From the NCBI RefSeq assembly GCF_021018745.1, contig NZ_CP063845.1:4402001-4466000 (forward strand): DNA of 64,000 bases, in the 5' to 3' direction. Source of the DNA: Gloeobacter morelensis MG652769. Its GTDB lineage: Bacteria; Cyanobacteriota; Cyanobacteriia; Gloeobacterales; Gloeobacteraceae. A program made the position numbers and the translations under genes. Of the stretch, positions 1 through 64,000 are shown piece by piece; position 1 is the stretch's first letter, and each line of letters starts with the position of its first letter. The notes under the pieces were generated by a model that made no database searches, was not told the origin of the DNA, and saw only the letters and a program-made list of their open reading frames with translations.

Positions 1-207
1 CGGATCAGAAGCGTACTCCGTTTGAAACTCGGCATGGACGATGGTGCCGGGTGTCTCCAAAAAAACGACCGAATCGGCGCGGATCGGGTCGAGGCCCAGT
101 TCTGTGGGCAGGACAGTGGTCTGGCGGAGGGTACGGCCCAAAAGCCAGGAGGCGAAAGCGACCGGATCTTGCCGGGCAAGTTCTTTGCAGGCATCGTCGT
201 AGGCCAT
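1..207 (-). CDS. Rpn/YhgA-like nuclease family protein, N-terminal part (runs off window)
   Basis: Sixty-nine codons are visible, starting at ATG (complement 205-207) with AGGA just upstream and open to the window edge. The protein begins MAYDDACKELARQDPVAFAS, continues with a segment like LGLDPIRADSVVFLE and ends near IVHAEFQTEY. This order (MAYD..CK, E-L-x-L-x-P-I-R-A-D-S, H-x-E-F-Q-T) is typical of the Rpn/PD-(D/E)xK recombination-promoting nuclease and DUF4351 proteins that are abundant in cyanobacteria. The D of RADS and the E-F-Q of the nuclease core are present. The C-terminal half lies outside the window, so integrity cannot be judged. A second member of the broader family lies at 57833-58678. 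Confidence 0.75.
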   Translation of the reverse strand, partial: MAYDDACKELARQDPVAFASWLLGRTLRQTTVLPTELGLDPIRADSVVFLETPGTIVHAEFQTEYASDP

Positions 208-554
208 GGTCCTATCTTCGGGCAGCCGGTATCGGGATTGAGGGTATCGCCCGCACCGTCCGGAAGCATAAACGGCTGGAGTCGGCGCGGGATGGCCCCA
301 CGCAAGCTGTCTCCCTGACTGAAATTTTTGCTTTTCTCGTTCGAGCTCTCCGGCAAGTGCACCGGCGGTGGGCTGCGGCATCACCTGCGCCCAGAGGCGC
401 ACGACGGTAGATTAGAACTCTTGGATGAACCAGCATTTGGAACGAGCTACCAACCAATGGTTTGCGCTGTTCATCTTGGCGTCTATTCAAAGACCTGGCC
501 TGAGGCTGTGTAGGATGCCGCTGTGGTGGAGCGCTCCGCGGCAGCGCCAGCGGG
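208..554. other. non-coding or decayed stretch, no recognisable gene
   Basis: No reading frame here resembles a known family. The only recognisable signal is at the right end: codons 540-560, in frame with the toxin gene that follows, read G-S-A-S-G-V-T. That is the same linker seen between its immunoglobulin-like repeats, so the real gene once extended further upstream and its 5' part has been lost or scrambled here. Confidence 0.5.
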
Positions 555-2076
555 GTGACGATCTATCTCCTGCCGGTGTTTTTGACCGTCAGCCTGACGG
601 TCAATGCCGCTCCCACCGTGGTTTTGAGTGCCACCCCCACCAGTGCGACCGTCAATCAGGGGGCGGCCGCCAGCTACTTCATCAATCTCACCCGCAGCAA
701 TTTCACCGGCGCCGTCGATCTCTCGGTGAGTGGTCTGCCCCCAGGAGCGACCGCTAGCTTCACTGCCGACCCAACGACGGGTACTGCAGTCACCTTGAAC
801 GTGGCGACGACCACTGCCACTGCCACCGGCACACAGACTTTGACTGTCGGCGGTACCGCCTCGGGAGCTGCGGTGACCCCGACGACCGTCAGCCTGACGG
901 TCAATGCCGCTCCGAAGGTGACTTTGTCGGTCTCCCCAGCGACTGCCGCCGTTGCCCAGGGCGCTTCGGTACCTTTGACGGTCACTCTGACGCGCACCAA
1001 CTTCACCGGTGCGGTGGACCTGAACTTCAAAGGTTTGCCTTCGGGAGCGAGCGCCAGTTTCAATCCCGACAACACCACCGCGACCAGTTCGACGCTGACG
1101 GTCAGTGCTAACCCGACGGCTGCACCCGGAAGCTACACACTGACCATTAGCGGTAGTGCTTCGGGGGCGACGGTGACGGGCACCTCTGCCTCTGTGCAGA
1201 TCACCGCCACCGGGGCACCACCTGCGGCTCAGGCGGATCTCAAGCTGGCGGCCGAACAGATTGACTTGACGGCAGGCGTACCTGGTTGGTTGGGCTTCGT
1301 GCCAGTGATTGGTTCGGCTTTGCAGGCGATTGGGGATTTTCAGGCCGGTCGCACCGGTTGGGGAATCTTCAACGCTTTGTTGGCGATTTCTGACTTGTTC
1401 CCGGCCAAAGCGTTGACGTCTTTGGCGGTGAAAGGAGCGGCACGGGCGGGATTGCGGGGGGTAGGTCGGGCGGTGGTGGCTGGGTGCGCCTGTTTTGCGG
1501 CGGGCACACTGGTGGCCACCGAAGTAGGAGCCAAACCCATCGAGCAGGTTGAACCGGGCGAAAAAGTCCTGGCCAAAAACGAGCAAACCGGCGAGCAGTC
1601 CTTGCGCAGGGTCAAGAGCACTTTCCAGTTCGACGAGCGGCCCGTCTACCGGTTGGAGTTGCGCGAAACCGATGGGGCTGGTGAGCGTGATGCGCTGACG
1701 GTGACGGGTGAACATCTGTTCTTCCTCCAAGGCAAGGGCTGGACGGCGGCAGAGCAACTGAAGAGCGGGGATCGGGTGCAGGCGGCTGACGGCAAGTGGC
1801 TGCGGGTAGCGGGTTTGCAGGCGCAACCGCAAAGGCAGAGAACGTACAATCTGGAGGTCGAGGGGGAGCATACCTTCTTCGTCGGCAACACCCAAGCCTG
1901 GGTGCACAACGAGTGCTTAAACTTTGGAAGAAAGCTTGACTTTCTCTTCAATCGCAACATAGATCCGTCAGTTCCTAAAAATCTCGATAGAGCCGCCGGT
2001 AATGCGAGAGTACTGGAGAACCTTGGAATTATCGATACAGCCGAAAACAGGATAATTGTTGAACGGTTTTTCAATC

Positions 2077-2080
2077 GCGC
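2077..2080. repeat. target-site duplication GCGC (partner copy at 3362-3365)
   Basis: GCGC directly precedes the left end of the IS and follows its right end. Removing the element plus one copy restores an open frame across the toxin gene, which supports these exact borders. Confidence 0.85.
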
Positions 2081-2125
2081 TGACGTGCGACCGCAAAAGT
2101 GAACCGCTTAGAATGTGAGTCTTCC
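2081..2125 (+). repeat. left terminal inverted repeat of the IS3-family element
   Basis: The end begins TGACGTGCGACCGC and contains GTGAACCGCTTAGAA followed by GTGAG and CTTCC. These blocks recur, inverted and with small gaps, at the other end of the element. Confidence 0.8.
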
Positions 2126-2150
2126 GGCGAACCACACCGCGAGGACGACC

Positions 2151-2417
2151 ATGAAGAAAAGTCGGTTCACCACCGAGCAGATGATTGCCATCCTCAACGA
2201 GGGGCTGGCTGGAGCGAACGTGGCAGAACTTTGCCGCAGGCATGGTATCAGCGAGCAGACCTACTACCGCTGGAAAGCCAAGTACGGCGGCATGGAAATC
2301 TCCGAAGCCCAACGCCTCAAAGACCTGGAGGAAGAAAACCGCAAGCTCAAACAAATCGTTGCCGACCAGGCCCTCGACATCCATGCCCTCAAGGCGGTGC
2401 TGTCAAAAAAATTCTGA
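2151..2417 (+). CDS. IS3-family transposase OrfA (helix-turn-helix)
   Basis: The protein has 88 residues and begins MKKSRFTTEQMIAILNEG, with a helix-turn-helix (VAELCRRHGISEQTYYRWK, about residues 25-43) and a leucine-rich coiled coil (LKDLEEENRKLKQIVAD). This is the standard IS3 OrfA, which binds the ends and joins OrfB through frameshifting. GAGGACGACC precedes the ATG at good spacing. Near its end an A7 run (2405-2411) allows a -1 slip into orfB, the known way IS3 elements make the OrfAB transposase. OrfA itself looks intact. Confidence 0.9.
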   Translation: MKKSRFTTEQMIAILNEGLAGANVAELCRRHGISEQTYYRWKAKYGGMEISEAQRLKDLEEENRKLKQIVADQALDIHALKAVLSKKF

Positions 2418-3305
2418 GCCCAGCGGCCAAACGTCAGGCCGTCGCCTTCCTGCAGACCGACCTGCAGTTCTCCCAGAGGCGGGCCTGTCGGCTGCTGGGC
2501 TTGCATCGTTCCACCGCCCGTCTTCTCCTGCGCCGTAAGGACGACCCGGTGCTTGTCGAGCGATTGAAGCAGTTGGCCGCCGAGCGCCCACGTTACGGCT
2601 ATCGACGGCTGACGCTGCTGCTGAGGCGCGAAGGCACGCTCGTCAACGCCAAAAAAATCTACCGGCTGTGCACCAGGGAGGGACTGCTGGTGGGTCGTTG
2701 CCCCAACGACCCTGGTGCGCCCAAAAAAGCGTAAGCCCCGCACCCGGCCGTGCGAGCGGCCGGAGGTGCCTGGCTTGGAACGTCCCAATCAGGTATGGAG
2801 CCTGGACTTTGTCGAGGATGCCTTAGCGGACGGACGCAAACTGCGGACCCTGACAATCGTGGATATCTACAGCCGGGAGTGCCCACAGATAGAAGTGGAT
2901 ACCTCTTTGCCTTCAGCGCGGGTCGTGCGGGTGCTGGAGAGTCTGGCCACCCGGCGGCAGTTGCCCGAGCAATTGCTGGTGGACAACGGACCGGAGTTCG
3001 TCTGCCGAACGCTGGCCGAGTGGGCCGCCCGACGTGGCGTGCGCATCGCCTTCACCCGTCCGGGCAAGCCGACCGACAAGCCGCACATCGAAAGTTTCAA
3101 CGGCAAATTCCGGGATGAATGCCTCAACGCGCACTATTTCCTGAACGTACCGGACGCACGGCGGACCATTGAGGCATGGCGGCTAGATTACAACACCTAC
3201 CGGCCGCACAGTGCTTTGGGAGGGGCAAGCCCGATGGAGTTCCTGCAACAGCTCGCTGCCGTCGGGGCTCCGTTGTCGCCCCTCGGGCATCAACCTGTAC
3301 GATGA
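2405..3305 (+). pseudogene. IS3-family transposase OrfB (DDE integrase), internally frameshifted
   Basis: The -1 frame from the A7 run gives an HTH-21-like segment (SQRRACRLLGLHRSTARLL) and YGYRRLTLLLRREG, but stops at 2734. The integrase core continues in the next frame from about 2715, with all three catalytic acidic residues: D in QVWSLDFVED, D in LLVDNGPEF, and E in PHIESFNGKFRDECL. The break falls near 2690-2715, in a run of C and G. It is a second frame change, distinct from the programmed orfA/orfB slip. Unless it is a sequencing error, the transposase is broken. The family match is IS3, IS407 subgroup. Confidence 0.88.
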
Positions 3306-3318
3306 TGACAGCCAGACT

Positions 3319-3361
3319 GGAAGCTCACTTTTTCAGCGGCTCATTATTCGGGGTCAAGTCA
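3319..3361 (-). repeat. right terminal inverted repeat of the IS3-family element
   Basis: Read on the minus strand it begins TGACTTGACCCCGA, then TGAGCCGCTGAAAAA, GTGAG and CTTCC, matching the left end with about one to two gaps. Confidence 0.8.
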
Positions 3362-3521
3362 GCGCTTTCAACGATCCTTCGTCAGTGGTTAGTTCGCAGG
3401 GAGGCAGAAATCTAAGAGAGTTTTTCCTACCTGGTAAGTCGAGAGGAGGGGCAATAGTCCAATTTGTTGAAGAGCAGGGTCGAGTGATCACAATCATTGT
3501 CAAAGGAGGCAGGTTCTAATT

Positions 3522-3995
3522 ATGCAGAATTTGCCAATAATTCCTCTGGATATCGCTGAGTTTTCTCGGATTTTGGAGGGCAAAGGAACAAACCCAATAG
3601 TACTTGGAATGGCAGAAAACGCGATCTACTACTGGAAAGTCAGCGAAGTGAATGGTGAGATTCAAATCCTCCTCAGGCATCCTGAGTACTATTTGAAGCC
3701 AGCTGCTTGGCAGTTTGCGAATGGCACTATTGGTATCGGATTATTGAATAGCTTCTTCTTGATAGCGGCCGACAAACATACATTCGAATTTGCACTGCCA
3801 TATCATTTTTATGATGTGATCTATGCGAATGCTGGCAAAATTGTGATTCAACATGAAATAGGATTTGCTTGCATCAACTATGCAGGGCAAACTTTATGGG
3901 AGTGGGTAGGAGATCTTGTAGAAAGTTGGAAAATTCAAAATGGTGTGCTGTCCTTTAAGACTTTTGAAGGAGCTGACATAATTCAAGAAATATAA
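3522..3995 (+). CDS. putative immunity protein for the HINT polymorphic toxin
   Basis: The protein has 157 residues and starts three bases after the toxin stop codon, behind AAAGGAGGCAGG. It has no signal peptide or membrane segment. It is acidic and rich in aromatic residues (for example WEWVGDLVESWK near residue 130), like many cytoplasmic immunity proteins. I do not recognise the family. The assignment rests on context: a small gene immediately after a HINT-plus-toxin C terminus is almost always the cognate inhibitor. Its composition is clearly AT-richer than the flanking genome, which suggests it came with the toxin tip by horizontal transfer. With the toxin broken, it is an orphan protector. 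Confidence 0.65.
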   Translation: MQNLPIIPLDIAEFSRILEGKGTNPIVLGMAENAIYYWKVSEVNGEIQILLRHPEYYLKPAAWQFANGTIGIGLLNSFFLIAADKHTFEFALPYHFYDVIYANAGKIVIQHEIGFACINYAGQTLWEWVGDLVESWKIQNGVLSFKTFEGADIIQEI

Positions 3996-4091
3996 ATGTG
4001 TCAGTACTCCTGATGAAATTGCATGCTGGGACCGACTACAGCGGTCCTGGCACGGTGAAGCCTGGTCCCCCCGCCGGTGCGTTTGGGGTAG

Positions 4092-4187
4092 CTGTCAGTC
4101 AGCGGTGCCGACTTCACGGGCGTTACCTCCGTCAAGTCCAACACCACCGTTGCCCAGGGCGGGTCGGTACCGCTGACGGCTGATTGA
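4092..4187 (+). pseudogene. fragment of an Ig-like repeat protein
   Basis: In this frame the DNA reads LSVSGADFTGVTS followed by NTTVAQGGSVPLTAD and a stop. Both blocks match repeats of the toxin gene upstream (VAQGASVPLT and the FTGAVDL region), in scrambled order. It is a left-over of a duplicated or rearranged repeat region, not a working gene. The preceding bases from about 4030 may be further debris (DYSGPGTVKPGPPAG). Confidence 0.6.
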
Positions 4188-4272
4188 CGGACAAATTGCC
4201 AAAGAGTGAGCAGGGCTGACTCGCGTGCGGTGCCTGGGCTACCCATGCAGACGCTTCTGATTCGCGAGACGT

Positions 4273-5382
4273 TTGCCCATGCTCGGCACCATCAGCCTCT
4301 ATCGTCGCTTGCTCGTCTGGCTCAGACAAGGCCAATCCGTCCAAGTCGACCGCTATCTGCAGACCCTCGCCTGGATGATCCTCGGCCTACTACTGTCTGC
4401 AGCCATCGGGCTGACCCGTTGGAGTACCTACATTACCAGTCATGCCCGTTGCGCTCAGTCCCACCAGCGCCGGTTGCGCCGCTGGCTTGCCAATCCCCGC
4501 ATTCATCCGCAGAGGCTCTACGCCCCTTTGATTCGGGCTGCTCTGAGCACTTGGGGCTCCTAGCCGCTCTACCTGGCTCTCGACACTTCAAGGCTCTGGT
4601 GCCGTCAAGGCAACGGCACGCCGAGCAGTTTTGCCTGGTGCAGGTGGCAGTGCGTCCGTCAGCCTCGAACACTACAAACTCACCCTCAATCAGGCTGCCC
4701 GACGCCTGCCTGCGGGGGTGAAGGTCATCCGGCTGGCCGAGCGCGGCTTTGTCGATATCGCTCTGAATCAAGCATCTGCAGCGTCTGGGCTGGCACTGGC
4801 GGCTACGGTTGCAGGCGGGGTTGTGGATTCATCCAGCCCAAGAAGCTAGCTGCCTTCCGCCTGGGTAGCACGGCTATTGCCACCCGGCAGGTGCACCTGT
4901 GGCCATCGGTGCGGGTCGGCAAAGAGCGCTTCGGCACCGTCGATCTGCCGATGGCGCACCCAGAACGCGGCAAAGAGCGATGGTACGTACTTTCTGATGC
5001 GCCAGTTAGCCTGCAGACGCTCTGGGAGTACGGCCTGCGCTTGCAAACGGAGCAGCAGTTCAAGGACAACAAATCCGGCTGCCTGGGGCTGGAAGATTGT
5101 CGCCTCCGAGAGGTGAAAGCCCTATCGCGGCTGTATCTGGTCGTCGCCCTGACGCAATTGTACGCGGTGGCCCAGGGGACGGTGGTGGTGGAGTGTGGCG
5201 AGCGCAGCCGGGTAGACCCGCACTGGTTTCGGGGGATGAGCTATCTGAAAATTGGTATCGAATGGGTCAAGCGCAGTATGCATGGACGCTTGGCACTGCA
5301 GGAAGCAGTGAGCCTGAGTGGTACACCCGACCCTTTCCCAGCGATGAGTAGTCGACGGCAACACCGCCAAAGGCTGGAGTAG
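4273..5382 (+). pseudogene. IS4-like DDE transposase, degraded
   Basis: The remnant begins MPMLGTISLYRRLLVWL and runs to a premature stop at 4563. Conserved pieces then continue in other frames: PLYLALDTSRLW just after the stop, QFCLVQVAV near 4630, a block with RLPAGVKVIRLAERGFVDIA at about 4700-4760, and the C-terminal domain at 4891-5382 with ERWYVLSDAP and LQTEQQFKDNKSGCLGLEDC. The D of LALDTS, the D of the GFVDI region and the E of TEQQFKD correspond to the IS4-type DDE triad. Several frameshifts and at least one internal deletion make it inactive. No clear terminal repeats were found. Confidence 0.8.
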
Positions 5383-5461
5383 ATGGAGTTTGGGCCGATT
5401 GTGGAGAGAAGACGAGTGGCCTGACCGTGGCAATCTGTCCGTCATTCAGGATGCACCCGGG

Positions 5462-5770
5462 AGCGAGTATCCCCGCATCGAGGGCATCGGTCTTGGCCAG
5501 TTGACCTGCGGCACGGGCAAAGCCACGCACTTGGCGGGGATTGACCACTGCCACCGCGATACCCGCTTGGGCGAGTGCTGCGGTCACAGGAATCTGCAGA
5601 CCGCCTGTGGCTTCCAAAACCACCAAGGTGGGCTTGAGTGAGCGTAGGTGTGTCAACAACTGTTCAATTCCAGATGTGCTATTCGGGAATTGTAGGGCGG
5701 CTGCGGCAGGACGAAAGGCAACGTCGAGGCGGGCTTTAGCAACATCAATCCCGACCCAAATTTGGCTCAT
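5462..5770 (-). pseudogene. IS110/IS1111-family transposase, N-terminal fragment
   Basis: From ATG (complement 5768-5770) the protein reads MSQIWVGIDVAKARLDVAF, then LVVLEATGG, VAVVNPRQVRGFARA and KTDALDAGILA. This is the DEDD RuvC-like catalytic domain of IS110 transposases, with D, E and the D-x-x-D pair all visible. Homology stops after about 103 residues, where a full protein would have about 320 and a C-terminal serine-containing domain. The break abuts the IS4 remnant, so one rearrangement probably truncated both. Confidence 0.85.
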
Positions 5771-6012
5771 TGGGTAGAGCTCCAACTCGGTGAGCAGGCA
5801 GTCCCCATCAAGACCCGCCCTTGCAAATACGGGGTTATCGCCCCAAGCGACTGTTCGGGTTCCAGAGGGAGTAAGCGGCAACCCAGGCTGATCTACGATG
5901 TCCAGCATCGAGGGATAAATCGGTTTACCGCTCACTCTCAACATACAAGGGATATTCACCTTTTTTTAGATCACTTACTTACCCTTGCCCCGCATGTCCC
6001 TTCGCAGGCGCG

Positions 6013-6432
6013 CTAACTCTCGAAGAGCCAGTTGCGCACCTTGGTCAGTTCCTTCCACTCGGGGCGGCGTTTGAGGCCTTCTTCGAAGTTCTTGCGCACT
6101 TCTTCGGCCTGCTTCGGGTCGAGCTGGCAGACCTGCCGGGCGCGCTCGATCGGTTCGCGCACACCCTTTTGGCCCGTCTCCAGCATGGCGAGAGACAAAT
6201 TGACGTAAGCCTGGGCGTCGGCGGGGGCGAGTTTGGTCGCCTGCTTGGCGGCTTTGAGGGCTTTGGGCGCTTCGGAGTTCAGCAGATACAGCCAGGCGAG
6301 GCAGGTGAGGGCCGGGCCGTTTTTAGGTTGTTTCTCGGCGATGTCGCGAAAGACGGGTAGCAGCACGGCAGCCGCTTCGCCCGCCTCGTAGCGCTGGATG
6401 CTCTCGTCGAATAGTTCCTGAACCGTGTTCAT
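6013..6432 (-). CDS. TPR-repeat protein
   Basis: The protein has 139 residues, starts MNTVQELFDESIQRYEAGEA and contains about two to three tetratricopeptide repeats (GPALTCLAWLYLLNSEAPKA, then DAQAYVNLSLAMLETGQKG). No signal peptide is seen. It is probably a protein-interaction scaffold. Its start overlaps the stop of the peroxiredoxin gene upstream (TGATG), so the two are translationally coupled and it likely serves the same redox function. The exact partner is unknown. Confidence 0.8.
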   Translation of the reverse strand: MNTVQELFDESIQRYEAGEAAAVLLPVFRDIAEKQPKNGPALTCLAWLYLLNSEAPKALKAAKQATKLAPADAQAYVNLSLAMLETGQKGVREPIERARQVCQLDPKQAEEVRKNFEEGLKRRPEWKELTKVRNWLFES

Positions 6433-6974
6433 CAGCGCTGTGCCTTGGCTTGGATTTGCTTGAGGGTAGAGAGCACCTCCCGGCTATGGCCGGTCGGGTC
6501 GACATTGGAGAAGACCTTCGCCACCCGCCCCTGGGGGTCGATAAGGTAGGTGTTGCGGGCCGCCATGCCCATATCGCCCAGGCCATACCAGGAGTCGTAG
6601 GCCTTGGCCACCTTGCCCCCCACATCGGAGGCGAGCAAGAAGGTGAGACCCTCTTTTTTGCTGAACATGCTGTGGGAGTCGAGGGCGTCGGCGCTCACTC
6701 CGACAATCTCGGCGCCCAGCTGCTTGTACTGAGCCAGGTCTTTTTGAAAGCGCTGCGCTTCGATGGTGCAGCCGCTGGTCATGTCCTTGGGGTAGAAGTA
6801 GAGCACCAGCCACTTGCCCTGGAAGTCTTTGAGCGAGATTTTTTTGCCCGCTGCCACCGGCAGCTCGAAGGCGGGGGCGGCCTCGCCCACCCGGGGAGCG
6901 GCCAGCAGAGCCGCCGGCGGACCCGCAAGCAGGAGCGCCAGGAGCAAAGAGGATTTCAGCAGCAATTTACGCAT
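6432..6974 (-). CDS. exported peroxiredoxin of the Bcp/PrxQ type
   Basis: The protein has 180 residues: a signal peptide (about residues 1-25, LLALLLAGPPAALLAAP) and then an AhpC/TSA domain. The peroxidatic cysteine lies in FYPKDMTSGCTIEAQ. PrxQ proteins usually carry a resolving cysteine five residues later; here that position is Q, so it is a one-Cys form needing an outside reductant. The later R of MAARNTYLID is conserved. It should reduce peroxides in the periplasm. The thioredoxin-like gene directly upstream, 21 bp away, is the obvious electron donor, and a TPR gene overlaps its end. Confidence 0.88.
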   Translation of the reverse strand: MRKLLLKSSLLLALLLAGPPAALLAAPRVGEAAPAFELPVAAGKKISLKDFQGKWLVLYFYPKDMTSGCTIEAQRFQKDLAQYKQLGAEIVGVSADALDSHSMFSKKEGLTFLLASDVGGKVAKAYDSWYGLGDMGMAARNTYLIDPQGRVAKVFSNVDPTGHSREVLSTLKQIQAKAQR

Positions 6975-6995
6975 GGGTGCACACCTTTTTGACTT

Positions 6996-7346
6996 TCAAA
7001 GCACTTTTTTGAACTCGGACTCGAAAACCGCCTGGGGAATCTGCCCGCTGCCGCGGTAGGTTTCTTTGCCCCGGCCGTCGAGCAACACAAAAGTCGCCGT
7101 TCCAAAAATCTTGTACCGGCGCACCAGGGCGGCATTTTCGGGTTCGTCCACATCGACGATGCGGATATCCACCTGCTTGCCCCAGCGCTCCTTCAGAGCC
7201 GCCATCGTTGGCTCCATAGCCCGGCACACGCCGCACCAGGAGGCCCAAAATTCGAGCAGTTGCGGCTTGCCGACACTGGCCGCTGCGGGCCACCCCGCCG
7301 CCGTCGCCAAAGCCCCCACCAGCAACCTGCGTCTCATCGCCACCAT
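6996..7346 (-). CDS. exported thioredoxin-like protein
   Basis: The protein has 116 residues from ATG at complement 7344-7346; an alternative ATG lies three codons in. The signal sequence (RRRLLVGALATAAGWPAAAS) is followed by a thioredoxin fold with WASWCGVCRAMEP (active site CGVC) and the cis-Pro region replaced by FGTATFVLLDG. The cis-proline loop therefore reads T-A-T, which is unusual because thioredoxins have T-x-P-T. It is first in an operon with an exported one-Cys peroxiredoxin and a TPR protein, and probably recycles that peroxiredoxin in the periplasm. Confidence 0.85.
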   Translation of the reverse strand: MVAMRRRLLVGALATAAGWPAAASVGKPQLLEFWASWCGVCRAMEPTMAALKERWGKQVDIRIVDVDEPENAALVRRYKIFGTATFVLLDGRGKETYRGSGQIPQAVFESEFKKVL

Positions 7347-7503
7347 CCGAAACGAGCCCCCATTTTTTACGATACATGGCGCCGGACCCAATGCCCAGCC
7401 GCCCCGTGCGGCGCCGCCCGCGGTAGTCAGAGAAGCGCCGCGAATTTTGCCCGTGCGCGAAGCCGCCGCTTCTAATGGCCCTGTCGTCGTCCCATCAGGT
7501 GCC

Positions 7504-8157
7504 ATGAATTTCTGCTTTGCGTTGGTGTCTCTTTTGCTGTTGCCGACCGCCGCTCTCGCCCAGACGCCTGTGCCGCGCTTCGAGGTGAGCCTTGCGCGCA
7601 TCGCCGCCGGCACCCACGTCCAGTTTCTTATCCTGCCCAACTCGGGTGCTCCGCTATCGCTTGAAGAAAATCGCACTGTCAGCGTGCCGGTGGCCGCTCG
7701 GGCAGGCGGCCTGACGATCCCCGGCGGTTCGCTGCTGGTGGGCCGCTTCGAGCGCACCGGGGAAACGAGCGGCGCGCTCAATATCGAATCGCTTGTAATC
7801 GGACAAAACGTCTACGCCGTGCGGGCGACCAGCGCTCCCATCCCCGGCCGGCTGCGCCGTACAGGCACAGCGCCCCCCCGCTATCTGGGGCGCGAGGCAA
7901 GCGGCGCGCTTTTCGAAACCGGGGGCGACTTGCTGGGTATCCCGGTCCACTCCCGCCAGGCCCGGGCCGCCACTAGCTTGCTGGGGGCGCTCTTTGGGGC
8001 CGCCGCCGCGCCTGCACCCGAGCAGCAGACAGGCACCCTGGCGGCGAGCCTGGAGCCGATGCAGACCTTGGGCGTGCAGTTTTTGGGCGAGGTGGATTTC
8101 GACAGCCCGATAGCGCAACTGCCGAACGGTCCAGCCGACCTCAACGGTAGTTGGTAA
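7504..8157 (+). CDS. secreted hypothetical protein
   Basis: The protein has 217 residues from ATG at 7504. A clear signal peptide ([18 protein letters not shown]) is followed by a mostly beta-type sequence ([19 protein letters not shown], then [14 protein letters not shown]) and an alanine-rich segment. I do not recognise a family. The longer open frame upstream of 7504 is the shadow of the divergent thioredoxin gene. It converges on yajQ, and the two stop regions overlap by 17 bp. Confidence 0.7.
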
Positions 8158-8632
8158 ACTGCAGCGGCACCGGGTAGTCCTGGCTTTTGAGCAGCTGGAT
8201 GACCGTCTGCAGATCGTCGCGGCTCTTGCTGCTCACCCGCACGGCGTCCCCCTGGATCTGCGGGGTGGTCTTGGTGTTGTCGCGGATGAGCTTGGTAATC
8301 TGCTTGGCCAACTCCTGGCTCAGACCGCGCTGCAACGCGACGCTCTGGCGCACCCGGTTGCCCGAGGCGCTCTCCACCTTGCCCGGTGCAAAAATCTTCA
8401 GCGAGAGGTTGCGCTTGGCGGCCTTGGTGCAGAGTACGTCGTAGATGGCGTTGAGGCTCAGTTCGCTCGCGGTGTTGATGACGATCTGCTCCTCTTCGAG
8501 GGTGATTTCCGACTTGGTGTCTTTGAGGTCGTAGCGGCTGTTGATCTCGCGCAGGGCTTGGTCGACGGCGTTGACCAGCTCCTGGCGGTCAAAATCGGAG
8601 ACCACATCGAATGAATAGGTTTGGGCAGCCAT
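8141..8632 (-). CDS. yajQ: YajQ family nucleotide-binding protein
   Basis: The protein has 163 residues from [19 protein letters not shown] (ATG complement 8630-8632), which is the conserved family start; an upstream in-frame start adds non-conserved residues. Conserved features include [15 protein letters not shown] and the C-terminal half with [16 protein letters not shown]. Members bind nucleotides, and several have been described as cyclic-di-GMP receptors. The length of about 163 residues is normal. The gene is divergent from a lipoprotein-type methyltransferase gene. Confidence 0.93.
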
Positions 8633-8694
8633 GGTAATCGGTTGTTTTTTCTGTGTTAGCACGCGGCGCGGCGGCTGCCGGTCTGTTTCTTATC

Positions 8695-9384
8695 ATGGAA
8701 GCGTTGTCTGGGAGTTTGCCTGTGCCCGCTTACCGTTGGTTCGCCGCCGCCTTTGGGGCGTTGCTGCTTGTTTCTTGCGGCCCGCGCCTGGTGACCGCCC
8801 AGACCGAGCGCCCTGTGAGCGAACCCTACACCGGCAGCACGAACATTTTCGAGTACCCGGGCCGCGACCAGCGCCTGCAGATTGACCGCGTCATGGACGA
8901 GCTGCAGATCCAAGCGGGCAAAACCGTCGCCGACATCGGCGCGGGGGGCGGCTGGTTTGCCGTGCGCGCCGCCCGGCGCGTCCGCCCGGGGGGCAGGGTC
9001 TACGCCGTCGAAATCAACGACAAATTTCTCGCAACGATCGCGACGCGCGCCCGGCGCGAGGGCTACGACAATATCGAGACGGTGCTCGGCGAACCTGGCG
9101 ACCCGAAACTGCCCAAGGGGAGCGTCGATGCGGTGCTGCTCCTCAAGACCTACCACGAGGTGGCCGACCCGGTAGCCCTGCTCAAGAACACCCGCCTTGC
9201 CCTCAAACCCGGCGGCCTAGTCGGGATTATCGACCGCAACGGCACCGGCGGCGACCACGGCCTCGATCGCAGCGTCGTCATCAAAGAAGCCAAGATCGCC
9301 GGATTCGAACTGGTGCGCAGCTTCGACTTCGTCAAAGCCGACGAGCAGGACTACTTTTTGATCTTCAAAGCCACAGCCTCATGA
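8695..9384 (+). CDS. SAM-dependent methyltransferase with lipoprotein-type signal
   Basis: The protein has 229 residues if started at ATG 8695. The N terminus has a hydrophobic stretch ending in LLLVSC, which looks like a lipobox. A class I methyltransferase fold follows, with VADIGAGGGWFAVRAA (motif I, SAM binding), VYAVEIND, DAVLLLKTYHEV and LKPGGLVGIID. Such exported methyltransferase-like proteins are known in bacteria, but their substrate is unclear because SAM is cytoplasmic. Upstream GTG starts exist (8653) and would hide the signal. Function is unknown beyond the fold. Confidence 0.78.
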   Translation: MEALSGSLPVPAYRWFAAAFGALLLVSCGPRLVTAQTERPVSEPYTGSTNIFEYPGRDQRLQIDRVMDELQIQAGKTVADIGAGGGWFAVRAARRVRPGGRVYAVEINDKFLATIATRARREGYDNIETVLGEPGDPKLPKGSVDAVLLLKTYHEVADPVALLKNTRLALKPGGLVGIIDRNGTGGDHGLDRSVVIKEAKIAGFELVRSFDFVKADEQDYFLIFKATAS

Positions 9385-9471
9385 CTCGGCTTATAAACAT
9401 TTGTCAAGTTTGTGCGCTGTTATTGCTCGTCGATTTTATAAGTTACGTGAGAGTCGAAGGGCGCACCGGCA

Positions 9472-9684
9472 ATGACTTCTGGTCCGAGATCCAATTCCAA
9501 TACCAACCCGGCTTCCGACGAAAGTTTTTCCTGGGACAACGAACGCTACGAGGCAGTTGTCGAGCAGCACACAGGCGTGATGGCCGGGATAATCGACAAA
9601 CTTATCTGCCTGGGCTTGCTTTTGTTTGGCCTGGCAAGCCTGCCCGGCGTGGTGATGATGTTCTTTATGCAGTTGCAGCGCTAG
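9472..9684 (+). CDS. small single-span membrane protein
   Basis: The protein has 70 residues: a polar N terminus ([20 protein letters not shown]), then a hydrophobic helix (about residues 43-67, [22 protein letters not shown]) and a short basic end. No known family was recognised. The stop overlaps the 3' end of hisG on the other strand. The clear soluble-plus-membrane layout supports it as a gene; the ribosome binding site is weak. Confidence 0.55.
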
Positions 9685-10325
9685 GCCGGGACCGCCGCCG
9701 TCTGGATCTGGCCCAACAGTTCGTGCAGACCGACCCGTCCCAGCCGATAACTGAGCGGATGGGCAATCAGCCGGGCGGTGCTGTCGAAGATTTTTTCGAT
9801 TTCGATAAGACCGTTGTCCTTGAGGGTGCGGCCCGTGGACACCAGATCCACGATCGCCTCGGCCATGCCGGTGAGCGGGGCGAGTTCCACCGAGCCATAG
9901 AGCGGAATCAGCTCGACGGGTAGTTCGCGCTCCTCGAAATAGCTCCTGGCGCAGGTGGTGAATTTGGAGGCCACCCGGCAGTGGGCGGGCAGATCCTGCA
10001 CGCCGCGGTAGGGACTGTCCCCTTTGACCGCTACCGACAGGCGGCAGTAGCCAAAACCCAGATCCGCCACTTGGGCGACGGGCAGTTGTTTTTCTTTGAG
10101 GATGTCAAAACCCACCACCCCCACCTGGGCCTGGCCGTAGGCGACGTACACCGGCACATCCTGGGCGCGCACCAGCAAGCCTTCATAACGCTCTGAACGA
10201 TCTTTGAGGCGCAACAGCCGGTTGGAGGTTTCGAGAAATTCGCCAAAATCGATGCCGATGGCCTGCAAACGGGCGATCGTGCCCTTGAGCAAGGCCCCTT
10301 TGGGTAAGGCGATGGTGATACTCAT
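9681..10325 (-). CDS. hisG: ATP phosphoribosyltransferase, short form
   Basis: The protein has 214 residues. It catalyses the first step of histidine synthesis, joining ATP and PRPP. Family features are [14 protein letters not shown] at the start, [39 protein letters not shown] and the PRPP loop [17 protein letters not shown]. It lacks the regulatory C-terminal domain, so it is the short form that works with HisZ, encoded elsewhere. Its ATG overlaps the stop of the upstream acetyltransferase gene (ATGA at 10322-10325), so the two are coupled. Confidence 0.95.
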
Positions 10326-11449
10326 CGCCAGCCCGTCGTCGAAGGGGGCTCCTGGTCACGGTTGTTTTCGGAGCGCTGAAAAGGCTCGGGCAAAGGCTGC
10401 TTGTTGCCCAGGGAGAAGCCCGGCAGCATGTCCTTGAGCTGCAGTCCTTCAAGCAGATTGCGCGTCTCGCGCACTTTGGGCCAGGTCGAGCGCGACATCA
10501 GCAAACGGCGCTCGATATCTTCCGCCGCGATCGAGTTGAGAAATTCTTCGCGCTCGGGCTGGTAGTCGGTTGAGACCACCTGCAGCGCCTGGGCCGGGTA
10601 ATTTTGCAAGATACCCGCGATGTGGACGGCCAGCTGCGGATAGAGCCAAGTGTAGGCGGGATGCACCAGCAAATGGGCACGGTGGGGCAGCAGTCCGGTC
10701 GTCGAAAGAATCAGTTCGAAGCTGCCGATGGCCGCCTTGCGCTGGGGCTCATAGACGAACTGGGCGACGCGCAGGGTCTGGTTGAACGAGCGCACCGCCG
10801 CCTCGAAGGTGCGGGTGACGACGCTGCGGTGAAAATCGCTCGGGTGGCGATCAAAAATTTGGCGGACGATGGGCGGCATGGTGGCGGTATCGAGCTGGCA
10901 TATCAGGGCTGCATCGGCGTTGCTCACCGGCTTGAAGAAATTGAGCGGCGGCTTCTCGCAGCGGGCTAGATCCGCCAGAATCGCGGGCGAAATCTGCCAG
11001 TAACACAGCTGTGCCAGCGACTGAAAACCATTTTGCCGATAGAGGGCCAGGGCCTGGCGGTTATGGATGTCGACTTCGGCCATCCAGTTGCGCGCCTCGG
11101 GCCGGTAGTACTCGAAGACATGGCTGAGCAGCTGCGTACCGATGCCCTGGCCGCGCACAGCGTCCGCCACGGCAATGTGCTCGACCTGCCAGGTGGTATA
11201 GCCGACGTTGACCGGGCGCACCTGCACCAACCCGACAATCTGCCCTTCGAGCTGAGCGACGTGCAGGCAGAAGACATGCTGCATCGGGTTGCGGAACAGG
11301 CTCAAAAGTTTCACCGGACCGTACAGGCGGTGGATGCCCCGCAAGGGCTGGAGTACATCCTGACTGGCCAGGGCCGCACAGCCGCTGGTCTGGTCGTAAA
11401 GCTTGCGTACCGAGTCGAGGTCGCGGTAGTGAACAGGGCGGATGAGCAT
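10322..11449 (-). CDS. GNAT-family acetyltransferase, two-domain
   Basis: The protein has 375 residues. The N-terminal GNAT domain carries the acetyl-CoA loop [18 protein letters not shown] (about residues 98-115) and [15 protein letters not shown]. The C-terminal half (about residues 165-350) has no motif I can name and may be a second, degenerate GNAT fold. The substrate is unknown. Translational coupling with hisG suggests co-expression, not necessarily a role in histidine synthesis. The start [19 protein letters not shown] is typical of GNAT proteins. Confidence 0.85.
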
Positions 11450-11525
11450 GGAGGCGTCCCAATGGTTGATGGCCGCAAAGCCGCCGGCGCGTATCCATCC
11501 TAACCGCCTGGGGGCGGGGTGGATT

Positions 11526-11726
11526 TTAGGAAAGTTGACCGCTCCAGTCGAGCAGGGCGCCCAACTGGACCAGCGTGATAAAGCTCAACTGCCACAGCAA
11601 GATCGGCAGCGGTCCCTGCTGGGCGCGCTGCACCTTCTTGGCTAACTCCAGCTCCCGCCGGTTGACGATACCGTTGTTGAGCAAGTACCGCTCCAACTCT
11701 TTTTGCTCGCTGCCCACCAATCCCAC
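11526..11726 (-). CDS. DUF2949 domain protein
   Basis: The protein has 66 residues from GTG (complement 11724-11726), chosen because a near-perfect AAGGAGG lies five bases upstream; a longer frame to 11840 lacks such a site. The sequence (LERYLLNNGIV, then GPLPILLWQLSFITLVQLGALLDW) matches the short cyanobacterial DUF2949 family, whose members have about 60-70 residues, end in this LPI.LWQ...L.QL..L.DW pattern and have no assigned function. Confidence 0.85.
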   Translation of the reverse strand: MGLVGSEQKELERYLLNNGIVNRRELELAKKVQRAQQGPLPILLWQLSFITLVQLGALLDWSGQLS

Positions 11727-11854
11727 GACCCCCTCCTTAACTCGGAAGCTTTTCTTAAGTTCGATGTTAACAATACGTAATATCTTGTCAAGGGTTTTGG
11801 GATCAACCCTGGGGAGGAGATAGGCGATGATTTGCGGCACCGCCCTCGCTAGGC

Positions 11855-12619
11855 TCAGTCCTGGCGGCGTTCGGGTTCGTTTTCGCGCTCGGGTAGCCTC
11901 AAAGGCGGATTGGACGGCTCGCCCAATGAACCGAGGCGGCGGTCGAGTTCGGCGTCGAGGGAGAGTTGCCTGAGGTCGTCTTCGATTTTTTGAGCCGGGT
12001 TCTCGGCCAGTTCGTTTAGGGCTTCGACCTGAAATTTTTTGCGCTGCACGGCGGAACTCGCCTGCTCGAACTGGGAGCGGGCCGAGTCGATATTGTACTG
12101 GTCACTCACCCGGGCCATCGTGGCAAGGGCATTATTGATCTCGTTGAGGTCTTTGAGGTTCTGCAGGCGCGACTTATATTCCTCAAGCTGCAGCTGCTCC
12201 TTGGCAAGGCGGGCGCGGGCCGCCTCGGCGTACTGCTCGGCTTTTTGGACCCGATCTTGTAACTCCGGGAGGATCTGCTCGACGGCGAGCGCTTTGCTGA
12301 GCGCCTGGCGCGCCAGATCCATCTGCCCCTGGCGCTTGGCGATCAGGGCCTGCTGCTCGAGGGTTTGGTACTCGCGCACTTTTTGCTGGTAGAGCTGCTG
12401 GGCGCGGCGGTAGGCGCTCACCTGGGTGGCCACTGCCTCGGTCAGCCGCTTGACCGAAAGCTGGATGTCGCGGTAGGCCTGCTCGGCCACTTTGACCGAC
12501 AGGTCTCCGCCCTGCTCGACTGGTCGGCCCCACAGCCAGTTCCAGAAGCCGACGATGACCCGGCCGGCGCGCTCCCCGAACAACCAGTAGACAAAGCCCT
12601 TTGGACCTGACCTGCTCAT
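11855..12619 (-). CDS. pspA: PspA/IM30 family membrane-stress protein
   Basis: The protein has 254 residues from ATG at complement 12617-12619, with GGTGGA upstream. It is long, charged and almost entirely helical (QLSVKRLTEAVATQVSAYRR, then coiled coils to about residue 205), as in PspA/Vipp1 (ESCRT-III-like) proteins that bind and stabilise the cytoplasmic membrane. The N terminus is unusual: a hydrophobic, Trp-rich segment (GFVYWLFGERAGRVIVGFWNWLWG) replaces the normal amphipathic helix. The C-terminal tail is proline- and charge-rich. Whether it is a true PspA or a diverged relative is open. Confidence 0.75.
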   Translation of the reverse strand: MSRSGPKGFVYWLFGERAGRVIVGFWNWLWGRPVEQGGDLSVKVAEQAYRDIQLSVKRLTEAVATQVSAYRRAQQLYQQKVREYQTLEQQALIAKRQGQMDLARQALSKALAVEQILPELQDRVQKAEQYAEAARARLAKEQLQLEEYKSRLQNLKDLNEINNALATMARVSDQYNIDSARSQFEQASSAVQRKKFQVEALNELAENPAQKIEDDLRQLSLDAELDRRLGSLGEPSNPPLRLPERENEPERRQD

Positions 12620-12945
12620 CAAGATTTTCCACCGCAAGCCCGTGTGCTCCCCAGTTTACCCACAGGGAAAGCCGACACCGGACGAAGTACGCAAAAGCTT
12701 GAAGACCCGCAACGCCGTTTTACCTCAGTATGCGACCTCTGGTAATCCAGGTGGGAACCGGTGGATCGGCTTTAGAGACTCCGAGATTCATCCGAAGATG
12801 CCCGGCTTGCTCACCGCCGACCGCGTTTGACTCCCTATCGCACAAAGTATAGATCGATAACTTTATTGGCATTCACCAACGCCGCAGGCCAAGAGCATCT
12901 TAACAAAGCCTGTTCCCAGAAGGCCACTGCCTCAGCCAATCTCAC
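12620..12945. other. intergenic region between pspA and psbM
   Basis: There are about 325 bases without a supported gene. Short open frames on the plus strand (12642-12830, 12827-13117) have no family features or ribosome binding site. The region should hold the pspA promoter (transcribed leftwards) and ends at the psbM terminator. Confidence 0.5.
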
Positions 12946-12974
12946 AAAAACCGCACCCCCGGGCGGGGGTACGG
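12946..12974 (-). terminator. intrinsic terminator of psbM
   Basis: On the minus strand a 10-bp stem, CCGTACCCCC paired with GGGGGTGCGG (one G-U), has a GCCC loop and is followed by five T. It lies 18 bases after the psbM stop. Confidence 0.85.
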
Positions 12975-12992
12975 TCTGGATGCCGGAGGCGC

Positions 12993-13097
12993 CTAGAACA
13001 GGCGTTGGCCGCTTCTGTAGAGCAAAAAGACGACCGTGGGCACAAAGACTACCAGCAAGCCGAGAAAAGCCAGGAACAACCAGCCGTTGCCGCTCAT
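12993..13097 (-). CDS. psbM: photosystem II reaction centre protein M
   Basis: The protein has 34 residues with a single membrane helix: MSGNGWLFLAFLGLLVV and then FVPTVVFLLYRSGQ. PsbM proteins are 33-36 residues long and share the F-x-x-V-P-T-x-F-L-x-x-x-Y core, which is present here; PsbM sits at the PSII dimer interface. The ATG (complement 13095-13097) follows GGAAGG at reasonable distance. An ideal TATAAT lies 38 bases upstream and a strong terminator just downstream, so this is a monocistronic gene. It is short enough to be missed by gene finders. Confidence 0.85.
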   Translation of the reverse strand: MSGNGWLFLAFLGLLVVFVPTVVFLLYRSGQRLF

Positions 13098-13134
13098 TGT
13101 CAGAAAACCTTCCGTAAATGGGGGCGTCCCCTCA

Positions 13135-13140
13135 ATTATA
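13135..13140 (-). promoter_or_regulatory. -10 box of the psbM promoter
   Basis: A perfect TATAAT on the minus strand, 38 bases before the psbM start and overlapping the 3' end of the DUF1815 gene. No good -35 hexamer is visible at 17 bases, so an activator or an extended element may be used. Confidence 0.6.
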
Positions 13141-13480
13141 GGGAGGACAGGGGCGCTGAAAGCGGCTGAGCAGGCTCCATCAATCCCTGCTTGATCAGAT
13201 CGGCCAACTCCTGCAACCTGGCAATCGCCTCGGCCCCCTCCAGGCGCACCAGTTCGGCGTCGTCGCAAATTTCGGTCCAGACGATGCCCTGGTCGGACAC
13301 CAAAAAGCGGATCATCTCATTGCCCATGCTCACCATGAAGCAAGCGCTATCGGCCTCCTCCCCGCAGGTGTAGCAGGAGACCAGATAACCCCGGCGCTCC
13401 ATGACGATCGAAAGTGCCTGCAAATTGACGATCAGGTCGCGAACAAAGTAGCGGTACTGCTCAGACAATCTGTAGAACAC
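13136..13480 (-). CDS. DUF1815 family cyanobacterial protein
   Basis: The protein has 114 residues from GTG (complement 13478-13480), chosen because GGAG lies at good spacing and the family begins MF.RL.EQ. It contains DLIVNLQALSIVMERRGYL, CYTCGEE, FMVSMGNEMIRFLVSDQGI and LEGAEAIARLQELADLIK, matching the cyanobacteria-specific DUF1815 family throughout. No function has been assigned. The three cysteines in SCYTCGEEADSAC could bind a metal. The upstream GTG at 13507 has a poorer site. Confidence 0.88.
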   Translation of the reverse strand: MFYRLSEQYRYFVRDLIVNLQALSIVMERRGYLVSCYTCGEEADSACFMVSMGNEMIRFLVSDQGIVWTEICDDAELVRLEGAEAIARLQELADLIKQGLMEPAQPLSAPLSSL

Positions 13481-13567
13481 GGGCGCACTTCTCCAAAAAG
13501 TGGTCACTTCTTATCTTACTAAGTATTTATGCTCAGGTGTGAAGCTGCCCTCGGGCGGGCCGTTAGG

Positions 13568-14080
13568 ATGGAGGCGATTGGGCGGAGTTTTCGTTTGCAG
13601 CCGCTTTCCCACATCGATACCGCCGGGCAGGCCCATATGGTGGATGTCACGGCCAAGCAAGCCAGTGAGCGCGTCGCCGTCGCCGAGGCGAGAGTGTGCA
13701 TGGCGGCAAGCACCTTCGAGGCGATTCTGGCGGGCAACGCCCCCAAGGGGGACGTGCTCGCCACCGCCCGCATCGCCGGGATCATGGCCGCCAAGCGCAC
13801 GGGCGATTTGATTCCGCTGTGCCACCCGTTACCGATCGGCGCGGTGCACATCGAGATTATCCCCCAGAGTGAGCCGCCCGGATTCTGCCTGCAGGCAACG
13901 GTCAAGACCCAGGCTTCGACCGGCGTCGAGATGGAGGCCCTCACCGCCGCCGCCGTCGCGGCCCTCACCCTCTACGACATGGCCAAGGCTCTACAAAAGG
14001 ACATGACCATCGAAGGGGTGCGGCTGCTGCGCAAGTCCGGGGGCCGCTCCGGCGATTACGTGCTTGGGCCTGAACCTTAA
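13568..14080 (+). CDS. moaC: cyclic pyranopterin monophosphate synthase
   Basis: The protein has about 170 residues. It acts with MoaA in the first step of molybdenum cofactor synthesis. Family motifs are [19 protein letters not shown] near the start, [17 protein letters not shown] (active-site region), [21 protein letters not shown] and [20 protein letters not shown]. The start is uncertain: ATG 13568 gives the usual length, and ATG 13529 adds 13 residues. Neither has a good ribosome binding site. Its stop overlaps the tal stop on the other strand by four bases. Confidence 0.94.
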
Positions 14081-15195
14081 CCGGCGACCACCGCCTCGGT
14101 TTTGGCCCGCAAACTGGCAAGCAGCTTGTCGAAGGGGGCGGTGAACTTGGCCAGGCCATCGGCGAGCAGATCCGCTGTGACTTTGTCGAGATCGATGCCC
14201 ACCGCTGCAAGTTCGGCCAGCGTCCGCTCGGCGTCCGCGAGGCCTGCCTCCAGGCTGGGGCGCAGTTCGCAGTGATCGGCGCAGGCTTTGAGGGTCGCCG
14301 GGGGCATCGTGTTGACAGTCGCCGGCCCTACGAGTTCCTCGACGTAGCGCACGTCGCGGTAGTCGGGGTTCTTGGTGCCGGTGCTCGCCCACAGCAGGCG
14401 CTGGGGTTTGGCGCCCCGGGCGGCAAGCGCTGCGAAGCGCTCACTTTCGAAGATCTGCTGGAACTGGCGGTAGGCCAGTTTGGCGTTGGCGATCGCCACA
14501 CGGCCCTGCAGCGACTTCAGGCGTTCGCCTTGCACGGCATCGGCAGCGTCAAGCTGGACTTGCAGCAGATCATCGACGGCGGTGTCGATGCGGCTCAAAA
14601 AGAAGCTCGCCACCGAAGCGATCCGCTCGAGCGGACCTGCGTGGCGCTCCAGACCGCGCAGGTAAGCTTCGGCAGCCTCCGCGTAGGCCGCCCGCGCAAA
14701 CAGCAGCGTCACGTTGACGTTGATGCCCGCGGCGATCAGCGCCTCGATCGCCGGGATACCCTCGGCGGTTCCCGGCACCTTGATCATCAAATTGGGCCGC
14801 CCGACGCGCTCCCAGAGGTGATGGGCCTCGCGGATCGTGCCCTCGGTGTCGCGGGCTAGATACGGTGAGACTTCAAGACTGACGTACCCGTCCGCCCCCT
14901 CGGACGATTCGTATAGGGGCCGGAACAAATCGGCGGCATCTTGAATGTCTTTGACGACCAGGTTTTCGTAAACGGCGTCCACCGATTGACCGCGGGCGGC
15001 GCGAATCTGTTCGTCGTAGGCGGCGCTGCCCACGATTGCCTTTTCGAAGATGGCGGGGTTGGAGGTGAGGCCACGCACCCCCTCCGCTTCGATCAGCCGC
15101 TGCAATTCGCCGGTAGTGATCATGTCGCGGCGCAGATCGTCTATCCAGACGCTCTGGCCAAAATCGTGCAGATGGATAAGAGGATTGTCAGCCAT
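14077..15195 (-). CDS. tal: transaldolase
   Basis: The protein has 372 residues. It moves a dihydroxyacetone unit between sugar phosphates in the pentose phosphate pathway. The start [20 protein letters not shown], the segment [13 protein letters not shown] and the Schiff-base lysine in [16 protein letters not shown] are clear, as is [13 protein letters not shown]. The length fits the longer TalB-like/Mycobacterium-type class common in cyanobacteria and actinobacteria. It is a single-gene unit. Confidence 0.96.
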
Positions 15196-15275
15196 GGTGA
15201 TTTTGAGGTTGGCTTCGGGCCGATCTTAACCAACTGTCCCCGGCAACCCCCACGCCTTAAGCAAGAAAACCGAAG

Positions 15276-15977
15276 CTAGCGGCCGGCCAGGTCGGCGCGC
15301 ACAGCAACAAGGCGCTTCAGTTCGCGCACGGTCGCCGCACCCAACTGCCAGCCGCTCTGTTCACCATTGCTAAAGTGCAGACGCACCTTGAGCGTCTTGT
15401 CGGGCAAGGCGGCCAGTTGATCGGCCGCCGGGGAGAGATCAAAACCAGTCGTCCCCGAGGCGCAGGTTACCGCCGGATTGAAGACCGGTGCCGAGGGCAA
15501 ATAGCTCACGTAAGGTACCAGCCCATGGCGCGTGGGGCGGTAGCCGTGCACCGGTCGCGCGAACGGCTGGGAGTAGTAGGCCGGACGCACCGTCTCGCGC
15601 TGGGCGGGCAGCGCCCGTACCCCTTCGCTCAGCGAGACCAGCACCTGATCGCCGTCCAGCAAATCAAGTTGGCGCAGCACCGCCCGGTCGGTATCGATGC
15701 CGGGATCAGGAACGCAGTAGCGGGCGCGCACCTCAAACACATTGTCCTGGGCCGGATCAAAAATCCAGGTGCTAAAAAACCCGAGCCGAGGCTGCTCTGG
15801 GGCAAAGTCGCGATCTTTGACGACGTAGGCCGACGAGGACAAATAAAGCCGACTGTAGGTCTCATTGCCCTCGATGCTGCCGTTGAGGAGCAAACGGTTT
15901 TCATCGGAGGCTAAAATTGCCCCCGGCAACAACACGGTAGCCAGGGCAGCCAGCATCGAGGATTTGACGACTGTCAT
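15276..15977 (-). CDS. secreted hypothetical protein
   Basis: The protein has 233 residues with a signal peptide (SSMLAALATVLLPGAILAS) and GGGAG-like sequence before the ATG. The mature part has a repeated aromatic pattern (RPAYYSQPFARPVHGYRPTRHG) in the middle and two cysteines (RYCVPDP, VTCASG) that may form a disulfide outside the cytoplasm. No family was recognised. It is divergent from the Kelch protein gene. Confidence 0.72.
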   Translation of the reverse strand: MTVVKSSMLAALATVLLPGAILASDENRLLLNGSIEGNETYSRLYLSSSAYVVKDRDFAPEQPRLGFFSTWIFDPAQDNVFEVRARYCVPDPGIDTDRAVLRQLDLLDGDQVLVSLSEGVRALPAQRETVRPAYYSQPFARPVHGYRPTRHGLVPYVSYLPSAPVFNPAVTCASGTTGFDLSPAADQLAALPDKTLKVRLHFSNGEQSGWQLGAATVRELKRLVAVRADLAGR

Positions 15978-16338
15978 TGCGAGCTCCCGAAAGACACCTC
16001 GGTCTTTCCTTTAGATATTTTTATGATAGAGACGGCAAGCTATCTGCGTCCATAAAAGGCAAGTCCCGCTCGGTTCAGCCGCTGCACAAGGCAGCCCATC
16101 TGTGCATCCATCTTTAGAGTGAAATACTGATAGCATTGCCAAAAACACGGCAAAGTGGCGATGCTAAAAATCTTCACTGTGACTAACGCTCTTGCATTCG
16201 TTGGTACGTATTGCAAGGCACCCTTGCCTTTGCTAGAATTTTTCCAAACTTTGCAAAGTGTGGTGCCTCAGCGACTTTTGAGGGCCGCGATGCTTAGCCG
16301 AACTATTCCCCCGCAAACGGTTAACCCAGCCTGAAATA
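15978..16338. promoter_or_regulatory. divergent intergenic region with palindrome
   Basis: About 360 bases separate two divergently transcribed genes for secreted proteins. A perfect 12-base palindrome ACTTTGCAAAGT lies at 16248-16259, and a short AAGGCA/TGCCTT hairpin sits just before it, near a TAGAAT -10-like sequence. These could be operator sites. No ORF is supported. Confidence 0.4.
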
Positions 16339-17982
16339 TTGATCGATTCCCAAGCGTTCCGAGGTTTTCTGGTTGTGCTTCTTAAGTATTCGAGCCTGAT
16401 TCTGACTGGCGGCGCCGTTTTGTTGCCGTTTGCAATTTTTTACCTACCGGCAGCCATCGGTCGAGGTGGATCCCTCGCAGCCCAAAGCAGCCTGGGTTTG
16501 TTTCATGTTCAGGTGAACTTTCAGCCGGGCTCCTCCAGCCTGCCGGGTGGTTACCTCAAAGACACCGGTGCGGGCTACGACGAGAGCCGCAAGTTCGGTT
16601 GGGTGCGCGAGGACAGTCTGACATCCGCGACCCCGGCACCTATCAATATTTCGCCCAATGCCCGCGACCGCAAAATCGGCGGCATCGATCCGCGGCTCAA
16701 TACTTTGCAGCACATGGATTTTCCGCCGGGCAACACCGACCCGACGGCGGTCAAAGTCCCGGCCGCCTGGCAGTACGCTTTGCCGAACGGTTCCTACAGT
16801 GTTCAGCTCAGCGTCGGCGATCCCGCCTATACCAATAGTCAGCACAGCCTCAACGCCGAAGGCGTCCCGGCCATCGACCGCTACCAACCCACCACCGCGC
16901 TGCCCTTCAAGCAGGTGCTTGTGCAAACGGAGGTCACAGACGGCACCTTGACCCTCGATTCGATCGGGGGCACCAATACCAAAATCAACAGCGTCGAGAT
17001 TGCCAGCTACCCCGGTTTCGATGCGATTGCCTGGCAGACAAAAACCGCCGCCCCGATCAACCGCTCCGAGGCGCAAGGGGCGATGGTCTCAGGCAAGCTC
17101 TACGTCTTTGGCGGCTACACCGACACCACTTTCAAACCCTCGGTTCGCTCGGATCTCTACGATCCGGACGGCAACACCTGGAAGCAAATTGCCAACCTGC
17201 CCATCTCCACCACCCACGCCGGTACAGCGGTGGTCGGCGCCGACGTGTATCTGGCGGGCGGCTACATCGGCAAAGAAAATGGCGGCCAGACCTTTGCCAC
17301 CACCAACGTCTGGAAGTACAACGTCAACTCGAACACCTGGAGCGCTCTGCCGCCTCTGCCGCAGGCGCGCGGTTCTGGGGCGTTGGTCATGTTGGGCAAC
17401 CGGCTGCACTTTTTTGGAGGAGCCGACGTCAACCGCAAAGACAAGGGCGAGCACTGGTATCTGCCGCTCAACGGCGGTACTGCCTGGACAAGCGCGGCCC
17501 CTCTGCCCAATCCGCGCTCGCACATGGGGTACGCAGCCTTGGGAGGCAAAATCTACGCCGTGGGCGGCCAGTACGGCTTCGACGCCAATTTGGTCGCCCA
17601 GAACTTTGTAGATGTGTGGGATCCCGCTTCCCCTGGGGCGTGGACGCGGGTGGCGGGCTTACCCGAGCCGCGCGGCCATATTTCCGCCTCGACTCTCGTG
17701 GTGGGCAACCGCATCCTCGTCATCGGCGGACAGCAATTCAATGGCTCCTCCGAGGCCGACGTATTCGCCTACGACCCGCTCAGCAACGCCTGGTCGGTTC
17801 TCACCCCTCTGCCTGCCAAGCGCCACTCGGGGGTGGCGGGCAACGTCGGCACCCAGATGTACTACACCGGTGGTAACCTGACCGCGAATCTCTGGCAGGG
17901 GAAAGCGGCACTGGCGGTGTCCTTGCCGGCAGGGCAGTGGGCCGAACCACAGGACGATGGTATCGCCGCGATGGAGCACTAA
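16339..17982 (+). CDS. secreted Kelch-repeat protein with N-terminal malectin-like domain
   Basis: The protein has 547 residues (TTG start; a hydrophobic signal or anchor at about residues 9-45). Residues 55-230 resemble a carbohydrate-binding malectin-like domain (VQVNFQPG, DTGAGYDESRKFGWVRED). Residues 235-535 form about five to six Kelch repeats with the G-G doublets (LYVFGGYTD, VYLAGGYIG, LHFFGGADV, IYAVGGQYG, ILVIGGQQF). This gives a cell-surface beta-propeller probably binding glycans or proteins. The stop overlaps that of the opposite gene by four bases. Confidence 0.85.
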   Translation: MIDSQAFRGFLVVLLKYSSLILTGGAVLLPFAIFYLPAAIGRGGSLAAQSSLGLFHVQVNFQPGSSSLPGGYLKDTGAGYDESRKFGWVREDSLTSATPAPINISPNARDRKIGGIDPRLNTLQHMDFPPGNTDPTAVKVPAAWQYALPNGSYSVQLSVGDPAYTNSQHSLNAEGVPAIDRYQPTTALPFKQVLVQTEVTDGTLTLDSIGGTNTKINSVEIASYPGFDAIAWQTKTAAPINRSEAQGAMVSGKLYVFGGYTDTTFKPSVRSDLYDPDGNTWKQIANLPISTTHAGTAVVGADVYLAGGYIGKENGGQTFATTNVWKYNVNSNTWSALPPLPQARGSGALVMLGNRLHFFGGADVNRKDKGEHWYLPLNGGTAWTSAAPLPNPRSHMGYAALGGKIYAVGGQYGFDANLVAQNFVDVWDPASPGAWTRVAGLPEPRGHISASTLVVGNRILVIGGQQFNGSSEADVFAYDPLSNAWSVLTPLPAKRHSGVAGNVGTQMYYTGGNLTANLWQGKAALAVSLPAGQWAEPQDDGIAAMEH

Positions 17983-18944
17983 CCCAGGCGCTCGCGGTCG
18001 TGGGGAGCGGCAAAGTCGACGATCGGTCCGGCAGGCACGATGGCGGTGGGGTTGATGTTGGTGTGGCTGCGGTAGTAGTGGCGCTTGATGTGGTCGAGGT
18101 TGCAGGTCTCGGCCACCCCCGGCTGCTGGTAGAGGTCTTTGAGGTAGTTCCAGAGGTTCGGATAATCGACGATGCGCCGCAGGTTGCATTTGAAGTGGCC
18201 ATGGTAGACCGCATCGAAGCGCAGCAGGGTCGTAAAGAAGCACCAGTCGGCCTCGGTGACGCGCTCGCCGCACAGGTAGCGCCGGGTCGAGAGCACCTGC
18301 TCCCAATGGTCGAGGGCGGCGAACAATTCGCCCACGGCTTCTTCGTAGGCGCGCTGGCTGGTGGCGAAACCGGAGCGATAAACACCGTTATTGATAGGCT
18401 GGTAAATCGCGTCGATGGTTTGGTCGATCTGCCCGCGCCGGTCCTCGGGATAAAAATCGGCGTCGGTCGCGGCGAGGGCGGCAAATTCGGTGTCGAACAT
18501 GCGGATAATCTCGCGCGATTCGTTGTTGACGATGGTGTTGGTGAACTTGTCCCACAGTACCGGCACCGTTACTTTGCCGGTGTACTGGGGGTCCGCCTTG
18601 CAGTAGACTTCCCAGAGATAGCGCGCCCCATTGACGCTGTCAGGCAGCGATCCTGGCTCCTGGCCGAAGCTCCAGCCGTTGTCGCGGATCTCAGCATCGA
18701 CGATGGACACGCCAATGACTGCCTCCAGGCTTTTGAGTTTACGCAAGATGAGCGTGCGGTGCGCCCAGGGGCAAGCCAGAGAGACGTACAGATGGTAACG
18801 GTTTGGCTCGGCCTTAAAACCGCTACTGCCATCGCGGGTGATTTGGTGGCGAAACGTAGTCGCAGTGCGGTTGAATTTGCCTTCTGTGTCCCGGTCCTTC
18901 TCTTCGACGACCCAGCGCCCTTCTACTAACCTTCCCAGCGGCAT
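17979..18944 (-). CDS. glutathionyl-hydroquinone reductase (Xi-class GST, YqjG/PcpF family)
   Basis: The protein has 321 residues from ATG (complement 18942-18944), with AGGAGG at ideal spacing; the longer frame upstream is not needed. The catalytic cysteine (about residue 58) lies in YVSLACPWAHRTLI. Other family features are VPVLWDKFTNTIVNNES (glutathione site), PINNGVYRSGFATSQ and the second-domain block CGERVTEADWCFFTTLLRFD. The enzyme reduces glutathionyl-hydroquinones back to hydroquinones, protecting against quinone stress. Confidence 0.93.
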   Translation of the reverse strand: MPLGRLVEGRWVVEEKDRDTEGKFNRTATTFRHQITRDGSSGFKAEPNRYHLYVSLACPWAHRTLILRKLKSLEAVIGVSIVDAEIRDNGWSFGQEPGSLPDSVNGARYLWEVYCKADPQYTGKVTVPVLWDKFTNTIVNNESREIIRMFDTEFAALAATDADFYPEDRRGQIDQTIDAIYQPINNGVYRSGFATSQRAYEEAVGELFAALDHWEQVLSTRRYLCGERVTEADWCFFTTLLRFDAVYHGHFKCNLRRIVDYPNLWNYLKDLYQQPGVAETCNLDHIKRHYYRSHTNINPTAIVPAGPIVDFAAPHDRERLG

Positions 18945-19086
18945 ACGTCCTCCTGATGAAGCCCTATGCACCCATTGTCGGATTGCGAGAGTGACTTGGC
19001 ACGGACCACCGGACAGATGTCGCCAAGGGAGCAAACGGGCTGCGGCAGTTTACCCTGGTAGATATTTCGGTACCTTCGGCGCTGCT

Positions 19087-19338
19087 ATGCCCATACCCTC
19101 TGCTGCTCTGCTTATCGCTCTAGCCGCATTGCCGCCCGGTGCTGCCGCCCAGCAACCGCCCCGCCTTCCCACCGAGGCGCAAATCGATAGAGCCTGCGCC
19201 ACCGGAGCCGCCGACACTCTGCCCAACCCGTTTCGCGATGTTCCATCAGGGCACTGGGCCTACAGGGCGGTCCTCAACCTGCATTACTGCGGAGCGGCAA
19301 GAGCAGCCAGGGAGCGCCTGCCGATGCGATCTTCGTAA
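19087..19338 (+). CDS. small exported protein with a partial S-layer homology motif
   Basis: The protein has 83 residues from ATG 19087. The signal peptide (AALLIALAALPPGAAA) is followed by FRDVPSGHWAYRAVLNLHYCG, which is one S-layer homology helix pattern (F.DV..GHWAY.A). Full SLH proteins have three such units, so this may be a remnant or a tiny surface protein. Two cysteines could pair. Confidence is moderate because the frame ends soon after the motif. Confidence 0.55.
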   Translation: MPIPSAALLIALAALPPGAAAQQPPRLPTEAQIDRACATGAADTLPNPFRDVPSGHWAYRAVLNLHYCGAARAARERLPMRSS

Positions 19339-19572
19339 TTTTTTCGCTGCTTGCCATCCGCTCTGCGCTCAGGCAACTGTGCGTGAGTATCCCTTGGGCA
19401 GCCGTTATCAAATAGATAGAAGCTGGGCCTTCAACGAGGCTCCAGCCCGTTAAAACAAGCTTTGATCGCCAAGATCCGCCTTGCGGCTGAGCGGAGTTCA
19501 CCCCCTTGGTCGGTGCTTCTGGTGGTGCAGATTCCTATGATCAGGGTACTAGAGTGACGGTTGGATACCCCC

Positions 19573-19995
19573 ATGGAAAACAAGCCCAACTACGGCGATT
19601 TTTCTTCTTACTTGCCCCACGACAACCCGAGCGTGGGCGCCGATGACCCTGAGAAGCACAACCCCGATGCCGCTCATCGCCAGGCACCGCCCGCAACCGA
19701 GAGTACCGGTACCGTACAGGTCAAGGAGCGCATCGACGAAGCCCTCCACCAGACCGCCGGCAAGCTGCATGATCTTGCTCAAAAGCTCGAAAGCTACGGC
19801 GAGTCCGGCTCCCAGACCGGCAAAGTCACCGAAAAGGTGGCGGGTGGTCTGCACCGGGGAGCAGAGTACCTTGAAAAGGCCAACGTCGACGATCTGGGCA
19901 ACCGGGTGACGGAGACGATCCGCAAGCAGCCTCTGGCCAGCCTCGGGATCGCCTTCGGCGTTGGTTTTGTGATCGCCCGCTTGTTGCGGAGGTAA
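19573..19995 (+). CDS. membrane-anchored DUF883/YqjD-like stress protein
   Basis: The protein has 140 residues from ATG 19573. The N terminus is polar and disordered, the middle is a long amphipathic helix (KERIDEALHQTAGKLHDLAQ, residues about 50-115), and the C-terminal hydrophobic anchor is LGIAFGVGFVIARLLRR. This is the layout of the ElaB/YqjD family, which tethers to the inner membrane in stationary phase. It is the first of three consecutive genes with the same broad theme. Confidence 0.75.
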   Translation: MENKPNYGDFSSYLPHDNPSVGADDPEKHNPDAAHRQAPPATESTGTVQVKERIDEALHQTAGKLHDLAQKLESYGESGSQTGKVTEKVAGGLHRGAEYLEKANVDDLGNRVTETIRKQPLASLGIAFGVGFVIARLLRR

Positions 19996-20002
19996 AGGCA
20001 AC

Positions 20003-20386
20003 ATGCAGCGGCAATCCGAAGCAAACCTTGGCCTGCTGATGGGCCAGCTCGTCTCGCAGGTCGAGCAGCTGTTATCGGCCCATCTGCGCCTGGCTCGCCA
20101 GGAACTGGCGGCCGACGGCAAACAATTCGCCACGCAGTCCGGCGGCATCGTGATTGGCGGCATCCTTGCCGTTCTCGGCGTCGCCTTCGTCGGTCTGGCC
20201 TTGATCCGTGGGCTTGAAATCTGGCTTGCCCCCTGGCTTGCCGCTTTGATCGTCGCCGCGCTGTTTCTGGGCGGCGGCGGACTCATTGCCCTTTCGTCGG
20301 TGCAACGTCTGGGCAAAATCGATCAACTTGGCCGCACCAGAGAAGAAACCCAGGAGACCATCGCATGGCTGACCCGCAAGCAATAA
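20003..20386 (+). CDS. phage-holin-like superfamily membrane protein (YqjE-like)
   Basis: The protein has 127 residues. An amphipathic N-terminal helix is followed by two transmembrane helices (about residues 47-70 and 75-98, GGIVIGGILAVLGVAFVGLAL and LAALIVAALFLGGGGL). The pattern is that of the Phage_holin_3_6/YqjE group, usually found beside YqjD-type genes. GGAGG precedes the ATG, and the gene overlaps the next by 22 bases. It is not evidence of a prophage. Confidence 0.78.
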   Translation: MQRQSEANLGLLMGQLVSQVEQLLSAHLRLARQELAADGKQFATQSGGIVIGGILAVLGVAFVGLALIRGLEIWLAPWLAALIVAALFLGGGGLIALSSVQRLGKIDQLGRTREETQETIAWLTRKQ

Positions 20387-20826
20387 CCCACCAGCAGAAT
20401 GGCAATGGGACTGCGAGGACAGCAGAGCCCGTCCCCACACCCGAACTGCCGGCTGAGGAGGACATTCGGCGCACCCGCGCCGAAATTTCTCAGACCACCA
20501 CGCTCATCCAACAGCAGCTGCGCGCCAATATGAGCTGGCGTCTGTGGGTTTATCGCTACCCACTGGCCATGACGACCCTTGCGGCGGCAGCCGGGGTGGC
20601 GGCGGGGTTTGCCCTTCCTGGCGGCGCGCGGGATTCCACGAGGCGTTCTTCGGCGACAGATGCCGACGGCCCACAGCCGAACCGCCGTGAGGAGCGACTT
20701 ATCAAGGAAACCGGCCAAACCACTCTGGTGGCAACGGTACTGACGAATCTGGCAACCATGGCGCTGCGCGAGGGATCGCGCTATTTGGCCCAGCGGTTCT
20801 TCGACGGCGCCCCCGAGCGCCGCTGA
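20365..20826 (+). CDS. DUF3618-like membrane protein
   Basis: The protein has 153 residues. It contains the pattern EEDIRRTRAEISQTTTLIQQQ of DUF3618 proteins (IR.TR.EI..T...I), one likely membrane helix (LAMTTLAAAAGVAAGFAL) and a basic C terminus. It overlaps the holin-like gene upstream, so the three genes form one operon, followed by a terminator. Such trios are found widely and are linked to osmotic or stationary-phase stress, though their mechanism is not known. Confidence 0.72.
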   Translation: MADPQAITHQQNGNGTARTAEPVPTPELPAEEDIRRTRAEISQTTTLIQQQLRANMSWRLWVYRYPLAMTTLAAAAGVAAGFALPGGARDSTRRSSATDADGPQPNRREERLIKETGQTTLVATVLTNLATMALREGSRYLAQRFFDGAPERR

Positions 20827-20845
20827 ATCGACGACCCGATGGGCT

Positions 20846-20879
20846 GCCCGTCCGGATGATCCGGGCGGGCACCTTTTTG
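20846..20879 (+). terminator. intrinsic terminator after the three-gene stress cassette
   Basis: An 11-bp stem GCCCGTCCGGA / TCCGGGCGGGC (one G-U) has a three-base TGA loop and is followed by ACCTTTTTG. It lies 20 bases after the last stop codon. Confidence 0.88.
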
Positions 20880-21004
20880 TGGGCCATACCGCCGACGGCG
20901 GTACTGCTGGCAAATTCTAGAAAAATCGTGACGAAGTCCACGATCGAAAGGGGATCGAGATAGTATCAAGCCGCGAGAGCCAGTCTCTATACCAATCCAT
21001 TGTT

Positions 21005-21829
21005 GTGAACATTTTTGTACTGATCAAACAGGTGCCTGACCAGGGTGCAAAGGCCGGCATCAACCCGGACGGGACGATCGATCGGGCCAAAGCCAAGCGC
21101 ATGCTCAACCCCTTCGACCGCTATGCCCTCGAAGCGGCCTTGCACGCCCGCCGCCTCTACGGCGGCACGGTGACGGCGATCAGCATGGGTCCGCCTCCGG
21201 CCATCGAAATCCTCTACGAAGCGATCGCCCACGGTGTGGATCAGGCCATCTTGCTGAGCGACCGGCGTTTGGCCGCCTCGGACACCCTGGCGACCGCCTA
21301 TGCGCTCTATTGCACCGTTCGCTACGCCGGGGCGTTCGACCTGGTCTTCTGTGGACTGCAGACCACCGACGGCGACACCGCCCAGGTCGGTCCGCAACTG
21401 GCTGAGCGGCTGCAGGTTCCCCAGATTACCTACTGCGAAAAATTCGAAATCGATCACAACGAGATTGTCGCCCGCCGCGTCATCGAAGGCGGTGCCCAGA
21501 CGGTGCGCTGCCCTTTGCCGGCGGTCGTCACCGTCGCCAACTCCGCCCCCCGCCTGGCCTACAAGACCCTGCGCGGCGCCCGGCGCGTCCAGCAATTGCA
21601 GCGCGACGAAGCGGAGCGCTCCCGGGTCATCCGCACCGTCAACCTCGACGACATCGGTGCCGACCCGCTGCGCTGCGGCCTTAAAGGTTCGCCTACGATC
21701 GTGGCTGCCACCGAGAAAGTCGGCGAAATCGGCGGCAACTGCACCCTTTACCAGGGCAAGCCCCTCCAGCAACTGGTGGACGACGTGCTTGCCGCCCAGG
21801 TGATTGCACCGGAGCTTGTGAAGCGATGA
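21005..21829 (+). CDS. etfB: electron transfer flavoprotein subunit beta
   Basis: The protein has 274 residues (GTG start). The family start MNIFVLIKQVPDQ, MLNPFDRYALEAAL, the FAD/AMP-site region FCGLQTTDGDTAQVGPQLAE and PAVVTVANSAPRLAYKTL are all present. The DGDTAQVGP loop is the version seen in FixA/bifurcation-related EtfB proteins; I infer rather than claim bifurcation. It pairs with EtfA, whose gene overlaps its stop by four bases. Confidence 0.95.
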   Translation: MNIFVLIKQVPDQGAKAGINPDGTIDRAKAKRMLNPFDRYALEAALHARRLYGGTVTAISMGPPPAIEILYEAIAHGVDQAILLSDRRLAASDTLATAYALYCTVRYAGAFDLVFCGLQTTDGDTAQVGPQLAERLQVPQITYCEKFEIDHNEIVARRVIEGGAQTVRCPLPAVVTVANSAPRLAYKTLRGARRVQQLQRDEAERSRVIRTVNLDDIGADPLRCGLKGSPTIVAATEKVGEIGGNCTLYQGKPLQQLVDDVLAAQVIAPELVKR

Positions 21830-22911
21830 GCACCAAACAAGTCCTCGTTTTCGTCGAACAGGCGGATGGCTGCGCCCGGCCGGTCGCCTTTGAACTCTTG
21901 GGAGCAGGCCGGATCTTGGCCGACAAACTCGGAGCGGAATTGGCGGCCTTCGTCGCCTGCGCTGCGGCGGGCGATCTGAGCGAGACGCTCATCGCCCACG
22001 GGGCCGACCGGGTCTACGTGGCGGAGCATCCGGAACTGGCTGCCTACCGCACCCTGCCCTACCGGCGGGTGCTCATCGATCTCATCGCGGCGATGGAGAC
22101 CCCGCCGCACATCGTGCTGTTCGGTTCTACTACCACCGGCCGGGATCTAGCCCCGCGCATCGCCGCCTACTTCGAGACAGGGCTCACTGCCGATTGCACC
22201 GAACTCGACATCGGTCCCTACGAGCACACCAACTCTCAAGATCCGAGCAAAGTCGGGCTCTACCCCGACTGTCTTTATGCCATCCGCCCGAGCTTTGGTG
22301 AATCGCTCAAAGCGCGCATCCTCGGACCCTGGAAAAATCCCCAGATGGCCACGGTGCGCCCCGGGGTGATGGTGCCGCTTGCTCCTGACGCTGCGCGCAC
22401 AGGCACTGTCCATTCGGTTGCAGTGCGCCTCGAAGAGACGGACTTGCAGCTGGTAGTCGCTGAGACCTTGCGCTCGATGGGCGAGCAGGTCGAACTGCAG
22501 GGCGCCGAGGTGATCGTCTCGGGGGGCTACGGTCTGGGTAATCCTGAGGGCTTCTCCTTGATGTACCAGCTTGCCGCCTGCTTCGAAAACAGCGCCGTGG
22601 GTTCCTCGCGCAAGGCGGTGGACGCCGGTTGGATCGCCCACGCCCACCAGGTGGGCCAGACGGGCAAAACCGTCCGACCGAAGCTCTACATCGCCTGCGG
22701 CATCTCGGGGGCTATCCAGCACCGGGTCGGTATGGACAAATCGGCCACGATCGTGGCCATCAACAAAGACCTGAACGCGCCAATCTTCAAATTTGCCCAC
22801 CACGGCATCGTGGGCGATCTCTACCAGGTCATCCCGGAACTCATCCGCCAACTCAAACTCCAGAAGACACCTACCCCGGACACCAGCAATGTCGCCACCC
22901 ATTCGCTATGA
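21826..22911 (+). CDS. etfA: electron transfer flavoprotein subunit alpha
   Basis: The protein has 361 residues. The C-terminal FAD-binding block is classical: [60 protein letters not shown] and [22 protein letters not shown]. With EtfB it carries electrons from flavoprotein dehydrogenases to ETF:quinone oxidoreductase, encoded by the next gene, whose start lies 23 bases inside this one. Confidence 0.96.
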
Positions 22912-24607
22912 TCTGCTACTGGTCGGGGGCAGCGCTTCGAATCTGATCCTCGCCCACCGCCTGCTCGACCTGGCAGCCAAAAGCGGGTTGCCCCTCACCG
23001 TCGCCCTGGTCGAAAAAAGTGCCCAGTTCGGCGCCCACATCGTGAGTGGGGCGCTCACCAAGACCCATGTCCTCGAAAAAGTCTTTCCTAACTTCAAGAC
23101 AAACGGCTTCCCGATCGAGGGCTATGTTACCCACAGCCACCTGAGCGTGTTGGGCTCGGAGGAGCGCTGGGATCTGCCCCACGCCATTGTGCCCAAGGGT
23201 TTTCGCAAAGAAGGCCACGCCATTCTCACCTTGAGCCATGCCATCCGCTGGCTGGCGGAGCAGTTGCAGGCCAAGGCCAAAGCGCTTACAAACGTCGTGC
23301 TCGATGTCTTTCCGGGCTTCGCCGCCCAGGAGATCCTCTACGCGGGTGAGCGGGTCGCAGGTGTGCGGGTGAGCGCCTCGGGCGACGTGTACGAGGATGC
23401 CATCTTCGCCGAATTTACCTGCTTCGGCGACAAGGGATTTCTCTCCAAAGATCTGGTGGAGCGCTTCGCCCTGCGCCCCAACCCACAACTGTGGTCGGTG
23501 GGGATCAAAGAAGTCTGGGAAGTCGATCTCGACTGCCAGGGCGTCGTCTGGCACACCCTGGGCTATCCGATTCTAGATGGCACCTTCAGCGGCGGCTTCG
23601 TCTACGGCCTGGGCCACAAGAAACTGGCCATCGGCCTGGTGATCAGCCTGGACAGCAAAAACCCCAACCTCAACCCGCAACTGCGCCTGCAACAATTCAA
23701 GGCCCACCCCTGGATACAGGAACTCATCCAGGGCGGCCGGCTGCTCAAGTACGGCGCCGCGGTGATCCCCGAGGGGGGTTACTACAGCCTGCCCACCCGC
23801 TTCGGCGTCGAAGGGGCGCTGCTGTTGGGCGATGCGTTGGGTGTCCTCGATGCGGCCAGTCTTTCCGGCCTCGACAAATCGATGGAGACCGGTTACATCG
23901 CCGCCGAACTGTTGCACGGGGCGTTTGTCGACCGCAATTTCGAAGGTCTGGCTGAGCGCTACAAGCGCGCCGTCATGGACGGTTTTATCGGTCAAGAACT
24001 CTATGCGAGCCGCCACTTCCGCCGGGCTTTTCTCGAAAACGACCGGCTTTTGGGCGAGTACCTGCCCGCCGTCTGCCAGAGCGTCGATCAGGGCCACCCC
24101 TGGCTGGGCAGTCTCAAATTCGGTCTCGGCAAACCGATCCAGCGCTCCACCGACACGTTCCAGGCTCTAGGGCTGATCCTGGGGCGCATCAGCGGCGACA
24201 AGATCTTCCGCTACACCCCCTGCCACGAGAATATCGAACCGACCTTCACCCAGCCTGCTGTCGCGGTGAGCACCCAGGCGCGGCCCGAGACAATTTTGAG
24301 CCGTCCCGACGCGGTCTTCTTCGCAGCCCCCCGCTACCACGAGGGCAACCGCCACATCGAAGAATTCGACCCCCAGACCTGCCGCCGCTGCATCGCCATC
24401 TACGACCGACTCGGTAAACCCACCCCCTGCATCGCCGACTGCACCGCCGAAGTGCACCGCATCGATGAAGCGGTCGGGGTGCGCGTCCACGGCATGTCCC
24501 TCGAAAACTGCATCCAGTGCCGCACCTGCGAGATCGTCTGTCCGTCGGTGAATCTGCGGGTCAACCCGACCTACGAAGGCTCCGGCCCCGATTTCTACGG
24601 GTTATAA
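22889..24607 (+). CDS. electron transfer flavoprotein:quinone oxidoreductase with C-terminal ferredoxin domain
   Basis: The protein has 572 residues from ATG 22889. The N-terminal FAD domain ([19 protein letters not shown]) is atypical: the usual GxGxxG is G-G-S-A-S-N, so the dinucleotide site may be modified. Family landmarks follow: GAHIVSGAL, GYPILDGTFSGGFVYG, and ALLLGDALGVLDAASLSGLDKSMETG. The C terminus has a FixX-like 4Fe-4S domain (CIQCRTCEIVCPSVNLRVNPTYEGSGPDFYG). It passes ETF electrons to quinone at the membrane. No acyl-CoA dehydrogenase lies nearby. Confidence 0.9.
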   Translation: MSPPIRYDLLLVGGSASNLILAHRLLDLAAKSGLPLTVALVEKSAQFGAHIVSGALTKTHVLEKVFPNFKTNGFPIEGYVTHSHLSVLGSEERWDLPHAIVPKGFRKEGHAILTLSHAIRWLAEQLQAKAKALTNVVLDVFPGFAAQEILYAGERVAGVRVSASGDVYEDAIFAEFTCFGDKGFLSKDLVERFALRPNPQLWSVGIKEVWEVDLDCQGVVWHTLGYPILDGTFSGGFVYGLGHKKLAIGLVISLDSKNPNLNPQLRLQQFKAHPWIQELIQGGRLLKYGAAVIPEGGYYSLPTRFGVEGALLLGDALGVLDAASLSGLDKSMETGYIAAELLHGAFVDRNFEGLAERYKRAVMDGFIGQELYASRHFRRAFLENDRLLGEYLPAVCQSVDQGHPWLGSLKFGLGKPIQRSTDTFQALGLILGRISGDKIFRYTPCHENIEPTFTQPAVAVSTQARPETILSRPDAVFFAAPRYHEGNRHIEEFDPQTCRRCIAIYDRLGKPTPCIADCTAEVHRIDEAVGVRVHGMSLENCIQCRTCEIVCPSVNLRVNPTYEGSGPDFYGL

Positions 24608-24659
24608 CCGCCAAGAGCCGGTCCACCTGAACTGGCTGGTCTGACTCAACAGACAAACG

Positions 24660-25346
24660 TTAAGCCAAGATCGCCTCCAGGACTCGCTCGGTGTCGCTTA
24701 GATCCAAAAAGAGATGCTCGGGGCAGTGCGGGGCCAGTTGTGCTCGATCGAAGCGGCCCGTGGCCACGGCGATCGACTTTACCCCCAGGTGGCGGCCGCA
24801 GGTGATGTCGTTGGGGGTATCGCCGATGATCACGACTTGCTTGCCCCTGAAATGGCGGCCGGTGAGTTTGTGGGCGTTCTCGACGGCGATCTCGGGCAGC
24901 AGGCAGCGCTCGGGGGCGGCGTCGCCGAAGGCTCCCAGCCGGAACGGCCCGGCAAGATTCACCCGCCGCAGTTTCAGCCAGGCGGCCGGTTCGACGTTGC
25001 CGGTCAGCAAGCCGATCACCACCCCGTCATGGGCTCCGAGCGCCGCCAACAGCGGCACGATCCCGGCGTAGACGTGGGGATGGCAAGCTGCGAGAGCTGG
25101 GGTGAATCGCTCCAGATAGTTGTTCCAAACCCGTGGCAGCACCGGCGCCACCTCCCCCGGCCAACCGCCGGTGCGCTCAAGCAGTTCGACCACAATCTGG
25201 GTGTCGGTCTTGCCGCTCATCGAGTAGCCGGTCGGGTCGATTTGCCGTTCGAACACGGCCTCCATCGCCGCGAGCAACGCCCGCGAACCGACCCCATGGA
25301 CGTTCAGGATCGTCCCGTCGATGTCGAACAGCACCAGTCTTTCCAC
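24660..25346 (-). CDS. HAD-family phosphatase, phosphoglycolate-phosphatase-like
   Basis: The protein has 228 residues (GTG start). HAD motif I is LVLFDIDGTIL, motif II is VIGLLTGNVE, and motif IV is VVIIGDTPNDITCG with K in the region between. The cap (about residues 20-85) is of the helical C1 type, as in phosphoglycolate phosphatases, with GKTDTQIV also typical. The substrate cannot be read from the sequence. Confidence 0.88.
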   Translation of the reverse strand: MERLVLFDIDGTILNVHGVGSRALLAAMEAVFERQIDPTGYSMSGKTDTQIVVELLERTGGWPGEVAPVLPRVWNNYLERFTPALAACHPHVYAGIVPLLAALGAHDGVVIGLLTGNVEPAAWLKLRRVNLAGPFRLGAFGDAAPERCLLPEIAVENAHKLTGRHFRGKQVVIIGDTPNDITCGRHLGVKSIAVATGRFDRAQLAPHCPEHLFLDLSDTERVLEAILA

Positions 25347-25455
25347 AGCCGCCTATCGTGCCACACTGCCCCGCTGGGGGGCAAGCGCTTGCAGGTGCCG
25401 CACGATCGTTGAAACTGAAAATAGAGAAGCGACACCGCCCCCAGGAGGTCCGGCC

Positions 25456-26127
25456 ATGACCGACACTTACTATCTGCACCCCAAAGACCCGCAGCCCGAA
25501 CGCCTCGGCCGGATTGTGCAGGCGTTGCGTGCTGGGGCCGTCCTGCTCTATCCCACCGACACCACCTACGCCATCGGCTGCGATTTGCTCCACAAGGGCG
25601 CCATCGAGCGGGTGCAGCGCATCAAGCGCCTCAGCAACGACAAACCGCTCACCTTTTTGTGCCCGTCGCTTTCGAATGTGGCCACCTACGCCCGGGTTGG
25701 CGACGACGCCTACCGCCTGATGCGCCACTTGATCCCCGGTCCCTATACCTTTTTGCTGCCCGCCACCCGCGCCCTGCCGAAGCTGGTGCTCGATCCCAAA
25801 CGCCGCACCACCGGCATCCGGGTACCCGACCACCCGCTCTGCCAGGCGCTGCTTGTGGGATTGGGCAACCCGCTCATCTCCACTTCCGCCCGCTCCGCAG
25901 AGGGAGCCGAAATCCGCTACGAATACGAACTATTCGAAGCGCTCGCCCCGGTGGTCGATGGGATCGTCGAATTGGACCTCCCGGCCCAGGACGGCCTGCT
26001 CCTCACCCAGGTCTCGACGGTGATCGACTTGAGCGGGCCGCAACCCGCCGTCCTGCGGCGGGGGCTCGGCTGGGAGCGGGCGGCCACCTTTTTGCAGCGG
26101 GCCGGGTACGCCCCTGAGACCGCCTGA
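25456..26127 (+). CDS. Sua5/YciO/YrdC family protein, L-threonylcarbamoyladenylate synthase-like
   Basis: The protein has 223 residues from ATG 25456 behind CAGGAGGTCC. The YrdC core is clear: GAVLLYPTDTTYAIGCDL, IKRLSNDKPLTFLC, IPGPYTFLLPATRALPK, TTGIRVPDHPLCQALL and PLISTSARSAEG. It resembles the YciO branch (about 200-220 residues) more than TsaC, and may act in tRNA t6A synthesis or a related reaction. The gene is divergent from the HAD phosphatase. Confidence 0.9.
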   Translation: MTDTYYLHPKDPQPERLGRIVQALRAGAVLLYPTDTTYAIGCDLLHKGAIERVQRIKRLSNDKPLTFLCPSLSNVATYARVGDDAYRLMRHLIPGPYTFLLPATRALPKLVLDPKRRTTGIRVPDHPLCQALLVGLGNPLISTSARSAEGAEIRYEYELFEALAPVVDGIVELDLPAQDGLLLTQVSTVIDLSGPQPAVLRRGLGWERAATFLQRAGYAPETA

Positions 26128-26217
26128 GGGCACCCGGAGAGGATTTCGTTTTACAGCCGGAGCCCCGGGGGCTATGCTCTAAAGTTGGCATGGTGCCTGA
26201 GCGGTGTTGTGAGGAGT

Positions 26218-27258
26218 ATGGCAAATAGCGATCCCCCCTGGCTGCAGTCCGTGGCCGATGCCTTCGAGTTGGGCCGGCCCCTGCGTCTGGCCCGGTTGCA
26301 GATTGGTCAAATTCAGCAGACCTGGCGGCTGGAGACGACTGGCGGCTGCTATATCTGCCAGAGCCTCCATCCGGCTTTCGCCGAAGCGGTGACCGAGGAC
26401 GCCCAGGCGGTCAGCGCCTACTTGCGGCGCCAGGGATTTGTGATTCCCGAGTTTCTGGCCACCCGCACGGGCGAGCTGCACTTCGAGGGCGAAGGCGGAC
26501 GCTGGCGGGTGATGACCTGTCTGCCCGGCGTCTCCCATCGCGCCGCTCCTGACCCGGCCTATCTGCGTCAGGCGGGCCAGGCCGCCGGCAAGATGCACCG
26601 GCTGCTGGCCGGCTTCGAGCATCGCTTTCGCTTTCAGTTGCCCAACTTCCACAATACCCCCCAGATCCACCGGCAGCTGCAGGCGTGCCCGTGCGACAGC
26701 AAAGTCGAAGCGGAGTGGGCCTATCTGCTCGAAAGCGTACCGGCGCTGCTGTTGCCCGCCGGTTTGCCCAGGCAGATCATCCACGGCGATCTGAAGCTGA
26801 CCAATTTTCTGTTCGATGAGCGCGGCGGGGTAGTGGGCATCGTCGACCTCGACACGTTCATGTACCACAACCTTTATGTGGAGCTGGGCGACGCGCTGCG
26901 CTCGTGGTGCACCGCCGGAGAAACCTTCGACCTGCAGTTGCTCGAAGCGAGCCTGAGCGGTTATGCCCAATCGGGCGCCTTCGAGGCGCTCGACAGCACC
27001 TACCTGGTGGCCGCCGTCAAGCTCATCACCCTCGAACTGGCGATGCGCTACTTGAATGATTACTTCGACGATTGCTACTTCCAGTGGGATCCCGCAGCGT
27101 ATCCGAATCGCCGCGAGCACAATCTGGCGCGCTGCCGCCGGCAAATCGCCGTCTACCGGGATCTGCTGGATAAAGAAGGGCTCGTGCACCGCATCGTCCA
27201 GCGGTTGCTCGACAGCGCCTCGGGCGGCGTCCGCGCCGCCCTGCACCAGGGTGCGTAA
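26218..27258 (+). CDS. aminoglycoside-phosphotransferase-fold kinase
   Basis: The protein has 346 residues from ATG 26218 (GAGGAG upstream). The APH fold shows the catalytic loop IIHGDLKLTNFLFDE (D as base, N for metal) and GIVDLDTFMYHNL (second metal aspartate). Similar proteins phosphorylate sugars or small alcohols, such as N-acetylhexosamines, and some are homoserine or choline kinases. The substrate here is unknown. Despite the family name there is no reason to expect antibiotic resistance. Confidence 0.83.
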   Translation: MANSDPPWLQSVADAFELGRPLRLARLQIGQIQQTWRLETTGGCYICQSLHPAFAEAVTEDAQAVSAYLRRQGFVIPEFLATRTGELHFEGEGGRWRVMTCLPGVSHRAAPDPAYLRQAGQAAGKMHRLLAGFEHRFRFQLPNFHNTPQIHRQLQACPCDSKVEAEWAYLLESVPALLLPAGLPRQIIHGDLKLTNFLFDERGGVVGIVDLDTFMYHNLYVELGDALRSWCTAGETFDLQLLEASLSGYAQSGAFEALDSTYLVAAVKLITLELAMRYLNDYFDDCYFQWDPAAYPNRREHNLARCRRQIAVYRDLLDKEGLVHRIVQRLLDSASGGVRAALHQGA

Positions 27259-27731
27259 ATTACGGTATTGCGGAAATACACGTACTGAGTAGATTTCGCA
27301 GTTTTTTCGACCGGGTTGCCCCTGTTGCCCTGGCTGGCATCGCGAGGTCCTCTCTGGGCGGACGTACGACTAAGATCCTCTCCTGGCAAAGATCTTGTCA
27401 ATAGTGGCCAGACTTGCAAGCCACCGATTTTTCGGCGAAGCAGACGGTCAGTTCACCAATATGGTGGAAGAGTGGCTCGGCGATTGGGCGCTATGCTGCA
27501 CCCGCATCCCTCCAGCGGCCGGCCGGCTCCCTAGGGTTCGCACGGTTTTGCGCGTCGGCCCACCTTCCACCCAATCAAGCATTGATCGAGGCGTCCCTGC
27601 TCCGTGGGGACGTGTGGATTTTTTCCGACAGGAGGTGACCTTCACCCCGGTCGGCCCATTTCCGGTGAACCCGGCCTCCGGCCCGGCGCGCCGATTTCGC
27701 TTAGCCACATTACTACGGTGAGGATCTAGCC
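27259..27731. other. 473-base intergenic region
   Basis: I found no gene with family features. The last 150 bases are very GC-rich with many CCGG-type inverted pairs (27640-27700), which may fold into an RNA leader before the esterase gene, but I could not identify a known riboswitch. Confidence 0.4.
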
Positions 27732-28637
27732 ATGGGTACGGTTCGAGAATTTTCGCGGCGCACGGGTTTGCGATGGTCGCTAGTATATATGTTTTTTTGG
27801 ATAGCACTTTGCGCACCGGCGTTCAGCCAGACCGGCGATGTGACTTTAAAACAACTGGACTACAACGGAACCGAACGCAGTTATTACGAGCACGTTCCAT
27901 CCTCCTACAATAGTTCTTCCAGCAGCGTTCCGCTGGTCATCTTCCTGCACGGTTCGGTCAACGGCCGCACCGCCACGGTGGAAGGGGCCGCCAAACTCTC
28001 CGGCTGGACCACCCGTTCCGACGAAAAAGGCTTCATCGCCGTCTATCCGGTCGGGGGCATCGTCGTCGCCAACGGCACCAGTTCCCCCGGCTACAAATGG
28101 AACACCTACGTATTCGACGGCAAGACCCCGGACGACGTCGGCTATCTGCTCGCGGTCATCAATCAACTGAAGAACACCTACCGCATCGACGCCAACCGGA
28201 TCTACATGACCGGGCATTCCAGCGGCGGGGCGATGGTCAACACCTTCATCGGCAACGGTCACGCTTCGCTGATCGCCGCCTCAGCCCCGGTCTCCGGTCC
28301 CTGGATCACTACCTTTCGTAAGTCCGAATCGTTGATGGAACCCGGTGGGCCGATTCCAGTCTGGATCTGGCGCGGCGAAGAAGAAGACCAGATCACCGGC
28401 ACGATCCCACGGGACGTCCAGGATGAGGACCAGAAGCAGTTTTGGATCCAGTACAACCAGACCGACCAATCCCAGAGGACGGTCAGCGGCTCGTACGTCA
28501 CCGATGTGTTCACCGGCGGCAATGCAGAGGTGCGCTTTACGGAGGTCACCGGCGCCGGGCACCTCAACAATGACGATTACAGCCTCAAGATTTGGAACGA
28601 ATTTTTTAGCCGCCTGACGCTTGCCGATCGCAACTGA
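27732..28637 (+). CDS. secreted esterase, PHB-depolymerase/feruloyl-esterase (LpqC) type
   Basis: The protein has 301 residues. A signal sequence (about residues 15-35) is followed by an alpha/beta hydrolase of the poly(3-hydroxybutyrate) depolymerase group: LVIFLHGSVNGRT (oxyanion region), FIAVYPVGG, the nucleophile elbow MTGHSSGGAMVN and a likely final His in GAGHLNND. It would hydrolyse esters outside the cytoplasm. The substrate, polymer or plant-type ester, is not evident. Confidence 0.87.
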   Translation: MGTVREFSRRTGLRWSLVYMFFWIALCAPAFSQTGDVTLKQLDYNGTERSYYEHVPSSYNSSSSSVPLVIFLHGSVNGRTATVEGAAKLSGWTTRSDEKGFIAVYPVGGIVVANGTSSPGYKWNTYVFDGKTPDDVGYLLAVINQLKNTYRIDANRIYMTGHSSGGAMVNTFIGNGHASLIAASAPVSGPWITTFRKSESLMEPGGPIPVWIWRGEEEDQITGTIPRDVQDEDQKQFWIQYNQTDQSQRTVSGSYVTDVFTGGNAEVRFTEVTGAGHLNNDDYSLKIWNEFFSRLTLADRN

Positions 28638-28685
28638 ACCAAGCCACAACGCCACCGGTCAAACTCGCGCTGAATGAAGTGTCAA

Positions 28686-28727
28686 GTGCCAGGTACCAGT
28701 CATCCCTTCTGGCACCTGGCACCTTTT
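28686..28727 (+). terminator. intrinsic terminator after the esterase gene
   Basis: The arms GTGCCAGGT and ACCTGGCAC pair perfectly (nine bp), extended by CCAG/CTGG, and are followed by CTTTT. A related GGTGCCAGG-type hairpin occurs at 43855-43915. Confidence 0.8.
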
Positions 28728-28760
28728 GCCGGCCTGACTGCTCATATGGATTTGCAGTAC

Positions 28761-29060
28761 TCATGTCTGGCGCTCGAGCCATTCGCGCAGCAACTGTGCC
28801 ACTAATTCGGAATACTCAAGATCCGCTTTGATGAGCGCGATTTTGACTTGCTGGCGCAGCTGAGCCGGAATGTAGGCGCAGGCAAGTACGTAGGTGGGGT
28901 CTGAACGCTTGCCCTGCGGTCGGCCCCGTTTGCGCGCTGTACCCCGCGGCGGCGTCTCGGGCGGCTCCACCGGGTCTAAAGGCCCAAGACCGCCGGGACC
29001 GGAGGGCGGCTTGTCTTCGTCGCGTGCATGGTTTTCAGATTCGTATGGATTAGCTGACAC
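28761..29060 (-). CDS. ribbon-helix-helix type small protein
   Basis: The protein has 99 residues from GTG (complement 29058-29060); an upstream in-frame start is possible. The N-terminal half is proline-rich and disordered. The C-terminal half (SDPTYVLACAYIPAQLRQQ, then ALIKADLEYSELVAQLLREWL) fits the beta-strand plus two helices of a CopG-like RHH domain, preceded by an arginine/lysine patch KRGRPQGKR. Similar proteins occur as solitary regulators in cyanobacteria. No partner toxin is seen beside it. Confidence 0.65.
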   Translation of the reverse strand: MSANPYESENHARDEDKPPSGPGGLGPLDPVEPPETPPRGTARKRGRPQGKRSDPTYVLACAYIPAQLRQQVKIALIKADLEYSELVAQLLREWLERQT

Positions 29061-29299
29061 ATCTTGAAACCTGGTATATCGGTGCGGACAAGGCGGCCTG
29101 CAATCGCGATTTTCGCTCGCTGGCTCGCACCTAAAAATCCCCCGAGCAGGGTGTTGCAATGCAGCAGGAACACAAAATCAACGGAAGGGGCTCGCCGCCG
29201 CGTCGAAAACCTAGGCTAATTGTTCGGTAAACTACTCGGCTTGCCGTACTTGGTTGCTCCTGATGTTGGCACAACCACCACGAAAATGCAAGTTTACGC

Positions 29300-30106
29300 T
29301 CAGCCGGGCGGCTGCCCCAAACCCCACAGTACCAGAGCGGTGGCACCCAGAAAAGCGAGACCCATCGCTCCTGCGAGGGGTTTGCCTCCGAAGCCGGTCA
29401 CCCAGGTGGCGGTTTTGCCGGTGGCCACAGCCAGGGTATGGGTATCGATGAGGGTGATTCCCCAGACCCAGCCGGCGTGCAGACCCCAGGCCAGATGGAT
29501 GCTGCCGCCGCTGAGCAGCCGGGCGAGTACCAGCACCAGGCCCATGGCAAACAGGCCGGGCAGTTCCCGCGCCGCCCCCTGCCAGTCGTCGAGCTGCCAA
29601 ATGAGGTGCAAGGCAGCAAAGATGAGGCTGCTCATCACCGCCGCCCAGCCCGGGCCGTAGGGCAGGAGCGTTTCGTAGACGAAGCCCCGAAAAAGCACCT
29701 CCTCCACCGCACCCACAAACAAGCCGACCGCAAGCGGTGCGAAGAGCGCCCCGCTGCTGAGGCGGACGGGTTGCAGGCGCAGCCAGCCTGCCCGCATCTC
29801 GACAGCGAAAAGAATCGCGAGGCCAAGCGCTCCCAGACCGAGGCCGGCCGCCAATTGCCCCCAACCTGCCAAGCCACCGCGCAGGCCCCAGCGCCCGCAG
29901 GGCACCCCAAGCCAGGCGCTCGTCGCCCAGAGCACCAGGGCAATGACCAGGTACAGGCTCAAGATGAGCTGGAGTTTGCCCGAGAAGGCCAGGGGCCGCC
30001 CCGGCCGCCAGCCGATGCGCAGCAGCTGTGGGATCGCCACCGGCAGCCACAGCAAAATGCAGCCGAGGGCAAACAGAGCAAGCACCAGGGGCGGCGTCAA
30101 AGCCAA
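29300..30106 (-). CDS. CPBP-family intramembrane metalloprotease
   Basis: The protein has 268 residues (TTG start) with about eight hydrophobic segments. The CPBP/Rce1 motifs are present: EEVLFRGFVYE (E-E-x-x-x-R), FAALHLIW (F-x-x-x-H) and HLAWGLHAGWVWG. These residues form the catalytic site of membrane proteases such as Rce1. It follows the sulfite reductase gene by nine bases on the same strand, so they share a transcript, but a functional link is unknown. Confidence 0.88.
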   Translation of the reverse strand: MALTPPLVLALFALGCILLWLPVAIPQLLRIGWRPGRPLAFSGKLQLILSLYLVIALVLWATSAWLGVPCGRWGLRGGLAGWGQLAAGLGLGALGLAILFAVEMRAGWLRLQPVRLSSGALFAPLAVGLFVGAVEEVLFRGFVYETLLPYGPGWAAVMSSLIFAALHLIWQLDDWQGAARELPGLFAMGLVLVLARLLSGGSIHLAWGLHAGWVWGITLIDTHTLAVATGKTATWVTGFGGKPLAGAMGLAFLGATALVLWGLGQPPG

Positions 30107-30115
30107 AGCGCCGCC

Positions 30116-31798
30116 CTAGAGATGCGCTTCGAGGTCCGCCCGGCCCTTGCGCAGGCAAAAATCGCCGAAGCTTTCCCCCGGGGCGCGCTCGCGCTTGAAG
30201 TAGCTGAACAGTGACCCGAGCACCGCCAGGATATCCTCGCGCTTGACCCGCTCGCGGAAGACCCAGTTGAGCCGCGTCGAGGCGAGGTTGCCCCCCAGGT
30301 AGAGGTTATAGGCACCGGGGGCGCTGCCCACGAAGCCAATTTCGCCCATATAGGGGCGGGCACAACCGTTCGGGCAGCCGGTCATGCGAATCGAAATCGG
30401 CTCGTCGGCGAGGTCCAGCTCGGTGAGTTTCGCCTCGATCTCGGCGATGATCCCGGGCAGGGCGCGCTCCGACTCGGTGAGGGCCAGACCGCAGGTGGGC
30501 CAGGCGGGACAGGCCATCGCGTAGCGCTCGGCGTTGGATATAGCTTGGACCGGCCGCACCCCGGCGCTTTGCAAAATCGCGTCGATGGGTGCACGCGCCT
30601 CCGGGGCGATATCCACCAGCAGCACATTCTGCGTTGGGGTCAAGATCAAATCCACCCCAAAGCGCTCGACGATCTCGCGCAGGGCCGATTTGAGCTGAAA
30701 GTCACCCGCGTCTTTGATCCGGCCATTCTCGATCCAGATTCCCAGACAGTAGCGGCCGTCACCCTGGGGATGCCAGCCCAGGTAATCGCAAAAGACCCAC
30801 GGCGCCAGGGCCCGCCACGGCTGAAGGGGTTTGCCCAGGTAAGTTTCCACCTGGGTGCGGAACCAGTCCAGGCCCCGGTCGTGGATGAGATATTTCAGCC
30901 GGGCGTGGCGGCGGTTGTAGCGGTCGCCGTAGTCGCGCTGCACCAGCACCACCGCTTTGACCGCCTCAAGCATGTCCTCGGGGGGAACAAAACCCAGGTG
31001 GTCCGCCTGGCGCGCAAAGGTCTCGGGTTTGGCGTGGGTCATGCCGAGGCCGCCCCCGACGGTGAGGTTGTAGCCCAACAGGCGCTCGCCGTCCTCGAAG
31101 ACCGGGATCACCCCCAGATCCTGGGTGTAGATGTCCACGGAGTTGTCGCCTTCGACGGCGACGGCAATCTTGAACTTGCGCGGCAGGTACGTCTTGCCGT
31201 AGATGGGCTCGACTTCCGGTTCTCCCGAATGGACCAGCGCTTCGTCCTGCCACACCTCAAAGTAGGCACCCGTGCGCGGGGTGAGCAAATCGGCGATCGC
31301 CACCGCCGCCTCGCGCGCCACGGCGTAGGGGCGGGCGGTAAAGGGCGCCGGGGGGGCCATAACGTTGCGGTTGATGTCGCCGCAGGCTCCCAGGGTCGAA
31401 CCGAGTTGGGCGCTAATCGTGGCAATCGCCTCGCGCAGGTCGTGTTTGCGGATGCCGTGCAACTGCAGGCCCTGGCGGGTGGTCACCCGCAGGGTGGCGC
31501 TACCGAGGGCATCGGCCAAGCGGTCCATCGCCAGGTAAAAGGCTGCCGGGGCGTAGCCGCCCGGATTTTTGGTGCGCACCATAAACGCATAATCGGGCTC
31601 CAGGCCCGCATCCTTGCGCGCCTTGCGCCCGTCGCGGTCGTCCTGCTGGTAGATGCCGTGGAACTTGAGCAGCTGCACCGACTCCTCGGCAAAGTGCGTC
31701 GTCTCGGGCTGCTGCAACTCTTCGCGCAGCCGGCCGCGCAGATTGTGGCTGTTCTCTTTGATGTGCTCGACTTTCGAGCGCCGCATTGTATCGGTCAT
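30116..31798 (-). CDS. assimilatory sulfite reductase, hemoprotein
   Basis: The protein has 560 residues. It reduces sulfite to sulfide using a siroheme and a 4Fe-4S cluster. The cluster ligands lie in MACPAWPTCGLALTE (C-x5-C, about residue 430) and RMTGCPNGCARPYMGE (C-x3-C, about residue 475). Siroheme/anion-binding residues appear in LRVTTRQGLQLHGI and the repeated ferrite-reductase halves are clear. The length fits CysI-like or ferredoxin-dependent forms; in a cyanobacterium ferredoxin is the likely donor. No CysJ gene is adjacent. Confidence 0.93.
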   Translation of the reverse strand: MTDTMRRSKVEHIKENSHNLRGRLREELQQPETTHFAEESVQLLKFHGIYQQDDRDGRKARKDAGLEPDYAFMVRTKNPGGYAPAAFYLAMDRLADALGSATLRVTTRQGLQLHGIRKHDLREAIATISAQLGSTLGACGDINRNVMAPPAPFTARPYAVAREAAVAIADLLTPRTGAYFEVWQDEALVHSGEPEVEPIYGKTYLPRKFKIAVAVEGDNSVDIYTQDLGVIPVFEDGERLLGYNLTVGGGLGMTHAKPETFARQADHLGFVPPEDMLEAVKAVVLVQRDYGDRYNRRHARLKYLIHDRGLDWFRTQVETYLGKPLQPWRALAPWVFCDYLGWHPQGDGRYCLGIWIENGRIKDAGDFQLKSALREIVERFGVDLILTPTQNVLLVDIAPEARAPIDAILQSAGVRPVQAISNAERYAMACPAWPTCGLALTESERALPGIIAEIEAKLTELDLADEPISIRMTGCPNGCARPYMGEIGFVGSAPGAYNLYLGGNLASTRLNWVFRERVKREDILAVLGSLFSYFKRERAPGESFGDFCLRKGRADLEAHL

Positions 31799-31955
31799 CG
31801 CCTTGCCCGGTATCTCTATCGAGATTTAGCAATTATTTGGGCGTTTGTCATGTGAAACTGCTCACGCCCCATGCAAAAACAGGATAAGCCTTGCGGCGGA
31901 ACGTTGTGGCCTTTCCGGCGTCTTTATCTGGTATCTCACCCCTGCGACAACCACG

Positions 31956-32861
31956 ATGAAGATCCATCCTGCCCTTGCTGCCTTGGCTGTAGCTGCGCTC
32001 CCGTTGAGCTCTCCTGCTGCCCTCCTCGCCTTCGATCCGGAGGAGACGACGACCATCGACGTCTACGACCGGGCGAGTCAGGCCGTAGTCAGTATCCGCA
32101 CCTCCGGCGGCATCGGCGCCGGGGCGATTATCGACCCGCGCGGGGTGGTGATTACCAACAACCACGTGGTGCGCGGCAGCACCCGGGTCCAGGTACAGAC
32201 CGCCGACGGACGGGTGTATCCGGGTGCGGTGCGCGCCCTCGACCGGCGCAACGACCTGGCGATTGTCGACATCCGTGCGGAGCGGCCTTTGCCGAGCATC
32301 GACCTGGCGCGCTCCTCAGCCAGGGTCGGCCAGCGCGTCTACGCCATCGGCAACCCCTTCGGCCTCGAGCGCACCTTGACGGTGGGCATCTTGAGCCGCA
32401 TCGCCGCCAACGGCGACCTGCAGACCGACGCCGCCCTCAACCCGGGCAACTCGGGGGGGCCGCTGCTCAATTCCGATGGTGAAATCATCGGCATCAACAA
32501 AGCGATCCTGAGCCGCACCGGCGGCAACGTCGGGATTGGTTTTGCCACCCCCACCGCTGCGGTGCGCTCGTTAGTCGCAGCCAGCGCAAACCCGGATAGC
32601 GGCCGGGTGGCCACCCGGCCGGCGCCACGGCGCGGCTTGGGCGTAGTGCTCGACGCTCAATCATTGACAATCATCGAGGTCCAGCCGGGTTCCGCCGCCG
32701 AGCGCGCCGGGCTGCTCCCGGGAGATCAACTGCTCGGGGTGGGCGATGCCGGCCTCGAAAACTCTGCCCAACTGCAGCAGATCCTGCAGCGCAATCCGGG
32801 CACACTGGTACTGACCGTTGTCCGCGACCGGCAGGTCGGCAGGATCCGGGTCCAGTTGTAG
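31956..32861 (+). CDS. HtrA/Deg-type serine protease with PDZ domain
   Basis: The protein has 301 residues from ATG 31956. The signal peptide (LAALAVAALPLSSPAALLA) is followed by a trypsin-like domain with all three catalytic residues: H in VITNNHVVRG, D in RRNDLAIVDI, S in NPGNSGGPL. A single PDZ domain ends the protein (SAAERAGLLPGDQLLGVGDA). It is shorter than DegP, which has two PDZ domains. It acts in the periplasm on misfolded proteins. A serpin gene follows 21 bases later. Confidence 0.92.
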   Translation: MKIHPALAALAVAALPLSSPAALLAFDPEETTTIDVYDRASQAVVSIRTSGGIGAGAIIDPRGVVITNNHVVRGSTRVQVQTADGRVYPGAVRALDRRNDLAIVDIRAERPLPSIDLARSSARVGQRVYAIGNPFGLERTLTVGILSRIAANGDLQTDAALNPGNSGGPLLNSDGEIIGINKAILSRTGGNVGIGFATPTAAVRSLVAASANPDSGRVATRPAPRRGLGVVLDAQSLTIIEVQPGSAAERAGLLPGDQLLGVGDAGLENSAQLQQILQRNPGTLVLTVVRDRQVGRIRVQL

Positions 32862-32882
32862 TGCTGTGGTCTGTCGAACGCG

Positions 32883-34145
32883 ATGCAGAAAGTCTGGTGG
32901 CTGGCGGTGGCGCTGGCCTGCTTGGGGGGATCGGTAGGAGCCGCCGCGGCGCCCATCGGGGCCGCACCGGTGGCCGAGCGGGTGGAGGTGCCGACGTTCA
33001 TCCAGATGCGCGAGGCGAATTTGCGCTTTGGCTTCAAATTGCTCAGTCTGATCAACGAAGCGCCCCTGCGGGCGAATCGAGAGCGCTCCCCGCTGGCGGT
33101 CGAACGCAACGTACTGCTTTCGCCTCTGGGACTGGGGATCACCCTGGGCCGGTTGCTGCCCAGTTTGCCCGAGCCCGCGCAGCGGGCGGTGGCCAGTTCC
33201 CTCGAATGGCCCAACGACGGACTCATCGAACCGCAGGCGGCGACGGCGCTACTGGCTGCCCAGTTGACGGGGGCCGATCCCCAGGTACAGCCGGTACACG
33301 CCGGATTGTACTGGGTGGAGCCAGGCACGCCCGTGAAGCTGGGACGGGATCTTAGCGGCAATCGGGTGCTGGAGAGTGCCTTTGAAGGCGGGGCGGCTCC
33401 CCCCGAAATCAACCGCTGGATCGCCGCCGCCACCGGCGGCCAGATTGGCGAAGCGCTCACCCCCGGCCCCCGCCGGCCTGGTCCGCTGGTGGTGGTCGAT
33501 GCGACCGTCTTCGAAGGGATCTGGAGCCGGGCTTTCGACCCCCAAAGCAGCCTCCAGGCTCCTTTTACCCGCTTGGACGGCAAGCAGACAACTGTCTGGC
33601 AGATGAGCCGGACGGGCAGTTTTCGCTACTACGAGACGCCTGGTTTTCAGGCGGTCCAGTTGCCCTTCGGCGGCGACGGCGAGTGGAGCATGGCGGTGTT
33701 TGTACCCGCCGCCGGGGTGCCTCTGCGGTCGTTTGTGCGCAACTTGAGCGACGAGAAATGGCGGCTGTGGTTCGAGCAATTTCGGATGCGCGACGGTAGC
33801 GTCACCCTGCCCCGCCTGCGCCTGCGCTACGGCCAGGATTTGCGCCGGGTGCTTCGAGCCCTCGGGATGCGGCCCGCCTTTACCCGCTCGGAGGGCGAGG
33901 AGAGCCTGGATGCAGCGGGGTTGCTCATCGACGCGGTCGATCAGCGGACCGCTTTTACGGTCTCGGAAACAGGGATCACCCGCCCGACTGCTGCCGCGGG
34001 CAGCGAGCGGTTCGTGCTGCCCCTGCGTCCGGGCGAGGCCCCCTTTACCTTCAGCGCCGATCGGCCGTTTATGTTCGCCGTGGTGAACACTTACTCCGGC
34101 TTCGTAGCGATGCTGGGCACCGTCATCGATCCGACCCAGCCCTGA
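32883..34145 (+). CDS. exported serpin-family protein
   Basis: The protein has 420 residues with a signal peptide (LAVALACLGGSVGAAAA). Serpin features are NVLLSPLGLGITLGRLLPSL near the start, VVVDATVFEGIWSRAFDP, a late block DRPFMFAVVNTYSGFVAMLGTVIDP and a candidate reactive loop around AFTVSETGITRPTAAAGSE. Inhibitory serpins usually have an E-x-G-T-E-A-A-A hinge; this one is less regular, so inhibition is likely but not certain. Its place behind an HtrA-type serine protease suggests it controls that protease, or that both act in the periplasm. Confidence 0.85.
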   Translation: MQKVWWLAVALACLGGSVGAAAAPIGAAPVAERVEVPTFIQMREANLRFGFKLLSLINEAPLRANRERSPLAVERNVLLSPLGLGITLGRLLPSLPEPAQRAVASSLEWPNDGLIEPQAATALLAAQLTGADPQVQPVHAGLYWVEPGTPVKLGRDLSGNRVLESAFEGGAAPPEINRWIAAATGGQIGEALTPGPRRPGPLVVVDATVFEGIWSRAFDPQSSLQAPFTRLDGKQTTVWQMSRTGSFRYYETPGFQAVQLPFGGDGEWSMAVFVPAAGVPLRSFVRNLSDEKWRLWFEQFRMRDGSVTLPRLRLRYGQDLRRVLRALGMRPAFTRSEGEESLDAAGLLIDAVDQRTAFTVSETGITRPTAAAGSERFVLPLRPGEAPFTFSADRPFMFAVVNTYSGFVAMLGTVIDPTQP

Positions 34146-34218
34146 GCAAAGAATTGCTTAATTGTGGCCGGGCTTGGGGCGCTTCCCCTGCACAATGGAA
34201 TCAATGCGACAGGTGCCT

Positions 34219-35013
34219 ATGTCCGCTGAACGGCAAGTCTGGCTCTCCTGGGCACCCCAACTGGTAGGGGTGCTAATTCTGGCGTTTTTGCTGATCAGTC
34301 TCAATCCGGTGCGCTTCGTAGGCAACGGCGAAAATCTGGTGGTCTTCTCCTGGTTCGGCGGCATCCAGAAGGAGCCGCTGCAGCCGGGCGGCCATTTGAT
34401 CTTGCCGGTAGTGAGCGAGACGATTCCCTTTGATATTAAGACGCAGGCACTGACCTGGAAGGACGGCGGCGACAGTTACGGTCCGCGCATCGTTGCTCTG
34501 ACCCGCGACGGTCAGGAAATCGGTGCGGAGGTAACGATGCAGTTTGTGGTGGCCGATCCCCCCAAGGTCTACGAAACCCTGGGGACCGAATATGTCGATC
34601 GCATCGCGCCGATTGTCCGCTCGGTGATCTCTTCGGAGACCAGTGGCTTCTCGGCGCAAGATCTCTATTCCACCAAGCGGCCGGTCCTGCAGGCGCAGAT
34701 CCGCGAGCGGGTGGCAGGGGATCTAAGCCAGTACGGCATCAATGTGCTCGATCTTTTGCTGCGCGATGTGAATTTCAGCAAGGATTTCGTCGCCGCCATC
34801 GAGGCTAAGACCATCTCTGAAAATCAACTCGCCCGCAAAGCCTACGAAATCGACCAGGCCACCCAGGACGCCAAGACGTTGATTTCCGAAGCCCAGGCGG
34901 AGGCGGGCCGCCTCGGCGCCAAAGCCGACGCCCTCACCAAAAATCCCGAGTACTTGCGGGTGGTGCAGTCGGGGGTGTTGGGCGAGACCCTCGACACGCT
35001 GATCAACCGCTGA
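34219..35013 (+). CDS. SPFH/prohibitin-family membrane protein (first of a tandem pair)
   Basis: The protein has 264 residues from ATG 34219, chosen for its AGGTG site over in-frame ATGs at 34195 and 34204. An N-terminal membrane helix (LVGVLILAFLLISL) is followed by the SPFH fold (GFGG-like FSWFGGIQKEPLQPGGHLILPV) and a C-terminal coiled coil (AEAGRLGAKADALTKN). Such proteins form large membrane rings that organise or protect membrane proteins. The next gene encodes a second SPFH protein 21 bases on. Confidence 0.85.
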   Translation: MSAERQVWLSWAPQLVGVLILAFLLISLNPVRFVGNGENLVVFSWFGGIQKEPLQPGGHLILPVVSETIPFDIKTQALTWKDGGDSYGPRIVALTRDGQEIGAEVTMQFVVADPPKVYETLGTEYVDRIAPIVRSVISSETSGFSAQDLYSTKRPVLQAQIRERVAGDLSQYGINVLDLLLRDVNFSKDFVAAIEAKTISENQLARKAYEIDQATQDAKTLISEAQAEAGRLGAKADALTKNPEYLRVVQSGVLGETLDTLINR

Positions 35014-35034
35014 TCTTTGCAAAAGGTGTTCGAT

Positions 35035-35991
35035 GTGACCACGGTAGAAGACAAGCAACTTCCCCTTCGCCTGTTCGCGGGCGGCCTGCTCGTGGCGGGC
35101 ATTGTCGCTGTATTTTTGTTGTTGTTTCATCCGTTTTTGTACGTCACCGAGCCGGGGAACGCAACGGTGATGTTCAACACGTTCACCGGTATCGAGAAGG
35201 GCCGTATCGAGCGGCCGGGGGCGACTTTTGTGGTGCCGGGGGTCGATGGTCCGATTACCTACAATGTCCGCACGCGGGTCTTCCAGTTCACCAACAGCAC
35301 CCCGGTCCCCAACCAGGCGGGTAGCGCCATCACCATCAACACCGCCGACGGCCAGGCCTTTTCGACCGATGTCTTCGTCGCCCTGCGCCCCAACCAGGCC
35401 GTGCTCGATCAGTTGCACGCGAACGTCGGCACCCGCTATATGGAAAACATCGTCGTGCCGACGGTGCGCTCGAAAGTGCGCGACGTGGCGGCCAACTACA
35501 CCTCCGGCGATTTTTACAACAAGACCCGCCGCGCCGAGATGGAGCAGAAGATGACCGCCCTGATCGGCCGGGACATGCCCCAGGGTGTGCTGGAGAACAA
35601 GAAGGCGCCGCTGATTTTGATCGAGGATGTCTACCTGGGCACCGCCGAATTTCCAGAAGCACTGAAAGCTTCGCTGGAGCAAAAGCAGGTGGCCTCGATC
35701 ACCGCCCAGACGGCGGCGGTCAAAGCCCAGATCCAGCAAAAAGAGACCACCCGCAAACTCATCCTGGCCGACGCCAACCGCAAAGCGATTGAACTGCAGG
35801 GCCAGGCCGCAGCCAGGAACGCCAAACTGGCCGATCTGCTCTTTTACGAAAAGCTCAAAGAGCGCATCGACATCGCCCGCGAAAAAGGCGCCGATATCCC
35901 GGTCAAGGTCATCCGCGTCGAGGGGGCCGAAAAATCGACGGTCTTCTTGAATGTCGATCCCCAGCGCGCCGCGGCAACCGCCACTCCCTGA
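35035..35991 (+). CDS. SPFH/prohibitin-family membrane protein (second of the pair)
   Basis: The protein has 318 residues from GTG 35035 (AAAAGGTG upstream). It has one membrane helix (LLVAGIVAVFLLLFHPFLYV), the SPFH domain (TEPGNATVMFNTFTG to about residue 210) and a long coiled coil (KAQIQQKETTRKLILADANRK). It is about as long as mitochondrial prohibitin. With the upstream relative it may form a hetero-oligomer, as PHB1/PHB2 do. The protease-serpin-prohibitin run suggests a membrane quality-control unit. Confidence 0.87.
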   Translation: MTTVEDKQLPLRLFAGGLLVAGIVAVFLLLFHPFLYVTEPGNATVMFNTFTGIEKGRIERPGATFVVPGVDGPITYNVRTRVFQFTNSTPVPNQAGSAITINTADGQAFSTDVFVALRPNQAVLDQLHANVGTRYMENIVVPTVRSKVRDVAANYTSGDFYNKTRRAEMEQKMTALIGRDMPQGVLENKKAPLILIEDVYLGTAEFPEALKASLEQKQVASITAQTAAVKAQIQQKETTRKLILADANRKAIELQGQAAARNAKLADLLFYEKLKERIDIAREKGADIPVKVIRVEGAEKSTVFLNVDPQRAAATATP

Positions 35992-36093
35992 ACCGGTCTC
36001 CCAATGCCCGCAATTTGCTTTGTGAGCTTGCCCGGGTTTTGTGGACACACCCTGGAGAGAGGTTCGTCCGCCTTCGGAAGATCTTGGCTGGCC

Positions 36094-36125
36094 TTCCCGA
36101 GTTTTTCACTATCGGCTTTTACGCT
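36094..36125 (+). promoter_or_regulatory. bipartite promoter-like motif, copy 1
   Basis: The sequence is TTCCCGAGTTTTTCAC (36094-36109), ten bases, then TACGCT (36120-36125). It is the same arrangement as at 36385 and 39274. No gene begins just downstream; transcription from about 36132 would cross an ORF-free stretch to the terminator at 36321-36355. Confidence 0.6.
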
Positions 36126-36131
36126 CAAAAG

Positions 36132-36355
36132 TGTTCTTCAAGCTTTTGATAACGGGCGGAGGCCAGTTCGCAGGTGGTATCCATTCCTAGCGTTTCCCTT
36201 CCGCAATAGACAATTGCCAGTTTTCAGAACAGCAGCGCCGCCCTCGCCCTTCCCCCCGACGCTCCCCTTCATTCAGCCACTTCGATGTCGGCGCAATTGA
36301 TCACCAATCGGCCTGCTGGCGCCCGGTTCCGCACTTTGGGAACCGGGCTTTTTTT
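36132..36355 (+). ncRNA. candidate small RNA between the promoter-like motif and a strong terminator
   Basis: About 225 bases lie between motif copy 1 and a perfect intrinsic terminator, with no plausible ORF or ribosome binding site. This is the classic layout of an intergenic sRNA. The alternative is that the terminator merely ends the prohibitin operon, whose last stop is 330 bases upstream. The boundaries are inferred. Confidence 0.4.
36321..36355 (+). terminator. strong intrinsic terminator
   Basis: Perfect ten-base arms GCCCGGTTCC and GGAACCGGGC with an eight-base loop are followed by seven T. It ends either the prohibitin operon or the candidate sRNA. Confidence 0.93.
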
Positions 36356-36384
36356 GGCGGCTTGGGATAGGCCTGCCCTAGTGC

Positions 36385-36416
36385 TTCCCGGGTTTTTCAC
36401 CTTTGTTGCTTAGCTT
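36385..36416 (+). promoter_or_regulatory. bipartite promoter-like motif, copy 2 (pseudo-phosphorylase gene)
   Basis: The sequence is TTCCCGGGTTTTTCAC (36385-36400), ten bases, then TAGCTT (36411-36416). Transcription about seven bases on would give a leader of about 43 bases before the ATG at 36466. Confidence 0.65.
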
Positions 36417-36465
36417 CGATGGTGAGCCCGGACAGGCACTTTCCCATCGCACGAGGCCACTTCCC

Positions 36466-38994
36466 ATGCAACCGCCTCCTACCCAAACACCGCCGGACAT
36501 GCCGCTGGAGGAGCCGAGTGCCGCCCCCAGCGCCGAGGCTTTGCGCCAGGCCATCGTCGATAACCTCCGCTATGTTCTGGGCAAAGATCCCTCCCAGGCC
36601 GGCGCCCAGGATTTTTTGGCCGCCCTCGCCCATACCGTGCGCGAGCCGCTGTTGCATCGCTGGCGCAATACCCGCCAGACTTATTTCGATTGCGGAGCGC
36701 GGGTGGTATGTTATTTGGCCTCGCAATACCGCCCGGGACCGCAACTGGTAGCCAATTTGGTGAGCGCAGGTCTCTACGCGCGCTCCGTTGAAGCGCTCGC
36801 CGGGCTCGGTGTGCATCTGGAGGATCTGCTGGCGCTGGAGCGCGAGCCGCAGCTGGGGCGGCGGGAGGGTTCGCGGCAGGCAGCGAGCCTTGCCGAGGCG
36901 CTCGCCACCCAGCAAATGCCCGCGATTGGCTACGGCCTGCGCTACGAATTCGGCTCAGAGCAGGTGATCCGCGATGGCTGGCCCTTCGAGCGCTCCGTCC
37001 CCTGGCGCTGCTCAGGCGACCCCTGGGAGATCCCCCGGCCTGAGTACCGGGTGGAAGTTCCCCTGGGTGGGCGGACCGAGGCCTATATCGACGGCGAGAA
37101 CCGCTACCGGGTGCGCTGGCTGCCCGAATGCACGGTGACGGGCGAACCTTACGACCGGCTGGTACCCGGCTACCGCACCCACACCGTCAACACCTTGCGC
37201 CTCTGGAGCGCCCGGGCCAGCGAGCAGTTCGATTCGCCGGTGGCCGATTCGGAAGCGTACGCCCGCGCCATCGAAGCAAAACTCGACTGCGAGCTGATCA
37301 CCCGGGTACCCTACCCGGTGGGAGACAGTCCCCACCAGCAGCGGCTACGCCTGCAACAGCAGTACCTGCTCGCCTGCTGCTCTGTACACGACATGGTGCG
37401 GCTTTTTGCCCAGACGGGCCGACCGATCGGCGAGCTGCCCGAGCGCGCGGCCATCCACATCGACGACTCCCACCCGCCCATCGCCATTGCCGAATGGATG
37501 CGGATCCTGCTCGATCGCCACGACCTGGGGTGGGAAGCAGCCTGGGAGATGACCGGCCGGATGTTCTCGGCCACCGCCCATACTTGGGCGGCGGTGGAGA
37601 CGCTTGAGTGTTGGCCGGTGGCGCTGCTGGAGCGCTGGTTGCCCCGGCACCTGGAGATTTTGCGCGAGATCGACCGCCGATTTCGCCTGCAGTTGCAAGC
37701 ACAGCTGCTGGGCGAAGCACAGATTGCCCGCCTGGCGCTTTTTGAAGGCGATCGGGTGCGTCTGGCCCACCTGGCCTGCATAGCCTGCCACACGGTCGTC
37801 GGCACCTCCGAGAGCGCCACCGGGCGGCTGGTGCACAGCGTACTTGCCGATTTTTACCGGCTCTGGCCGCAAAAATTCCAGACCATCGGCGCGGGCGTCT
37901 CGACCCGGCGCTGGTTGGTGCTGGCCAATCCGCCCCTCGCCCGGCTCATCGGCGAGCGGATCGGCCCCGACTGGCTGACGCACCCTGAGGGGCTCGACGC
38001 CCTGCGCCGGCACGCCGCCGACCCGGACTTTCAACAGAGCTGGCGACAAATCAAGCAGGCCCACAAGCGCTCCCTTGCCGCTCAACTGCTCGCCGCCGGC
38101 GGTGTCGCCCTCTCCCCGCAGGCCCTTTTCGACATTCGGCTCGAACCGTTCGAGGGGTGTCGCCGACAGTTGCTCAGCGCGCTGTACATCGTTACCCTTT
38201 TCAATCGCCTCCAGGCCGAACCTGGGGTCGATATCGTCCCGCGCGCGTTCATCTTTTCAGGATGGCCCCGGCCCGGCGATCCGATCGGCGGCCTGACCAT
38301 CAAACTCATCCACGCCGTCGGCGCGGTCGTCAACGCCGATCCGGTCGTCGCCGGGCGACTGCGGGTGGTCTTCGTGCCCGAACCGACCGTCGTCCTGACC
38401 CAAAAAATCTTCGCCGCGGCGGATCTAGCCGAGCAGGACGCCCTGCCGGGCTTTCAGGCCGGCGACACCAGCAGCCTGTGCGCAGCCCTCAACGGCGCCC
38501 TGCTGTTGGGCAGCCCCGATGGGATCAACCTCGAAATCGAACGAATTGTCGGCCGCGAGCGCTTCTTCGAGTTCGGTCTGAGTACCGGCGAGGGTCAAGC
38601 GCTCAAACTCACCGAGTATCACCCGATGGCTTTCTACCACAGCAACCCGCTCCTGCGGCAGGTAGTCGATCAGATTGCCACCGGCTACTTCAGCCACGGC
38701 GACAGCGAACAGTTCAAACCGATTGTCGCAGCCCTGGTAGAGGATGACGAAGCGCTGAATCTGGTCGATTACCAGTCCTATATCGACGGTCAAGGGAGCG
38801 TCGATGCCGCCTACCGCGACCCGGCTCTGTGGACACAACTCTCCATCGAGAGCGTCAGCCGCCTCGGAGCCGTCTCCAGTGACCGGACGGCGCGGGAGTA
38901 CTGCAACCGCATCTGGCGGCTGCAACCGGTCACAGTCCACCTCGATGCCTACACTCAGCAGGTGATCGCCCTCAAGGGGCGCGAGCACCTCTAA
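36466..38994 (+). CDS. glycogen-phosphorylase-like protein (GT35) lacking catalytic residues
   Basis: The protein has 842 residues from ATG 36466 and is homologous along its whole length to the genuine GlgP encoded at 45651-48221 (for example MPAIGYGLRYEFG, DPWEIPRPEYRVEV, VPGYRTHTVNTLRLWSARA). The active site is gone. The PLP lysine of EASGTGNMKF is replaced in GDTSSLCAALNGALLLG (about residue 671). The phosphate-binding G-K-A-A-P-G-Y-x-x-A-K reads GWPRPGDPIGG, the R-I-H-E-Y-K-R segment reads PFEGCRRQ, and GNGGLGRLA is lost. The fold is kept, so I infer a non-enzymatic role, perhaps glucan binding or regulating GlgP. The gene is preceded by motif copy 2. Confidence 0.9.
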   Translation: MQPPPTQTPPDMPLEEPSAAPSAEALRQAIVDNLRYVLGKDPSQAGAQDFLAALAHTVREPLLHRWRNTRQTYFDCGARVVCYLASQYRPGPQLVANLVSAGLYARSVEALAGLGVHLEDLLALEREPQLGRREGSRQAASLAEALATQQMPAIGYGLRYEFGSEQVIRDGWPFERSVPWRCSGDPWEIPRPEYRVEVPLGGRTEAYIDGENRYRVRWLPECTVTGEPYDRLVPGYRTHTVNTLRLWSARASEQFDSPVADSEAYARAIEAKLDCELITRVPYPVGDSPHQQRLRLQQQYLLACCSVHDMVRLFAQTGRPIGELPERAAIHIDDSHPPIAIAEWMRILLDRHDLGWEAAWEMTGRMFSATAHTWAAVETLECWPVALLERWLPRHLEILREIDRRFRLQLQAQLLGEAQIARLALFEGDRVRLAHLACIACHTVVGTSESATGRLVHSVLADFYRLWPQKFQTIGAGVSTRRWLVLANPPLARLIGERIGPDWLTHPEGLDALRRHAADPDFQQSWRQIKQAHKRSLAAQLLAAGGVALSPQALFDIRLEPFEGCRRQLLSALYIVTLFNRLQAEPGVDIVPRAFIFSGWPRPGDPIGGLTIKLIHAVGAVVNADPVVAGRLRVVFVPEPTVVLTQKIFAAADLAEQDALPGFQAGDTSSLCAALNGALLLGSPDGINLEIERIVGRERFFEFGLSTGEGQALKLTEYHPMAFYHSNPLLRQVVDQIATGYFSHGDSEQFKPIVAALVEDDEALNLVDYQSYIDGQGSVDAAYRDPALWTQLSIESVSRLGAVSSDRTAREYCNRIWRLQPVTVHLDAYTQQVIALKGREHL

Positions 38995-39018
38995 GTTCTA
39001 TTCCTAGCGGAGCCTCAG

Positions 39019-39264
39019 ATGATGACTACCCCAACCCTCCACGCCACCAGAAAAATCGCCCACGCTGCCGAGAGCCGACCGGTTTGCTCGATCGGCTGTC
39101 CCCATTGCGGTTCGCCCATCGCCTGGCACCGCGACGGCACCGTCTGGCACGGCCACTGCGTGCAGTGCACCCGGACCCTGCGCGGCCGGCTCGGCGACAG
39201 CGGCTGCATCGAGGCGACCTATCTGCCCCAGGATGATCTCTACTTGAGTGTCCGCGGCTGCTAA
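39019..39264 (+). CDS. small zinc-ribbon-like protein
   Basis: The protein has 81 residues. Two cysteine pairs fit a zinc ribbon: CPHCG in the first half and HGHCVQCTR in the second, about 20 residues apart. The rest is polar, with further cysteines at the C terminus (VRGC). It lies 24 bases after the pseudo-phosphorylase gene behind GGAGCC, in the same direction, so it is probably in the same operon. No family name can be given. Confidence 0.65.
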   Translation: MMTTPTLHATRKIAHAAESRPVCSIGCPHCGSPIAWHRDGTVWHGHCVQCTRTLRGRLGDSGCIEATYLPQDDLYLSVRGC

Positions 39265-39273
39265 ATCAAGGAA

Positions 39274-39305
39274 TTCCCGAGTTTTTCACCGGCAAGGTCT
39301 AGCCT
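39274..39305 (+). promoter_or_regulatory. bipartite promoter-like motif, copy 3 (PII-like gene)
   Basis: The sequence is TTCCCGAGTTTTTCAC (39274-39289), ten bases, then TAGCCT (39300-39305). A start site near 39312 would give a leader of about 35 bases before the ATG at 39347. Confidence 0.65.
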
Positions 39306-39346
39306 GAATGCACCTGCAGACGCTCATCCTTGAGGAACGCACCGCC

Positions 39347-39715
39347 ATGAACAAAATCGAAGCGATCATCCAACCTTCCAGGCTCGATGCCGTCGAGCAG
39401 GCCCTGGTGGCCATCGGTGTGCAGGGCATGACCGTCAGCCGGGTCGAAGGCTTCGGCCGGCAGCGCGGCCATTCGGTGATCTTTCGGGGATTCGGGAGCG
39501 CCGCGCAGTTTCTTGCCAAGCTCAAACTCGAAATCGTCGTACCTGATGAATTGACCGAAACAGTTGTCGAGCGGATCGTACAGGCGGCGCGCACCGGCAG
39601 CATCGGCGACGGCAAAATCTTTGTGCTGCCTGTCACCCAGGCGGTGCGGGTGCGCACCGGCGAGTGCGGCCTGGAGGCGGTCCGCTTCGAGAGTCCGGCT
39701 GTCCTGATTCACTGA
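39347..39715 (+). CDS. PII-family signalling protein with altered T-loop
   Basis: The protein has 122 residues from ATG 39347. The PII fold is clear: MNKIEAIIQPSRLDAVEQAL, VQGMTVSRVEGFGRQRGH, the B-loop TGSIGDGKIFVLPV and the C-loop RVRTGECGLEA, which together form the ATP/2-oxoglutarate site. The T-loop differs: GlnB has R-G-x-E-Y-x-V-x-F with the Tyr (or cyanobacterial Ser) that is modified; here it reads RGFGSAAQF, with neither the Tyr nor the usual Ser. It is thus probably a PII paralogue that senses ATP/ADP without covalent modification. The target is unknown. Confidence 0.9.
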   Translation: MNKIEAIIQPSRLDAVEQALVAIGVQGMTVSRVEGFGRQRGHSVIFRGFGSAAQFLAKLKLEIVVPDELTETVVERIVQAARTGSIGDGKIFVLPVTQAVRVRTGECGLEAVRFESPAVLIH

Positions 39716-39750
39716 GCGCCCGGCCCAAAAACGCGCGGAGGAAGCGCACC

Positions 39751-41322
39751 ATGCTCTCTACTCAGTATCAGGCGACCCGCCATCCGAGCGAGAGCGCGTC
39801 GCTCCCGGCGTTTCTCGCGGCGATGGCCCGGCCGGAATTTTATCCCCATCCTGTGGAGACGGTCACAATCGTCCAGACCCACATTTCCTATGTCGTGCTG
39901 GCGGGGGTGTACGCCTATAAGTTCAAAAAATCGGTGCACCTCGGCTTTATCGACTACGCCACCCTCGAGCAGCGCCGTCGCTACTGCTATGAAGAACTAC
40001 GCCTCAACCGCCGCTTCGCTCCGGGGCTCTATCTCGATGTGGTCGCGATCGTCGCGGTGGAGGGGGGAGGCTACCGGCTGGCTGAAGCCGAGGCGGTGGG
40101 TGCGCTTGAATATTGCGTGCGGATGCGCCGCTTCGAGGAAGAGCAGCTGTGGAGTCGCCTGGTGCCTCGGGACGCCCTGAATCCGGGTGCAATCGAGCAA
40201 CTGGCCGGACGCCTCGCGCACTTCCACGCCGGGGCAGCCATCCGGAAGCCTCCCCTCGCATGGATCCGCGAGGCGATCGAAGGCACATTTTCCCAGGCGC
40301 TGCCCTATGCGGCCCGCCTGGGTCTGGAACTGCCCTTCGCTGAGATCCGCCGCTTCAACGAAGCGTTTCTGGCCACCCAGGCCCCCTTGCTCGCCGAGCG
40401 CCGCGAGCGGGGCCGCGTGCGCGAGTGCCATGGAGATCTGCACCTGGGCAACATCGTGCAAATGAATGGCGAGCCGCTGATGTTCGACGGTATTGAATTT
40501 AGCGACCGCCTGCGCACCACCGATGTGATGGCCGAGGTTGCCTTTCTGGTCATGGACCTCGAGGCCCACGGCCGATTTGACCACGCCAACCGGCTACTGA
40601 ACAGCTACCTCGCAGCGAGCGGCGACTGGGAGGGAGTGGCTGTGCTGCCGCTGTATCTTTGCTACCGCGCTTGCGTGCGCGGCTGGGTGCACGCCCGGCG
40701 CTCAGACCAACCGGATCTCGACCCTGCAGAGCAACAAGAAGCCCTGGCTGTGGCGCGCGGTTATTTCGAGCTGGCCTGGCGCTATACCCGGCCCGCGCCG
40801 CCGCGGCTCTGGATGATGCATGGGCTTTCCGGTTCGGGCAAAAGCACTGTCGCGCGCGATCTGAGCCTGGTGCAAGGGGCCATCCACCTGCCTTCAGATG
40901 CGGTGCGCAAGCACCTGGCCGGCCTCGCCCCGGCCGAACACGCCCCGGCTCCGGCTGGAGGCGGGCTCTACAGCCGGCAGATGAGCGAGCGCACCTACAC
41001 CCGGCTTGTGCAGCTGGCGGAAATTTGCCTGAAGGCCGGTTTTGCTGTGGTTCTCGATGCGCGCTATCCCCGGCGCCAGCAGCGCCGTCAGGTGCGCGCC
41101 CTGGCGGATCGGCTAGGGGCCCCGCTCACCTTGCTGGTCTGCCTGTGCCCCTGGCCGCTGCTCAAGCAGCGCCTCGAGGGCCGCACCGCCGATCTCAGCG
41201 ATGCCACCCCGGCGCTGCTCGACTGGCAGTTGGCCGAGACCGAACCGCCCGCAGGTGATGAGCTTGGCTACACCCGCTATCTCGATACCACCGGGCCGGG
41301 CCGGGCCCTGGCGTCACTTTGA
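39751..41322 (+). CDS. APH-fold kinase fused to a P-loop kinase/ATPase domain
   Basis: The protein has 523 residues from ATG 39751 (GGAGGAAG upstream). The N-terminal APH-like domain (residues 1-345) has the catalytic loop ECHGDLHLGNIVQM and MFDGIEFSDRLRTTD. The C-terminal domain (about 350-523) has a Walker A GLSGSGKSTVARDLS and a kinase-like Asp (VVLDARYPRRQQ). The same APH/P-loop fusion occurs in mycobacterial Rv2004c of the DosR dormancy regulon, next to a universal stress protein, which is also the neighbour here. Substrates are unknown. Confidence 0.88.
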   Translation: MLSTQYQATRHPSESASLPAFLAAMARPEFYPHPVETVTIVQTHISYVVLAGVYAYKFKKSVHLGFIDYATLEQRRRYCYEELRLNRRFAPGLYLDVVAIVAVEGGGYRLAEAEAVGALEYCVRMRRFEEEQLWSRLVPRDALNPGAIEQLAGRLAHFHAGAAIRKPPLAWIREAIEGTFSQALPYAARLGLELPFAEIRRFNEAFLATQAPLLAERRERGRVRECHGDLHLGNIVQMNGEPLMFDGIEFSDRLRTTDVMAEVAFLVMDLEAHGRFDHANRLLNSYLAASGDWEGVAVLPLYLCYRACVRGWVHARRSDQPDLDPAEQQEALAVARGYFELAWRYTRPAPPRLWMMHGLSGSGKSTVARDLSLVQGAIHLPSDAVRKHLAGLAPAEHAPAPAGGGLYSRQMSERTYTRLVQLAEICLKAGFAVVLDARYPRRQQRRQVRALADRLGAPLTLLVCLCPWPLLKQRLEGRTADLSDATPALLDWQLAETEPPAGDELGYTRYLDTTGPGRALASL

Positions 41323-41366
41323 AACCCGCCGCCCACATCGACAACCCAACATTCGTGGAGGGCACC

Positions 41367-41921
41367 ATGTTCACAAAAATCCTCGTCGCCCTAGATCAGT
41401 CTGCCAGCAACGAACTGGTCTTCGCGAAAGCCTTGGCCCTCGCCCGCCTCGGCGGCGGATCGCTGATGCTGATGCACGTGCTGTCGGGGGACGAAGACAA
41501 CAGCCCCGGCCTGGTCGTTCCGGCGATCACCGACTTCCACCCGCTCAGTTTCGACGAGCAGACCCTGGCGTTTTATCGCCGGGAGTGGGAGCGCTACGAG
41601 CAGTTGGGGCGGGCGATGCTCCAGATGTTTGCCGAGCGGGCCGCCGCCGTCGGGGTGATTGCCGAATTTAGCCAGAGCGCCGGCAGCCCCGGCCCGCAGA
41701 TCTGCCAGTTGGCCCGCGCCTGGAGCGCCGATTTGATCGTCACCGGGCGGCGGGGACGGCGCGGCATCAGCGAGATGCTTCTAGGCAGCATCAGCAACTA
41801 CGTCCTGCACCACGCCCCCTGCTCGGTGCTGGTGGTTACCGGCGAAGCGGACGAGGGCGAACCGTTGCCTATTGAGGCCGGTCTGCAGAAGCCTGCCACT
41901 CGTCGGGGGCGAGCGCCCTGA
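41367..41921 (+). CDS. universal stress protein (UspA family)
   Basis: The protein has 184 residues from ATG 41367 (GTGGAGGGC upstream). The Usp fold shows MFTKILVALDQSASNELVF at the start and the ATP-binding motif TGRRGRRGISEMLLGSISNYVLHHAPCSVLVV near the C terminus (G-x2-G-x9-G-S/T type). It should bind ATP and is presumably induced by stress or energy limitation. It is the last gene of the cluster, 44 bases after the APH kinase, and overlaps the 3' end of bolA on the opposite strand. Confidence 0.92.
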   Translation: MFTKILVALDQSASNELVFAKALALARLGGGSLMLMHVLSGDEDNSPGLVVPAITDFHPLSFDEQTLAFYRREWERYEQLGRAMLQMFAERAAAVGVIAEFSQSAGSPGPQICQLARAWSADLIVTGRRGRRGISEMLLGSISNYVLHHAPCSVLVVTGEADEGEPLPIEAGLQKPATRRGRAP

Positions 41922-42159
41922 GCGACAGGGCGTGAATGGCGCTTCCCATCTCGGCGGCGAGCGCTTCGTAGACCAGCCGGTGGCGGCGGATCGCAGACAG
42001 ACCGCCGAAGCGCTCCGAGACGATAAGCACGTTGTAGTGCCCACCGCCCCCGGCCGCCCCGGCGTGTCCAGCGTGGCGATCGCTCTGGTCCTCGATTTCG
42101 ACCACCGAGGCGTGCAGGTGGCTTTTGAGGAGCGCCGCAATTTTTTGGGCAGTGTTCAT
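41869..42159 (-). CDS. BolA family protein
   Basis: The protein has 96 residues from ATG (complement 42157-42159), with AGGA upstream. The BolA fold features are KIAALLKSHLHASVVEIED, the HYNVLIVSERFGGLSAIRRHRLVYEAL block (F.G.S...RHR..Y) and IHALSLRALAPDEW. BolA proteins act with monothiol glutaredoxins in iron-sulfur handling. The His between GG and NV (GGHYNV) could be a cluster ligand. Its last 53 bases overlap the usp gene on the other strand. Confidence 0.93.
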   Translation of the reverse strand: MNTAQKIAALLKSHLHASVVEIEDQSDRHAGHAGAAGGGGHYNVLIVSERFGGLSAIRRHRLVYEALAAEMGSAIHALSLRALAPDEWQASADRPQ

Positions 42160-42527
42160 GGGTGTCACTGTCCTGCAACTTTGTGATAGGGCCCCGTCGG
42201 ATGGGCTGCTCGAATCGTCATGCCCTGCCGGGTTTGCGCAACGGTCCTATGCTAGCTGTCCGGCGCCCGGGGGCAGATCCCTAACTTCGGCCGGAAGGTT
42301 AGAATGTAGAAATAATTGTTTACTCAAGCGTCTATTCACCTGGATGTAGCAGGATGCCCGGGGCGTTGTGCCTGCAGCCGTCGCCACTTAAAGGTTTGTC
42401 TACAGCAACTATTAAGCGTCCACCGGGCGCCCTTTGTGCGGATGTCGAGTCGGCGATTGGCTTGTCGGCCGGCTCTGTGGCATCTGTGTATGCAAGCAAC
42501 CTACCGCCAGAATTGAGGAACCTTCCC
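42160..42527. other. divergent intergenic region, bolA / hypothetical gene
   Basis: About 370 bases. At 42215-42250 there is CCGGGTTTGCGCAA followed by TATGCTAGC, a weak look-alike of the bipartite motif found at 36094, 36385 and 39274. I do not count it as a true copy. No gene is supported. Confidence 0.35.
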
Positions 42528-42839
42528 GTGCCAAATCAGCACCGCAGCACCCGCAACGACACGCTTCGGGCGACGGGTTTGCCTGTCAAAAATCTCCGCT
42601 GGGAGCAGCAGCGTCTCTACGTGATCGATCGCTGCAACAAAGTCCACGTCGCTCAGATGTTTCCGCACCTATATCAGGAGTGCCTGCAGGAGGCGGCGAT
42701 GATGCTCAACCGCCTCGAACTGGAGCGCAAGCGGCTCATTCACCCGGATCGGTGGGGACCGGGCCTCAGCAACGAGAACGCCGATTATCCGATTTTGAGC
42801 CGGCTGCTGCAGCTTGGCTATACTCTGCAGCGCGCCTGA
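42528..42839 (+). CDS. conserved-looking hypothetical protein
   Basis: The protein has 103 residues from GTG 42528, chosen because GAGGAA lies at good spacing and upstream codons look random. It is soluble, basic and helical, with no membrane segment (WEQQRLYVIDRCNKVHVAQ, then ECLQEAAMMLNRLELERKR). I cannot assign a family. Confidence 0.6.
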   Translation: MPNQHRSTRNDTLRATGLPVKNLRWEQQRLYVIDRCNKVHVAQMFPHLYQECLQEAAMMLNRLELERKRLIHPDRWGPGLSNENADYPILSRLLQLGYTLQRA

Positions 42840-42893
42840 AGAGTTGCCTCGGTAGCGCCTGATATTTGGCAGTTGGTTTTGCACAACGATCTG

Positions 42894-43095
42894 TGGGTGC
42901 GAGAGGCGGAACCCCCTTCGCGCTTCCCCTCTCGCGCTCTCCCCCTCCCCGCCTCGCAGGGCTGCCAGCCCCCCGACACCCCCCGGACTGAGCGGCACGG
43001 TGGGTATGAGAATTGGTGGGTGGGCCTCGCTTATGCTTCTAGGGCCTGACGACGCGTGTCGACTGCGGCGAAAGGGATGGTTGGTCGTTGAGCTA
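42894..43095. repeat. dispersed GC-rich repeat, copy A
   Basis: It shares long identical blocks with 50327-50518, including GCGAGAGGCGG, CCCCTCTCGCGCTCTCCCCC, TCCCCGCCTCGC and CCCCCGACACCCCCCGGACT. The right half is more diverged but keeps the order (GGTGGGTGGG, GCGACTGCG-like). It lies just upstream of vapBC. There is no ORF and no transposase. Confidence 0.75.
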
Positions 43096-43110
43096 CTCCT
43101 GGTTTGAGGT

Positions 43111-43140
43111 GCTGACGCATCAAGTTTTTGATGTGTTAGC
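43111..43140. promoter_or_regulatory. dyad upstream of vapBC, possible operator
   Basis: The arms GCTGACGCATCAA and TTGATGTGTTAGC pair around a GTTT centre (two wobble positions). It lies about 50 bases before the antitoxin start, where RHH antitoxins normally bind to repress their own operon. Confidence 0.45.
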
Positions 43141-43188
43141 ATCTGTTGTGGGCAATGGCTTCGCGTGTATTTTGGAGCAACGCAGGCG

Positions 43189-43416
43189 ATGCGGACGACC
43201 CTCGATCTTGAAGAAGATGTGCTGCTTGCAGCCAAGGAAATTGCTCGGCAGCGGGGAGTTTCCCTTGGGAAAGTTTTTTCGGATCTGGCACGGCAGGCAT
43301 TGTCGGGTTCCTCGGATGTATCGATCCGTAATGGTGTACCGCTCTTTCCCGTGCACGATCAATCCGGCATTGCCACGCTGGAACTGATCAACCGGCTGCG
43401 CGACGAAGTGCCTTGA
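43189..43416 (+). CDS. vapB: ribbon-helix-helix antitoxin of a VapBC pair
   Basis: The protein has 75 residues from ATG 43189. It begins MRTTLDLEEDVLLAAKEIARQ, the RHH pattern of VapB-type antitoxins, and ends in a toxin-contacting tail (SGIATLELINRLRDEVP). Its stop overlaps the start of the toxin gene (TGATG). It should bind both the toxin and a promoter dyad such as the one at 43111-43140. Confidence 0.85.
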   Translation: MRTTLDLEEDVLLAAKEIARQRGVSLGKVFSDLARQALSGSSDVSIRNGVPLFPVHDQSGIATLELINRLRDEVP

Positions 43417-43844
43417 TGACCTACCTTCTAGATGTGAATGTGTTGCTTTCTTTGAGCGATCCGATGCACGTACACCATGAAGCGGCTCACCGCTGGTTTG
43501 CCGCCCGGGGGCGATCCGCCTGGGCAACCTGTCCCATCACCGAAAACGGCTTTATCCGCATTGCCAGCCATCCCGGTTATCCGAACCGGCCAGGAGATGT
43601 ACCTGTGGTGATGGGTATCTTGCGTCAGTTTTGCGCGGCCCAGGGTCATCACTTTTGGGGCGCAAATGTCAGCCTTCTTTCGATGCTGCACACCGGTATA
43701 GTCCTTACACACTCTCAGATTACAGATATTTTTCTGCTTGGCCTGGCCGCTCACCAAGGCGGCAAACTGGCCACCTTCGACAGGCGAATTGCTGTCGATA
43801 CGGTTCACGGTGGCAATGAAGCGTTGGAACTGATTGCTCCTTAA
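43416..43844 (+). CDS. vapC: PIN-domain toxin of a VapBC pair
   Basis: The protein has 142 residues. PIN-domain acidic residues are visible: D in YLLDVNVLLSL, E in TENGFIRIAS, and D in QITDIFLLGLAA and ATFDRRIAV. VapC toxins are Mg-dependent ribonucleases that cut specific tRNAs or rRNA. Length and active site are intact, so the pair looks functional. It is coupled to the antitoxin by a start-stop overlap. Confidence 0.9.
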   Translation: MTYLLDVNVLLSLSDPMHVHHEAAHRWFAARGRSAWATCPITENGFIRIASHPGYPNRPGDVPVVMGILRQFCAAQGHHFWGANVSLLSMLHTGIVLTHSQITDIFLLGLAAHQGGKLATFDRRIAVDTVHGGNEALELIAP

Positions 43845-43854
43845 AGCGGGTGCC

Positions 43855-43915
43855 GGGTGCCAGGACGCAAGCCGTTGCCCATCAAGGGTATTGCCGGCCG
43901 GGACACCTGACACCC
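43855..43915. repeat. inverted repeat between convergent genes
   Basis: The arms GGGTGCCAGG (43855-43864) and CCTGACACCC (43906-43915) are separated by 41 bases, without a T-run. It resembles the hairpin at 28686-28727 and may be a bidirectional terminator or a small repeat family. Confidence 0.4.
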
Positions 43916-43924
43916 GATACCTCT

Positions 43925-45481
43925 CTAACTACGCACCAGCGGCCGGGCGGAGCCCGGTCGGCTTCGGATAGGGTGGCCGGTGAGCAGTTGTGCTACGTCC
44001 ATGCCGTTGCCGATCACCCCCGGCACGCTCGGGTAGCCGGCGCTGGCTCCGACTAGAAACAAATTCGGCAACTCCGTGCGGTAACCCAGGCGGTGCAGGC
44101 CCACCTGGCTGGGGATGAGCTTGGCGCCGTAGATGTTGCCCTCGGGTTGGCCGAGATAGAACTCGCTGGTGGTGGGCGTGCCGAAAATTTTCATCCGCAC
44201 GTATTTGTCGATGTCGGGTATCAAGTCGCGGGTGCTTTCCATCACCTGCCGATAGACCTCGCGCTTGCGCGCTTTGTACGCCTCGGGCTTAGTCTCGCGC
44301 AGTTGCTGAAATGGTGCGTAGGCGCAGACGGTAGCAATTTCCAGCACATGGTTGCCCGCCGGGGCCATGCCCGGTTCGTTCGATTTGAGCGTCGGACAGG
44401 ACAGGAAGATCCAGGGCCGCTCAAGGTCGTCTGTGAGTTGGCGGCGGTAGGCGCCGTTGAGATCCCCGTCCGGGTAGTACCAGACGTTCCAGTTGCCGAT
44501 GCCGTAGCGGCTTGGATCGAAGGTTTTATCCAGACCCAGATAGACATTGAAAGCACTCGCCGAGTACTCGTAGCCGGTCAGCCGCTGCCGCTCCCGCTCG
44601 CTCAGGGCGGTGGGATCGTCCATCAACCCCACCGTGAGCTTCGGATCGAGATCGCTGATGTAGACGCCGGCCCGGTAGAGCTTCCCGGCGGCCACCACCC
44701 CGTCCACGCGGTGATCTTTGATGTGGATCTGCTCGACGGGTGTTCGGTAATGCACCGCCCCGCCGCCCTCGACAATCGCCGATGCGATCGTATCGACGAA
44801 GTGCTTGAAGTGGTGTCGGGGGTAATAGGCGCCTTCGGCGTAGTCGCGCACCAGTGAGGTATGGGTATAAAGGGCAATCTCCGCAGGCGGCAGGGCGTAA
44901 TCGCCGCTCTGGCCCGCCAGGATCGCCTGCAACTTTGGCGAGAGACCCACTTCGTCGTAAAGATCCTGCAGCGTCCAGTGGCGTCTGGCGAATAAATTCC
45001 AGTATTTGGGCAACTTTAACCAGTCGGACCATTTTTGATCGAACCAGTTGACTTCGCGTAGCAGTGCGCGCATCTCCTCGTGCAACCCGCTGATCGCATC
45101 GCAGTAGCGACGGATGGCGACGGTCTCCTCGGGGAAAGTCGCGATGAGCCGCTCGCGCAATCGCTCCCAACCGAGGGGAATGGCAAAGTCGGCCTCCGGC
45201 GTCACCACCCGGTCGATGCACTCGGGATCGAGGGAATTAAATTCGATTTGCCGGTCGATGTGGCGCAGAAACTGACCGATGGTCTGCTCTGGGGCGCACT
45301 GGGAGATATAGTGCACATCGGCACAAAAGCGGTAATCTCCGTAGTCAAACGTATGACAGCAGCCGCCAGGCAGATAGTGCTGTTCGAGGACGGCGACGCG
45401 GTGTCCCTGACGGGTAAGGCAGGCTGCCGCCGAGAGTCCTCCCAGTCCTGCTCCGAGTACGACAAAATCAAAATTCTCCAT
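43925..45481 (-). CDS. FAD-dependent oxidoreductase, carotenoid isomerase/retinol saturase-like
   Basis: The protein has 518 residues from ATG (complement 45479-45481), with GGAGG at ideal spacing. The Rossmann fold is FDFVVLGAGLGGLSAAACLTR followed by VAVLEQHYLPGGCCHTFDY, and the C terminus ends in NLFLVGASAGYPSVPGVIGNG. This matches phytoene-desaturase-superfamily proteins of the CrtISO/retinol-saturase branch rather than CrtI itself. It may act on carotenoids or lipids; the substrate is uncertain. Confidence 0.85.
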   Translation of the reverse strand: MENFDFVVLGAGLGGLSAAACLTRQGHRVAVLEQHYLPGGCCHTFDYGDYRFCADVHYISQCAPEQTIGQFLRHIDRQIEFNSLDPECIDRVVTPEADFAIPLGWERLRERLIATFPEETVAIRRYCDAISGLHEEMRALLREVNWFDQKWSDWLKLPKYWNLFARRHWTLQDLYDEVGLSPKLQAILAGQSGDYALPPAEIALYTHTSLVRDYAEGAYYPRHHFKHFVDTIASAIVEGGGAVHYRTPVEQIHIKDHRVDGVVAAGKLYRAGVYISDLDPKLTVGLMDDPTALSERERQRLTGYEYSASAFNVYLGLDKTFDPSRYGIGNWNVWYYPDGDLNGAYRRQLTDDLERPWIFLSCPTLKSNEPGMAPAGNHVLEIATVCAYAPFQQLRETKPEAYKARKREVYRQVMESTRDLIPDIDKYVRMKIFGTPTTSEFYLGQPEGNIYGAKLIPSQVGLHRLGYRTELPNLFLVGASAGYPSVPGVIGNGMDVAQLLTGHPIRSRPGSARPLVRS

Positions 45482-45650
45482 CACTACCTCCATGGACCTG
45501 AGGCAGAGATTATACGCACAGTCCGTCCCCATCCTCGGCACCACTGGGGGGCGATTCGGATTCAAGAACGAGTTTATTTCGATGCGGTATAGACCGTGAT
45601 GTTTTCTGTCTCGAATCCGGGTCGTCCGGTGCGATCAATTCTAGCGCGGA

Positions 45651-48221
<2,571 letters not shown>

Positions 48222-48405
48222 CTTTTGGGCCTCAATGTCGAACGGGCTGCGGCGGGACGCAACCTGCTTCGAGTGTAGGGCAACAGCCGAGGGGCAGTGC
48301 GCCTGTGGATCCCAGCACCAAGGTTCAGGCAAGGGGAGCTTGAAGAGAGTGCTCAGAAAAGCTATGGTCTGCTCAAATCCGGCTGTTCTCGTTCTGGGAA
48401 AATCA

Positions 48406-49053
48406 ATGACGGCTACCGTGGCGCCCGTCGCGGGCGAACAGCGCATCTTGTTGCACAACGTCAGCTGGCGGCTGTTCGAGTCGCTGCTTGAAGAACTGGG
48501 TGACAACCGCTCGATACGCCTGAGCTATACCCGAGGGACGCTGGAAATCATGTCGCCGCTGATGGCTCACGAAAACAGCAAACGCCTCCTCGAAAAATTC
48601 ATCGACATCCTGGTGGAAGAGTTGGATCTGAATGTCAAAAGTTCCGGTTCGATGACCTGCAAGCGCGCCGATCTAGAGCAGGGAGCCGAGCCGGATAGTG
48701 GCTTCTACATCGCCAACGAGCCCCGGGTGCGCAGCAAATCGAGAATCGAACTTCCCCTGGATCCGCCGCCGGACCTGGTTGTTGAAGTCGAGTATTCTCG
48801 CTCGGCTGTCGATAAATTGAAACTCTACGCGGCGATGGGAGTCCCCGAATTTTGGCGCTACGACGGCGAAAACCTGCGCATCTTCCGGTTGACAGCGGGC
48901 GAATATGCCCTTGTCGAGAACAGCCCCACCTTTGCACCGATACCCACCTGCGAGATCCCGCGCTTTTTGGCGTTGAGCCCCCAAAGCGGCGAAACCGCAG
49001 CGGTCCGCTCCTTCCGTGACTGGGTTCGGCAAATGAAAATGCGCAGGATTTAA
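48406..49053 (+). CDS. Uma2-family endonuclease-like protein
   Basis: The protein has 215 residues from ATG 48406. It shows the Uma2 (DUF820) pattern of restriction-like PD-(D/E)xK proteins that are extremely common in cyanobacteria: EIMSPLMAHENSKRLLEKFI, EPDSGFYIANE, PPPDLVVEVEYSRSAVDKLKLYAAMGVPEFW. The D of PDLVVEVE and the E's are the likely catalytic acids. The cellular role is unknown. It starts about 180 bases from the divergent glgP. Confidence 0.9.
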   Translation: MTATVAPVAGEQRILLHNVSWRLFESLLEELGDNRSIRLSYTRGTLEIMSPLMAHENSKRLLEKFIDILVEELDLNVKSSGSMTCKRADLEQGAEPDSGFYIANEPRVRSKSRIELPLDPPPDLVVEVEYSRSAVDKLKLYAAMGVPEFWRYDGENLRIFRLTAGEYALVENSPTFAPIPTCEIPRFLALSPQSGETAAVRSFRDWVRQMKMRRI

Positions 49054-49874
49054 GCGACGGTCATAATTTCCACGCCCATCTCAGTGACGAGCACCGTGTG
49101 CTCCCACTGGGCAGAGAGCTTGCGGTCTTTGGTGAATACTGTCCAGCCGTCGGGGGCAATTTCGATTTCCGGCCGGCCTTCGTTGAGCATCGGCTCGACG
49201 GTAAAGGCCATGCCGGGCCGTAACTTTGGGCCGCTCCCGCAGACGCCGAAATGCGGAATGGGCGGCTCGGCGTGAATTACTTTGCCGATGCCGTGGCCGA
49301 CCATTTCTCGCACCACCGCATAGCCGTTGGCCTCTGCCAGTGCCCAGATGGCGGCACCGATATCGCCCACGCGCCCGCCCGGTGCAATGGCGGCGATCCC
49401 CGCCATCATGCATGCTCGGGTCACCTCGACCAGCCTGCTGGCCTTGGGAGATACTTCGCCGACCATAAACGTCTTTGAGGTGTCGCCGTGGTAGCCATCC
49501 AGAAGCAACGTCACATCGATATTGACGATGTCACCGTCGTGGAGTGTACGTCTGCGATCTGGGATGCCATGGCAGACCACCTCGTTGATGCTCGTGCAGA
49601 TCGAAGCAGGAAAAGGTGTGTGGCCGGGTGGGGTGTAACCCAGCTGGGCGCTGGTCGCCCCGTGGGCCTGCGTCCAACGCTCCGCCTCGTCGTTGATGGC
49701 CCGGGTGTGCATCCCAGGGCGCACCATCGGCTCCAAGTGGGCCAACAGCTGGGCTGCAAGCCGCCCGGCCCGGCGCATCTGCACTATTTCGCGCCCGGAG
49801 AGCAGGACGATCCCCCGATGGGGATTGGGGCGCAACCATTCCCCAATAGACGGGCAAGAGCCTTTGCCGTTCAC
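49050..49874 (-). CDS. map: type I methionine aminopeptidase
   Basis: The protein has 274 residues from GTG (complement 49872-49874), with GGAGG about eight bases upstream. It removes the initiator methionine. Metal ligands are visible: D in DIVNIDVTLLLDGYHGDTSKTF, H in EMVGHGIGKVIHAEP, E in FTVEPMLNEG and E in QWEHTVLVTE. A short N-terminal extension (NGKGSCPSIGEWLRPNP) is unlike the minimal E. coli enzyme. A perfect palindrome lies 22 bases upstream of the start. Confidence 0.95.
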   Translation of the reverse strand: MNGKGSCPSIGEWLRPNPHRGIVLLSGREIVQMRRAGRLAAQLLAHLEPMVRPGMHTRAINDEAERWTQAHGATSAQLGYTPPGHTPFPASICTSINEVVCHGIPDRRRTLHDGDIVNIDVTLLLDGYHGDTSKTFMVGEVSPKASRLVEVTRACMMAGIAAIAPGGRVGDIGAAIWALAEANGYAVVREMVGHGIGKVIHAEPPIPHFGVCGSGPKLRPGMAFTVEPMLNEGRPEIEIAPDGWTVFTKDRKLSAQWEHTVLVTEMGVEIMTVA

Positions 49875-49895
49875 GATGGGCACCTCCGCTGAGAT

Positions 49896-49928
49896 TGCTA
49901 TGCTTTGCTGGCACAGCAAAGCATAGCA
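49896..49928. promoter_or_regulatory. perfect palindrome between map and an RHH gene
   Basis: Fifteen-base arms TGCTATGCTTTGCTG and CAGCAAAGCATAGCA surround a GCA centre without any mismatch. It lies in the divergent control region, 22 bases from the map start and 62 bases from the RHH start. It could be an operator, or a hairpin in the map leader. Confidence 0.6.
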
Positions 49929-49989
49929 CGTCGTGTGCTGTGGTGATCCGTACAATAGGTGCAAAGGCAAGTGACTAGCGGACGGCGGC

Positions 49990-50202
49990 ATGGGCGGCAA
50001 GACCGATCTCGACAGGGTGGTGGCCTACGTACCCACCGAGTTGAAAAAAGAACTGGAGCAGTGGGCGGAGGCGGAGGAGCGCTCGGTCTCCTGGCTGGTC
50101 GCCAAGCTCATCGACAGAGCCCTGCAGCAGCGCCGGGAGCGCGACACGCCGGGTGAGGACGGGTTTTTGCTGGCCTTTGCCAATATCGAGAAGACCGGGT
50201 AA
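49990..50202 (+). CDS. CopG/ribbon-helix-helix DNA-binding protein
   Basis: The protein has 70 residues. It reads VVAYVPTELKKELEQWAEAEE followed by RSVSWLVAKLIDRALQQR, the strand-helix-helix pattern of RHH regulators. No toxin gene follows; the next 420 bases hold a repeat. It may be a solitary regulator, possibly of itself and map through the palindrome at 49896-49928. Confidence 0.8.
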   Translation: MGGKTDLDRVVAYVPTELKKELEQWAEAEERSVSWLVAKLIDRALQQRRERDTPGEDGFLLAFANIEKTG

Positions 50203-50622
50203 AGTCGCCCACAGACTCCTATCGAATCCGGGTGAAGGGGTGTGGTTCTCATCGGATACTGCCCTTGTGGCCGTTTTTTCATTGGGTCTTGGGGGATTCG
50301 CTTGGCCCGACAGCGGGTGGGCGAGAGGCGGCACCCCCTTCGGGTGCCCCTCTCGCGCTCTCCCCCTCCCCGCCTCGCGGGGGTGCCACCCCCCCGACAC
50401 CCCCCGGACTGGATGGCGCGGTAGGCGGGAGACTTTGTGGGTGGGATGGGCAGAGCTTTCCAGTGCGTGCACGCTTTGCGTGGCGACTGCGCCGAGATGG
50501 CTGGTAATGTCGCTGGGCAATTCCATGTCTATCCACGCGGATTCGATAGGACAAGGGCTCCAAGCCGTCAACTTGAAGCCCTTGTGCCGGGCATAGTTTG
50601 AGCGGCAGTTTCAGCCTTCATG
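50203..50622. other. gene-free stretch containing dispersed repeat copy B
   Basis: The only recognisable content is the GC-rich repeat described separately. The open frames crossing it on both strands are products of its low-complexity composition. Confidence 0.6.
50327..50518. repeat. dispersed GC-rich repeat, copy B
   Basis: Near-identical in its left 95 bases to 42894-43095 and weaker in the rest. It begins at GTGGGCGAGAGGCGG and contains a short hairpin CGGCACCCCCTTCGGGTGCC. No ORF of its own. Confidence 0.75.
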
Positions 50623-51255
50623 TTAGAAAAAGACAAACTCATTCAATAGCTCAGCAAGCACACTCTGGTGCTGCCAACCTCTGGAAATATTCAAGTCGAG
50701 AGAACCTTGCTGATTGCGTACCCAATGCAAGATGGTGGAGCGATCCACAAAAGATTCCGGGGGTGTGCGACGCTCAACGGCAAGCTTCGCTCTGGCTGAA
50801 CCCTCCAGGTATGGCACCGGTTTGCGTGTCCCAAGCGGCGAGAAACCGATTTCCTGAAGACGTTGCCCAAGAAGAGCGGTATCTGTGTGCTCGGTTCGAA
50901 GCCAGGTATCATAATTGGCCGCAAGCAATCTTTGCGGTCGATTTTCGCAGGGCTTCATCGCGCTGATAATTGTATAGCGCTTAAAGATTCCGCAGATCAA
51001 ATCGGTCTGATTGTATTTGATCGATATTCCCCACAGATCGCCGATTAAGTCGTAGCAGCCGTTCTCATTGGGGAGGAATCCCAGGTCGTAATTGCCGTTC
51101 AACACACAGACCACTTCGGCATGGGCACGCTGGCCTTCGTATCCCCGCACGTAGGCATGCTTGCCAGTCAGAACCTCAAAGCCCATATCCTGAAAAGTTG
51201 CGGCGATGAGCTTCCCATCTGTGAGTGTGGTCCTGAGTGTGCTGAAGTGACCCAT
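50623..51255 (-). CDS. DUF1257/Ycf35-like protein with C-terminal extension
   Basis: The protein has 210 residues. The first 110 (MGHFSTLRTTLTDGKLIAAT, then HAYVRGYEGQRAHAEVVCVL, YDLGFLPNENGCYDLIGD) match the DUF1257 family, known in plastids as Ycf35. Typical members have about 120-130 residues. The second half here (about residues 115-210) is extra, with no family that I recognise. Function is unknown. Confidence 0.8.
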   Translation of the reverse strand: MGHFSTLRTTLTDGKLIAATFQDMGFEVLTGKHAYVRGYEGQRAHAEVVCVLNGNYDLGFLPNENGCYDLIGDLWGISIKYNQTDLICGIFKRYTIISAMKPCENRPQRLLAANYDTWLRTEHTDTALLGQRLQEIGFSPLGTRKPVPYLEGSARAKLAVERRTPPESFVDRSTILHWVRNQQGSLDLNISRGWQHQSVLAELLNEFVFF

Positions 51256-51366
51256 CGCAGCTCCTGACGCAAAGGGGCGTGTGCTTCTGTTGTAGCACTT
51301 GCAATTAACTAAAATCGCATTGACGCTTCCTCTCGCCCTGCAGGGTTTTCTGGTGTTGCAAGCTCG

Positions 51367-51525
51367 TTACCCCATATCTTCAACGGCTGCGGCAAACCCC
51401 TCCTCGACGCGGCTGAGATCCGGTGCGACAAGATAGCGTGTTCCGGTGAGCAACTGGGTGGCTTGCTCGGAACCGTGCTCCTGCAAAGACGATCTCGCTA
51501 CGACACTGGCATCGACGACGATCAT
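51367..51525 (-). pseudogene. truncated VapC-like PIN toxin with antitoxin tail
   Basis: The 52-residue frame begins MIVVDASVVARSSLQEHGSE and continues QATQLLTGTRYLVAPDLSRV before a stop. This is the first third of a PIN toxin; the rest is missing. Its ATG overlaps the TGA of an upstream frame ending AVLISEEREERG, the tail of a FitA/VapB-like antitoxin whose start is also gone. It is therefore a decayed toxin-antitoxin locus. Confidence 0.65.
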
Positions 51526-51686
51526 CCGCGCTCCTCGCGCTCCTCGCTGATGAGCACCGCGCTGTCGCTAGCTGTGCCGTACGGTCGGCTGGGTGATGAG
51601 CACAAAAATACGAACGTTCGTGCTATTATGGATGCACAGAAGCTGGCCGACCCAGAAACTTTTTTTTCGCGATTGAGGCAGCACGC

Positions 51687-52805
51687 ATGCAGACGCAAAA
51701 ACCGCTCATCGACACTCCCGAAGTGCCAAAGCCGCCCGCTCCAAAGCGGCAGCCACTGAGGCAGACAGCCGTCTGGCTTGTCGGGATACCTCTGACTCTG
51801 TTGGCGCTCGGAGGTGCTATCGGCATCCGGCAGTTCCTCCAGCCCGCGCCCGCCCCGGCCGTTCGGCCACAGGTGCCCGCTGCCCCGAAAGCCGTGACAT
51901 CCCTGGGGCGGCTGGAACCCGAGGGGGAGGTGATTGCCCTCTCGGCGCCGACCTTTTTGGAGGGGGCGCGTGTGGCGCAAGTGCGGGTCGAGGAGGGGCA
52001 GCAGGTACGCCGGGGCCAGGTGGTGGCTGTGCTCGACAGGCGCGCTCGGCTCGCGGCGGCCCTTGCCCAGACCTCCCGGCAGGTGGAGGTGGCCCAGGCC
52101 CGCCTAGCCCAGGTGCAGGCCGGGGCGAAGGCGGGAGATCTAGGCGCGCAGCGCTCGGCGATTGCCCGGCTGGCGGCGGAGCTGCGCATTGCCCAAAGGG
52201 AGTTGCAGCGCTTCGAGGCCCTTCACGATACCGGGGCGATTTCCGCTTCGCAGCTTGACGACAAACGCCTGGTGGTCGAGACCCTGAACGGGCAACTGCA
52301 GCAGGCCCGCTCGGCCCTGGTCGCCATCGCCGAGGTGCGCCCGACGGATCTGCGCACCGCCGCTGCCGAAATTGCGGCGGCGCGGGCAGTTGAGGCGCGC
52401 GCGCGCGCCGAACTGGATACCGCCTACGTGCGGGCCTTGCAGGACGGCCGCATTCTCAAAATCCGTACCCGCCCCGGCGAAATGGTCAGCGGCGAGCCTA
52501 TCGCCGAGATGGGGCGCACCGAGCGGATGGAGGCGGTGGCCGAGGTTTACGAGGACGACCTGTCCCGCCTGCGGGTCGGCCAAAAGGCCAGCGTCCGCAG
52601 TCTCAATGGCGCCTTTTCCGGCCGATTGCAAGGAACGGTCTACCGGATCGTGCCGCTCATCGGCAAAAAAGACGTCCTCGACACCGACCCGGCCGCCGAT
52701 GTCGACGCGCGGGTAGCGGAGGTGCGCATTCGCCTGGATGCGGCCGACAGCCGCCGGGTGGCGGATCTGACCAACCTGAAAGTCGAGGTGGCCATCGATG
52801 GATAG
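51687..52805 (+). CDS. devB: HlyD/DevB-type membrane fusion protein
   Basis: The protein has 372 residues. One N-terminal membrane helix (about 28-52) is followed by the biotinyl-lipoyl/hairpin architecture of periplasmic adaptors: TSLGRLEPEGEVIALSAP, a long coiled coil (residues about 110-235) and a C-terminal barrel (AVAEVYEDDLSRLRVGQKA). It matches DevB, which links an ABC exporter to TolC. The stop overlaps the devC start by eight bases. An ABC ATPase (DevA) is not found nearby. Confidence 0.88.
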   Translation: MQTQKPLIDTPEVPKPPAPKRQPLRQTAVWLVGIPLTLLALGGAIGIRQFLQPAPAPAVRPQVPAAPKAVTSLGRLEPEGEVIALSAPTFLEGARVAQVRVEEGQQVRRGQVVAVLDRRARLAAALAQTSRQVEVAQARLAQVQAGAKAGDLGAQRSAIARLAAELRIAQRELQRFEALHDTGAISASQLDDKRLVVETLNGQLQQARSALVAIAEVRPTDLRTAAAEIAAARAVEARARAELDTAYVRALQDGRILKIRTRPGEMVSGEPIAEMGRTERMEAVAEVYEDDLSRLRVGQKASVRSLNGAFSGRLQGTVYRIVPLIGKKDVLDTDPAADVDARVAEVRIRLDAADSRRVADLTNLKVEVAIDG

Positions 52806-53958
52806 CTTCCGGATGCCTCTGGCCTGGCTGCAACTGCGGCGCGAGCGCACCCGCCTGCTGGTGGGCGTTTCGGGGATCACCTTCGCCGTGGTGTTGATCT
52901 TCATGCAGATGGGCTTTCGCTCCGCCCTGTTCGACTCGGCAGTCGGCATGCACAGCGGCCTGCAGGGCGAAATTGTGCTCATCAGCCCGCGCTCGGTGGC
53001 GCTGATTGCTATGGAGCAATTTTCGAAGCGCACACTCTACCAGGCTTTGGGTACGGCCGGGGTGGCTTCTGTCAGCCCCATCTATGTCGAATCCGCCCTC
53101 TGGCGCAATCCCGAAACGCGCGTCACCCGCAATATCCGCGTCTACGGCTTCAACCCAAACGAGCACGTCTTTGCCCTGCCCGGTGTGACCGAGCAGCGCC
53201 CGTTGCTCAATGAACCGGATACCGTCCTGTTTGATCGCGGATCGCGCTCGGAATACGGGCCGGTGCCCCGGCTGATCGAGCGCCAGGGCGAAGTGGTGAC
53301 CGAGGTGGACGAGCGGCGGGTGAGCGTGCGAGGCCTGATCACCCTCGGGGTCAGTTTCGGCTCCGACGGCCACCTGATCACCAGCGACCAAAATTTCCTG
53401 CGCATCTTCGCCAAGCGCCGCAGCAAAGGATTCATCGACATCGGCCTCATCCGGCTGGTGCCGGGTACTGACACCGCCCGGGTACTCGCGGATCTGCGCG
53501 CGCGCCTGCCGCAGAACGTGCGGGTGCTCACCAAGCAAGAGTACAAAGACTTCGAGGTCAACTACTGGAACACCAGCACGCCCATCGGCTTCACCTTCAC
53601 CCTGGGAGCGATTATGGGTTTCGTGGTGGGGTCGATCATCGTCTACCAGGTGCTCTACACCGATGTCGCCGAACACCTGGCCGAGTACGCCACCCTCAAG
53701 GCAATCGGCTACGGCGACCGCTACTTTCTGGGGGTGGTCTTTCAGTCGGCTGTGATCCTGGCGGCGCTTGGCTTTGTGCCGGGGCTCGCCATCGCCTGGG
53801 GGCTGTATGAACTGACCCGCAGCGCCACATTGCTGCCGTTGTTTATGGTGGTGGACAGGAGCCTGCTGGTTCTGGGGCTCACCTTCGGAATGTGTCTTCT
53901 CTCCGGAATGGTCGCCGTGCGCAAGTTGCGCGACGCCGATCCGGCCGATATTTTCTAG
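52798..53958 (+). CDS. devC: DevC-type ABC exporter membrane subunit
   Basis: The protein has 386 residues. MacB/FtsX-like layout: an N-terminal helix (VGVSGITFAVVLIFMQMGF), a large periplasmic domain (about 45-265), then three helices (FTLGAIMGFVVGSIIVYQVLY, AVILAALGFVPGLAIAWGLY, LLVLGLTFGMCLLSGMVAV) and ADPADIF at the end. It matches DevC of glycolipid or lipid export systems. The DevA ATPase must come from another locus. Confidence 0.88.
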   Translation: MDSFRMPLAWLQLRRERTRLLVGVSGITFAVVLIFMQMGFRSALFDSAVGMHSGLQGEIVLISPRSVALIAMEQFSKRTLYQALGTAGVASVSPIYVESALWRNPETRVTRNIRVYGFNPNEHVFALPGVTEQRPLLNEPDTVLFDRGSRSEYGPVPRLIERQGEVVTEVDERRVSVRGLITLGVSFGSDGHLITSDQNFLRIFAKRRSKGFIDIGLIRLVPGTDTARVLADLRARLPQNVRVLTKQEYKDFEVNYWNTSTPIGFTFTLGAIMGFVVGSIIVYQVLYTDVAEHLAEYATLKAIGYGDRYFLGVVFQSAVILAALGFVPGLAIAWGLYELTRSATLLPLFMVVDRSLLVLGLTFGMCLLSGMVAVRKLRDADPADIF

Positions 53959-53969
53959 GAGCAGTGCCC

Positions 53970-54620
53970 GTGGCCACCGATAGAGCGAACGCGCCTTCCC
54001 CCCGCAAACGAGCCACGGCCCGCGGGGAAAAGACGCGCGCGGCGATTTTGCACACCGCGGCGCAACTCGCTTCGGTCGAGGGACTGGAAAATCTTTCTAT
54101 TGGCCGCCTGGCTACCGAACTGGGCCGCAGCAAGAGCGGACTGTTTGCCCACTTCGGCTCGCTCACCGAGCTGCAGCTGGCCATCATCGAGCAGGCGCGG
54201 GCAATTTTCTCAGCCGAAGTGCTGGAGCGCCTCTCGCCCGAAAGCCGGGGCCTGGCCGCTCTGGAGCAACTGTGCGACGCCTGGCTTGGCTATATCGAGC
54301 GGGAGGTATTTGCGGGGGGCTGTTTTTTTATGGCGATCTCGACTGAGTTCGACAGCCGCCCCGGCCCTGTGCGCGAGAAGCTGGCGCTGTTTATGGGCTA
54401 CTGGCTTGGGAATTTGGAGCGGCGGATCCGCGAAGCGCAGGAGCTGGGCGAACTGCCTGCCGACATCGAACCGGCGCAACTGGCCTTTGAGATCCACGCC
54501 CTCGGCATGGGTGCCAACTGGGCCTTGCAGCTGTTCGATGATCCAAAAGCTCTGCAAAGAGCCAGGCTCGCTATCCGGGAGCGCCTGGCACAACTTGCCG
54601 GCGGACCAATCGATCTCTAG
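53970..54620 (+). CDS. TetR-family transcriptional regulator
   Basis: The protein has 216 residues from GTG 53970 (TAGGAGCAG upstream). The N-terminal HTH is RGEKTRAAILHTAAQLASVE, then LSIGRLATELGRSKSGLFAHFG, the standard TetR helices. The ligand-binding half is of the TetR_C type seen with efflux systems. It lies 11 bases after devC, in the place where devA would be, and probably represses the devBC operon. Confidence 0.9.
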   Translation: MATDRANAPSPRKRATARGEKTRAAILHTAAQLASVEGLENLSIGRLATELGRSKSGLFAHFGSLTELQLAIIEQARAIFSAEVLERLSPESRGLAALEQLCDAWLGYIEREVFAGGCFFMAISTEFDSRPGPVREKLALFMGYWLGNLERRIREAQELGELPADIEPAQLAFEIHALGMGANWALQLFDDPKALQRARLAIRERLAQLAGGPIDL

Positions 54621-54816
54621 CGCTCAGTGCAAGTATCCTCTGGACAGATCGCGGTGTTCGGTTTGTCCGCAACCGCCAGTATCATCGTTGCCGGCGATTA
54701 TCTGGCCTCGGGCTGCGGTCGTCAGAGTCGCCTTGCAGCGGCGGAGTCGTTCCTGTTCGAAGCGCCCGAACTGGTTGGTTTTGGTATTCGGTGGCTGGAG
54801 CGCTTCTGCGCCCGCC

Positions 54817-56484
54817 TCAGGTGCCCACCTTGCTCAGGTACTGATGAATAAACTGCACGGCGATTGAGCCTTCGCCCACCCCGGAAGCCACCCGCTTGAC
54901 CGATTTGCAGCGCACGTCGCCCGCCACAAAGATGCCCGGCACGCTGGTCTCAAGCAAAAATGGGTCGCGATCGAGCGTCCAGCCGCGCGGACGGCGCCGC
55001 TCGCGCACCAGCTCAGGGCCAGCCAGGATAAACCCGCGCTCGTCGCGCTCGACGACACCGGCGAGCCAGTCGGTGTTGGGGGCCGCTCCAATAAAGATAA
55101 ATAGCGAATTGGCACTTAGCGTCTGGGTCTCGCCGGTGGCGGCGTCGTGGACGGTAATCGCCTCCAGGTTGCTCTCGCCCTTGACGGCCGTGACGCGGGT
55201 GCGGGAACGCACGGCAATATTTTCGGTCTGGGCGATTTGCTCGATGAGGTACTGCGACATGCTCGCCGTGAGCGATTCGCCGCGCACCAGCATCGTCACC
55301 TGCCTCGCGTAGCGCGCGAAGTAGACGGCGGCCTGGCCGGCGGAGTTGGCCCCGCCCACGATAAAGACATCTTCATTGCTGCAGGCGAGCGCCTCGGTCT
55401 GGGCGGCTCCGTAGTAAACCCCGGCCCCGGTGAGCGCCTCCGCCCCCGGCACCTCCAGTTTGCGGTAGGACACCCCGGTGGCGATGAGAAGCGCGTGGCA
55501 GCTCACCTCGCTGCTGTCCGCCAGGGTGACCACCCGGTAGGGCGGTTCGATGCGGATGCTGGTCGCCTCCTGCGGGGAGAGAATCTCGACACCGAAGCGG
55601 CGGGCCTGCGCCACCGCCCGCCGGGCCAGATCCGCGCCGCTGAGACCCACCGGAAAGCCCAGATAATTCTCGATGCGCGAGCTGGACCCCGCCTGCCCCC
55701 CCGGCGCCTGGCGCTCGACTATCACGGTGCTGAGGCCCTCCGAAGCGCCGTAGACCGCCGCTGCGAGCCCCGCCGGACCACCCCCTACGATCATCAGGTC
55801 ATAAAAAGGCCGCTCCGCCCGGGTGCGCAGCCCTAATTTCTGAGCAATCTCGGCGTTGGTCGGCTGCGCCAGGCGCGAGCCGTCCGCAAAGACCACCAGC
55901 GGCAGGTGCACCTGATCGTCCCCGGCGGCGGCGAGCAACTGCTGTGCCTCCGGTTGGATTTCGAGATCGAGCCACTGGTAGGGCACCTGCTGGCGGGCCA
56001 GAAAATCTTTGACCCCGTGGGACTGGGGCGACCAGCGGTTGCCCACGACCCGGATGCCTTCGAAGGGCGGCTTGTGGTTGGCAAGCCAGTCATCGAGCAA
56101 GTCGTCGAGCACCGGGTAAAGCCTTTCCTCGGGCGGATCCCAGGGTTTGAGCAGATAGTAGTCGGTGCGCACGCTATTGATGGCGCGGATGGCGGCGTCG
56201 GTGTCGGCGTAGGCGGTGAGCAACACCCGCTTCGCTTCCGGAAATAGCGGCAGCGCCTTTTCGAGAAATTCGACACCGCTCATCTGGGGCATGCGCTGGT
56301 CGACTAGAAACAGCGCCACCGGCTGGTTGCGCAGTTGCAGCTGTTTGAGCGTGGCGAGGGCCGAAGCGCCCGAATCGGCCCTCAATACCCGAAACCGGCC
56401 GCCATATTTGCTTTGCAGGTCGCGCCCCACCGCCTGCAAAACCTCAGGATCGTCGTCGATCGTCAGCATTGCCGGTTTAGCCAT
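54817..56484 (-). CDS. response regulator fused to a thioredoxin-reductase-like flavoprotein
   Basis: The protein has 555 residues. The receiver domain (1-130) has D10-D12, phospho-Asp D62 in LFLVDQRMPQMSG, T in LLTAYAD and K in LLKPWDPP. A middle segment (about 140-220) resembles a glutaredoxin-like fold. The rest is a two-Rossmann TrxR-type domain: MIVGGGPAGLAAAVYGASEG, RIENYLGFPVGLSG, FIVGGANSAGQAAVYFA, FVAGDVRCKSVKRVASGVGEG. The redox pair is missing: the usual CATCDG position reads GAAQTEA. It is thus a flavoprotein without the CxxC. Confidence 0.92.
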   Translation of the reverse strand: MAKPAMLTIDDDPEVLQAVGRDLQSKYGGRFRVLRADSGASALATLKQLQLRNQPVALFLVDQRMPQMSGVEFLEKALPLFPEAKRVLLTAYADTDAAIRAINSVRTDYYLLKPWDPPEERLYPVLDDLLDDWLANHKPPFEGIRVVGNRWSPQSHGVKDFLARQQVPYQWLDLEIQPEAQQLLAAAGDDQVHLPLVVFADGSRLAQPTNAEIAQKLGLRTRAERPFYDLMIVGGGPAGLAAAVYGASEGLSTVIVERQAPGGQAGSSSRIENYLGFPVGLSGADLARRAVAQARRFGVEILSPQEATSIRIEPPYRVVTLADSSEVSCHALLIATGVSYRKLEVPGAEALTGAGVYYGAAQTEALACSNEDVFIVGGANSAGQAAVYFARYARQVTMLVRGESLTASMSQYLIEQIAQTENIAVRSRTRVTAVKGESNLEAITVHDAATGETQTLSANSLFIFIGAAPNTDWLAGVVERDERGFILAGPELVRERRRPRGWTLDRDPFLLETSVPGIFVAGDVRCKSVKRVASGVGEGSIAVQFIHQYLSKVGT

Positions 56485-56680
56485 GAACTCCTTGCGCCCC
56501 CGAAAGTTGTCATGTAAATCTAGATTCTCATTTTAAGAGCTGAGGGCCCAAACCTCCGGCAAAGTGTCGAGGCGAGCGGGTACCATGCGGCACCAACTTT
56601 TGGTCCCTGTTTTTTGGGAAAAGGAGTGCGCGGTCACCGGGCCGGGCCGTCAAAACGGGTACGGCGGGAGCAGCGCAGTT

Positions 56681-57178
56681 TTAAAAGCCAGCGGCATCTT
56701 TCATCGGGAGCATCAGGGTCAGGGGCTCGACTGGTGCTGCGAGAAAACCGCGTCGCAGATAAAAATCTCCGGCACGCTCTGAGATCGTATGCACGAGAAT
56801 GGCACGTACCCCAATCACCTCACTGACCTGGATGACACGCAGCACGGCGTCTTTGACGAGACCCTTGCCGTACCCCTGACCTTCGAGTTTTCGATCCACA
56901 GCGAGTCTGCCGATCACGGCCACGGGAATGGGGTCGGGCATGTTGCGACGGACTTTTCCTGGCGCAATGCTCAGGCTCACCGCACCCATGGCCAGGCAGT
57001 AGTAGGCAAGGATCCGGTTTTCGCGACAGACGACAAAGGTCCGGGAGGCGCCCGCCTCGTGGTTTCTCATCGCGTGCTGCTTGAGCCACGTGTTCAATTG
57101 CGGCTCAGCGCAGTCGAATTCTTCGAGTCGGTGATGCGCCGCGAGCAGTTGCGGCGCACTCGGCTTGCTTTGGTTCAC
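56681..57178 (-). CDS. GNAT toxin of a TacAT-type toxin-antitoxin pair
   Basis: The protein has 165 residues. It shows the TacT/AtaT pattern: HHRLEEFDCAEPQLNTWLKQ, HEAGASRTFVVCREN, VAVIGRLAVDRKLEGQGYGKGLVKDAV (acetyl-CoA loop) and FYLRRGFLAAPVEPLTLMLPM. Such toxins acetylate charged tRNAs and block translation. The gene lies 27 bases after its DUF1778 antitoxin gene and looks intact. Confidence 0.9.
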   Translation of the reverse strand: MNQSKPSAPQLLAAHHRLEEFDCAEPQLNTWLKQHAMRNHEAGASRTFVVCRENRILAYYCLAMGAVSLSIAPGKVRRNMPDPIPVAVIGRLAVDRKLEGQGYGKGLVKDAVLRVIQVSEVIGVRAILVHTISERAGDFYLRRGFLAAPVEPLTLMLPMKDAAGF

Positions 57179-57205
57179 TGGGGTGACTCTGGGCGTACCT
57201 TGGTG

Positions 57206-57493
57206 CTACTCCCAGGGAGCCTTCGCGCTCAGGGTGGTGAGTAGGCGTTCGTTGAGCTGGGGCGGACCTTCCAGGGCCGCGATGAACTGAGCGTAGGCGG
57301 CTTCGTCGAGATGGAAAAAGAGCCGCTCCAACAAGACCGTTTCAGCGGCACGCAAGGAACTTTCGATCATGAAATCGGAGCGGCTCTTGCCGAGCGCTGC
57401 CGCCGCCTGGTCGATCAATTCGCGTTGGCTCTGCTTGGCCCGTAAATTGATCACGATGTCCTTGGAGGGGGTGGGGCGATCTGCGATTGCCAT
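57206..57493 (-). CDS. DUF1778 antitoxin of a TacAT-type pair
   Basis: The protein has 95 residues from ATG (complement 57491-57493), with AGGAAA upstream. The RHH part is INLRAKQSQRELIDQAAAALGKSRSDFMIESS; the tail (EAAYAQFIAALEGPPQLNERL) wraps the toxin in this family. It probably also represses the operon; direct repeats at 57573-57631 are candidate operators. Confidence 0.9.
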   Translation of the reverse strand: MAIADRPTPSKDIVINLRAKQSQRELIDQAAAALGKSRSDFMIESSLRAAETVLLERLFFHLDEAAYAQFIAALEGPPQLNERLLTTLSAKAPWE

Positions 57494-57832
57494 GGCCGTT
57501 TCCTGCCGGTTGGGTGAACCACGCACTGCTGTATGCTCAACGTACACACAAAACAGGGCGGCGTCAACCGTCGGGGCTCCGTTGCAAAAACCGGTTGTGC
57601 TCGGGGGTTCCGTCGCAAAAACGGCGGTGCACAACGGAACAATGATGGCGAAGATCCTTGCAAGACAGCTCCCTCAAGATCGTTCGAAGCAGGGTGTCAA
57701 AGCCCAAGACAAGCAATTCCTGTCAGCTCTGTCGGGAGCAAAATGCCAGGGGATGGGCAATGCAGTCCTCGACCGCTACGATGACGCCTGGTACCTACTG
57801 CAGACCCCACCCGGTCTGCTCACCTGTCACCA
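57494..57832. other. divergent region between tacAT-type pair and Rpn-type gene
   Basis: About 340 bases. Its main content is the pair of direct repeats at 57573-57631; otherwise no gene or hairpin stands out. Confidence 0.5.
57573..57631. repeat. two imperfect direct repeats of about 28 bases
   Basis: GGGGCTCCGTTGCAAAAAC (57573 onward) and GGGGTTCCGTCGCAAAAAC (57604 onward) lie 31 bases apart, close to three helical turns, each followed by a GG-T-TGTGC/GGTGCAC-like end. They sit 80-140 bases upstream of the DUF1778 antitoxin start. Confidence 0.7.
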
Positions 57833-58678
57833 GTGAAGACCGACACGCTCTTCTATCGCCTCTTCCAGATCTTCCCGGCCACACTTTTCGAGCTACTTGG
57901 GGCGGACCCCGCCCTCGCTTCCGACTACGAGTTTCGCTCCGTCGAACTCAAGCAAACCGCCTTCCGTCTCGACGGCGTCTTCGTGCCCACCACTCCCGGC
58001 CGGCCGCTGTACTTTGTGGAGGTGCAGTTCCAGCCCGACCGCCGGTTCTACTCGCGCCTTTTCACGGAAATCTTCCTTTATATCCACCAGTTGGCCCCCG
58101 CGAGTGACTGGCGGGTACTGGTGCTGTTTCCCGGGCGCAGCGCCGACCCGGCTGACCAGCCCGCCTTCGCGGACTTGCTTTCGGGCAGTCGGGTGCATCG
58201 GCTTTACCTTGACGAGCTCGAACCGGGCTTGTCTCCTTCGCTGGGGGTGGGTCTGGTGCGGCTGGTGGTCGAAGACGAGCGCAGTGCGGTGGAGCGGGCC
58301 AGACAGTTGCTGGTGCAGGCCGTGCGCGAGCCGATGGACGAAGCGGCGCGTCGTCAGGCCCTAGAATTGATAGAGACGTTCATCGTCTACAAGCTGCCAC
58401 AGATGAGCCGCCAGGAGATCGAGGCCATGTTCGGGTTGGACGAGCTGAAGCAGACGCGTTACTTTCAGGATGTGCAGGCGGAAGCCAGGCAGGAGGAAGC
58501 GCTCGCGCTGGTCACTCGATTGCTGACTAAGCGGTTCGGACCCCCCGATGCAACGGTGCAGCAGCGGTTGCGGGGGTTGAGTCTAGAGCAGATAGAGGCG
58601 TTGGGCGAAGCGCTACTGGACTTCAAGGAAGAAGCAGATTTGCGCGCCTGGCTTGCAGCGCTGTCGAAACGGGGCTGA
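57833..58678 (+). CDS. Rpn/DUF2887-type nuclease-like protein
   Basis: The protein has 281 residues (GTG start). It begins MKTDTLFYRLFQIFPATLFE and has the PD-(D/E)xK core FRLDGVFVPTTPGRPLYFVEVQFQPD, then a helical region and a C-terminal DUF4351-like tail (LVTRLLTKRFGPPDATVQQRL). It belongs to the transposase-like Rpn family, known for cyanobacterial amplification. The catalytic D, E and Q are in place. It shares no operon with its neighbours. Confidence 0.9.
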   Translation: MKTDTLFYRLFQIFPATLFELLGADPALASDYEFRSVELKQTAFRLDGVFVPTTPGRPLYFVEVQFQPDRRFYSRLFTEIFLYIHQLAPASDWRVLVLFPGRSADPADQPAFADLLSGSRVHRLYLDELEPGLSPSLGVGLVRLVVEDERSAVERARQLLVQAVREPMDEAARRQALELIETFIVYKLPQMSRQEIEAMFGLDELKQTRYFQDVQAEARQEEALALVTRLLTKRFGPPDATVQQRLRGLSLEQIEALGEALLDFKEEADLRAWLAALSKRG

Positions 58679-58845
58679 GGCGGCGACCAGATGGTGCCAG
58701 CACTGCAGTATGGGGCGGGGCCGCGTCGTGCTGCAGCCATCATCCAGACCCTGTCCATGCGCGCAGCAAACAAAAATCTGTATCGCGCCTGGGCCGGTAA
58801 AATGATCTGACGGCCGCAAAACGTCAACTTTGGACGATACCCGCC

Positions 58846-61800
58846 ATGACCCACCCGTTTCTGGAATTGCTGCGCCACAGGATCGTTGTCTTCGACGGGG
58901 CGATGGGTACGTCGATTCAACAGATGGGCCTGGGGCCGGAGGACTTCGGCGGCGCCCACCTCGAAGGGTGCAACGAATACCTAGTGCTCTCCAAACCGGA
59001 GGCCATCGAGCAGGTGCACGCGAGCTTTCTGGAGGCCGGGGCCGATGTGATCGAGACCGATACCTTCGGCTGCAGCACAATCGTCCTGGCCGAGTACGGC
59101 ATCGAAGCGATGGCCTACGAACTGTCGAAGGCGGCGGCGGCCCTGGCCCGGCGGGTGGCCGATCGCTACTCCACCCCGGATAAACCGCGTTTTGTGGCCG
59201 GTTCAATTGGCCCCGGCACCAAGATTGCCACCCTCGGCCAGACCGATTACGACGCGCTCAAAGAAGCCTACCTGGACAATGTGCGCGGACTTATCGACGG
59301 TGGGGCGGACGTGCTGATGATCGAGACCTGCCAGGATCTGCTGCAGATCAAGGCCGTGCTCGCGGCGGCGGCGATTGCCTTTGACGAGCGGGGGGTGCGC
59401 CTGCCGGTGATCACCTCGGTGACCCTCGAGCGCGACGACCGCAACGTGGCGGACAAGATGCTGGTAGGTTCGGACATCGCCACGGTGGTAAGCGCCCTGC
59501 AGCCTTACACCATCGACGTCTTGGGCCTCAACTGTGCTACCGGCCCCGACTTGATGAGCGAGAACATCCGCTATCTCTCGCACAACTCGCCTTTTTATAT
59601 CTCGGTCATCCCCAACGCCGGCTTGCCGGAGAATATCGGCGGTCACGCCCACTACCACCTCACCCCCGAGGAACTGGTGCGCTACGTGCGCCACTACGTG
59701 GACGACCTGGGGATCAATATTGTGGGCGGCTGCTGCGGCACCACCCCGGAACACATTCGGGCATTGGCGACGGCGGTTTTGGGTGTCAAACCCCGCAATC
59801 GCTCCGTAGAAGTGGTGCCCCAGGTCAGTTCGCTCTACAGCGCGGTGCCGATGCACATGGATCCGGCGCCGTTGCTGGTGGGCGAGCGCCTCAACTCCAA
59901 CGGCTCCAAAAAATTCCGCGAATTGCTGCTTGCCGAAGATTGGGATGGGATCGCCGGGATGGCCCGCGAGCAGGAGCGCGAGGGGGCGCACGTGCTCGAT
60001 GTGTGCGTCGATTACGTCGGGCGCGACGGCGTGCGCGACATGGGCGAGGTGATCTGCCGCCTCAAGACCCGCTCGACGCTGCCCCTGATGATCGATTCGA
60101 CCGAGATCCCGGTCATCCATACCGCCCTCAAACAACTGGGCGGACGGGCCATCGTCAATTCGATCAACCTCGAAGACGGCGAGGTGCGTCTGCAAAAACT
60201 GCTGCCTTTGTGCCGCGAATTCGGCTCGGCGGTGGTGGCGCTCACCATCGACGAAGGGGAGGGCATGGCCCGCACAGCGGAGCGCAAGCTGGCAGTGGCC
60301 CGGCGCATCCACGATCTGACCGTGCACAAGTACGGGATGAAAAGCGAAGATCTGATCTTCGACCCGCTCACCTTCACCCTCGGCTCCGGCGATGCCGACT
60401 CGCGCCGGCTCGGCATCGAGACCCTCGCAGGCATTCGCCTGATTAAAGAAAACCTGCCCGGCGTGCGCACGATCCTGGGCCTGTCGAACATTTCATTCGG
60501 ACTCAACCCCGCCGCCCGCCAGGCGCTCAATTCGGTCTATCTCTACTACGCGGTCCAAAACGGCCTGGATATGGCCATCGTGCACGCCTCCAAGATCCTA
60601 CCCCTCAACCGCATCGAAGAAGAGGAGCGCGAATTGCACCGCAAGTTGATCTTTGACGAGCACGACCAGGGCGATCCGCTGCAGAATCTGCTTGCCTTCT
60701 ACGCCAAACAAGAAGGCGGCGGCAAGGCGCGCAAAGCGGCGGTGGTCGATGTCTCCGCCCCGGTCGAGGAGCGTCTGCGGCGGCGGATCATCGACGGCAA
60801 CCGCGTTGGGCTCGATAAAGATCTCACCGAAGCGCTCCGGATCTACGCACCCCTCGACATCATCAACCAGCACCTGCTGGACGGCATGCGGGTGGTGGGC
60901 GAACTGTTCGGCAGCGGCCAGATGCAGTTGCCCTTCGTGCTGCAGTCGGCCGAGACGATGAAGGCGGCGGTGGGTTATCTCGAACCGTTCATGGCAAAAA
61001 GCGATCATTCCGCCAAGGGCACGGTGGTAATCGCCACGGTCAAAGGCGACGTGCACGACATCGGCAAAAACCTGGTCGATATTATTCTTTCTAACAACGG
61101 CTATCGGGTGATCAACCTCGGTATCCGCCAGCCGGTCGAGAACATTATTGCTGCCTTCGGGGAGCACCAGGCCGACTGCATCGCTATGAGCGGTCTGCTG
61201 GTCAAATCGACCGCCTTCATGAAAGAAAACCTCGAAATCTTCAACGAGCGCGGCATCACCGCCCCGGTGATTCTGGGCGGAGCCGCCCTGACCCGCCGGT
61301 TTGTCGAATCCGACTGCCAGCAGGTCTACAGAGGCAAAGTGATCTACGGCAAGGACGCCTTTGCGGATCTGCACTTTCTGGACGCGTTGGTGGAGGCCAA
61401 GGCCAAGAGCGCCTGGAAGGACGGCGAGGGCTTCGTAGACGGCTTCGCACCTATGGGCGAAGAACTGAAGCGCCTGATGGCAAGCGCCGAGGGTGGCGCC
61501 CCACCCGCCCCGACCCGTTTGCGCTCCAGCGAGGCGCTCCTCCAGCCTCCGGCGGATGGCCCCATCGTTCGCTCGCGGGTGGCTATTGATGTGCCGCGCC
61601 CGCGCCCGCCCTTTTGGGGCACCCGCATCCTGGCACCGGGCGAGTTGGATCTCAGCGAAGTGCTCCGGTATCTGGATCTCAACGCCCTGTTCGCCGGGCA
61701 GTGGAATTACCGCAAAAGCCCGGATCAAAGCCGCGCCGAATACGAAGCGAAGCGCGACGCCGAGATGGGGCCGGTGCTCGAACGGCTCAAGTACCAGGTG

Positions 61801-62433
61801 ATCGAACAGCAACTATTGCACCCGCAGGTGGCCTACGGCTACTTCCCCTGCCAGGCGGAGGGCAACAGCCTGCACATCTACAGCTTCGAATCGTTCGAGA
61901 GGTTCCAACAAAGCGGCGACCCGGCAGATCTCTCGGTGTGCGCCCGTCTTGCCTTCCCGCGCCAGAAGGGGCAGGACCATCTGTGCATCGCCGATTACTT
62001 CGCCGATGCGGCAAGCGGGCAGATCGACGCCCTTGCCCTGCAGGCGGTGACCGTGGGCCACATCGCGAGCGAGCACGGCCAGAAGCTCTTTAAAGCCGAC
62101 CGCTACAGCGAGTACCTCTACTACTACGGTCTATCGGTGCAGACCGCCGAGGCCCTGGCCGACTGGACCCACGCCCGCATCCGCCGCGAACTGGGCATCG
62201 ACGGCCAGGATGCAGCCGAGATGCGCAGGCTCGTTGCCGGGGGCTACCGGGGGGCGCGCTTCAGCTACGGCTACCCGGCCTGCCCCAACCTCGAAGACCA
62301 AGCGATCTTGCTCGATCTGGTTGATGCTGCAAAAATCGACCTTGCCATGGACGAGAGCCACCAGCTGTTGCCGGAGCAATCGACCACCGCCATCGTCTGC
62401 CATCACCCCGAAGCCCGCTACTTCGCGGTCTAA
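58846..62433 (+). CDS. metH: cobalamin-dependent methionine synthase
   Basis: The protein has 1195 residues, full length. Modules in order: homocysteine domain (about 1-320) with Zn-binding C230 (LNCATGPD) and C296/C297 (GGCCGTTPEH); folate domain (about 345-600, NSINLEDGE); cap and B12 domain (about 640-900) with the cobalt ligand H737 in DVHDIGKNLVDI; reactivation domain (about 930-1195, RFSYGYPACPNLEDQ). It remethylates homocysteine from methyl-tetrahydrofolate. I see no known riboswitch in the 167 bases upstream. Confidence 0.97.
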   Translation: MTHPFLELLRHRIVVFDGAMGTSIQQMGLGPEDFGGAHLEGCNEYLVLSKPEAIEQVHASFLEAGADVIETDTFGCSTIVLAEYGIEAMAYELSKAAAALARRVADRYSTPDKPRFVAGSIGPGTKIATLGQTDYDALKEAYLDNVRGLIDGGADVLMIETCQDLLQIKAVLAAAAIAFDERGVRLPVITSVTLERDDRNVADKMLVGSDIATVVSALQPYTIDVLGLNCATGPDLMSENIRYLSHNSPFYISVIPNAGLPENIGGHAHYHLTPEELVRYVRHYVDDLGINIVGGCCGTTPEHIRALATAVLGVKPRNRSVEVVPQVSSLYSAVPMHMDPAPLLVGERLNSNGSKKFRELLLAEDWDGIAGMAREQEREGAHVLDVCVDYVGRDGVRDMGEVICRLKTRSTLPLMIDSTEIPVIHTALKQLGGRAIVNSINLEDGEVRLQKLLPLCREFGSAVVALTIDEGEGMARTAERKLAVARRIHDLTVHKYGMKSEDLIFDPLTFTLGSGDADSRRLGIETLAGIRLIKENLPGVRTILGLSNISFGLNPAARQALNSVYLYYAVQNGLDMAIVHASKILPLNRIEEEERELHRKLIFDEHDQGDPLQNLLAFYAKQEGGGKARKAAVVDVSAPVEERLRRRIIDGNRVGLDKDLTEALRIYAPLDIINQHLLDGMRVVGELFGSGQMQLPFVLQSAETMKAAVGYLEPFMAKSDHSAKGTVVIATVKGDVHDIGKNLVDIILSNNGYRVINLGIRQPVENIIAAFGEHQADCIAMSGLLVKSTAFMKENLEIFNERGITAPVILGGAALTRRFVESDCQQVYRGKVIYGKDAFADLHFLDALVEAKAKSAWKDGEGFVDGFAPMGEELKRLMASAEGGAPPAPTRLRSSEALLQPPADGPIVRSRVAIDVPRPRPPFWGTRILAPGELDLSEVLRYLDLNALFAGQWNYRKSPDQSRAEYEAKRDAEMGPVLERLKYQVIEQQLLHPQVAYGYFPCQAEGNSLHIYSFESFERFQQSGDPADLSVCARLAFPRQKGQDHLCIADYFADAASGQIDALALQAVTVGHIASEHGQKLFKADRYSEYLYYYGLSVQTAEALADWTHARIRRELGIDGQDAAEMRRLVAGGYRGARFSYGYPACPNLEDQAILLDLVDAAKIDLAMDESHQLLPEQSTTAIVCHHPEARYFAV

Positions 62434-62487
62434 TAGTTGCAAACTTGCTATTTGCACCCCCTAAGGCAGGAGGATAGTATATAAGCC

Positions 62488-62559
62488 ATGGTGGACGTCA
62501 CTCTAAATCTGACTGAGTATGGCGCTCCGCTGCTTCCGGCACCCTGGAGAAAGGGATGA
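62488..62559 (+). CDS. possible 23-codon leader ORF
   Basis: It reads MVDVTLNLTEYGAPLLPAPW and its TGA overlaps the ATG of the DUF2283 gene. AGGAGG lies about 16 bases upstream, which is rather far. It may be a coupled small peptide or the tail of a lost gene. Low confidence. Confidence 0.3.
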   Translation: MVDVTLNLTEYGAPLLPAPWRKG

Positions 62560-62792
62560 AGATTACGTACGACGAGAGATATAACATCGCGTATCTACAG
62601 ATTCAAGAGACTTCTGCAGCAGCGAGAACTGTAAGTGTCGGCGAGGATATTAATATTGATATTTTGGAGGATGGAAGCGTCGCTGGCATCGAATTTTTAA
62701 ATGCCCAAAAGCAACTATTGCTTGCCAGTGGTGAGCCTCTTGTCCTGATAAACAGTACCCTCAACCAAGTGAAAAAAATTAGCTTGATGTAA
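62556..62792 (+). CDS. DUF2283 family protein
   Basis: The protein has 78 residues. It shows MKITYDERYNIAYLQIQE near the start, then ILEDGSVAGIEFLNAQK in the middle, as in DUF2283 proteins (small, all-beta, often beside DUF4258 genes). It may be the antitoxin-like member of a pair, but this is not established. Its stop lies 13 bases from the end of the convergent DUF4258 gene. Confidence 0.85.
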   Translation: MKITYDERYNIAYLQIQETSAAARTVSVGEDINIDILEDGSVAGIEFLNAQKQLLLASGEPLVLINSTLNQVKKISLM

Positions 62793-62805
62793 CATCCGTC
62801 TTATT

Positions 62806-63021
62806 TTATTGCACGATTACTGTAACTACAACCCAAGTCTCTACTTCCAACACCGCCCTTACTTCTACTACCTTTCCCGCCCAGGCTCGTCGAAACCGGG
62901 TACGCCCCTCTTTGTCGGAGAAAGTTGTATCAGGCTTTCTTATTGTTTCTATTACTTCCTGCTCAGCAGCTCCACGCTGCATCATGCGCTCGCGTGCATG
63001 CAATGTAAATAAAACTTTCAT
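62806..63021 (-). CDS. DUF4258 family protein
   Basis: The protein has 71 residues. It has the family's LHARERMMQRGAAEQEVIETI and a later strand pair (RFRRAWAGKVVEVRAVLEVE, WVVVTVIVQ). DUF4258 proteins share similarity with RelE/HigB-type toxins' neighbours, but their biochemical activity is not established. It starts one base after the upstream gene stops, so it is translated with that gene. The convergent DUF2283 gene is a usual partner, although normally on the same strand. Confidence 0.83.
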   Translation of the reverse strand: MKVLFTLHARERMMQRGAAEQEVIETIRKPDTTFSDKEGRTRFRRAWAGKVVEVRAVLEVETWVVVTVIVQ

Positions 63022-63022
63022 T

Positions 63023-63772
63023 TTAATTATGATCCTGGTTTGAGCATGTGCCAGTTACTGGAAATGAGTCCGTGCTAAGTTCCAGGAAAGCTCGAAGTTT
63101 TTCTATGGCTTTGCGAGTGGGTAGGCTACCTGTGAAGTAAATGTGCGCTTTGCAGTTTTCTTCAACAGGAAACACCAACTCCGAACCAGCTTTGTTGTCC
63201 AACGTACGTTCAGACCGCGCTTGACCTTTTGGATGCTCCTCAACTTGTTCATCCGCTAAATCTGTTGACTCGTCAGTTTCAGCGAAAGTTTCGGACTGGA
63301 CCATGGCTGTTTGCTGTTCAAAAAATTTTAAATTGTCACGGTAAATGTGGATAACATCGTCAACGACCTCAGGCAAAAATTTGTTGTGTACAAGATAAGC
63401 TTTGAGATTATCGTCGCTTGGAAGGGTTTCTCCGTACCGCTGATTAAGGTCTGTGAACAACTTTGGTGAGAATAAGGCGCGCCGAATAGCCGAAAGGCGC
63501 TCAACGTTACCCTTGGGAGTGGCAATTATTGTAATCGCGTCTTCACTTATTTTTAATCCGTCCTCCGTATCTTCAAGCAAACCGTAACTTCTAAGAGTCG
63601 CAATAATTCCCAGTGCAGCGCCGTTAAGACCGCTGTAACCCAAGTGCCGCGCAACAATCTCTCTTGCAGCTCCGTGCCTTCTCTCTTTGTCCCAAACACT
63701 CCTTGTACGTTCGACTGCCTTAGCCAGTGTAAGTCGTGGGTAGTTAGGGCTTCTACTTCTTTTCGCTTCCAT
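63023..63772 (-). CDS. hypothetical protein with a possible winged-helix start
   Basis: The protein has 249 residues and is acidic in its second half. The first part (PNYPRLTLAKAVERTRSVWDK to AALGIIATLRSYGLLEDTED) looks like a winged-helix, DUF5343-like region; the last part (AHIYFTGSLPTRKAIEKLRAF) is unrelated. It is AT-richer than its surroundings, suggesting transfer, and overlaps the AT-rich tail of the window. No function can be given. Confidence 0.65.
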   Translation of the reverse strand: MEAKRSRSPNYPRLTLAKAVERTRSVWDKERRHGAAREIVARHLGYSGLNGAALGIIATLRSYGLLEDTEDGLKISEDAITIIATPKGNVERLSAIRRALFSPKLFTDLNQRYGETLPSDDNLKAYLVHNKFLPEVVDDVIHIYRDNLKFFEQQTAMVQSETFAETDESTDLADEQVEEHPKGQARSERTLDNKAGSELVFPVEENCKAHIYFTGSLPTRKAIEKLRAFLELSTDSFPVTGTCSNQDHN

Positions 63773-64000
63773 TTCGCGGTCTAACGTTCAAGATATATCA
63801 CAACTATACGATTTCAAGACGATTTCAAGCATTCTTCAGTCAAGGCTTTACGCATTTTTAACGTGCAAGCGCGACAAAATTGGCGCTAGCGGCCGGTTTC
63901 ACGGACAAAGTGCGTTAAAAAGCTGAGCAAAAGTTCATGTTTCCGGCCTTTGTGGGCTTTAACTGGAGTTTACTCGCCTACATGCTTTGGGTCGCTTAGA
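63773..64000. other. window end, no gene seen
   Basis: There are 228 bases upstream of the hypothetical gene with no ORF or hairpin that I can support; it probably holds that gene's promoter. Confidence 0.5.

Follow-up and report, generated by a model that had tools for sequence, protein, structure and literature searches.

A full-length GT35 phosphorylase paralogue in Gloeobacter with its active and PLP sites replaced, predicted to be catalytically dead

Glycogen phosphorylase is among the best-known PLP enzymes, and phosphorolysis by the known mechanism of its family, GT35, needs both the PLP lysine and the phosphate-binding residues. Here we describe a GT35 protein from Gloeobacter, a cyanobacterial genus without thylakoids, that has lost both. 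The described proteins closest to it are the GT35 phosphorylases themselves (PF00343, TIGR02093; cyanobacterial GlgP2 type), which it resembles in full-length homology, about 45% identity and predicted fold. Unlike these enzymes, it is a predicted dead paralogue in which the PLP lysine, the phosphate site, the glycine loop and most sugar contacts are replaced.

Inactive relatives of alpha-glucan-degrading enzymes have been described in plant starch metabolism. The plant beta-amylases BAM4 and BAM9 lack a catalytic residue and associate with starch or with a partner, and starch accumulates when they are lost; their role in starch breakdown is proposed, whereas that of the isoamylase subunit ISA2, which forms a heterocomplex with ISA1 and raises ISA1 activity, has been shown (PMC12892837). 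Like the Gloeobacter protein, BAM4, BAM9 and ISA2 are paralogues of alpha-glucan-degrading enzymes, but their folds and families are unrelated to the dead GT35 protein, for which a comparable role is proposed. Our searches of the open-access literature turned up no account of a dead GT35 homologue. A retained dead copy would offer a test of non-catalytic regulators in bacterial glycogen breakdown, as in starch breakdown.

The window analyzed here is a 64,000-nucleotide stretch of the 4.92 Mb contig of the G. morelensis genome (5.10 Mb in total), and the paralogue of 842 residues is encoded at positions 36466–38994 on the forward strand. Its reading frame opens at a TTG at 36403; the ATG at 36466 is the better start because the frame of the orthologue in G001 (a one-contig genome that we take to be Gloeobacter violaceus PCC 7421) extends only about 17 codons further upstream and a GAGG lies 9 nt 5' of this ATG. 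The protein covers positions 2–712 of the 713-position Pfam profile PF00343 with 775 bits (cut-off 27, E = 9e-233) and reaches 710 bits against TIGR02093 (curated cut-off 553), which places it in GT35 by descent and bears out the full-length homology and length claimed in the sequence-only reading that preceded this work. It is 44–47% identical to the nearest active cyanobacterial phosphorylases. Since its score exceeds the cut-off of TIGR02093 (NCBIfam), it would be given a phosphorylase name, an annotation trap.

We aligned the protein with 57 active members of GT35, among them rabbit muscle phosphorylase, whose residue numbering is used throughout. All four motifs that the sequence-only reading had named as altered are indeed replaced. 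The glycine loop GNGGLGRLAA has become GRREGSRQAA (36856–36885, forward strand as for the other motifs; N133R, G134R, G135E, L136G), KRIHEYKR has become EPFEGCRR (38143–38166; K568E, R569P, H571E, Y573C, K574R), GGKAAPGYxMAK has become SGWPRPGDPIGG (38257–38292; K608W, Y613D, K617G) and EASGTGNMKF has become QAGDTSSLCA (38455–38484; E672Q, G675D), where S674 and N678 are likewise replaced. The lysine that binds PLP in GT35 enzymes, K680, is a cysteine (codon 38479–38481) in all three orthologues, and the phosphate site and glycine loop of a GT35 enzyme are disrupted by G134R, G135E, K568E, R569P and K574R. Outside the four motifs, N484A and N376A are further losses and D283 is also gone; D339, H341, H377, E385, Q665 and T676 are retained. 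Because the PLP lysine and the phosphate-binding residues are gone, the protein is not expected to carry out glucan phosphorolysis in the way known for GT35 and, judged from these residues, cannot be expected to hold PLP as a Schiff base. When the key catalytic residues were checked in every aligned row, the only other sequence to lack one was the GT35 domain of locus L078 (genome G031), discussed below.

Residue loss in the paralogue is concentrated at the active site beyond chance. Overall, 127 of 207 near-invariant GT35 positions (61%) survive; the active site keeps 9 of 27 and the rest of the protein 118 of 180 (Fisher p = 0.002). For positions conserved within the GlgP2 clade the corresponding counts are 43/113 (38%) and 260/441 (59%), with p = 8e-5.

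A structural model built from a 34-sequence alignment has a pLDDT of 82.6 and a pTM of 0.84; an earlier model from four sequences was set aside (pLDDT 46). The predicted structure superposes on the cyanobacterial phosphorylase 9wvu with Z 52.8 and rmsd 2.0 over 807 residues, and on solved phosphorylases generally with Z 51–53, so that by prediction the protein has the GT-B phosphorylase fold. The alignment includes active phosphorylases and the fold is therefore partly imposed, making the model a statement of fold compatibility and not an independent test. Its least confident internal stretches are 254–260, 375–379 and 660–666; in the alignment, the latter two correspond to loops of the former active site, one following H377 and the other preceding E672. 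The sequence-only reading had suggested a glucan sensor or a GlgP partner as examples of a possible role. Segments of the dimer interface, as generally described for the rabbit enzyme, are kept at 54% against 60% in the rest (p = 0.43), which does not support special conservation of the interface and offers no backing for a heterodimer. The counterpart of the mammalian glycogen-storage site, delimited in the same way, is rather poorly kept (46%).

Two same-genus relatives carry the gene. The G001 orthologue is 92% identical and has every one of N133R, G135E, N484A, K568E, R569P, H571E, Y573C, K574R, K608W, Y613D, E672Q, G675D and K680C; that of G002, the Aphanocapsa lilacina HA4352-LM1 MAG, is 95% identical and has those that fall outside a deletion of its own. 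This deletion removes about 297 bp (99 codons) in frame, corresponding to 38000–38296 on the forward strand, from the C-terminal domain, and the contig contains no N. The gene is absent from G003, probably G. kilaueensis. Among 390 cyanobacterial genomes no other relative exceeds 47% identity, and those of the aligned sequences that were inspected carry the usual catalytic residues; a protein scan of genome contigs matched only the A. lilacina MAG and one distant active phosphorylase, and a plasmid search with the paralogue returned short partial matches only.

In G. morelensis and G001 the frame is full length, with no stop or frameshift. The dN/dS ratio is 0.23–0.29 in codon alignments and 0.23–0.38 in tblastn alignments, where the upper value belongs to G002 and may take in misaligned residues next to the deletion. 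In the tblastn alignments it departs from neutrality with p = 4e-20 (G. morelensis–G001) and 7.5e-6. These ratios are about two to three times those of the active paralogues (0.08–0.10 for GlgP1, 0.13–0.14 for GlgP2 for the close pair). Neighboring genes range from 0.08 to 0.38, so that the dead gene, while not neutral, ranks with the less constrained of ordinary genes. The protein accordingly has the marks of a pseudoenzyme, an enzyme homologue whose catalytic residues are lost and which selection keeps as a protein. The G002 MAG is without 99 codons of this gene and without the adjacent glgP2, which suggests that the protein may be dispensable or decaying.

All three trees place the dead sequences on the GlgP2-type side (SH-aLRT 99–100 for the enclosing group). 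Their stem measures 2.3–3.3 changes per site, an absolute length that depends on the model, and the crown path of the dead clade is short, 0.10–0.11 compared with 0.06 for GlgP2. Grouping the clade with Gloeobacter GlgP2 and G005 gave p = 0.75 in the AU test and scored above the free search; grouping it with Gloeobacter GlgP2 alone was not rejected (p = 0.09). The place within the GlgP2 group is unsure because of these AU results, the very long stem and an unusual composition. Descent from GlgP1 was disfavored, short of rejection (AU p = 0.054). Most likely, the paralogue derives from a GlgP2-type phosphorylase in the Gloeobacter lineage. Rapid change that later gave way to constraint is in keeping with a shift in function.

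An intact glgP, reported by the sequence-only reading for the same window, is present at 45651–48506 on the reverse strand. It encodes a GlgP2-type glycogen phosphorylase (PF00343, 1110 bits) with normal catalytic residues and motifs; these coordinates are the longest open frame, and the true start is probably nearer 48260. GlgP2 lies downstream of the dead gene on the opposite strand, at 6.7 kb in G. morelensis and about 4.3 kb in G001, and this linkage is not an operon. In G003, GlgP2 adjoins the conserved ORF found at 42354 in the window, and neither the dead gene nor the PII variant nor Usp was found in the surrounding 19 kb. The dead gene is full length in G. morelensis and G001, which have both GlgP1 and GlgP2; in G002, glgP2 is cut to a 24-codon remnant and the dead gene is the shortened form, and in G003 a single canonical GlgP is found and the dead gene is absent. 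That full-length dead copies occur only alongside both GlgP1 and GlgP2 is suggestive only, the comparison covering four related genomes that include one MAG. The segment missing from G002 corresponds to window positions 45724–51665 (compare L051), with approximately the last 24 codons of glgP2 remaining. On the other side of the dead gene, a serpin gene (32883–34145) adjoins genes for an HtrA-like protease and two SPFH/Band 7 proteins, a group that G002 shares at 98–99% identity; the 5.4 kb that precede the dead gene in G001 do not match it.

Taken together, these observations confirm by alignment a full-length GT35 paralogue with its active and PLP sites destroyed, and part of the earlier proposal that it is retained for a non-catalytic use holds: the protein is predicted to be dead and is kept as a protein, as seen from the shared substitutions, the dN/dS well below 1 and the conserved positions. 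Retention is not universal, given G003 and the A. lilacina MAG. Our leading reading, to which we give even odds (probability about 0.5), is a GT35 pseudoenzyme derived from a GlgP2-type enzyme that now serves as a non-catalytic glucan-binding protein, a phosphorylase partner, or both. A copy of a GlgP2-type phosphorylase would have stopped binding PLP and phosphate and ceased to be catalytic, evolved rapidly, and come under renewed constraint afterwards. The folded protein may bind alpha-glucan chains in the old cleft, which retains D339, H341, H377 and E385 on the side of the N-domain; it may also, or instead, associate with active GlgP2 or GlgP1 and so tune glycogen breakdown. We propose such a non-catalytic role because of the precedent of inactive BAM4, BAM9 and ISA2 in starch metabolism, and it would be the most economical reading.

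Alternatively, the gene could be a relaxed relic, with a past non-catalytic role or none, that is now decaying and whose frame persists for lack of time. The raised dN/dS relative to the active paralogues, the deletion through the C-terminal domain in G002 and the absence from G003 are what decay would produce, but a dN/dS far under 1, two intact frames despite a stem of two to three changes per site and the survival of 61% of the near-invariant positions argue against it, and we regard it as unlikely, though to be taken seriously. Neither an error in sequencing or assembly nor misalignment of an active enzyme can account for the observation: separately assembled genomes carry the same substitutions, and the alignment is unambiguous. 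New PLP-independent chemistry on an alpha-glucan or other glycoside in a remodelled cleft would be consistent with the retention of D339, H341, H377, E385 and T676 and with replaced residues that are nearly all identical between G. morelensis and G001; yet the substrate contacts N484, H571, E672, S674 and G675 are gone as well and no new catalytic motif is recognizable, which makes it improbable.

The neighbors of the gene raise a further alternative. The next gene downstream (39347–39715, forward strand) encodes a PII-family paralogue with an altered T-loop (RGSEYTVEF to RGFGSAAQF, without Tyr51), found at the same place and on the same strand in all three genomes with the dead phosphorylase, and it is followed by a gene for a universal stress protein, Usp (41364–41921, forward strand), which adjoins the PII paralogue in G001 and is the next gene after it in G002. 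The protein might therefore signal together with the PII variant and Usp, as a glucan or nucleotide sensor with output to the PII paralogue, and not act on phosphorylase. The order dead phosphorylase–PII variant–Usp, common to the three genomes save for one extra gene before Usp in G. morelensis, favors this, as does the PII form itself, which is 95–97% conserved in the two relatives and absent from G003, where the best match is 54%. Against it, some 350 bp separate the dead gene from the PII gene, co-occurrence in three close relatives is weak evidence, and the paper titles and abstracts retrieved mention no known PII–phosphorylase contact; we find this account doubtful, a little more so than decay. 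The extra gene, APH-like with AAA_33 (39664–41322), separates the PII paralogue from Usp in G. morelensis alone, and the segment 39834–41291 has no match at the corresponding place in G001 or G002.

Loss of GT35 catalysis is not confined to Gloeobacter. The GT35 domain of L078 in G031 carries N133R, H341D, K568N, R569E, Y573H, G675A and K680I, and a class-wide search of 390 genomes found about 14 related GT35 matches, most of them in frames of 1147–1623 residues, two of the set being cut by a contig end. Eleven further readable relatives all lack K680, K568 and H341, the last being Asp (a twelfth, L187, was left out of the residue count); the substitutions in these fused domains are H341D, K680I/M and K568M/I/N. 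The fusion at L165:3262–7737 (reverse strand) illustrates the type, also represented by L175 and L176–L186: a PBP_like_2 domain, a hydrophobic segment and a C-terminal GT35 domain. PBP_like_2 is N-terminal in the five fusions scanned, with TPRs ahead of GT35 in two. A hydrophobic segment precedes GT35 in the nine fusions checked, none of which passes the standard 19-residue hydropathy cut-off, and from the sequence the fusions are putatively transmembrane. PBP_like_2 paralogues in which DUF4912 domains take the place of GT35 were also observed near the fusions in four of the loci checked: L165:3–2375, L180:1–1695 and L184:2–2236 on the reverse strand and L181:8188–10500 on the forward strand.

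The fused domains resemble the Gloeobacter protein in being GT35 without the PLP lysine. They differ from it in GlgP1-side ancestry, branching inside that side of the tree, in their other substitutions and in their fusion to PBP and a hydrophobic segment. A single origin of the two was not preferred and not rejected (AU p = 0.16). The fused lineage is probably independent of the Gloeobacter one, and GT35 catalysis appears to have been lost more than once in cyanobacteria. More tentatively, and with less than even odds, cyanobacteria may on two or more occasions have made phosphorylase serve as a glucan sensor or regulator without catalysis, free-standing beside a PII variant in Gloeobacter and C-terminal in putatively transmembrane PBP fusions elsewhere. 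Outside the window, G. morelensis also encodes a distant GT35 protein of 671 residues (G000:C1:4579957–4581339; 64 bits to PF00343), which has counterparts in all four Gloeobacter genomes.
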